From: Bacteroidales bacterium
Lineage (GTDB): Bacteria > Bacteroidota > Bacteroidia > Bacteroidales > UBA4181
Length of the DNA stretch: 36,797 nt
Assembly (NCBI GenBank): GCA_031270985.1
Contig: JAISWR010000146.1
Span: 1 to 36,797, forward strand
Reading direction: 5' to 3'
The position numbers and the translations under genes are program-made. The notes beneath the pieces were generated by a model. It was not told where the DNA came from, did no database searches, and saw only the letters and a program-made list of their open reading frames with translations. Shown piece by piece: positions 1 through 36,797 of the stretch (position 1 is its first letter; every line of letters begins with the position of its first letter).

Positions 1-91
<91 letters not shown>

Positions 92-95
92 TTAT

Positions 96-130
96 AAACC
101 CCCTTTCATCATCCGAAAGGGGGTTTTTTG
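96..130 (+). terminator. Intrinsic terminator of the rRNA operon
   Basis: AAACCCCCTTT / AAAGGGGGTTT stem (96-106 with 116-126) followed by a T-run. Confidence 0.9.
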
Positions 131-146
131 TTGGATGGTAAAATTA

Positions 147-371
147 CTATTCTATGGTTGAAAAGAAATCTGCTAACGTGATGGAAAAATATTTGCAAAT
201 GGCGTCCAATGTGCTGACGGTAATATTAGTTTTGCCTATTTCAATCCGTGCAATATGTATGTCCGTGTCAATGAAGAAGGTATCTTGAGATACTTTCCTT
301 TCCTCTCGAAGTTGCTTGATACGTTGGGCAATTTTTTTGAGTAACTCCGTATTGCATCTTTGATTTTTCAT
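147..371 (-). CDS. Small XRE-family helix-turn-helix transcriptional regulator (74 aa)
   Basis: LLKKIAQRIKQLREERKVSQDTF...IARIEIGKTNITVSTLDAICKYFSITLADFF is a canonical HTH_3/XRE domain pattern. Confidence 0.85.
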   Translation of the reverse strand: MKNQRCNTELLKKIAQRIKQLREERKVSQDTFFIDTDIHIARIEIGKTNITVSTLDAICKYFSITLADFFSTIE

Positions 372-375
372 TTTG

Positions 376-389
376 TGACAAAAATGTCA
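376..389. promoter_or_regulatory. Putative operator 1 (TGACA-AAAA-TGTCA palindrome)
   Basis: Perfect 5-bp-arm inverted repeat TGACAAAAATGTCA directly upstream of the XRE start codon; same arms recur at 410-423. Confidence 0.6.
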
Positions 390-409
390 TTTTTTGAAAA
401 ACTTTACAC

Positions 410-423
410 TGACATATTTGTCA
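410..423. promoter_or_regulatory. Putative operator 2 (TGACA-TATT-TGTCA palindrome)
   Basis: Perfect 5-bp-arm inverted repeat TGACATATTTGTCA overlapping the -33 TTTG (417-420) of the methyltransferase promoter. Confidence 0.6.
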
Positions 424-448
424 GCAATTTGCTTAATTTGTATCTTTG
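417..448 (+). promoter_or_regulatory. Bacteroidetes-type promoter for the methyltransferase gene
   Basis: TTTG (417-420) - N20 - TATCTTTG (441-448), matching TTTG/TAnnTTTG. Confidence 0.7.
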
Positions 449-472
449 CCGAAAAATTTTTATTTATCAGCA

Positions 473-1453
473 ATGAAAAGGATTATTTTGAACTTTTTGA
501 AGAAAATTTTAAAAGGAAATTTATGGGTAATAGATATTGTAATGTCGCCATTTGTATGGGAAGCGGCAATGATCATGAAAATGGTTAGACGATGTGGCGT
601 TGGGAAACTCCCAATATCAAAAAAAGTGCTGTTGAGCGTTGGTGTTTTCCCCATCAGAGATCATTACTATGAGCCTCTGTTTAATCCACGACACTTAAAA
701 AAACCGCTCTCAGACGAAAGACAGCTTCCGGGCATGGATTGGAACATAAACGAACAATTGGATCTGCTTAAATCGTTTGATTTTCAGGAGGAATTTGACA
801 ATATCCCTGAAAATTTTGTCAATGAAACCACGTTTTATTTCAAAAATGGTGCGTACGAATCGGGGGATGCCGAATACTGGTATAATATTATCAGATTGAA
901 AAAGCCTAAAAAGATTATAGAAATCGGATCGGGACATTCAACGAAAATAGCGCGATTAGCGATTCATTCCAATCAAAGATCAGATGTGCGCTATCATTGT
1001 CGGCACATCTGCATAGAACCATATGAGATGCCGTGGTTGGAAAAAATAGGCGTGGAAGTTTTGCGCAAAAAAGTTGAAGATATTAGCATCGATTTTTTCA
1101 CACAGTTGGAAGCAAATGATATTTTGTTTATCGATTCGTCTCATATGATTCGTCCTCAAGGAGATGTTCTGTTTGAATATCTGGAATTGTTGCCGACACT
1201 CAAACGAGGGGTAATTGTGCACATTCATGATATCTTTTCCCCACGAGATTATCCCAGCACATGGATTGAAACCAAAGCCCTGTTGTGGAATGAACAATAT
1301 CTGCTGGAAGCATTTTTGACCTTCAACGCGGAATGGAAAATTCTGGGAGCGGTGAATTTTCTGAGTCATAATTATTTTAATTTACTCAAAGAAAAATGCC
1401 CCAAACTTACTCCCGAAAGAGAACCAGGGTCGTTTTATATCGTGAGAACATGA
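473..1453 (+). CDS. Class I SAM-dependent methyltransferase (Methyltransf_24-like)
   Basis: IIEIGSGHSTKIARLA motif I-like segment, ANDILFIDSSHMI and VIVHIHDIFSPRDYP segments. ATG at 473 preferred over the TTG at 446, which lies inside the -7 box. Confidence 0.7.
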   Translation: MKRIILNFLKKILKGNLWVIDIVMSPFVWEAAMIMKMVRRCGVGKLPISKKVLLSVGVFPIRDHYYEPLFNPRHLKKPLSDERQLPGMDWNINEQLDLLKSFDFQEEFDNIPENFVNETTFYFKNGAYESGDAEYWYNIIRLKKPKKIIEIGSGHSTKIARLAIHSNQRSDVRYHCRHICIEPYEMPWLEKIGVEVLRKKVEDISIDFFTQLEANDILFIDSSHMIRPQGDVLFEYLELLPTLKRGVIVHIHDIFSPRDYPSTWIETKALLWNEQYLLEAFLTFNAEWKILGAVNFLSHNYFNLLKEKCPKLTPEREPGSFYIVRT

Positions 1454-1526
1454 TGCAAATAATTTTTCTTTTTTACCGAACAGTAGCGCATATTTAACAT
1501 TTTTTAACATTTTTTAACGATCGCAT

Positions 1527-1558
1527 TGTGCCGACATAACAATTATTTATTACTTTTG
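1527..1558 (+). promoter_or_regulatory. Putative Bacteroidetes-type promoter for the structured region / lipoprotein gene
   Basis: TGTG (1527-1530, one mismatch to TTTG) - N20 - TACTTTTG (1551-1558). Confidence 0.5.
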
Positions 1559-1626
1559 TTCCGAAGAGTCGATATTTTTATATAAAAACCGATGTGATGA
1601 TAAAATAAAGAAAATCAAATATATAG

Positions 1627-1788
1627 AAAAGCGTTAGCTTATTCTTGCCTTCGAAAACCGCCAATTTTCAAGTGCTCGCAAGTATATGTTACGCTCACGC
1701 AAAGCGTGGGTTTAACTTGTTTGCGAGCAAGGTGCTTGGCGGTACCTCGAAGGCAGACGAAGATACAGTCCCACGCTTTTATTTTTTA
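1627..1788 (+). ncRNA. Candidate structured RNA of unknown family (sRNA or leader)
   Basis: Nested pairings: AAAAGCGT (1627-1634)/ACGCTTTT (1773-1780); TGCCTTCGA (1646-1654)/TCGAAGGCA; ACCGCCAA/TTGGCGGT; TGCTCGCAA (1673-1681)/TTGCGAGCA (1721-1729); apical CACGC-AAA-GCGTG. T-rich tract follows the last arm. No ORF explains it. Confidence 0.5.
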
Positions 1789-1840
1789 TCAATTATAAAC
1801 CGCTGAGTAGGGACCGGGAGGCAAACAAATATTTTTATCT

Positions 1841-3829
1841 ATGTTCAATTTTAACAAAATGCGCCGGTGTGTATCCGTCGCGATGGTCGCACTGCTGATT
1901 TTCGGCTGCGGCGACGATTACAATGACAGCGAACTCAGGACCAAAATCGGCCAATTAGACAGCCGCCTGAGTGCGCTGGAACTTAAAATCAATGCCGACA
2001 TCATGGCATTGAAAACCTTGGTGGAAGGCAAGAAGTACATCACCAAGGTTGAAAAAACCGATGACGGGTGGGAAATCACCTTTCACGACAATTCCAAAAT
2101 TTCCATCACCAACGGAAACGACGGAAGCAGCGCGCCAATCATCAGTGTGGCGCAGAAGGACGGCAGCGGACCTTATTACTGGAAGATTGGCGACAACTGG
2201 CTGCTCGATGGTAACGAGGAAAAGATTCCGGTTACCGGATCAAAGGGTGATCCGGGAGAAAACGCTATCGCACCGCAAGTGCACATCAACGCTGATACCA
2301 ACGAGTGGGAAATTTCTACAGACAACGGTGTGAGCTGGATTCCTACCGGCGTAACAGCCACCGGAAGCGACGCGCCAATCATCGGTGTGGCGCAGGACGG
2401 CAACAGCGGACCTTATTACTGGAAGATTGGCGACAACTGGCTGTTCAATGACAACGAGGAAAAGATTCCGGTTACCGGATCAAAGGGTGATCCGGGAGAA
2501 AACGCTATCGCACCGAAAGTGCGCATCAACGCTGTTTCCTACGAGTGGGAAATTTCTACAGACAACGGTGTGAACTGGGATCCTACCGGCGTAATAGCCC
2601 TCGGTGAGAACGGTGATGCTTTCTTTTCCGCCGTGAACGATGATCCCAATTCCGACTACGTGGAATTTATCCTTATCGGAGGCGGCAACCCCATCAAAGT
2701 GCCCAAATACAAGGCATTGGGTTTGACGTTTACCGGCGCGAACGCTAATGTGGTAGATATTGCCATAAACGCCACAAAAACAATTACTTACGCAAAAAGC
2801 GGGGAGGTTACCGCTGTGGGCGTAGCAAGCGCCACTCCTTCCGGATGGACGGTGACGCACAAGAAAACGGAAAACAAGATCGAGATTATTGCTCCCGCTA
2901 CTGCCGAGACTTTTGACCTGTTGGTGGTGGCTACCTCGGCAAACGGCGCCTCGGCTTCCTACTGGCTGGTAGTGAACAGCGTGAACACCTCTACCGGTGG
3001 TGGTGGTACTTCATTGGTCGATCTGATCGGCCTCGATGACAACGTGGTACTTGCCGGTGTGGAATATCCACTGGCACCAACCACGGCGCTTACTCTGACC
3101 AGCGACATTACCATCAAAGGGACGGGCGAGGATACAAAAATCACAGCTGTCGAGCCGCCTGTGGCAGCAGGGGTTATCGGGAATGGGGCAAATCCCGCCC
3201 TGTATATCAACGGCAACATAGACGTAGTGATTGAAGACGTCACCATCACTTCCACCGCATCCGGCACCAACGCTGTGGACGGCATAACAGTGAACGGCGG
3301 CGCCACGCTGAGGCTAAAAAACGTGGTGTTCGACGGCATCTGGAACGGCGATTTCACCGGAATGCAGCATGGGCGTGTAATAACGGTACTGGATGGTACG
3401 TTGATTATCGAAAACTGTACGTTCAAGAATTTTAACAAAAACGGTATTCATGTGACAGGCAACAGTAACGCCGTGATTAAAGGATGTACTTTCGAGGGCA
3501 ACAAGGGTGCAGTCGGTGCGGCGGCACAGAACGGCGTTGTGTTTGTCGGCGCAGATGCCACCGGCAGCGTAACCGGCTGCACGTTCAAAGGGTTAAGATG
3601 GGAGCACAATGTAGGAGACTGTGACAATGACGCATGGAGTTGCGGCATATTGCTTTATAACACCACCTCGGAAAACATTACATGGGAAGACAACGACTAC
3701 CCCAACACATACGGTACTGCGGTCGATGATGCCAATGACTGTAACTGGGACAAGTATGAGGATACCCCGGTGGTATCCGATGTCTATGAGATAGGAGCCC
3801 ACGACTGGCCTTGCAAACCGTCGGAATAA
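1841..3829 (+). CDS. Exported lipoprotein with DUF4988-like coiled-coil N-terminus, collagen-like GDPG repeats and right-handed beta-helix C-terminal region
   Basis: Lipobox LLIFGCGDD; repeated PVTGSKGDPGENAIAP segments; C-terminal GNxxVVIEDVTI/LIIENCTFKNF/AVIKGCTFEGN beta-helix rungs. Confidence 0.75.
   Translation: MFNFNKMRRCVSVAMVALLIFGCGDDYNDSELRTKIGQLDSRLSALELKINADIMALKTLVEGKKYITKVEKTDDGWEITFHDNSKISITNGNDGSSAPIISVAQKDGSGPYYWKIGDNWLLDGNEEKIPVTGSKGDPGENAIAPQVHINADTNEWEISTDNGVSWIPTGVTATGSDAPIIGVAQDGNSGPYYWKIGDNWLFNDNEEKIPVTGSKGDPGENAIAPKVRINAVSYEWEISTDNGVNWDPTGVIALGENGDAFFSAVNDDPNSDYVEFILIGGGNPIKVPKYKALGLTFTGANANVVDIAINATKTITYAKSGEVTAVGVASATPSGWTVTHKKTENKIEIIAPATAETFDLLVVATSANGASASYWLVVNSVNTSTGGGGTSLVDLIGLDDNVVLAGVEYPLAPTTALTLTSDITIKGTGEDTKITAVEPPVAAGVIGNGANPALYINGNIDVVIEDVTITSTASGTNAVDGITVNGGATLRLKNVVFDGIWNGDFTGMQHGRVITVLDGTLIIENCTFKNFNKNGIHVTGNSNAVIKGCTFEGNKGAVGAAAQNGVVFVGADATGSVTGCTFKGLRWEHNVGDCDNDAWSCGILLYNTTSENITWEDNDYPNTYGTAVDDANDCNWDKYEDTPVVSDVYEIGAHDWPCKPSE
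2131..2610 (+). repeat. Two-copy 240-bp (80-aa) in-frame tandem duplication
   Basis: Units 2131-2370 and 2371-2610 nearly identical (for example 2221-2280 and 2461-2520 differ at a single base); both encode APII(S/G)VAQ...GPYYWKIGDNWL...EEKIPVTGSKGDPGENAIAP. Confidence 0.9.
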
Positions 3830-3855
3830 ATCACATTAGGAACATTCCTTTTTTC

Positions 3856-3888
3856 AGAGAGGCTGTCCGCGAGGGCAGTCTCTTTTTT
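3856..3888 (+). terminator. Intrinsic terminator of the lipoprotein gene
   Basis: AGAGGCTGTCC-GCGA-GGGCAGTCTCT stem followed by TTTTTT. Confidence 0.8.
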
Positions 3889-3917
3889 GTGTGATAATTT
3901 GACGCCGGCCGGTTAAT

Positions 3918-4022
3918 CCCTAACTCCGTCATATTTACCCGTCTATGATTGTAATAATTTAGTAAACAAAAACATGTAGGATTTTATAGAAAATAGATCG
4001 CTAACTTTTGTGGAGTTAGAGA
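3918..4022. mobile_element. MITE-like element, copy 1 (internally deleted, degenerate right end)
   Basis: CCCTAACTCCGTCATATTTACCCGTCTATGATTGTAATA... is near-identical to 17267-17430; right end TGGAGTTAGAG is a degraded TIR. Confidence 0.6.
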
Positions 4023-4270
4023 TCAAGCCTTTCGGCGGCAGGCGGGATTTCGGAACATCCACAAGGAGGGAATGGCGAATTTCACCGTAAAAGCCGAGAA
4101 TGTGCGGGCTATGACACAAAAGCGCTTTCGATCACCATCTCTGCAACGCCTCGGCATGGACCGCCGCCGATGAAACCGTCTATCTGGAACACCTACCGAC
4201 AGGCATGTACCTGTTCCGGCTGGAAAAATACGAGAAAGCAACAACGCTTAAAGCAGTGAAAAATGATTAA
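4023..4270 (+). pseudogene. Decayed C-terminal fragment, possibly of a secreted protein with a T9SS type A-like sorting domain
   Basis: Final frame reads ...WTAADETVYLEHLPTGMYLFRLEKYEKATTLKAVKND*, which resembles type A CTD endings (LPxGxYxxRL...K.VK); no intact upstream ORF. Confidence 0.4.
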
Positions 4271-4281
4271 TGGTTAATCCG

Positions 4282-4339
4282 TAATTCTTAATTCTTAATT
4301 CTTAATTTTTAATTTTTAATTCTTAATTCTTAATTCTTA
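4282..4339. repeat. (TTAATTC)n heptanucleotide simple repeat
   Basis: taattcttaattcttaattcttaatttttaatttttaattcttaattcttaattctta. Confidence 0.9.
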
Positions 4340-4368
4340 CTACCCCGTCAAAGGCACACGCACGGTTG

Positions 4369-5637
4369 TTACTTTCTTCCGAAGCCGCGGTCAATGTTCA
4401 GAAACGGCAGGATGAAGAATGCCGGAAGGGTACATATCATCACCCAGAGGAAAAACAGACGATAGCCCAGACATTCCTGTATCCAGCCTGCCGCCATGCC
4501 GGGCAGCATCAGCCCCAACGCCATAAAAGCGGTACAAATGGCGTAGTGGGAGGTTTTGTGCATACCGTCCGACACGTAAATCATGAACAGCAAATAGGCG
4601 GCAAAGCCAAATCCGAAACCAAACTGCTCCACAGCCACAGCCGCCTGTAACAGCCACAACTGTTCGGGACGCACATACGATAAATAGACATACACCACAT
4701 CGGGCAAATTCATTGCGAGCATCATGGGCAACAGCCAAAATTTCAACCCCTTGTGCGCGATGGCAATTCCTCCCGTGACGCCGCCCGTCACCAGCGCCAC
4801 CACGCCCACTGTGCCGTAAATAAATCCCTGCACTTCTGTCTCCAACCCGAGTCCGCCTTCCTCATACTTTCCCAGCATGAACAGCGGTGCGATTTTCATT
4901 AATTGAGACTCTGCCAAACGATAGAGCAACAGGAAGATAATGGCGGCGACGATATTTTTTTTTCGGAAGAAAGAAACAAATGTTTCAAAAAATTCGTGCA
5001 TCACATTCCTCAATTCCCGCATACCGGTTTGACTGTCGGACTCCTTTCGGGGCAATATGAAACTATGGTATCCGGCAAGTACCCAAAACACGCCGGCTAC
5101 CGTTGCGAAAATGAGCATCCACGCATGAGTGACGTTCCCCGTGAGTTTTTCCATCCTTCCGGCAAGCATTACCAACGCGCCTTGCCCCGAAATCATCGCC
5201 ACGCGGTAGAATATGGTACGGACGCCGATGAAAGACGATTGTCTGAAAGGCGAAAGCGCCAGCATATAAAAACCGTCAATGGCGATGTCGTGGGTTGCCG
5301 AACTGAATGCCAACAACACCATGACTGCCATAGACATGCGGAAAAAGAAAGGACCGGACAGGGAAAACGCCACTCCGGCAAGGGCTGCTCCGATCAGCAA
5401 CTCCATGACCAGAATCCACCAGCGTTTGGTTTTCAAAATATCCACAACAGGACTCCATAGTGGCTTGATGACCCAAGGAATATTCAGCAAAGAGGTGTAC
5501 AGCGCAATGTCCCTGTTGGGAACGCCCATACGCTGGTACATCACCACTGCCACCGACATGACGACAACATTAGGCAATCCCTGTGCAAAGTACAGGGAGG
5601 GCACCCACGCCCACGGATGGAAGGATTTGTTTTTCAT
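4369..5637 (-). CDS. MFS transporter, AmpG/PAT-like
   Basis: 422 aa with many hydrophobic segments; SLYFAQGLPNVVVMSVAVVMYQRMGVPNRDIALYTSLLNIPWVIKPLWSPVVD is AmpG-like. Confidence 0.75.
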   Translation of the reverse strand: MKNKSFHPWAWVPSLYFAQGLPNVVVMSVAVVMYQRMGVPNRDIALYTSLLNIPWVIKPLWSPVVDILKTKRWWILVMELLIGAALAGVAFSLSGPFFFRMSMAVMVLLAFSSATHDIAIDGFYMLALSPFRQSSFIGVRTIFYRVAMISGQGALVMLAGRMEKLTGNVTHAWMLIFATVAGVFWVLAGYHSFILPRKESDSQTGMRELRNVMHEFFETFVSFFRKKNIVAAIIFLLLYRLAESQLMKIAPLFMLGKYEEGGLGLETEVQGFIYGTVGVVALVTGGVTGGIAIAHKGLKFWLLPMMLAMNLPDVVYVYLSYVRPEQLWLLQAAVAVEQFGFGFGFAAYLLFMIYVSDGMHKTSHYAICTAFMALGLMLPGMAAGWIQECLGYRLFFLWVMICTLPAFFILPFLNIDRGFGRK

Positions 5638-5791
5638 GCCGTTAGCGCTTTAAAACCGCAGGAGAACACAACAGCCGATATCTTACACGACGACTCAAAA
5701 TCATACATGCTCGCAAAGATACGAGTTATCCCGTAATAAATACCGACGGAAAAATGAAATTAGCGGATAATCAAATTTTTTCTTCGGTTTT

Positions 5792-5823
5792 TTTGAATGT
5801 TCCAAAATATTTTCTTATTTTTG
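5792..5823 (+). promoter_or_regulatory. Bacteroidetes-type promoter
   Basis: TTTG (5792-5795) - N20 - TATTTTTG (5816-5823), upstream of the CDS at 5892. Confidence 0.7.
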
Positions 5824-5891
5824 TAAATCAGATATCCATGAATTTTGTTTGATATTGTATTGACAATTTTTACGTTAAATCAAATGAACAC

Positions 5892-6338
5892 ATGAAAAGG
5901 CTTGCATTTTGGTTGATTTTTGCCACTGTTGCATTGGTGTCTGCTTCCGTGAAAGCGCAAACGGAGGCGCAACGGATAGATTTGTGCATAAGGGCAGCCG
6001 GCGACGACGTTAAGTACTTGTCCGATTATTCCACGCATCTGGCCGGGACTGCCACAGGTGAAAAAGCGCCTGTATTCAGGCAGGCCATTGCATTGCGCAA
6101 AGGTAACCGTTACCGGTTTACCATTTGTAGCGACGAAGAATCGGGAGGAGAAGGAGTGTTGCACTTGTATGACGGCAACAAGTTGATAGGCAGTTCATTC
6201 GATGAGGAGACGGGGGTGGAATACCAAAGTTTTGACTTTGACTGTCAAAAATCATCTTTCTACATCATGTTCATTTCTTTCAAAGATGGTAAGGAAGGCT
6301 TGGCGGTAGGGATACTGTCTCATGTAAAGGCGCTGTAA
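5892..6338 (+). CDS. Hypothetical exported protein (148 aa)
   Basis: Signal peptide MKRLAFWLIFATVALVSASVKAQ; no recognised domain; just upstream of pyrH. Confidence 0.65.
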   Translation: MKRLAFWLIFATVALVSASVKAQTEAQRIDLCIRAAGDDVKYLSDYSTHLAGTATGEKAPVFRQAIALRKGNRYRFTICSDEESGGEGVLHLYDGNKLIGSSFDEETGVEYQSFDFDCQKSSFYIMFISFKDGKEGLAVGILSHVKAL

Positions 6339-6349
6339 TTCATATTTTT

Positions 6350-7057
6350 ATGGTAAAATACAAAAGTGTACTGCTGAAACTGAGCGGTGAATCCTTGACG
6401 GCAGGACAGTCCTGCGGCATAGAACCTGCACGACTCATGGACTATGCGCGACGAGTGAAAGAAGCCGCCGCCCTGGGCGTACGTATAGGCATTGTGTTTG
6501 GAGGAGGTAATATTTTCAGGGGATTGAACGGAGTAAACCAAGGTTTTGACCGTGTAAAAGGCGACTACATGGGAATGTTGGCTACGGTGATCAACGGACT
6601 TGCCCTACAGTCGGCGTTGGAAAGCATCGGCGTAAAAGCCCGCCTGTTCACCGCCATCCGCATGGAACCTGTGGGCGAAGGATACAGCAAGCAAAAGGTG
6701 ATGAAAGCGCTGGAACGCAGAGAAGTAGTGATTTTCGGCGGAGGAACGGGTAATCCGTACTTCACCACCGATACGGCGGCGGCATTGCGGGCTGTGGAAA
6801 TGGAAGCCGACGTGCTGCTCAAAGGGACGCGGGTGGACGGCGTTTATACCGCCGACCCCGAAAAAGATCCGACCGCCGTCAAGTTCGAAACCCTCTCATT
6901 CGACGAAGCATACCGGATGAACCTGAAAGTAATGGATTTAACCTCTTTTACCATGTGTCGGGAAAACAAAATGCCCGTTATCGTATTTGACATGAACAGG
7001 GAAGGCGAACTTATCAGGGTGTTGGAGGGGAAAACAGCAGGAACCATTATTCGTTGA
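6350..7057 (+). CDS. pyrH: UMP kinase
   Basis: [13 protein letters not shown]...[12 protein letters not shown]...[20 protein letters not shown]...[20 protein letters not shown], the PyrH signature. Confidence 0.97.
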
Positions 7058-7059
7058 AC

Positions 7060-7476
7060 ATGAAAAGTTACCGGAAAGAATTGTGGTTTGAAATCCCTGT
7101 GCGACGTGCGATGCGCAACATCACACCCGAAGTGCGGACATGCCTTGCCGAAAGCGGGATCAGGGAAGGATTGGCGTTGGTAAACGCCATGCACATCACG
7201 GCAAGCGTCTTCATCAACGACGACGAAAGCGGACTGCACCACGACATGGACACATGGCTTGAAAAACTTGCGCCTGAAAAACCATACAATCAGTACCGGC
7301 ACAACACTTTTGAAGACAACGCCGACGCCCACCTGAAGCGTTCGGTGATGGGACGGGAAGTGGTAGTTGCCGTCACCAACGGAGAACTTGATCTCGGCCC
7401 ATGGGAACAAATCTTTTACGGCGAATTTGACGGAAAACGACGGAAAAGAGTATTGGTGAAGATCATCGGCGCATGA
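7060..7476 (+). CDS. YjbQ/UPF0047 family protein (secondary thiamine-phosphate synthase-like)
   Basis: [52 protein letters not shown]...[26 protein letters not shown]. Confidence 0.9.
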
Positions 7477-7520
7477 ATCTATACCGTTTCTATTGGTAGA
7501 TTCCGTTCAAAAACACGATT

Positions 7521-8954
7521 TTATTTCCCGCCTGTTTTCTTTTTTGCTGTTGTGCTCTTATTCTCTTCCGCTGTGCGTTTAGCGGTTGCCGTTTTCTTTT
7601 TGGTTGCCGTTTTTTTAGCCGGTTCTTCCTCCTGATCGAATACTTTGTCATCTTTCATGGCTTTGGCAATGGTGGTTCTCAACTTGTCCAACTGCAACCG
7701 TGTCTGTTTCAGCTGTTTGTCTTTTTCTGTTAATTCTTTTTTCAAAACGTCCACATCCACTTTTCCGATCGGCGTATCTACTTTTTGCAATTGCAACGAA
7801 AAGTCGGACAACACATTCATGTAATTGATAAAAGCGTCGTACGGTGATTCGTACGGGTTGTATATCGTCCGTCGTCCGGTGGAGTAGAGCTTGGTGCCCA
7901 TGAAGCGGAAATGGTCTCCTGCTTGCAGGTATTTCCAGTCGGTTTTCAGTTTGGCGTTGGGTGTTTGTTTCACTCGTTCGGCAAGGTTGTAGAGTTTATT
8001 GAAAGCCTCCACCTGCATTTCGTTACCTTGCCATGCTGTAAGATCGCGTTCTTCGTCCGTCCACGAAATCGGGTAGTGGATGCTGATGGGTGCGATAGGT
8101 TGCAATGCCAGCAATTCCTCAGCGGTAGCAAAGGCGAACTTCTTTTTGACGGCAAGTTTCAGGAGATGGTACAAAAACTCGAATATTCCACCGGCGACGG
8201 TCTGTTTTTCTCCGAATGTGGTATAGTCCAACGATATATTTACCACTTCTTCTTTAGGGTCGAGCAATCCCAGCCAATGTACGAACTTGTCGGCGGTGAG
8301 CGGGTATTCGTCCCACGATTGATTGGAGAAGTTAAAACGGATGTCGTCGCTCAGTTTGTAATTGCGTAACAGCAGTTTCAGTTTAGGGTTGGTGGCGGAA
8401 CAATACAGGTAATTTGGGCTTTTCCAGCCGAGTATGTGTTTTGCTCCTTCGGTGAGTATTCCTTGAAAGCCCATTTCTTCGACCATAGCGCCTATGGTGT
8501 TGCTGTAAATCATATTGCTGTTGCAGAACACTTTACTCACGGGTTTGCCGAAGTGCCGCATGATTTTGCCCTTGTGGGCGACAACTTGCGCTTCAAATTC
8601 TTCGCGGTTGATGAGCGAAGCGAGCGATTGTGCGTCCGTTCCGGAGATAAACTCCACGCATCCCGTATCCGCCAGCGCTTTGAAACTTTTTAACACGTCC
8701 GGTGCATACAGTTCGAACTGGTCGAGTGTGGTTCCCGAGATAACGAACGCCACTTTCAGTTTTCCTTTATGTTCGTTGATGGCGTCCAGCAACACGCGGT
8801 TTGCCGGAAGGTACGAAATGTCGGAAATGCGGCGGATGTACGACTCGTTGGCATAATCGTCATAATAGTAATGGTCGCTATTGATGTTGAAAAAACGGTA
8901 TCTTTTTAACCGGAAAGGCTGGTGTATCTGAAAACAAAGGCATATTTTTTTCAT
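7521..8954 (-). CDS. Glycoside hydrolase family 57 protein with Lys/Thr/Ala-rich C-terminal tail
   Basis: KICLCFQIHQPFRLKRYRFF...VSKVFCNSNMIYSNTIGAMVEEMGFQGILTEGAKHILGWKSPNYLY is GH57-like; tail EEEPAKKTATKKKTATAKRTAEENKSTTAKKKTGGK. Confidence 0.85.
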   Translation of the reverse strand: MKKICLCFQIHQPFRLKRYRFFNINSDHYYYDDYANESYIRRISDISYLPANRVLLDAINEHKGKLKVAFVISGTTLDQFELYAPDVLKSFKALADTGCVEFISGTDAQSLASLINREEFEAQVVAHKGKIMRHFGKPVSKVFCNSNMIYSNTIGAMVEEMGFQGILTEGAKHILGWKSPNYLYCSATNPKLKLLLRNYKLSDDIRFNFSNQSWDEYPLTADKFVHWLGLLDPKEEVVNISLDYTTFGEKQTVAGGIFEFLYHLLKLAVKKKFAFATAEELLALQPIAPISIHYPISWTDEERDLTAWQGNEMQVEAFNKLYNLAERVKQTPNAKLKTDWKYLQAGDHFRFMGTKLYSTGRRTIYNPYESPYDAFINYMNVLSDFSLQLQKVDTPIGKVDVDVLKKELTEKDKQLKQTRLQLDKLRTTIAKAMKDDKVFDQEEEPAKKTATKKKTATAKRTAEENKSTTAKKKTGGK

Positions 8955-8981
8955 AACGCTTAATTTTATATTCGTATTTTA

Positions 8982-10265
8982 CTAATTTAGATTATAATAT
9001 ACATCTCTAACATGTTTGGCGGATACTTCCCATTTCATTTTGTCCACTTCCTGTTTGCCTTGTTTTTGGAAGATTTTGTGAAGCGCCGAATAGTTCAGGA
9101 TGCCGTAAATGGCGTCTGCCATAGCGTGGGTATCCCAGAAATCAATTTTGACGGCATGGCTCAGCACTTCTGCGACGCCCGATTGCCTTGAAATGATGAC
9201 GGGTACATTGGATTGCATTGCCTCAAGCGGCGATATGCCGAACGGTTCGCTTACAGACGGCATTACGTACACGTCGCTCAGATGGAACATTTTATACACG
9301 TCGTCACCTTTCAGGAAGCCTGTAAAACTGAACTTATCCGTAATGCCCAACCGTGCGGCGCGACGTATCATTTTGTGCATCATGTCGCCGCTGCCCGCCA
9401 TCACAAAACGGACGTTGTCCATCCTCTTCAGCACAAGGCTGGCAGCCTCGATGAAGTATTCCGGTCCTTTTTGCATGGTGATGCGTCCGAGGAAAGTAAC
9501 TATTTTCTCGTTGAATTTCTGCAGTTCTTCGGCGTCATGCGTTTCCACAGGTTCTACGGCATTGTACACCGTCACCACTTTTGCGGGGGCAATTCCGTAC
9601 TTTTCAATGACGATGTTGCGTGTCAGGTTGCTCACCGTGATGATTTTATCGGCGGCCTCCATTCCCCGCTGTTCAATATCGAACACCACAGGATTGACAT
9701 TGCCACCGCTACGGTCGAAGTCAGTGGCGTGCACATGGATAACCAACGGTTTGCCCGACACGTGTTTGGCGGCGATACCCGCAGGATAACACAGCCAGTC
9801 GTGGGCATGAATCACGTCGAACGTATTGTTCGACGCTATGGAGGCAGCCACTATGGCATATCCGGATATTTCCGCAATGAGGTTTTTCCCGTAACCTCCG
9901 GAGAAATTGAATTTTCCGCTGAGATCTGAGGTGATGAAGCGGTTTTCGTCGGATGAAACGAAATTGGAAAAGTTTTCGTACATTTCAGGGTCAACATAGG
10001 GCAACAGATTAACGCCTACTTCGATTTGTTGAAATTCTTTCAAAAAGCCGGCTACGCGAGTGTTGCGCACGTGCACGGGGACGTTGTTGGCGCCAATCAG
10101 CCCGATGCTGTTTTGATGTTCGTCGCCAAAGGCTTTCGGGACGACAAACAGTATTTCAATGTCGGGGAACGTGGATAGTCCTTTGGTCAAACCATAGCAT
10201 GCTGTCCCCAGCCCACCCGAGATATGCGGTGGAAACTCCCAGCCAAACATTAATACTTTCATCAT
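8982..10265 (-). CDS. Glycosyltransferase family 4 / glycogen synthase-like
   Basis: MMKVLMFGWEFPPHISGGLGTACYGLTKGL...IHAHDWLCYPAG...FLGRITMQKGPEYFIEAA...MPSVSEPFGISPLEAM. Confidence 0.9.
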   Translation of the reverse strand: MMKVLMFGWEFPPHISGGLGTACYGLTKGLSTFPDIEILFVVPKAFGDEHQNSIGLIGANNVPVHVRNTRVAGFLKEFQQIEVGVNLLPYVDPEMYENFSNFVSSDENRFITSDLSGKFNFSGGYGKNLIAEISGYAIVAASIASNNTFDVIHAHDWLCYPAGIAAKHVSGKPLVIHVHATDFDRSGGNVNPVVFDIEQRGMEAADKIITVSNLTRNIVIEKYGIAPAKVVTVYNAVEPVETHDAEELQKFNEKIVTFLGRITMQKGPEYFIEAASLVLKRMDNVRFVMAGSGDMMHKMIRRAARLGITDKFSFTGFLKGDDVYKMFHLSDVYVMPSVSEPFGISPLEAMQSNVPVIISRQSGVAEVLSHAVKIDFWDTHAMADAIYGILNYSALHKIFQKQGKQEVDKMKWEVSAKHVRDVYYNLN

Positions 10266-10304
10266 ACATTTACTTTAAGCGGTTATTAGTCCTGTTTTTC
10301 ATTT

Positions 10305-12254
10305 TCAAGCGTATTTTTCGATTAATTTTGCCATTGTCAGCAATGCGCCTACGCTCCAAGCCTGAGAAATAGTGCCCTTTGCCTGATGTGGCGGGTCGCC
10401 GTTGTATATTTCCGAGATGGTGCCGATGCCGTGCTGTGTCATTTCTTCCTCAAAACCATGCAACAGTTCATCAATATACGCCACGCCCGATTTTTTGTGT
10501 ACATGCAACCATCCCGCGCTGAATCCTTCCAGCAGCCATGGCCACACTGTGCCTTGATGATATGCGGCGTCCCGCGATTCCTGAGATCCTTCGTAAGATC
10601 CTTTGTATTTGGGGTCTTCGGGCGATAATGTACGCAATCCTCTCGGTGTCATCAACTGCATGTTCACCACGTCAAGTACGGATTTTTTAATTTCGTCGTC
10701 CACAGGGCTGTAGGGCAGCGAAGTGGCAAATATTTGATTGGGGCGTACTGACCAGTCTATCTCTTCGCCGTTCACTACGTCGGCAAGGTATCCTTTGTTT
10801 TCGTCCCAGAATTTTTTCACAAACGATTCGGCAATAAGCGGCGGCAAATCTTTCCATTCGTTGGTGAATTTTTTATCGCCTGCTTCTTTTGCCAGTTCCA
10901 GCATAAACATTACGGCATTGTACCACAGCGCTTGTATTTCTACGGGATAACCTATGCGGGGTGTTTGCGGCACGCCGTTCACCACGGCGTCCATCCACGT
11001 CAGCGCTTTTCCTTCCTTTCCGGCGTAAATCAGTCCATTGTCGTGCATCTTGATGTTGTAAGGCAACAAGCCGTTGCGGAAATTATCCAAAATAGTTTTC
11101 ATCGGCGTGCCGTATTGTTTCCACACTGCTGTTTTGTTGCCCGTATAAGCTGCATATTGCTGTACGGCGTGGAAGAACCACAGAGGAGCGTCCACCGAAT
11201 TGAACGCGGGATTAGATCGGGTGCCCATGTTGGGGAACAACCCGCCTTCCATGCGTTCGATCATGGTGTCGAGCACCGCCTTGCAGGTTTTGTGGTCGTC
11301 AATGCCCAGTGTGATGCCGGGCAGCGAGATGAACGTATCGCGTCCCCATACGCCGAACCACGGATAGCCGGCAATTACTTCCGCGGTATGGTCGTCGTTG
11401 CGGACGATGAACTGTTGTGCGGCATTAGTGAGGCAATGCAAATAGCTGGAACGCGGCAGGCGACGTTCCAGTTGAACGGTGAATTTTTGTTTGAATGTGG
11501 CGGGATTTTCTTCTTTCAGGCTGGCGGAGAATATGATGCTTTCTCCTTTTTTGATGTCCAGCTCGAAATATCCGGGCACAAACAAGTCTTCGCGGTAATC
11601 ATAGCCGCGTTCTTTTTCTTTCTCGTATTCGATGCCGTAAAACCAGTCGGGCACGTGGACAAACTCTGCCGCTTTTGAGAATTGCATGTGCAATGCCGGC
11701 AACGCTTCGTACATTTTGTTGATAATGCCGTTTTTGATGTATTCCACATGGGTATTGGCGCTGAGATTGGCGTGGGTTAGCGTGTGCATGTTGCGGAATG
11801 CCAAAAACGGGCGGAAGCGCAATTTGGTCGGCGAATGGGCATCTTCCAACACATAACGCAACAGTATCTGATTTTCCTGATCCACCAGCAGGCTTTCCTT
11901 GCGCAACAGCACTCCTCCTACGCGATAAAGCATGTTGGAAACGATTTCTGTGGAATAATCCACTACATATTTGTGTCCTTTGGGATAATAGATATCGCCG
12001 TCATATTTGTGGATGCCCAGATTAAACTCGCTATCATGTTGCACCACTGTTTCATCCAGTGACGAAAGGAAGACGAAACGTCTATTTTCAAATTCCTTTA
12101 CCGGACTGACCAGCAAACCGTGATATTTTCGCGTATTGCATCCTATGATGGTCGTATTGCAAAAGGCGCCACCACGATTCGACCTTAGAATTTCCCTATT
12201 TAGAGAATATTCCAGATTTACCAATTGATTTTTATCAAATTTCAGATAACTCAT
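10305..12254 (-). CDS. Glycogen debranching enzyme (amylo-alpha-1,6-glucosidase family)
   Basis: NRGGAFCNTTIIGCNTRKYHGLLV...AGYPWFGVWGRDTFISLPGI...GTVWPWLLEGF. Internal ATG at 12254 (MSYLKFDKNQL) preferred over the ORF start at 12398, which lies upstream of the promoter. Confidence 0.93.
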   Translation of the reverse strand: MSYLKFDKNQLVNLEYSLNREILRSNRGGAFCNTTIIGCNTRKYHGLLVSPVKEFENRRFVFLSSLDETVVQHDSEFNLGIHKYDGDIYYPKGHKYVVDYSTEIVSNMLYRVGGVLLRKESLLVDQENQILLRYVLEDAHSPTKLRFRPFLAFRNMHTLTHANLSANTHVEYIKNGIINKMYEALPALHMQFSKAAEFVHVPDWFYGIEYEKEKERGYDYREDLFVPGYFELDIKKGESIIFSASLKEENPATFKQKFTVQLERRLPRSSYLHCLTNAAQQFIVRNDDHTAEVIAGYPWFGVWGRDTFISLPGITLGIDDHKTCKAVLDTMIERMEGGLFPNMGTRSNPAFNSVDAPLWFFHAVQQYAAYTGNKTAVWKQYGTPMKTILDNFRNGLLPYNIKMHDNGLIYAGKEGKALTWMDAVVNGVPQTPRIGYPVEIQALWYNAVMFMLELAKEAGDKKFTNEWKDLPPLIAESFVKKFWDENKGYLADVVNGEEIDWSVRPNQIFATSLPYSPVDDEIKKSVLDVVNMQLMTPRGLRTLSPEDPKYKGSYEGSQESRDAAYHQGTVWPWLLEGFSAGWLHVHKKSGVAYIDELLHGFEEEMTQHGIGTISEIYNGDPPHQAKGTISQAWSVGALLTMAKLIEKYA

Positions 12255-12322
12255 ACACCTTGTTTTAATAATATGCTGATTTCCAAATACAACCTGATAT
12301 TTCTTCCACGTAAAAAAACATG

Positions 12323-12354
12323 CAAATATATAGAAATATTTTATTTTTATCAAA
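12323..12354 (-). promoter_or_regulatory. Bacteroidetes-type promoter for the glycogen cluster
   Basis: Minus strand TTTG (complement 12351-12354) - N20 - TATATTTG (complement 12323-12330). Confidence 0.7.
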
Positions 12355-12563
12355 ATATTTATTTTTTCCGGCGTTTTTTTCAGATATTGAACAAGCAATA
12401 GCAGGAAATGTTTCCGGCAAGATGGATTTTTGACACTGATGCATCCAAAATCTCTTTAATAGCGTAACTAATTGATAATTATGGGTTTTCCATCAGGGAA
12501 ACAACAGCAACAGGACGCAATGCTTCCGCATTCTTCCTCTTGGCTTCATCGGATTGACCTGAG

Positions 12564-13445
12564 TCACAAGATATTGGAAGTTTGTTCCTTGATTTTTTCC
12601 AGTTCGTCTTTCATTTTGATGACGATTTGCTGTATGTCGGCATGATTGGCTTTTGAGCCGATGGTGTTGAGTTCACGTCCTATTTCCTGAACGAGAAACC
12701 CGAGTTTTTTGCCTATGACGTCGTTTTCGTCCAGCGTAGCGAGGAAATAACGACAATGGTTGCTCAGGCGAACCCGTTCTTCCGTAATGTCTATTTTTTC
12801 CAGATAGTAGATCAGTTCCTGCTCGAAGCGGTTCTGGTCAATGGTGTTTTCTCCCACGTATTCTGCCAAATTTTGGTACAGCCGGTTTTTGATGGTTTCT
12901 ATTCGTTGTGTTTCAAACTTTTCGAGGTTGCTACTGCCTGCTTCAATCAAGTGGATGCGGGCAATCATGTCGGAGGCAAGCGCAATGCCTTCTTGTGTGC
13001 GGAATTTATTGACTTCGTCTATTGCTGCACTAATTCCGTCAAACAATTTCGCCCATTCGCTTTCGGCCACTTCCTTCCTTTCCGATTTGATGACTTCGGG
13101 CATACGGATAATGTCGCTCAGGATATTGACGGGCAATGCGGCATGTATGTCCCCGGCTATTTTCGCCAACTGGTCATAATAACTTTTGATGACAGTTTCA
13201 TCAAATCGGTTCTGCATATCTTCGGCGTTGCCGTCCAGCGATACGAACAATTCGATTTTCCCTCTTTGCAGCCTGTTGATCAACTCGTTACGTATTTCCA
13301 ATTCTTTTTCCTTATACACATTGGGCAACTTAACATTGATATCTGCCTGCTTGCTGTTCAAGGTTCTGATTTCCACCGTCACATTCCGCTGTTTGTCAGT
13401 GATGTATTCGGCTTTGCCGAATCCTGTCATTGATTTTACACTCAT
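12564..13445 (-). CDS. YicC/YloC family endoribonuclease
   Basis: MSVKSMTGFGKAE...VEIRTLNSKQADINVKLP...NRFEQELIYYLEKIDITEERVRLSNHCRYF...GKKLGFLVQEIGRELNTIGSKANHADIQQIVIKMKDELEKIKEQ. Confidence 0.95.
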   Translation of the reverse strand: MSVKSMTGFGKAEYITDKQRNVTVEIRTLNSKQADINVKLPNVYKEKELEIRNELINRLQRGKIELFVSLDGNAEDMQNRFDETVIKSYYDQLAKIAGDIHAALPVNILSDIIRMPEVIKSERKEVAESEWAKLFDGISAAIDEVNKFRTQEGIALASDMIARIHLIEAGSSNLEKFETQRIETIKNRLYQNLAEYVGENTIDQNRFEQELIYYLEKIDITEERVRLSNHCRYFLATLDENDVIGKKLGFLVQEIGRELNTIGSKANHADIQQIVIKMKDELEKIKEQTSNIL

Positions 13446-13446
13446 G

Positions 13447-15180
13447 CTACATTTTACTTTTTACGTGGAAACGAACGGTTTGTTCCGACATGTTGCCCAG
13501 TTTATCCGTCACCGTAATTTTTACTTCATTTTCCTGATTTTCACGGAATCCATCAATGTATCGTTGATAATCTTTCGCCGGTTGTCCGTTGACGGCGTAA
13601 GTGATTTTATCGATGCCGGTCAGATTGTCTGTAGGTGCGATAAACAGTTGTACATAAGGTGGATACACGTTTTCCGAACCGACGGTTCCTATCGGATCAA
13701 CACTGAACGCAAAGTGGATGGACGGAGCGATGTTATCCACGATGAAGAATATGGAAATGATGTTGCGGTTGTTCACATTGTCGTAGCCGATGACGTTCAT
13801 TTTGTGTGTGCCGCCTTCGCTAATGGTGATGGGTTGCGTATATGTTATTTCCGAAGGATTGTTGTCCATCGTGTAGGTGAGTTTTTGCAGTCCGGATTCA
13901 CTGTCGGATCCTGTCAGGGTGATTTCTGTGGATGAACTGATAAATGTGGTATCACGGGTGGTGAACATTAATCCTTTGTATTTGTAAGACAGTGACGGGC
14001 CGGTGAGGTCAACATAAATTTTATTGACGATGTGCGTATATTCTTGATTTCCTGCTTCTCTCGATCCTGTGGTGTTATTCAGGCTGTCCACCGCGTAATA
14101 CCGGATGACATGTATTCCCGGTTTGGACGGCAAGTAGAACGGTTCGGTGTAAGTTTGATATTCCAAGCCATTGACGGAATATTTGGTTTCTTTCACGCCT
14201 ATTTTATTGTCCACGGAAGTTAGTTTCATTTTGGTTCGTCCGGAGAAATAAACCTGATCATCAACGACGAATTTATCTCCGAGTATATCGGATACCACGA
14301 GGGGACCCGACTTGTCCAGATAAAATTTCAGACTGCGGAGCGCTTCCTTGTTGCCTGTTTTGTCCACTGTGTAGTAATATAGAGTGTAGTCGCCTTCCGG
14401 TAATTGCCGGGTGGGGATGAATTTTCCGTTGTATATCTGTTCGTCGCCGTCGCCGAATTTGTAATATGTGCGTGCGACGCCCGACAAGGCGTCTGTGGGT
14501 TCGAGATATATCACGGACAGGGGTGAAATCACGTTGTTGGCGCCGATACCGGTAACGGTATGGTAAGTAACCGGTGCATCGGCATCAATGGAGAAGGTTT
14601 TTTCCGTCATTTTTTCTACATTTCCCACGTGGTCGATTGCATAGTATTTCAGTGTGTTATAGCCCTCTTGTGTGTGAATTTCCGTATCGGCAGTATATTT
14701 TTGATAAGACGCTCCGTTGATGGAATAATAAACAGCGGCAACGCCCGACATGTCGTCCTGCGCGGTCAGCTGCATCCGGACGTTTTTGCCGTAATATTGT
14801 ATTTTGTTGATGAGTGCGGCGTCCCCGTTGAAATCACATTTGGTGACAGGCGCGATGCCGTCTGCATATACGGAATAGACTATTCTTCGGTTCGTATGCG
14901 CGTCGTAGTGGTTCAAGTTGTGTACTCCGTTGCCATCCAAATACATAGGCTCTATGGCGTTTTTGGTTGTTTTTGAATTGGAATGGGATACAGGCGTGGG
15001 ATGGGCGTCGTTTGGGGTGGTGGATAGATACAGGTACAACGGCTGTTCGGTTTGGATATAAAAGCGGTTCAGGCTATCCATATAGGCGCTTTTTTCATGC
15101 AGGATAGGCTCTTGAGCGTAAACATGGAACAGCAGTCCCATTGAGAAAAGACCTGCGATTATTTTTTTTGAATGTATCAT
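13447..15180 (-). CDS. Exported protein with repeated OmpL47-type beta-sandwich/Ig-like domains
   Basis: Signal peptide IIAGLFSMGLLFHVYAQ; repeated YYSINGASYQKYT...GYNTLKYYAIDHVGN, TKYSVNGLEYQTYT...GIHVIRYYAVDSLNN modules. Confidence 0.75.
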   Translation of the reverse strand: MIHSKKIIAGLFSMGLLFHVYAQEPILHEKSAYMDSLNRFYIQTEQPLYLYLSTTPNDAHPTPVSHSNSKTTKNAIEPMYLDGNGVHNLNHYDAHTNRRIVYSVYADGIAPVTKCDFNGDAALINKIQYYGKNVRMQLTAQDDMSGVAAVYYSINGASYQKYTADTEIHTQEGYNTLKYYAIDHVGNVEKMTEKTFSIDADAPVTYHTVTGIGANNVISPLSVIYLEPTDALSGVARTYYKFGDGDEQIYNGKFIPTRQLPEGDYTLYYYTVDKTGNKEALRSLKFYLDKSGPLVVSDILGDKFVVDDQVYFSGRTKMKLTSVDNKIGVKETKYSVNGLEYQTYTEPFYLPSKPGIHVIRYYAVDSLNNTTGSREAGNQEYTHIVNKIYVDLTGPSLSYKYKGLMFTTRDTTFISSSTEITLTGSDSESGLQKLTYTMDNNPSEITYTQPITISEGGTHKMNVIGYDNVNNRNIISIFFIVDNIAPSIHFAFSVDPIGTVGSENVYPPYVQLFIAPTDNLTGIDKITYAVNGQPAKDYQRYIDGFRENQENEVKITVTDKLGNMSEQTVRFHVKSKM

Positions 15181-17012
15181 ATTGATTGTTTTAAAGAGAA
15201 TCCCAGCACCATTACGTCATCCACTTGATCAGCGCCTTGTTTCCAATTGTCAAAAAATTTGTTCACAGCGGCGTACTGTTCCTGCATGGGCTGTTTCGAT
15301 ATTTGGCTCAGCATCTTGTGGAATTGTTTTGAACCGATTCGTTTGAAGTTTTCATTCGGTTGATCGCAAAAGCCATCGGAAAATAAATAAAACCGCATCG
15401 AAGGCTTCATCTCAAAAGTTTTAAGGTCGAACTTGCCGATATAGTTGAACAATTCCTGAGAACCGCCCACCGAGGCCATATTTCCTTTTACCAGAATGAT
15501 TTCGTCGTCGGCACAAATCAACAGTGGGCGGTAGGCGCCGGCGAAATAAATCTGTTTCTTTTCGAAATCCAGCGTGACCACAGCGGCATCCATACCGTCA
15601 AAGTTGTTATTGTTCTTTTGATCCAGCATTTCCACGATGGCGTAATTCACTTTGAGCAATATTTCGTCGGGCATGAATATGCCATCGCCTTCTACGATGT
15701 GATTGAGCAAATTCATGCCGATGAGTGACATGAATGCGCCCGGCACCCCATGCCCCGTACAGTCGGCAGCTACAAGCACCAATTTTTTATCCGTTTGTGA
15801 GAACCAGTAAAAATCGCCGCTCACAATGGCGGCAGGCTTGAAAAAGATAAAGAAATCATCCAACATGCTGCGCATATCAATTTCTCTGTTCTTTTTAAGC
15901 GCCGCATTTTGTATGCGCAATGCATAATTGATACTGTCGGTAAGGTTGATTTTTTGGCTCTCTATTTCTTCTTTTTGTTTTATAATCAGTTGATTACGCT
16001 CTTTCAACAAAATATTCATCTTGTTTTTCATGCGGTACAACCGTATGAAAATCAACAGCGCCATCAGGATGATTACCAGCAGCGTAGAAAGGAAAATAAT
16101 GCTTAACTGCTGTTGTTGCTGTTCGGAACGCTGTCTTTCCAAAATGCTTTCTTTGAGCAGATTATCTTTTTCCAGCAGGTTTTTTTCCAATTCCGCTCTG
16201 GTATATTTCCGGTAAAGGGATTCGTTTTCGCTGCGGGTGTTGTATAATTCTTCTTCCTTGTTTATCAGCTCTCTATTTGCCAGCCTGAGTTGCAAGTCTT
16301 GATTTTCTTTTTCCATTTCCAGCAATTTGAGTTGCAGGTTCGTTTCGGAGAGTTTCTTTTTGGCTGCCTGTTCCTTTTCCGATCTCATTTCTTCGTGGAA
16401 AGAGCGGTAATACCCGAAATATTCGTATGCTTTATCCGGCTGTTTTGCTTTTTCATAAGTTTCGGACAACATGCCGTAGCAACTTGTCATCTGCTCAATG
16501 TCGTTCAATTCGCGCGCCAGCGTCAGCGCCTCGTTCAAAACGCCTATACTTTCGTCGAATCTCTGCAGGTTGTTCAGCACCACCGACATGTGAATCAACG
16601 TGGATATCATACTGATGTCGTCTTTCATCATTTTCCTGTAAGACAGCGTTTGTTTGAAGTATCCGTAAGCGGTTTCGTATTGGTGCATGTCGTTGTAAAG
16701 TATCCCCAGATTACTGTTGATCATGGACATACCGCTCAAATTATCTAATTTCCCGTTTAATATCAGCGATTTTTTGTACCATTCTGCCGCCTTTTCAAAC
16801 AGATTGTGCTCCCAATAGATAAATGCAATTTGGTCATAATACCGGCTTTCTTCCTTCAAATCACCCTGTTGTTGGGCAATTAGCGCTTTTTGCCGATCTT
16901 GATAAATGGCAAAAGTGTCGGCAGGCAGCAAAGGTACCACCTCCACATCAACTTGCGCAACTGCCGGAAAGGCACACAACCATGTGAATATGAGTAAAAT
17001 AATATTTCGCAT
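15177..17012 (-). CDS. TPR, coiled-coil, single-TM, SpoIIE/PP2C-type serine phosphatase
   Basis: TPR-like N-terminus, TM segment LSIIFLSTLLVIILMALLIFIRLY, phosphatase FFKPAAIVSGDFYWFSQTDKKLVLVAADCTGHGVPGAFMSLIG; 4-nt ATGA overlap with the next gene. Confidence 0.92.
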   Translation of the reverse strand: MRNIILLIFTWLCAFPAVAQVDVEVVPLLPADTFAIYQDRQKALIAQQQGDLKEESRYYDQIAFIYWEHNLFEKAAEWYKKSLILNGKLDNLSGMSMINSNLGILYNDMHQYETAYGYFKQTLSYRKMMKDDISMISTLIHMSVVLNNLQRFDESIGVLNEALTLARELNDIEQMTSCYGMLSETYEKAKQPDKAYEYFGYYRSFHEEMRSEKEQAAKKKLSETNLQLKLLEMEKENQDLQLRLANRELINKEEELYNTRSENESLYRKYTRAELEKNLLEKDNLLKESILERQRSEQQQQQLSIIFLSTLLVIILMALLIFIRLYRMKNKMNILLKERNQLIIKQKEEIESQKINLTDSINYALRIQNAALKKNREIDMRSMLDDFFIFFKPAAIVSGDFYWFSQTDKKLVLVAADCTGHGVPGAFMSLIGMNLLNHIVEGDGIFMPDEILLKVNYAIVEMLDQKNNNNFDGMDAAVVTLDFEKKQIYFAGAYRPLLICADDEIILVKGNMASVGGSQELFNYIGKFDLKTFEMKPSMRFYLFSDGFCDQPNENFKRIGSKQFHKMLSQISKQPMQEQYAAVNKFFDNWKQGADQVDDVMVLGFSLKQSI

Positions 17013-17054
17013 CTGTTTTTACATCCAATTGAATATCGTTTGTAATAATAATTG

Positions 17055-17088
17055 CAAATTTACGAATTTTTTTTCTGATATTTACAAA
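17055..17088 (-). promoter_or_regulatory. Candidate promoter for the SpoIIE phosphatase operon
   Basis: Minus strand TTTG (complement 17085-17088) - N22 - TAAATTTG (complement 17055-17062). Confidence 0.4.
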
Positions 17089-17257
17089 CGGGTAAAAAAT
17101 TGGTTAAAAAAAGTTTGAGGTGCTGTTATTGCTCATGTAAGTGATAAAAATAACCGGTTGGCATATACTGATGCGTATTTGTACCAATTGGGCATTTGAG
17201 GATAATATGTTACGGATAAAAACCAAATTTTTAGTTTTTTTAAAAGAATAGTTTTCC

Positions 17258-17436
17258 ATTTAAACCCTAACTTCGTCATATTTACCCGTCTATGATTGTA
17301 ATAGTTTAGTAAAACAAAAGTATGTAGGATTTTATAGGCTACCTAATTAGGTAGTCTATAAAATAAGTGTAATAGTTTAAATATTAATATTTTATAGAAA
17401 ATTGCTCCCTAACTTTTGCGGAGTTAGGGTTTAAAT
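17258..17436. mobile_element. MITE-like non-autonomous element, copy 2 (179 bp, intact TIRs)
   Basis: ATTTAAACCCTAACTTCG (17258-17275) and CGGAGTTAGGGTTTAAAT (17419-17436) are inverted repeats matching at 17 of 18 positions; interior shared with 3918-4022; no ORF. Confidence 0.7.
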
Positions 17437-17473
17437 TATTAGTTTACCTTTGCTTCAAAATATTTTATCCGTC

Positions 17474-17743
17474 ATGAAACATATTTTACTTATTTCAGTA
17501 TGTTTTGCGCGTCGCTTTTTGCCCAAAGCGATAGCGAAAGAGCGTTCAATGCCTATGTGTCGGGGCAATACGAAGAGGCGCTCGCCCTTATCCGGCAGTG
17601 TATCGGCTTTGGACTGGTATGTCTGCTATTTGAACCTCATATTGCCCGGATGGGAAACCAAAACATGGACGGAAGAAGAACGCAAACAAACGTCATACCG
17701 TAACACAGCTATTGACAGAGTGGCGGCGCTGAAAGTAGATTGA
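17474..17743 (+). pseudogene. Frameshifted remnant of an exported, TPR-like protein
   Basis: Signal peptide MKHILLISVCFA in one frame continues as SLFAQSDSERAFNAYVSGQYEEALALIRQCIG in another, then WYVCYLNLILPGWETKTWTEEERKQ back in the first frame. Confidence 0.6.
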
Positions 17744-17887
17744 TTCTTTCAGGAAGGCAAAAAATAACTGATTGCCAAATTTTCAGGTGCATATCCGGAA
17801 AGTGAACTGATCAGATCGTCTTGAACAGCAAAGCCCTTATTCTAAGATAAATGCACTCGGTCGGGGTGAAATATGGAAGCCGTTCGT

Positions 17888-19780
17888 TTACAATGCTTTC
17901 AGATTTTCGTCATTTATGATGTTTTTCCCTTCCGGAGTGTACAGGAACTGGATAAGTGCGGCATAGCGTTCGGTGATTTTCCCGCGCACTATCTTCATGG
18001 TGCTGTTCATCAACTGGTTTTGTTCCGTAAACGCTTCCGGCAACACGCCAACGGCAGTGGGCAACCACCGTTCGGGAAATTTGCCGGCATAGATGCCTCC
18101 TTTTTTGTAAAGGTCTATCTCCTGCCGGAGGAGTTCAAGCGCTTTTTCCTTGCCGGCGACGGTATTCCGGTCTGCGTCCTGCGATTTCACATACGCATTC
18201 AAGGCTTCTTTGTTGGGCACAACCAGTGCAATGGTGTACGGGCTTTGATTGTTGTAGAGCATGATCTGGTCAATGTAGCGCGAGTTGGTTGTCATTTCCT
18301 CTTCGATGCCTTCGGGGCTGTATTTTTCGCCGTCACTGCCGATGAGCAGGCTCTTAAACCTGCCTGTGACGTACAGGAAGCCGTCTTTGTCCATGTAGCC
18401 CATGTCGCCGGTGTAGAGCCATTCGTTGCGCACGGTTTCTTCGGTGGCTTTGGGATTTTTCCAGTATCCCGCCATCACGTTTTCGCCGCGTATCACGATT
18501 TCTCCTTTTTCGCCTATTGGCAGTTCTTTGCCGTCGGCGTCGCAAATTTTCAAATCCATCGGCTGCACCAGAAAGCCCGACGAGCCGAGTTTATGCTTGG
18601 GGCGGACATTGGAGGAAATCACGGGAGTGGCTTCCGACAAGCCGTAGCCTTGAAACATGGGGATGCCCAGCGCGTAGTAAAAACGTTGCATCTGTATGTC
18701 GAGCAATGCACCGCCGCCGATGAAGAAATCCAGTTCTCCGCCGAAGACTTGGCGTATTTTTGCGAACAGCAGTTTGTCAAACAGCGCTATCAATGGACGT
18801 TTCCAGCATTGTGCCACGCCGCCTCTGTTGTAGCCCTCCTTGTTGTAAGAATAGGCAATGTTTAGCGCAAAATTGAACATCTTCCACGTGAAATTGCCTT
18901 TGGCTTTAATACCCGATTCGATATTTTTCCTGAAATTTTTTGCCAGCGAAGGTACGCTCAACAGCACATGCGGCTTGACTTCTCTGATATTGAGCGGGAT
19001 ATTTTTGAGTGTTTCCACCGGCGTTTTTCCTGTTTTCACGGTTGCCACACTTGCGCCGCTTGCCATGAAACTGTAAAAACCTGCCACATGTGCAAAGCAG
19101 TGGTCGAGTGGCAGGATGATCAGCGTGCGGTAAAAGGTCGGGATGGTGATGAGACTCAACGCCTGTTCCACGTTGGCGGTATAATTTCTGTGTGTCAGGA
19201 GGATGCCTTTGGGGTCGGCGGTAGTGCCGGAGGTGTAACTGATGTTGGCATAATCGCTGCCTTTCACTTGTGCGGCGGTTTTGGCGACGCAATCCGGATA
19301 GGCAGCTAACTGTGCGTCGCCCATGCGGTACAATTCCGCCAACGGCAGTTCGTTGTCGCGGTATGTCTGCTGTTCGTCCAACACGATCACCTTGAGCAGC
19401 AACGGGAGATCCGGAACGACAGCGCGGATTTTTGCCAACTGTCCGCCCGAAACGATGACATATTTCGCTTCCGAATGTTGCAAGCGGAAAATCAGGTCGT
19501 TGTGTTCTTCCAGCTTGATGGACAACGGTACATTCACCGCTCCGGTGTGCAAAATAGCCAATTCGCCGATGATCCAGTCATTGCGTCCTTCCGACAGCAA
19601 AGCCGCCTTATCGCCCATTTTCATGCCGAGTTGCAGCAAACCTGCCGCCAACCGCTGTACCTGTTCCCATGTTTGGCGATAGGTGGTCGGTTCGAAACAG
19701 TCCGTCTTCTTTTCCCACAAAAAAGGATTGTTGCCGTATCGTGCAACACATTCCTCAAAAAGTTGAGTAATTGTTTTCAT
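17888..19780 (-). CDS. AMP-dependent long-chain fatty acid--CoA ligase
   Basis: MKTITQLFEECVARYGNNPFLW...YANISYTSGTTADPKGILLTHRNY...YGLSEATPVISSN...EWLYTGDMGYMDKDGFLYVTGRFKSLLIGSDGEKYSPEGIEEEM. Start at 19780 preferred over 19870. Confidence 0.95.
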   Translation of the reverse strand: MKTITQLFEECVARYGNNPFLWEKKTDCFEPTTYRQTWEQVQRLAAGLLQLGMKMGDKAALLSEGRNDWIIGELAILHTGAVNVPLSIKLEEHNDLIFRLQHSEAKYVIVSGGQLAKIRAVVPDLPLLLKVIVLDEQQTYRDNELPLAELYRMGDAQLAAYPDCVAKTAAQVKGSDYANISYTSGTTADPKGILLTHRNYTANVEQALSLITIPTFYRTLIILPLDHCFAHVAGFYSFMASGASVATVKTGKTPVETLKNIPLNIREVKPHVLLSVPSLAKNFRKNIESGIKAKGNFTWKMFNFALNIAYSYNKEGYNRGGVAQCWKRPLIALFDKLLFAKIRQVFGGELDFFIGGGALLDIQMQRFYYALGIPMFQGYGLSEATPVISSNVRPKHKLGSSGFLVQPMDLKICDADGKELPIGEKGEIVIRGENVMAGYWKNPKATEETVRNEWLYTGDMGYMDKDGFLYVTGRFKSLLIGSDGEKYSPEGIEEEMTTNSRYIDQIMLYNNQSPYTIALVVPNKEALNAYVKSQDADRNTVAGKEKALELLRQEIDLYKKGGIYAGKFPERWLPTAVGVLPEAFTEQNQLMNSTMKIVRGKITERYAALIQFLYTPEGKNIINDENLKAL

Positions 19781-19884
19781 GACGTTTGTGATACAATGTA
19801 TAAAACTGCAAAATAAATATTTTTGAATGAATTTCGTATTCATTGTTATGTATTTTTGTGCAAAAAACATATTTTTGCGAGCTG

Positions 19885-21237
19885 ATGAAAAATATTTTTT
19901 TAACCTTTTTGCCAGTCATATTTGGTCTGTGCGGCACATGTTGCGTGTTTGGGCATAATCCGTACGCGGTGGATTCGTCATACGATTCCGCATCGTTCGT
20001 CAAAACGGGATTAACGTTCGGAGCGTTGCCGGCTGTCGCTTTTGATACGGACATCGGCTTCAAATACGGAGCATTGACCAATTTCTATCTTTTCGGTAAC
20101 GGTTCCACTTATCCCCAATATCTTCATTCGTTTTATCTTGAATGGAACCATACCACCAAGGGCAGCGGACTGTGGCAATTTATCTATGACTCGAAATATC
20201 TGATTCCGAATATACGTATCACCGCCGAGACCAGTTATTTTACCGAACAGGCGCTTGATTTTTACGGTTTCAACGGCTATCGCGCCTGGTATCAGCCCGA
20301 TTTTGAGCGGGAGGGTCATGCGGATTACATTTCGCGGATGTTCTACCGGCACGAACGGCGGATGTTGCGGATACGCGCCGATTTTCAAGGCAATGCGGTT
20401 GGGAGACGACTACGTTGGATGGCCGGATTGGAGTACAACGGATTCAAAATAGCCACTGTGGACATTGACCGGTTGAACAGGGGCAGAAACGAAAACGACA
20501 AACTGCCTGAAAACACACCGTTATTGTACGATAAATTTGTGGAATGGGGGGCAATACCCGACGTGCAGAAAAACGGCGGGAAACATTACCTGTTCAAATT
20601 CGGCTTGGTGTATGACACCCGCGACAACGAGCCGAATCCTATGCGCGGCGTGTGGAGTGAAATATTGTTGCTCACTGCGCCAACATGGTTGGGGAATCGG
20701 ACAGGGTTTGCCAAATTGGCAATCACCCACCGCCAATATTTCACATTGTCGGAAGAAACGCTCAGCTTAGCATACAGGGTGAGTTACCAGCCGAAAATAG
20801 GCGGAACCATGCCGTTTTATATGTTGCCGTATATCTACAACACAAATATTACACGCGACGGTTTGGGAGGAGCGAAGACGTTGCGGGGAATCTTGCGTAA
20901 CCGTGTAGTGGGCGAGGATATTTTTTACGGAAACGTGGAGTTGCGTTGGAAATTTTTGCGTACTCTGCTGTGGAACCAACATCTTTACTTTGCCTTGTCG
21001 GCGTTTACGGATTTCGGGCAGGTGGTCGGCAATTACGCTTTCGTTTATGATACCGGCAATGCCGAAGCGCGGGAATGGTTTGCCAGAGGCGAGGGGGAAA
21101 GTTTGCACCTGAGTTATGGCGGCGGCATATCCGGTGCGCTGAATCACAATTTTGTCGCCCACATCAACTACGGGCGGGCTGTTGACAGTCGCGACGGGAA
21201 GTCGGGATTGTACATCGGACTGAATTACTTGTTTTGA
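19885..21237 (+). CDS. BamA/TamA (Omp85/D15) superfamily outer membrane barrel without obvious POTRA domains
   Basis: Signal peptide then alternating beta strands; GGAKTLRGILRNRVVGEDIFYGNVELRWKFL motif; C-terminal ...GLYIGLNYLF with terminal Phe. Confidence 0.8.
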   Translation: MKNIFLTFLPVIFGLCGTCCVFGHNPYAVDSSYDSASFVKTGLTFGALPAVAFDTDIGFKYGALTNFYLFGNGSTYPQYLHSFYLEWNHTTKGSGLWQFIYDSKYLIPNIRITAETSYFTEQALDFYGFNGYRAWYQPDFEREGHADYISRMFYRHERRMLRIRADFQGNAVGRRLRWMAGLEYNGFKIATVDIDRLNRGRNENDKLPENTPLLYDKFVEWGAIPDVQKNGGKHYLFKFGLVYDTRDNEPNPMRGVWSEILLLTAPTWLGNRTGFAKLAITHRQYFTLSEETLSLAYRVSYQPKIGGTMPFYMLPYIYNTNITRDGLGGAKTLRGILRNRVVGEDIFYGNVELRWKFLRTLLWNQHLYFALSAFTDFGQVVGNYAFVYDTGNAEAREWFARGEGESLHLSYGGGISGALNHNFVAHINYGRAVDSRDGKSGLYIGLNYLF

Positions 21238-21239
21238 CG

Positions 21240-22148
21240 TTACAAATTGTCATATTTGGATATGCTTGCGGGGTCTATTTCTTTCAGAATTTTCACCACC
21301 CTGCTTTTTTCGTCTGCCGGCGAAACGGCAAACAGTTCCATCCATTCATTGGATTTTGACTCCGACACCATCTGCACGAGTAGCGTGTAAGGATCCGGCT
21401 TACGGCGATAAACATCCTGCAACAGTTTCATGTAGTCGGCTATTTCGCTACGCACTTCATTGGGACGTGTGTTCATCCTGTCCAATCCTAAGCGGTGGTA
21501 TTTGTAACTAAATTCTCGAACACCGCGATAACGGTCATCCGTGAGGTTTTGCGCTATCCAGTAACGGTTTTTGTTGCTGCCCGACCCTTCGTAAGCGCGC
21601 CATCCTTTTTCGCCCGATTTCTGTGCGTTGGCGACAATGGTTTCGGCTTTCCGGAAATACGGTGTTCCTCCGCCTTGAGAAAAGGAATCGTAATCCATTC
21701 CCAGAATAATGTAGATGTAGAACGCAATGATGGACGTGAGGTTCGACTGATAGGTGATTTCGCTGAATTCCAGCGGTTCGCCCTCTACGTAAGTAAATTT
21801 CAGGTTTTCATCCTGAAAATTAAGTAAAATGGTGCTGTACGCCGAGTTAAATACCGGACGCCGCGACTGTACCTGCAACGTTCCCGTAAATTCATTACCC
21901 ACCAGACTTTTGATGTTCAACAGCATATTACATTCAATGCGTTCTTCGACGGAAAAAGCGTTGTTTGTCCACGCCCGCGAATTGACGAACTCGTACAGGG
22001 CGGTTTGCAAGGCGTCCGTCACGCTTTTGTTCGATCCTTGTATCTGGGTGGTCACCAGTTGTATGTTGCACCGCAATTCTTGTCCGTTTGCCGCAAAAGC
22101 CACTGTCATCAAGCAAACCGATATGTAGGTGCGCAAATTAGTTTTCAT
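21240..22148 (-). CDS. DUF4835 family protein
   Basis: QELRCNIQLVTTQIQGSNKSVTDALQTALYEFVNSRAWTNNAFSVEERIECNMLLNI...FYIYIILGMDYDSFSQGGGTPYFRKAE; sits next to coaBC. Confidence 0.85.
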   Translation of the reverse strand: MKTNLRTYISVCLMTVAFAANGQELRCNIQLVTTQIQGSNKSVTDALQTALYEFVNSRAWTNNAFSVEERIECNMLLNIKSLVGNEFTGTLQVQSRRPVFNSAYSTILLNFQDENLKFTYVEGEPLEFSEITYQSNLTSIIAFYIYIILGMDYDSFSQGGGTPYFRKAETIVANAQKSGEKGWRAYEGSGSNKNRYWIAQNLTDDRYRGVREFSYKYHRLGLDRMNTRPNEVRSEIADYMKLLQDVYRRKPDPYTLLVQMVSESKSNEWMELFAVSPADEKSRVVKILKEIDPASISKYDNL

Positions 22149-23340
22149 GGAAATATGCAGTTAATTGATTCACTATGTCATGAGCGACTTCCGTTTTGCT
22201 TTTCAGCGGGAAATGACGGACATTGCCCTGCGCGTCCATAACGGTCACTTTGTTGGTGGGGTGTCCGAATCCTGCTCCTGCTTCTTTCAAGGAGTTGAGT
22301 ACGATAAAGTCCAAATTTTTTCGGTGCAGTTTTTCGAGCGCGTTTTCTTGTTCGTTGTCTGTTTCAAGTGCAAAGCCTGCGGTGATTTGTCCGGCGCGTT
22401 TCATTTTTCCAAGTTCGGCAGCAATATCGTTGGTGCTTACCAGCGGTAATGTAAATTCCTGCTTGTCTTTGATTTTCTGCGTGTGGACATTTGCCGGCGC
22501 GAAGTCGGAAACGGCAGCCGCAAAGATGGCGGCGTCACAGGACGGGAACAGGTCTGCGGCAACCCGATACATTTCTGCGGCGGTCTGCACGTCTGTTTTC
22601 CTGATGGACGGATGCTCCGGCTGCAAACTTGTGGGGCCGCTCACCAGCAACACTTCCGCACCCCGTTGCGCCAATTCTTCCGCAATAGCATAGCTCATTT
22701 TTCCCGATGAATAATTGCTGATGTACCGCACGGGATCTATCGGTTCCTGTGTGGGACCTGCGGTTACCAGCACTTTTTTCCCGTTGCAATCGCCTGTTGT
22801 AAATATTTCGGAAATTTTGCGAACAATCGTTTCCGGTTCTTCCATGCGTCCCTTACCTTCCAAACCGCTTGCCAACTCTCCCGTTCCCGGCGCTATCACA
22901 TGAACTCCGCGCTCCTGCAGGACATTGAGATTGTGCGTGACGGCAGGGTGGAGAAACATATCTACATCCATAGCAGGCGCCACAAGCGTCGGGCAACGCG
23001 CGGACAAATATGTGGTGAGCAAAAGATTGTCGGCTATTCCCGTGGCCATTTTGGCGATGGTGTTGGCTGTTGCCGGCGCGATCAACAAAGCGTCAGCCCA
23101 TATACCCAAATCCACATGACTGTTCCATGCGCCGTTTTCGGGATCAAAAAAATCAACCAGCACTGCATGTTTGGAAAGCGTTGCCATTGTGAGCGGAGAG
23201 ATAAATTCCTTTGCCGATGGCGTCATTATCACCCGCACTTCTGCGCCTTCTTTCACCAAAAAACGGACAAGTACAGCTGCCTTATACGCCGCTATGCTTC
23301 CCGTAACGCCCACGATAATATGTTTTTTCCCGAGCGGCAT
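22138..23340 (-). CDS. coaBC: Bifunctional phosphopantothenoylcysteine decarboxylase/phosphopantothenate--cysteine ligase
   Basis: HIIVGVTGSIAAYKAAVLVRFLVKEGAEVRVIMTPSAKEFI...APAMDVDMFLHPAVTHNL...VLVTAGPTQEPIDPVRYISNYSSGKMSYAIAEE. Confidence 0.97.
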   Translation of the reverse strand: MPLGKKHIIVGVTGSIAAYKAAVLVRFLVKEGAEVRVIMTPSAKEFISPLTMATLSKHAVLVDFFDPENGAWNSHVDLGIWADALLIAPATANTIAKMATGIADNLLLTTYLSARCPTLVAPAMDVDMFLHPAVTHNLNVLQERGVHVIAPGTGELASGLEGKGRMEEPETIVRKISEIFTTGDCNGKKVLVTAGPTQEPIDPVRYISNYSSGKMSYAIAEELAQRGAEVLLVSGPTSLQPEHPSIRKTDVQTAAEMYRVAADLFPSCDAAIFAAAVSDFAPANVHTQKIKDKQEFTLPLVSTNDIAAELGKMKRAGQITAGFALETDNEQENALEKLHRKNLDFIVLNSLKEAGAGFGHPTNKVTVMDAQGNVRHFPLKSKTEVAHDIVNQLTAYFHEN

Positions 23341-23351
23341 GTCCGGAGAGG

Positions 23352-23918
23352 TTATTTTTTCTTTCTGGTTTTGGTCGTTTCTACTCCTTTTGTCTTGGCT
23401 GTTTCTGTCCTTTTTGTTTTAGCTGTTTCCGCCCTTTTCGTTTTGGCTGTTTCCGCCCTTTTTGTTGCGGCTGTTTCTATTCTTTTTGTTGTGGCTGTTT
23501 CCGTCCTTTTTGTTGTGGTTGTTTCCGTCCTTTTCGTTACGGCTGTTTCTATTCTTTTTGTTGCGGTTGTTTCTACTCCCTTCGTCTTGGCTATTTCTAC
23601 TCCCGTGATAGGATTACGGTAATATACTTCACGGTCGATGTATTCCTGCAAGGCGAGTAATGCTGGTTTAGGGAGTTTTTCGTAGGAGCGGGATATTTCT
23701 ATTTGTTCGCGGTTTTCAAATACTTCTTCCAGATTATCGGTGAAGCCGGAAAATTCTTCCAGCCGGCGGTTCAGTTCCTGCTTGATTTCCACGCTGATCT
23801 GATTGGCGCGTTTGGCAACAATCGCAATAGTTTCATAAATATTTCTGGTATCTCCGTACAATTGACTCAAATCCCTTGTAATAGTGGTGACAGGCGTTTT
23901 TGATTTTTTAAAATCCAT
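23352..23918 (-). CDS. rpoZ: DNA-directed RNA polymerase omega subunit (Bacteroidetes type) with repetitive basic C-terminal extension
   Basis: MDFKKSKTPVTTITRDLSQL...NIYETIAIVAKRANQISVEIKQELNRRLEEF...NLEEVFENREQIEISRSYEKLPKPALLALQEYIDREVYYRNP, then about 80 aa of TKRTETA-type octapeptides. Confidence 0.88.
   Translation of the reverse strand: MDFKKSKTPVTTITRDLSQLYGDTRNIYETIAIVAKRANQISVEIKQELNRRLEEFSGFTDNLEEVFENREQIEISRSYEKLPKPALLALQEYIDREVYYRNPITGVEIAKTKGVETTATKRIETAVTKRTETTTTKRTETATTKRIETAATKRAETAKTKRAETAKTKRTETAKTKGVETTKTRKKK
23377..23607 (-). repeat. 24-bp tandem repeat (nine full units plus a partial) encoding octapeptides in the rpoZ tail
   Basis: Exact 24-bp periodicity of GTTTCxxxCCTTTTxGTTxxGGCT on the plus strand, 23377-23592, partial tenth unit to about 23607. 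Confidence 0.93.
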
Positions 23919-23955
23919 GTTATTCGTATTAAATATTTGTTGTTTTTATGTTGAT

Positions 23956-24768
23956 TCAATTATCGTCTTCATCGGGGTTATTTCTGACTTTCAGGTAAGT
24001 GTCGGCATGTTCGTACATGCGTTGCGCTTCTTTGGCATAACCGCTTTGCGGAAATTCGCCGATGAACGAATAATATTCATCCACGGTAGCCTGATAACGT
24101 TCTTTCTGTTTTCCTTCCACGCTGTTTTCGGCAAGCAGGTAACTCGACTTCAACAGCAGAAACATCAGTTCTTCGCGGTGTTTGGTGTCCGGATAATCGT
24201 TCAGGCTGTTGTTTAATGCGACAATGGACGATTTGTACAGGCTGAGGTTGTAATACAGTTTTGCGCTGAGGTAAGATTTATCCACTAATTTGTCCTGCAT
24301 TTCCACGAAATATTTCAAAGCATCCTCTTTGTACTGCGAAGTGGGATAATGTCGCAGAAACAAGTCGAATATTTCGATGGCTGCGGCAGTCATATCCTGA
24401 TCCAGTTCCGGGCGCGGACTTTGCCGGTAGTAGCAATATCCCGTAAGAAATTCGCACTCTTCGGCAAAAGGAGACATCGGTGTGTTCTTGTAGTGCATGC
24501 TGAAATAATGAGAGGCGTTGAGATAGTCCTTTTGTTTGAAATGGCTCATTGCCTGATAATAGGCAACAGTATCCGCCTTGTTGGTACCACGGAATATCGC
24601 CACGATCTCGTCGAGCAATTGTCCTGCCCGCACATAATCGCCTCCGTTGTAATACTCAATGGCTTTTTTGTATTTCAACGCATAGTTGGAACTCTTGCGC
24701 AACCTTTCATACTGGCTGCACGAGGCGCACATAAACACGGCAAAAATGACGAAAAACGATTTTTTCAT
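23956..24768 (-). CDS. bamD: Outer membrane assembly lipoprotein BamD
   Basis: MKKSFFVIFAVFMCASCSQYERLRKSSNYALKYKKAIEYYNGGDYVRAGQLLDEI..., lipobox plus TPR-like repeats; upstream of rpoZ. Confidence 0.9.
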   Translation of the reverse strand: MKKSFFVIFAVFMCASCSQYERLRKSSNYALKYKKAIEYYNGGDYVRAGQLLDEIVAIFRGTNKADTVAYYQAMSHFKQKDYLNASHYFSMHYKNTPMSPFAEECEFLTGYCYYRQSPRPELDQDMTAAAIEIFDLFLRHYPTSQYKEDALKYFVEMQDKLVDKSYLSAKLYYNLSLYKSSIVALNNSLNDYPDTKHREELMFLLLKSSYLLAENSVEGKQKERYQATVDEYYSFIGEFPQSGYAKEAQRMYEHADTYLKVRNNPDEDDN

Positions 24769-24785
24769 GCAAAATAAATTCCGCA

Positions 24786-24817
24786 CAAAGATATGAAAAA
24801 TTTCTGTAATCAACATA
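24786..24817 (-). promoter_or_regulatory. Putative promoter for the bamD-rpoZ-coaBC-DUF4835 cluster
   Basis: Minus strand TATG (complement 24814-24817, one mismatch to TTTG) - N20 - TATCTTTG (complement 24786-24793). Confidence 0.5.
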
Positions 24818-24867
24818 AAATTTACCGTATCGGGACTGAAATTTGTTCGATACGCGGATTTGTTGTG

Positions 24868-27633
24868 TCAATGTGCTTCCAGCCAGTTATTGCCTACTCC
24901 GACATCTACCGTCAAAGGGACGGACAGCGGATAGGCGTTTTCCATTTCACGGCGGACGATTTCTTTCACCTGTTCCAGTTCTGTTTGCAGCACGTCGAAC
25001 ACCAATTCGTCGTGTACCTGCAAAATCATTTTTGATTGCAGGCGTTGGCGGACAAAAGTGTCGTGGATGCGCACCATGGCGAGTTTGATGATGTCGGCGG
25101 CAGAGCCCTGTATGGGCGCATTGATGGCGTTGCGTTCTGCCATGCCGCGTACCACGGCGTTTGCCGAGAGAATGTCGGGCAGATAACGGCGGCGTCCCAT
25201 CAGGGTGGATACATAGCCACACTGTCGGGCGTTGTCAATGGATTGATTCATGTATTGCCGCACATCAGGATAGGCTTCAAAGTAGCCGGCAATGAGTTCC
25301 TGTGCTTCTGTGCGCGGAATACCCAGTCGCTGCGACAGTCCGAAAGCGGAAATGCCGTAAATGATGCCGAAATTGGCGGTTTTTGCTTTTCGCCGCATGT
25401 CCGGAGTGACGTCCGGTAGCGGGATGCCGTATATTTTTGCGGCGGTAGCTGTGTGGATGTCTTCATTGTTGCGGAATGCCTCCGTCATGTGCAAATCGTT
25501 GCTGACATGCGCCATCAGGCGAAGTTCGATTTGCGAATAGTCCGCCGAAAGCAGCAATCGTCCGCTGTTGCTTGCTATGAAAGCCTTACGGATTTCCCGT
25601 CCCCGTTCTTCACGGATGGGGATGTTTTGAAGATTGGGGTCGGTAGAGCTGAGCCGTCCGGTAGAAGTCACCGCTTGATTGAAAGAGGTGTGTATCTGTC
25701 CTGTGCGCGGATTTACCAGTTTGGGCAAGGCTTCAATGTAGGTGGACAGCAGTTTTTTCAGCCCCCTGTATTCCAGTATTTTCGGAATAATAGGATGTTT
25801 GTCACTTATGGCGGACAGCACCTCTTCGCTGGTGGAAAACTGTTTGGTCTTGGTTTTTCGCGTACGATCGCCCTTGTTGACGTCCAGTCGTACAAACAGC
25901 ACGTCGCCCAATTGTTTCGGGGACGCGATGTTGAACTGTACGCCTGCCATTTCATAAATTTCTTCTTCCAGCCTCTTGACGTCCTTTGTCAATGTTTGTC
26001 CCGATTCCGCCATTGCCTGTTCGTCTATCTTCACTCCTGTGGCTTCCATCTCGGTAAGCGCCTGTATCAGCGGCATTTCCACTGTGGCGGCTAATTCCGA
26101 CATGCCGTATTTTTCCAACTGTTCTTCCAGTTTTTCCTGCAAGCGGATAGATACGTCGGCGTCTTCGGCGGCATACGCCGCAATTTTTTCCAGCGGCACC
26201 TGACGCATGTTTAATTGTCCTTTGCCACTTTTGCCGATAAGGGTTTCGATTTCAACAGGTGCATAATCCAGATATTTCTCGGACAGATAGGTCATGTTGT
26301 GCCGCTGTTCGGGCTGGATGAGGTAATGAGCCAGCATCGTGTCGAACAGCGTTCCCTGCGTATTCACGCCATACTGTTTCAGGGTCAGGATGTCAAATTT
26401 CAGGTTCTGACCGATTTTCCGGATAAGGGGATTTTCAAACAGCGGCTTAAATTCGTCCGTTACCTGTTGCGCTTTTTCCCGTTCGGCGGGAACGGGGACA
26501 TACCAAGCCTCGTGGGGTTTCACGGCGAATGACATGCCCACAAGTTCGGTGTTGTATGTTTCCAGTCCGGTGGTTTCCGTGTCGAAACAGAATGATGGCT
26601 GCGCCTGCAACAGGGCAATGAGTTCCTTCCGTTTATCGGGCGTGTCGGCAATATGGTAGCGGTGTTCCACCGTGTCTATGTTTTGATATGCGCGTTCCTG
26701 TACATGGGCGGATTCTGCAGGAGCGACGTCAAAGAGGCTCAACTGTCGCGACACGGTTGTTTCTCCGCTTTCCATTCTGTTCAGGAGCGAACGGAAATTA
26801 AATTCCTTAAACAGTTCCTTCAGTTTGGCGTGGTCGGGTTGTTTTACGGCAAATTCTTCCTCGCGAAAATCCATCGGAACGTCGGTACTGATGGCGACCA
26901 GTTTTCGTGAGAGCAACAGTTCTTCGGTGTGTTCGATGATTTTATCCTTGTTGGCGCCTTTCACCGAAGCGATGTTTTCCAGCAACCGTTCCACCGATCC
27001 GAATTCCCGTATCAGTTGGGTAGCGCCCACTTCGCCGATACCTTTCACGCCCGGCACGTTGTCCGATTTGTCGCCCATGATGGCAAGCACCTCGACGAAC
27101 TGTTTCGGATAAGCCACTCCGTAAGTTTCGCAAATTTTTGCCGTGTTGAGAATTTCCGCGTCTTTTCCGGAACGTGCGGGTTTGTACATGTAGATATGGT
27201 CGGTCACCAACTGTGCATAATCCTTATCGGGCGTCATCATATATACGTCGAATCCCTGTGCCGCCGCCTTTTGCGCGATGGTGCCGATAACGTCATCGGC
27301 TTCGTAGCCCGCATATTCGATGATGGGGATACGGTAGGCGTCTATCAGTTCCCTGATGCGCGGTACAGATTTCTTGATTTCTTCGGGGGTTTCCTCGCGT
27401 TGCGCCTTGTATTCGGCATACATCTCATGGCGGAACGTGGGCGACGACGGGTCAAACGCTACTGCAATGTGTGTCGGACGCTCTTTATGCAGCACTTCCT
27501 CCAGCGTATTGACAAAACCAAAGACAGTGGAAGTGTTGAATCCGGACGAATTGAACATTGGCGTGCGGATTAAAGCGTAATACGCGCGATATATCAGGGC
27601 ATAGGCATCCAGCAGGAACAATTTTTTACGCAT
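24868..27633 (-). CDS. polA: DNA polymerase I (5'-3' exo, 3'-5' exo and polymerase domains)
   Basis: KLFLLDAYALIYRAYYA...; CFDTETTGLETYNTELVGMSFAV; LLSADYSQIELRLMAHVS; RRKAKTANFGIIYGISAFGLS; ILQVHDELVFDV. Start at 27633 preferred. Confidence 0.98.
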   Translation of the reverse strand: MRKKLFLLDAYALIYRAYYALIRTPMFNSSGFNTSTVFGFVNTLEEVLHKERPTHIAVAFDPSSPTFRHEMYAEYKAQREETPEEIKKSVPRIRELIDAYRIPIIEYAGYEADDVIGTIAQKAAAQGFDVYMMTPDKDYAQLVTDHIYMYKPARSGKDAEILNTAKICETYGVAYPKQFVEVLAIMGDKSDNVPGVKGIGEVGATQLIREFGSVERLLENIASVKGANKDKIIEHTEELLLSRKLVAISTDVPMDFREEEFAVKQPDHAKLKELFKEFNFRSLLNRMESGETTVSRQLSLFDVAPAESAHVQERAYQNIDTVEHRYHIADTPDKRKELIALLQAQPSFCFDTETTGLETYNTELVGMSFAVKPHEAWYVPVPAEREKAQQVTDEFKPLFENPLIRKIGQNLKFDILTLKQYGVNTQGTLFDTMLAHYLIQPEQRHNMTYLSEKYLDYAPVEIETLIGKSGKGQLNMRQVPLEKIAAYAAEDADVSIRLQEKLEEQLEKYGMSELAATVEMPLIQALTEMEATGVKIDEQAMAESGQTLTKDVKRLEEEIYEMAGVQFNIASPKQLGDVLFVRLDVNKGDRTRKTKTKQFSTSEEVLSAISDKHPIIPKILEYRGLKKLLSTYIEALPKLVNPRTGQIHTSFNQAVTSTGRLSSTDPNLQNIPIREERGREIRKAFIASNSGRLLLSADYSQIELRLMAHVSNDLHMTEAFRNNEDIHTATAAKIYGIPLPDVTPDMRRKAKTANFGIIYGISAFGLSQRLGIPRTEAQELIAGYFEAYPDVRQYMNQSIDNARQCGYVSTLMGRRRYLPDILSANAVVRGMAERNAINAPIQGSAADIIKLAMVRIHDTFVRQRLQSKMILQVHDELVFDVLQTELEQVKEIVRREMENAYPLSVPLTVDVGVGNNWLEAH

Positions 27634-27761
27634 AGAAATACATATAATGATAAAGTACAAAAGTACGGAAAAGATAGGATAGTTTTCCCCAAAAATTGGA
27701 CTACGTCCGAATTTCAATTTTATCTTTTTTTGTTTTTCAAAAATAAATTTGTATTAAGGGG

Positions 27762-29273
27762 TTATCCGGATATTTTTTTAATGTCGTCAATATACTGTCG
27801 ATCGTTGGACAGACGCGGCACTTTGTGCTGACCGCCCAATTTTTTGCAGCTTTTCATCCATTTATAGAAAGTTCCGCGCGGCATGATGCGCACAATGGGC
27901 ATACGCAAGGTGATGTTTTTGCTGCGTTTTGCTTCGTAATCGGAATTGAGTGCGCAGAGCGCCGTGTCCAGCATGCGTGTAAATTCATCCGGATTTTCGG
28001 GTTGTTTTTCAAACTCTATCAGCCACTCGTGAGCGCCGTTGGTATGGCTATCCATATACACCGGTCCGGCGGTATATTCCGCGATGGAAGCGCCTGTGGC
28101 TTTGCAGGCTTCCAGCAGGGCTTTTTCGGCATTGTCCACAATCACTTCTTCGCCGAATGCGTTGATGAATTGCCTGGTGCGTCCGGAGATTTTGATTTTG
28201 TGCGGATACAGCGAGGTGAACACCACCGTGTCGCCGATGATGTAACGCCACAGACCGCTGTTGGTGGAGATTACCACCGCATAGTTTTTTCCCGCTTCCA
28301 CTTCGCGAATGGTCAATACGTCGGGTGACGGGCTACCGATTTGTTCCATTGGCACAAATTCAAAAAAAACATGATAATCCAGCATCAACAGCATATCGTC
28401 GCTGTCGGGATTGTCCTGCAAGGCAAAAAAGCCCTCCGAAGCGTTGTAGGTTTCCAGATAATGCATACGGTTGGACGGAAACAGTTTACGGTACTGATCC
28501 CTGTAAGGGAGGAAACTTACGCCGCCGTGTATGAACAACTCCATGTTGGGCCACACTTCCAGCATGTTGCTTTTACCGGTGCGCATCAGGATATATTTCA
28601 TCAGCGCCATGTTCCATGAAGGCACTCCCGTGAAAGACACCACATTTTGCCTGACGGACGTTTCGGCAATGCATTCCAGTTTCCGTTCAAAATCGCCCAG
28701 TAATGCTATTTTTTTGGAAGGGGTGCGCAGAAAGTTTGCCCAACGAGGGATGTTTTCAATCATCACCGCAGACAGGTCGCCGTAAAAAGTGTGGTTGGCC
28801 GCATTATCAATCTGATGGCTGCCGCCCAGTGTCAGCGTTTTTCCTGCGAACAGCTTCGTGTCGGGATACTGCCGGCAATATATCGCCAGCACATCGTGTC
28901 CGCCGCGGTAATGGCATCCGAATAGTGCGTCGTGGGTAACGGGTACGAATTTGCTTTTGTTGTCCGTAGTGCCGGACGATTTGGCAAACCATTGCGTAGC
29001 GCCGCGCCACAACACATCTCTTTCGCCGCTGCGAACACGGTCTATATGGGGTTTAAGGTCTTCGTAGGTCTGAAGAGGCAATCTTTTTTGGAAATCGGCA
29101 ATGGTACGGATAGTGTTGAAAGCATACTGTCTGCCCCATTTTGTGTGCTGAGCCTGTTGTATCAATTGAATCCACATTTCTTCCTGAATTTCGCCGGGAT
29201 ATTTCCTAAAACGCTCAATTTGCTTGAGTCTTCCTGCATAAGCGAGATCGATAAGAGAGTTGATAATTGACAT
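27762..29273 (-). CDS. GH3 family (auxin-responsive GH3-like, acyl-adenylate/ANL-type) protein
   Basis: QIERFRKYPGEIQEEMWIQLIQQAQHTKWGRQYAF...QWFAKSSGTTDNKSKFVPVT...TYNASEGFFALQDNPDSDDMLLMLDYHVFFEFVP...GLWRYIIGDTVVF. Confidence 0.92.
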   Translation of the reverse strand: MSIINSLIDLAYAGRLKQIERFRKYPGEIQEEMWIQLIQQAQHTKWGRQYAFNTIRTIADFQKRLPLQTYEDLKPHIDRVRSGERDVLWRGATQWFAKSSGTTDNKSKFVPVTHDALFGCHYRGGHDVLAIYCRQYPDTKLFAGKTLTLGGSHQIDNAANHTFYGDLSAVMIENIPRWANFLRTPSKKIALLGDFERKLECIAETSVRQNVVSFTGVPSWNMALMKYILMRTGKSNMLEVWPNMELFIHGGVSFLPYRDQYRKLFPSNRMHYLETYNASEGFFALQDNPDSDDMLLMLDYHVFFEFVPMEQIGSPSPDVLTIREVEAGKNYAVVISTNSGLWRYIIGDTVVFTSLYPHKIKISGRTRQFINAFGEEVIVDNAEKALLEACKATGASIAEYTAGPVYMDSHTNGAHEWLIEFEKQPENPDEFTRMLDTALCALNSDYEAKRSKNITLRMPIVRIMPRGTFYKWMKSCKKLGGQHKVPRLSNDRQYIDDIKKISG

Positions 29274-29397
29274 AAATTCGGTTATCTGAAAAAACGGCTC
29301 AAAAATACTTATAAAAATTGAAAACTGAAAATTGAAAAAAGGAAAGTACGATTTTTTGCAAGCGCGTTAATCCTTTATCAAAAAAGATGCCCGAAAA

Positions 29398-29429
29398 TTT
29401 GTCACATTAAAATAGAAATGATAATTTCG
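29398..29429 (+). promoter_or_regulatory. Bacteroidetes-type promoter for the M23 peptidase
   Basis: TTTG (29398-29401) - N20 - TAATTTCG (29422-29429, one mismatch). Confidence 0.55.
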
Positions 29430-29447
29430 TGCCCAAATAATTTAATC

Positions 29448-30329
29448 ATGAGCGTATCAAAGGCTGGAACGCTGCTTACCGTGCTGTTGCTTTGTAAAAC
29501 GGTATGCGGTCAACTGTTGATAGAAAACATTCCCCCTCCGGTCATGTTGCGGGAGGCGGAAATTTCATTGGAAGAAGATGAGATCGGAATTGATTCGCTC
29601 ATCCATTTGTCGCCGGAAAATCTCACGGATTCTACGAGAATTCCTGCAGCAAAGACATATTCTTATGTGTGGAACAATCAACTGGTGAATCCTTACGGGC
29701 AGAGAGTGTCCGAAATGACCGATACCGTGTTGATTGATTTTTCCCGATATTGCCATCCCAATAAAAACGTGGTCACTTCGGATTTTGGTTTCCGCAACGG
29801 CTGGCGTTTTCATTACGGGATTGACACCCGTTTGAAAGTAGGCGATTCCATTTGCAGTTCGTTTGACGGAATGGTGCGCATCGTCAGGCGTGGACGCGCA
29901 TACGGCAATTATGTAGTTATCCGGCATTTCAACGGGCTTGAAACCGTGTATGCGCATCTCAGCAAAACACTGGTGAAGGTCAATCAGATTGTGCGGTCGG
30001 GCGAGATAATTGCGCTGGGCGGCAACACCGGACGTTCCACCGGCCCGCACCTGCATTACGAAATCCGCTATCTCGGACAGCCGATTCCTCCCCGCGATTT
30101 GATCAACTGGGAGGACTACACGGCACGATACAGGATTGTGGACATGTGTGCGCAATATTTCACTTATGTCGCCGAAGTGGAGCAAATCCGCTATTATACG
30201 GTCAGAAAAGGCGATACCTTGTCGGGAATTTCGCGAAAAACCGGTGTCAGCATCAGCAAGATATGCCAGTTGAACAACATCCGCAAGACATCCATCCTGC
30301 GCATCGGGCAAAGATTAAGATTCACATGA
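29448..30329 (+). CDS. M23 family metallopeptidase with C-terminal LysM domain
   Basis: DFGFRNGWRFHYGIDTRLKVGDSI...GNTGRSTGPHLHYEIRYLG...YYTVRKGDTLSGISRKTGVSISKICQLNNIRKTSILRIGQRLRF. ATG 29448 preferred, since ATG 29418 lies inside the promoter. Confidence 0.92.
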   Translation: MSVSKAGTLLTVLLLCKTVCGQLLIENIPPPVMLREAEISLEEDEIGIDSLIHLSPENLTDSTRIPAAKTYSYVWNNQLVNPYGQRVSEMTDTVLIDFSRYCHPNKNVVTSDFGFRNGWRFHYGIDTRLKVGDSICSSFDGMVRIVRRGRAYGNYVVIRHFNGLETVYAHLSKTLVKVNQIVRSGEIIALGGNTGRSTGPHLHYEIRYLGQPIPPRDLINWEDYTARYRIVDMCAQYFTYVAEVEQIRYYTVRKGDTLSGISRKTGVSISKICQLNNIRKTSILRIGQRLRFT

Positions 30330-30338
30330 TGAGCCATC

Positions 30339-32288
30339 ATGCCGATACACATTGACATACACGGATATTCCGTTGAAATATTCTCGTTCCACACCATAGT
30401 GGTGGGTAGCGGTGCGGCAGGATTGAACGCTGCTGACAGCCTGTACGGTTACGGGCAGAGAAACATCGCCGTAGTGACCGAAGGGTTGCAGATGGGCGTC
30501 AGCCGTAACGCGGGATCGGACAAGCAGACCTATTACAAACTGACCCTTGCGGGCGACAGTGCGGACAGTGTGGCAGACATGGCGCAAACGCTGTTCTCCG
30601 GAGGGTGCATGCACGGCGATTTGGCGTTGTGCGAAGCAGCATTGTCGGTGCAGGCGTTTTACAAGTTGGTAGGCATCGGAGTCCCTTTTCCGCACAACCG
30701 TTACGGCGAATATGTCGGCTACAAAACCGACCACGACCCTTACCGGAGGGCTACCAGCGCCGGTCCGCTGACCTCCAGATATATGACCGAAAAACTCGAA
30801 GCGCAGGTAAAAACGAAAGGCATCAGGATTTTCGACGGGTACAAGGTGATAGGCATCGTCACAGATAACGGAGAATGTAAGGGATTGATAGCCCTGAACA
30901 AACGGCAGTTGCACCCGAAAGACGGCATGTTTGTCCTTTTCAACTGTACCAACGTGGTGTTTGCCGCCGGCGGACCCGCCGGCTTATACCGTTGCAGCGT
31001 GTATCCGGAGAGTCAAACGGGCGCTTCCGGCGTTGCTTTCGAAGCAGGCGTGCGGGGATGCAATCTCACAGAGTGGCAATACGGCATTGCTTCCGTCCGT
31101 TTTCGCTGGAATCTTTCCGGAAGTTACCAGCAAGTGCTGCCCCGCTACGTGTCCACCGACAGAAACGGCAATGATGCCTGCGAGTTGTCTGCCGCCGCTT
31201 TTTTCCATCCTTCTCAAATGCTCAACAACATTTTCCTGAAAGGCTACCAGTGGCCCTTTGATGCGCGCAAAATCGAAAATTGCGGCTCGTCGCTCATTGA
31301 TTGGCTGGTGTATCGGGAAATACGGGAAAGAGGAAGGCGGGTCTTTCTGGATTACACGCACAATCCGTCGGCATTGCAGGCGGATTTCGGCAATTTGGGG
31401 ACGGAAGCCCGCGCTTATCTGGAGACGTCGGGCGCATTGCAGGCAACGCCCTTCGAGCGGCTGGCGCACCTCAACCCTTCCGCCATTGACCTCTACCGTA
31501 CCCACGGCATTGACCTGTCTGCGGAAATGCTGGAGATTGCGGTATGCGCCCAGCACAACAACGGCGGCCTTGCCGTCAACTGTTGGTGGGAAACCAACCT
31601 GAAGCATTTTTTCGCGGTGGGAGAAGCAGCAGGTACGCACGGCGTGTATCGACCCGGAGGCAGCGCGTTAAATGCAGGACAGGTGGGCGGCACACGCGCC
31701 GCCATGTACATTGCACACAATTATACGGATGACGCCCCCTCTGCAGATGATTTCATTCGCCTTGCCGAAAATATGCTGACGCGCAAAATACAACTTGCAG
31801 AACGGATGTTGAACAACCACAAAGGCGACAACGTTCGGAAGATTCGTTCAGCCATAGGCGACAGCATGTCGAAATACGCGGCGCATGTCCGGAAAACCGG
31901 AGACATCCGCAAGGTGATGGAAGAAGCGCAATCGCAACTTGCCGGCGTTGCGGAACAAACAACGCTTGCCGGCGCTCACGAACTGGCGGATGCCTTTGAA
32001 AACATTGACCTGATCACCGCGCAATATGTGTACACCTGCGCCATGTGCGATTATGCCGCGAACGGAGGAGGCAGTCGCGGTTCGTATCTGGTGTGTGCGG
32101 ATGGCGACACAGATGCGGACTTACCCGCCTTTGTCCCCTGCAATGAAAAATTATACGGCATGATACAGGAAATCATATACCGGCAGGGAATCTGCCACAC
32201 GGCATGGACAAACGTCCGTCCCATCCCTCGAAGCGATGACTGGTTTGAAAACGTGTGGAAGGACTATCTCTCGAACAACCAATATTGA
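30339..32288 (+). CDS. FAD-dependent oxidoreductase, fumarate reductase/aspartate oxidase flavoprotein-like
   Basis: HTIVVGSGAAGLNAADSLYGYG dinucleotide fold; HNNGGLAVNCWWETNLKHFFAVGEAAGTHGVYRPGGSALNAGQVGGTRAA flavoprotein motif. Confidence 0.88.
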   Translation: MPIHIDIHGYSVEIFSFHTIVVGSGAAGLNAADSLYGYGQRNIAVVTEGLQMGVSRNAGSDKQTYYKLTLAGDSADSVADMAQTLFSGGCMHGDLALCEAALSVQAFYKLVGIGVPFPHNRYGEYVGYKTDHDPYRRATSAGPLTSRYMTEKLEAQVKTKGIRIFDGYKVIGIVTDNGECKGLIALNKRQLHPKDGMFVLFNCTNVVFAAGGPAGLYRCSVYPESQTGASGVAFEAGVRGCNLTEWQYGIASVRFRWNLSGSYQQVLPRYVSTDRNGNDACELSAAAFFHPSQMLNNIFLKGYQWPFDARKIENCGSSLIDWLVYREIRERGRRVFLDYTHNPSALQADFGNLGTEARAYLETSGALQATPFERLAHLNPSAIDLYRTHGIDLSAEMLEIAVCAQHNNGGLAVNCWWETNLKHFFAVGEAAGTHGVYRPGGSALNAGQVGGTRAAMYIAHNYTDDAPSADDFIRLAENMLTRKIQLAERMLNNHKGDNVRKIRSAIGDSMSKYAAHVRKTGDIRKVMEEAQSQLAGVAEQTTLAGAHELADAFENIDLITAQYVYTCAMCDYAANGGGSRGSYLVCADGDTDADLPAFVPCNEKLYGMIQEIIYRQGICHTAWTNVRPIPRSDDWFENVWKDYLSNNQY

Positions 32289-32345
32289 ACATCTGTGAGT
32301 TACCCATTGTTCTATACTTGCTCGGAAGATAAAATTTGCACATTT

Positions 32346-32377
32346 TTTCATGGCTATCATTATTTTATGTAATTTTG
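32346..32377 (+). promoter_or_regulatory. Putative guaA promoter
   Basis: TTTC (32346-32349, one mismatch) - N20 - TAATTTTG (32370-32377). Confidence 0.5.
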
Positions 32378-32402
32378 TCAGCATCATATTGAGTTGTCTG
32401 TT

Positions 32403-33923
32403 ATGTACGAAAAAATCGTTATTCTTGACTTCGGGTCGCAAACCACGCAGCTTATCGGGCGCCGGTTGCGGGAGTTGAACGTTTATTGCGAAATAGTCCC
32501 CTACAATAAATTCCCCGCCGACGACTTGTCGGTGAAAGGTGTGATTTTGTCGGGAAGTCCGTTTTCGGTGACTGATCCGGATGCGTTCAAACCCGATTTG
32601 TCGTCCGTCAGAGGGAAATATCCGTTGTTGGGTATCTGCTACGGGGCGCAGTATTTGGCGTACCTGTCGGGCGGAAAGGTAGAGAAAGGCGATTCGCGCG
32701 AATACGGACGGGCGGCGCTTACGCCGTGCGACAAAAATGACCTGTTACTGAGAGGCGTCCTGGCAAAGTCGCGTGTGTGGATGTCGCACGGCGACACCAT
32801 CACGCAGATTCCTTCGGGGTTCAGGATTGTTGCCGTTACGGGCGATGTACCTGTCGCCGTTTACAAGATTGACGGCGAACCCTCGTGGGGCGTGCAGTTC
32901 CATCCCGAAGTGTTCCACACCGAAGAGGGGACGCTGATACTGGACAATTTTCTGAACATCTGCGGCATGAAGAAGGACTGGACGCCGGCGTCGTTCATTG
33001 AGTCGGCGGTGGCATCGCTCAAGGAACAATTGAGCAACGAGAGGGTGATTCTCGCGCTGTCGGGTGGCGTTGATTCGTCGGTCACGGCGATGTTGCTGAA
33101 CAGAGCCATCGGCAAAAACCTGACCTGTATCTTTGTAGACCACGGGCTGTTGCGCAAGAATGAGTTTACCAACGTATTGCGCGATTACGAGCATCTGGGA
33201 CTGAATGTCATCGGGGTGAACGCCGCCGAACATTTTTACAGGCAGTTGGCCGGTGTGTCGGATCCGGAACAGAAACGCAAAATTATCGGAAAGGGCTTCA
33301 TTGACATATTTGAAGAGGAAGCCCGCAAATTGGACAACATAAAATGGCTGGGACAAGGCACAATTTATCCCGACATCATCGAATCGCTTTCCATCACGGG
33401 CATGGTGATTAAGTCACACCACAACGTGGGCGGGCTTCCCGACAAGATGAGGCTGAAACTGGTAGAGCCGCTCCGTCCGCTGTTTAAGGATGAGGTGCGC
33501 AGCGTGGGGCGCGAATTGGGGATGATGCCCCACCTCATCAACCGGCATCCTTTTCCGGGACCGGGACTGGGCATCCGTGTGCTGGGTGACATCACCCCAG
33601 AAAAGGTACGAATACTGCAAGACGCCGATGATATTTACATCCGCATGTTGCACGAGTGGAATTTGTACAATAACGTGTGGCAAGCGGCGGCAATTTTGTT
33701 GCCTGTTCGATCGGTGGGCGTGATGGGCGACGAACGGACATACGAAAATACGGTGGCTTTGCGCGCCGTTACCTCTACCGACGCCATGACCGCCGACTGG
33801 GCACACCTGCCTTACGAATTTCTGGCAAAAGTCTCCAGCGAAATCATCAACAAAGTGCGCGGCGTCAATCGCGTAGTGTACGACATCAGTTCAAAACCTC
33901 CCGCCACCATAGAATGGGAGTAG
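32403..33923 (+). CDS. guaA: GMP synthase (glutamine-hydrolysing)
   Basis: [22 protein letters not shown]...[16 protein letters not shown]...[14 protein letters not shown]...[20 protein letters not shown]...[28 protein letters not shown]...[18 protein letters not shown] at 32403 preferred over TTG 32394. Confidence 0.97.
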
Positions 33924-36304
33924 AATTGAAAACTGAAAACCGAAAACCGAAACATCAATTGGGCGTTAAAAATCATACATGGTGTCATTGGATAGCGGGA
34001 ATGCTTATAGTGTTGTTGAACGCTTGCAATTCCACGAGATATGTTCCCAAAGACGAATATCTGCTCAACTCCAGTCATATCTCTATTGACAACAGGGATG
34101 TTTCCAAAGAACAGTTATCCCCTTACATACGGCAGAAACCCAACAAAAAAATACTCGGTTTCATCCGGTTCCATTTGTGGCTGTATAACAAGTCGGATCT
34201 GGAAAAAGACAACAAATGGAACAACTGGCTGCGGAAAAACGGGGAAGAGCCTGTGATATGGCAACAAAGCATGACGAACAGAAGTCGCGAACAACTGTCG
34301 CTGAGCCTCAAAAACCGAGGATATTATTACGTGCGTGTGACGGACACCGTGAAGTTGAAGAAAAAAAAGGCGGACGTTTTTTACAACATCCATACCGGAT
34401 GGGCTTATACCGTTGAAAAAATAAAATATTCCATACCGGACAGTTCCATCGCCCGCCTGATTCTTGCCGACACCATACATACACTGTTGCGGCGCGGTAT
34501 GCCCTTTGATTCCGATATTTTGGCGAAAGAACGCAAACGGATAGAAACGCATCTGAAAGACAACGGCTATTACAGTTTCGGGGAAGAATTTATCTCCTAT
34601 TCGGCAGATACCCTGAATCGCAAGGTTGTCCTCGAACTGAACGTGCGCAACCATACAGAACAAACGGAAGACAACCGACTGATAGAAACGCCCTATCCGC
34701 AATACCGCATCCGCCGATTGACCGTCAACGCCAACCTGAGCATGCAGAACCTCAGCGAACGCACTTCCAACCCGCCGGATGCGACAGCAGACACGCTCAC
34801 CCAAAAAACAGCGGATTTCATCATTCCCCGCCAATTCCCCGTGAAATCATCCACCATCGCACAGTCCCTGTATATCTCCCCGGATTCCCTCTATCGAATA
34901 TCTCATGTCAACCAAACCTACCAGCATTTGGTAGATCTGCGCAACTTCCAGCAGGTGAGTTTCGAATTTTCGGAGCCATTCCGGCAAAACGACAGTCTAA
35001 TACGCGATCTGGATTGCCAGATACACTTGCTGCCCTTTGAAAAGCAAAGTTTCACCATTGAGCCGGAAATCACCAACTCAGACGGCAACCTGGGCGGAGG
35101 TATTAACTTATCATACCAGAACAGAAGCTTGTTTTACCATGCGGAAATATTCGATTTGAAACTGAAAGGCATGATAGAAGCCGTTTCCACCACACAATCG
35201 GCATTACGTTTCAAGACCGCCATGGAATACGAAGCGGAAGTGTCGCTGAACATCCCGAAATTTCTGCTCTCCATGCAACCGGAAAGGTTTATTCGCCGCT
35301 ATAATCCCAAAACCGTGTTCTCCGTACTTTACAATTACCAGCGACGACCCTATTACACACGTAGCGTTTTCAGCACCTCTATGGGCTATAACTGGCGCGG
35401 TTCGGAAATCATCTCACACGTTGTGCGCCCTGTGGACATCAATTATGTGCAACTGAAAAACGTGGACAGTAAATACGCCGCATATCTGGAAAAATACCCA
35501 TATTTGAAAAACAGTTACCAGACGCACATGGTAGTGTCGAGCAATTACACCTTCACCCGCGACTTGCAACAAGTGAAAAAGGATGATTTCCTCTTCATCC
35601 GCACAAGTTTTGAAACAGCAGGACTGTTGCTGAACACCTTTGTCAAAATGTCCGCCGGAGACAAACAGAAACCATATCAGTTTTTGGACAACACTTATTC
35701 CCAGTTTATCAAGGGAGATGTGGATTTGCGATATTACTACACGGTGAACGCCAACAATCGCATCGTCACCCGCCTGTTTGCAGGCATCGGGTTGCCCTAC
35801 GGCAACTCGCGGACGGGCTCCGACGACGGACAGTTTATGGCTTCCATGCCTTTTGAAAAAAAATATTTCGCGGGCGGCACAAAAAGTATGCGCGGATGGC
35901 GCTTGCGCTCACTCGGGCCGGGATCTTTCGTCGATAGCGTATCCATCGCCGCCTATCCCAACAATACGGGCGATATTAAGCTGGAAACAAACATAGAATA
36001 CCGTTTCAAGCTGGTGTGGGTGATGGAAGGCGCGCTTTTTCTGGACGCCGGCAACGTGTGGGACACCCGCCGAGACGACACACGGGTAGGCGCCAATTTC
36101 GATTTCAAACGTTTCTACCGCGAAATAGCGCTGAACACCGGATTTGGCTTACGTTTCGACTTCACCTATTTCATTTTCAGCGCCGACTTAGGCATGAAAC
36201 TGTTTGACCCCGCAAACAACAGAGGTTGGATTTTCCGCTCAAAGCCCGAACGCGGCAGGATACGGGATTTCAACATCAGCATAGGCTTCGGTTACCCGTT
36301 CTGA
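33914..36304 (+). CDS. TamL-like BamA/TamA superfamily outer membrane lipoprotein
   Basis: Lipobox-like [21 protein letters not shown]; ...[24 protein letters not shown]...[15 protein letters not shown]...C-terminal [11 protein letters not shown]. The ORF-track start at 33677 overlaps guaA out of frame and is unlikely; exact start is uncertain. Confidence 0.82.
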
Positions 36305-36387
36305 CAAACAGAGACGCCGTTCGTGGCAAGACGCTACCTTGACGGGGTACGACGGTTTTTCTATCAATACGTATGCCCTAACAGCCA

Positions 36388-36422
36388 ATTATTCACTATT
36401 CACTATTCATTATTCACTATTA
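36388..36422. repeat. (ATTCACT)n short simple repeat
   Basis: attattcactattcactattcattattcactatta. Confidence 0.8.
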
Positions 36423-36424
36423 CA

Positions 36425-36797
36425 ACGGGGTCGGTTGGCGCTTTACCCCATCGGGGAAAACCTCAAACGGGGTCGGTTGGCGCTTTACCCCATTGGGGGA
36501 AAACCTCAAACGGGGTCGGTTGGCGCTTTACCCCATCGGGGGAAAACCTCAAACGGGGTCGGTTGGCGCTTTTGTACGACATACGAAACCCTAAAACGGG
36601 GTCGGTTGGAACTTTTGTACGATATACAAAACCCTAAAACGGGGTCGATTGGCGCTTTCGTACGACATACGAAACCCTAAAACGGGGTCGGTTGGAACTT
36701 TTGTACGACATACGAAACCCTCAACCGGGGTCGGTTGGCACTTTTGTACGACATACGAAACCCTCAAACGGGGTCGGTTGGCACTTTTGTACGACAT
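36425..36797. repeat. 42/43-bp tandem repeat array, at least nine units in two subtypes, truncated by the window edge
   Basis: Unit starts at 36425, 36467, 36510, 36553, 36596, 36639, 36682, 36725, 36768. Shared (A/C)CGGGGTCGGTTGGCRCTTT core; units 1-3 carry ACCCCATCGGGGAAAACCTC, units 4-8 carry GTACGACATACGAAACCCT. Confidence 0.95.

Follow-up and report, generated by a model that had tools for sequence, protein, structure and literature searches.

An RNA polymerase omega subunit from a Bacteroidales bacterium with a cationic C-terminal extension that probably arose by in-frame repeat growth

The window analysed in this work, a stretch of 36,797 nucleotides from the draft genome of a Bacteroidales bacterium, encodes on its minus strand an RNA polymerase omega subunit that ends in a tail of tandem octapeptides. 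We consider it likely that the protein is an ordinary Bacteroidota omega carrying a species-specific, repeat-born cationic extension, which is tolerated and possibly acts as a weak nucleic-acid tether. According to the proposed mechanism, the native last octad (TGVExAKT-like) would have been tandemly duplicated in frame, via slippage or unequal recombination, and the array would have expanded to nine diverged copies within the lineage of this species. The product would be a 77-residue cationic C-terminal extension, predicted to be disordered. If the tail acts, it would most likely do so by drawing DNA or RNA to the polymerase through weak, non-specific electrostatic forces; otherwise, the tail would be a tolerated by-product of repeat growth. 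We lean against a selectable effect of the tail, while giving it appreciable weight.

The omega gene and its neighbourhood

The rpoZ-type gene occupies positions 23352-23918 of the minus strand, with its TAA stop codon at 23352-23354, and encodes 188 residues including the repeat tail; the assignment was based on ORF translation, core homology and gene order. The conserved core comprises residues 1-103 (23610-23918, minus strand) and closes with EVYYRNP. It shares 76-80% identity with the congener proteins and aligns end to end, up to residue 103, with the solved Rpb6/omega chain 8dkc_E (E = 1.6e-34), which bears out the initial annotation of the gene as omega. The best domain match was Pfam RNA_pol_Rpb6 (E = 3.3e-5), whose score of 24.2 bits lies just below the cutoff of 26. 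This was the single omega match in its own genome, which is 85% complete.

Upstream of rpoZ lies bamD (YfiO family; 23956-24816, minus strand), recognised by a domain match and by 63-74% identity to the congener proteins. Downstream, coaBC (22138-23340, minus strand; ~70% identity to congeners) starts 11 bp past the rpoZ stop codon, whereas three of the six congeners have an ATGA overlap between the end of rpoZ and the start codon of coaBC. The bamD-rpoZ-coaBC order is the same in the congeners, and coaBC is followed by the type IX secretion gene porD. The length of 188 residues falls outside the usual ~107-127 residues (a typical and not a defining range; 111-127 in the congeners). Because both the core homology and the neighbourhood point the same way, and an unusual length is no bar to membership, the protein is, judged by its sequence, a member of the omega family (Rpb6 family, Bacteroidota type).

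Architecture of the repeat tail

Residues 1-111 of the protein match its relatives, and the residues past 111 form the 77-residue tail, composed of nine octapeptides and a TRKKK end. The octad at 23586-23609 (minus strand), ITGVEIAK, corresponds to the native C-terminus of the congener proteins and is the likely seed of the array; we refer to it as unit 0. It is followed by nine 24-bp units (23370-23585, minus strand; delineated by Tandem Repeats Finder and translation), which read TKGVETTA, TKRIETAV, TKRTETTT, TKRTETAT, TKRIETAA, TKRAETAK, TKRAETAK, TKRTETAK and TKGVETTK. Their consensus is T-K-R-x-E-T-A-x with a period of 24 bp or, allowing for the variants, T-K-[RG]-x-E-T-[AT]-x. The translation then ends with TRKKK (23355-23369, minus strand), comparable to the ...AKTKK terminus of the omega from congener G007.

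Within the nine units we found no indel that breaks the frame. Tandem Repeats Finder independently detected the array at 23388-23574 (period 24, 7.8 copies, 82% match) and also read it as periods 48 and 72. Single units match the 24-nt consensus at 16-23 of 24 positions; the array is thus a diverged minisatellite and not a perfect one. It has the structure of a coding minisatellite, with tandem units of a length divisible by three placed in frame inside rpoZ. The in-frame 24-bp repeat described in the initial annotation is therefore real, as is the long repeat tail after the core, but the added part amounts to 77 residues rather than ~85, since the genus-native protein runs beyond YYRNP to about TG[VI]ExAK. 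Likewise, the nine full units were counted correctly, and what was taken for a partial tenth unit is the terminal TRKKK.

The tail is also cationic and threonine-rich, as initially described: ~35% of its residues are Thr, and 24 Lys/Arg and nine Glu residues give a net charge of +15 and a pI of 10.7. The charge per unit climbs from 0 to +2 toward the C-terminus. In an AlphaFold2 model built with 49 omega sequences, pLDDT was 44-57 in the tail, where the alignment has no depth, and 68-94 in most of the core; the tail is accordingly predicted to be disordered. We infer that it is translated and retained on RNA polymerase.

Occurrence in related genomes

We recovered rpoZ from 10 of the 12 genomes of the family; it was not found in the draft genomes G002 and G003. 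When rpoZ lengths were compared among these close relatives, as had been suggested at the outset, the departure proved real. The stop-to-stop frame spans 197 codons in this genome only and 114-131 codons in the nine others, all of which (six of them congeners) lack the tail. The congener proteins end in LTGVEVAKP, ATGIESAKTKK, ATGIEATKS, ATGVEASKS, ETGIESTKG and VSGAESDK. In PolA, the congeners share 74-78% identity with this genome; as all of them are fairly distant, they set only loose limits on the age of the array. Separately, the omegas of two congeners (L004 of G006 and L005 of G001) have an apparent N-terminal extension of ~15 Lys/Ser-rich residues (MKKSSE..KV..KETADS), replacing the usual MDFKKSK start.

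A first search, covering 91 genomes with rpoZ, returned frames longer than 150 codons in two other genomes, G065 and G014. Their omegas (L031 and L032) bear charged tails of ~76 and ~46 residues, respectively, which are unrelated, non-repeat and independent; the G065 tail combines acidic and Ala-rich sequence and is rich in Lys at its end. No other frame exceeded 152 codons among the ~150 best Bacteroidia matches of 386 genomes with a match. Overall, ~240 Bacteroidales/Bacteroidia omegas beyond the family, the two long-tailed ones included, showed no similar open frame. The open-access literature, a coverage that leaves out most subscription papers, yielded no description of an omega repeat tail.

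Since the omegas of G065 and G014 carry independent long tails, an extension at the omega C-terminus is tolerated. Omega fusion proteins are able to act within the polymerase, as exploited in omega-based bacterial one-hybrid systems. An appended tail would hence be compatible with omega function, because the omega C-terminus tolerates added sequence.

Origin of the array

In-frame duplication of the native omega C-terminus is the probable source of the array, an origin that the initial annotation had missed. The octad ITGVEIAK sits where the genus-conserved TG[VI]E end falls. Its DNA matches unit 1 at 16/24 nt and unit 9 at 16/24 nt, an agreement with a chance probability of ~1e-5; among the 24-mers in a 220-kb sample of this genome, that level is reached at frequencies of 2.5e-5 (unit 1), 5.9e-5 (unit 9) and 1.4e-5 (both). 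The GVE core of the native end persists in units 1 and 9, which agree with each other at 19/24 nt, and units 2-8 have RxET in common. Terminal units of the GVE type around homogenised RxET inner units suggest that the array grew from within, with the old units left at its ends. The last residues, TKTRKKK, also resemble the AKTKK end of the G007 protein. The seed match of 16/24 nt is not overwhelming and counts against certainty about this origin.

Searches with the tail, both at the protein level and as a DNA pattern, recovered the rpoZ array alone from its own genome and the relatives. A dispersed or mobile repeat was rejected, as no second array was found there; the weak matches in congener G005 are 8-bp GAAGGCGC-type microsatellites lying in several frames, and the single extra pattern match in the own genome (C145:4216) is outside any tandem array. 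A match of the tail to Pfam Cornifin (E = 3.4e-4, below the cutoff) was set aside as low-complexity resemblance, and the antisense ORF at 22900-23622 as a mirror of the repeat.

Other repeats were observed as well. At the contig end (36424-36797), a noncoding 43-bp unit is repeated in tandem ~8 times, each copy pairing AAACGGGGTCGGTTGGCRCTTT with either of two types of second half; the same 20-mer recurs, in part tandemly, on three G003 contigs, and the other genomes of the family lack it. Simple 7-bp repeats are present in this genome at 4274-4339 (TTAATTC, 9 copies), 36390-36421 (TATTCAC, 4.6 copies) and L091:283-344 (TGAATGA, 9 copies). The GAAGGCGC-type arrays of G005 comprise 14-26 copies and are distributed over four contigs. 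A 240-bp direct duplication (2122-2599, 91% match) lies within a 672-codon open frame on the plus strand.

Selection on the tail and alternative explanations

Across the nine units, codons 1, 2, 5 and 6 (T, K, E and T) are either invariant or differ only at third positions. Of 14 distinct unit differences, seven are synonymous and 13 are transitions; in simulations keeping the observed 13:1 transition bias, seven synonymous differences had P = 0.059. The Nei-Gojobori dN/dS-like ratio was 0.46 in frame and 0.48 in the +1 frame, which served as a shifted-frame control. Given this P value and a +1-frame ratio so near the in-frame one, the substitution pattern suggests, at most and weakly, purifying selection on the tail sequence. 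In a 220-kb genome sample, only the omega array combined more than five units, a period divisible by three and a location inside an evident gene.

These data bear directly on the reading of the tail as a functional domain under selection, in which a multivalent, disordered, K/R/E-rich segment would bind RNA or DNA or promote condensates and thereby tune transcription. The net charge and its climb along the units, the constraint on the four codons, and a frame that has kept clear of stops and disruptive indels while the units diverged considerably all speak for such a domain, and Bacteroides Rho, with its KE-rich disordered region, provides a precedent. Nevertheless, the tail was seen in one species only, and the frame-shifted control and the transition-corrected P value give selection little hold, so that we regard a selected domain as unlikely. 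The contact with DNA or RNA, phosphorylation and transcriptional tuning envisaged in the initial annotation thus gained no direct support: selection at the sequence level is weak, and the congeners lack the tail. We find it very unlikely that rpoZ is a contingency locus, at which the number of units would shift among strains and change the tail length in 8-residue steps, giving heritable variation in transcription. Such a locus would fit a 24-bp in-frame array whose 72-bp higher-order period suggests multi-unit duplications; in addition, AlgP of Pseudomonas has a basic tail whose repeat number varies among isolates (PMC9239181), and, in Yersinia pestis, mutations under natural selection have hit rpoZ (PMC6962365). 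The units are diverged (82% match), however, which would lower the slippage rate.

Two further readings seem highly improbable to us. One takes the array for an assembly or binning artefact, misassembled or joined to rpoZ as foreign sequence. The genome is indeed a fragmented draft of 146 contigs, and the exact unit count could be wrong; still, a chimeric contig is unlikely, because bamD and coaBC, on both sides of rpoZ and in the congener order, match the same genus and the contig runs for more than 12 kb each way. Moreover, the array consists of diverged units that keep the frame, and its sequence is similar to the native C-terminus. The other takes the array for a DNA or RNA element in the first place, such as a cluster of binding sites or a control region of coaBC, read in frame by chance. 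The array does keep rpoZ and coaBC apart, and this genome lacks the ATGA overlap seen in half of the congeners, but the array lies entirely within the reading frame, variation in codons 1, 2, 5 and 6 is confined to third positions, and no copy was found elsewhere in the genome or the genus. We found no terminator-like site on the coding strand.

We therefore keep to an ordinary omega with a tolerated, repeat-born extension as the preferred reading. A tail that remains on the polymerase would be a natural example of how a core transcription subunit gains a disordered polycation through repeat growth; one that is merely tolerated would mark the omega C-terminus as a permissive place for new sequence. 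The most far-reaching version, in which a core RNA polymerase subunit has gained, from its own C-terminus, a repeat tail that binds nucleic acid or clusters the polymerase and evolves in length by 8-residue steps, appears decidedly unlikely.

Comparison with known systems

Residues 1-103 of this omega align end to end with the Bacteroidota omega/Rpb6-type chains 8dkc_E and 9n9p_E; unlike it, these chains have 108-110 residues and no repeat tail. The omegas of G065 and G014 share the general plan, with a charged low-complexity tail after the core, but their tails are unrelated in sequence and non-repeat. In Bacteroides thetaiotaomicron Rho, a KE-rich subdomain is needed for RNA-dependent condensation (PMC13269538). 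This region and the omega tail, for which we claim no sequence similarity, are alike as charged disordered parts of core transcription proteins in the same phylum; the Rho region differs in that it is not known as a tandem repeat expansion and in that its function has been shown for Rho. AlgP of Pseudomonas aeruginosa, like Rho a precedent for a charged disordered part that matters, carries a histone H1-like tail of KPAA repeats, the number of which varies between isolates (PMC9239181). Neither proline nor KPAA occurs in the omega tail, which sets it apart from the AlgP/histone H1-like KPAA type, and AlgP further differs in its repeat (KPAA versus TKRxETAx), in its longer tail and in not being an RNA polymerase subunit. 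We claim no homology between the two proteins, which are alike in that both end in a basic, predicted-disordered C-terminal tail of short repeats.
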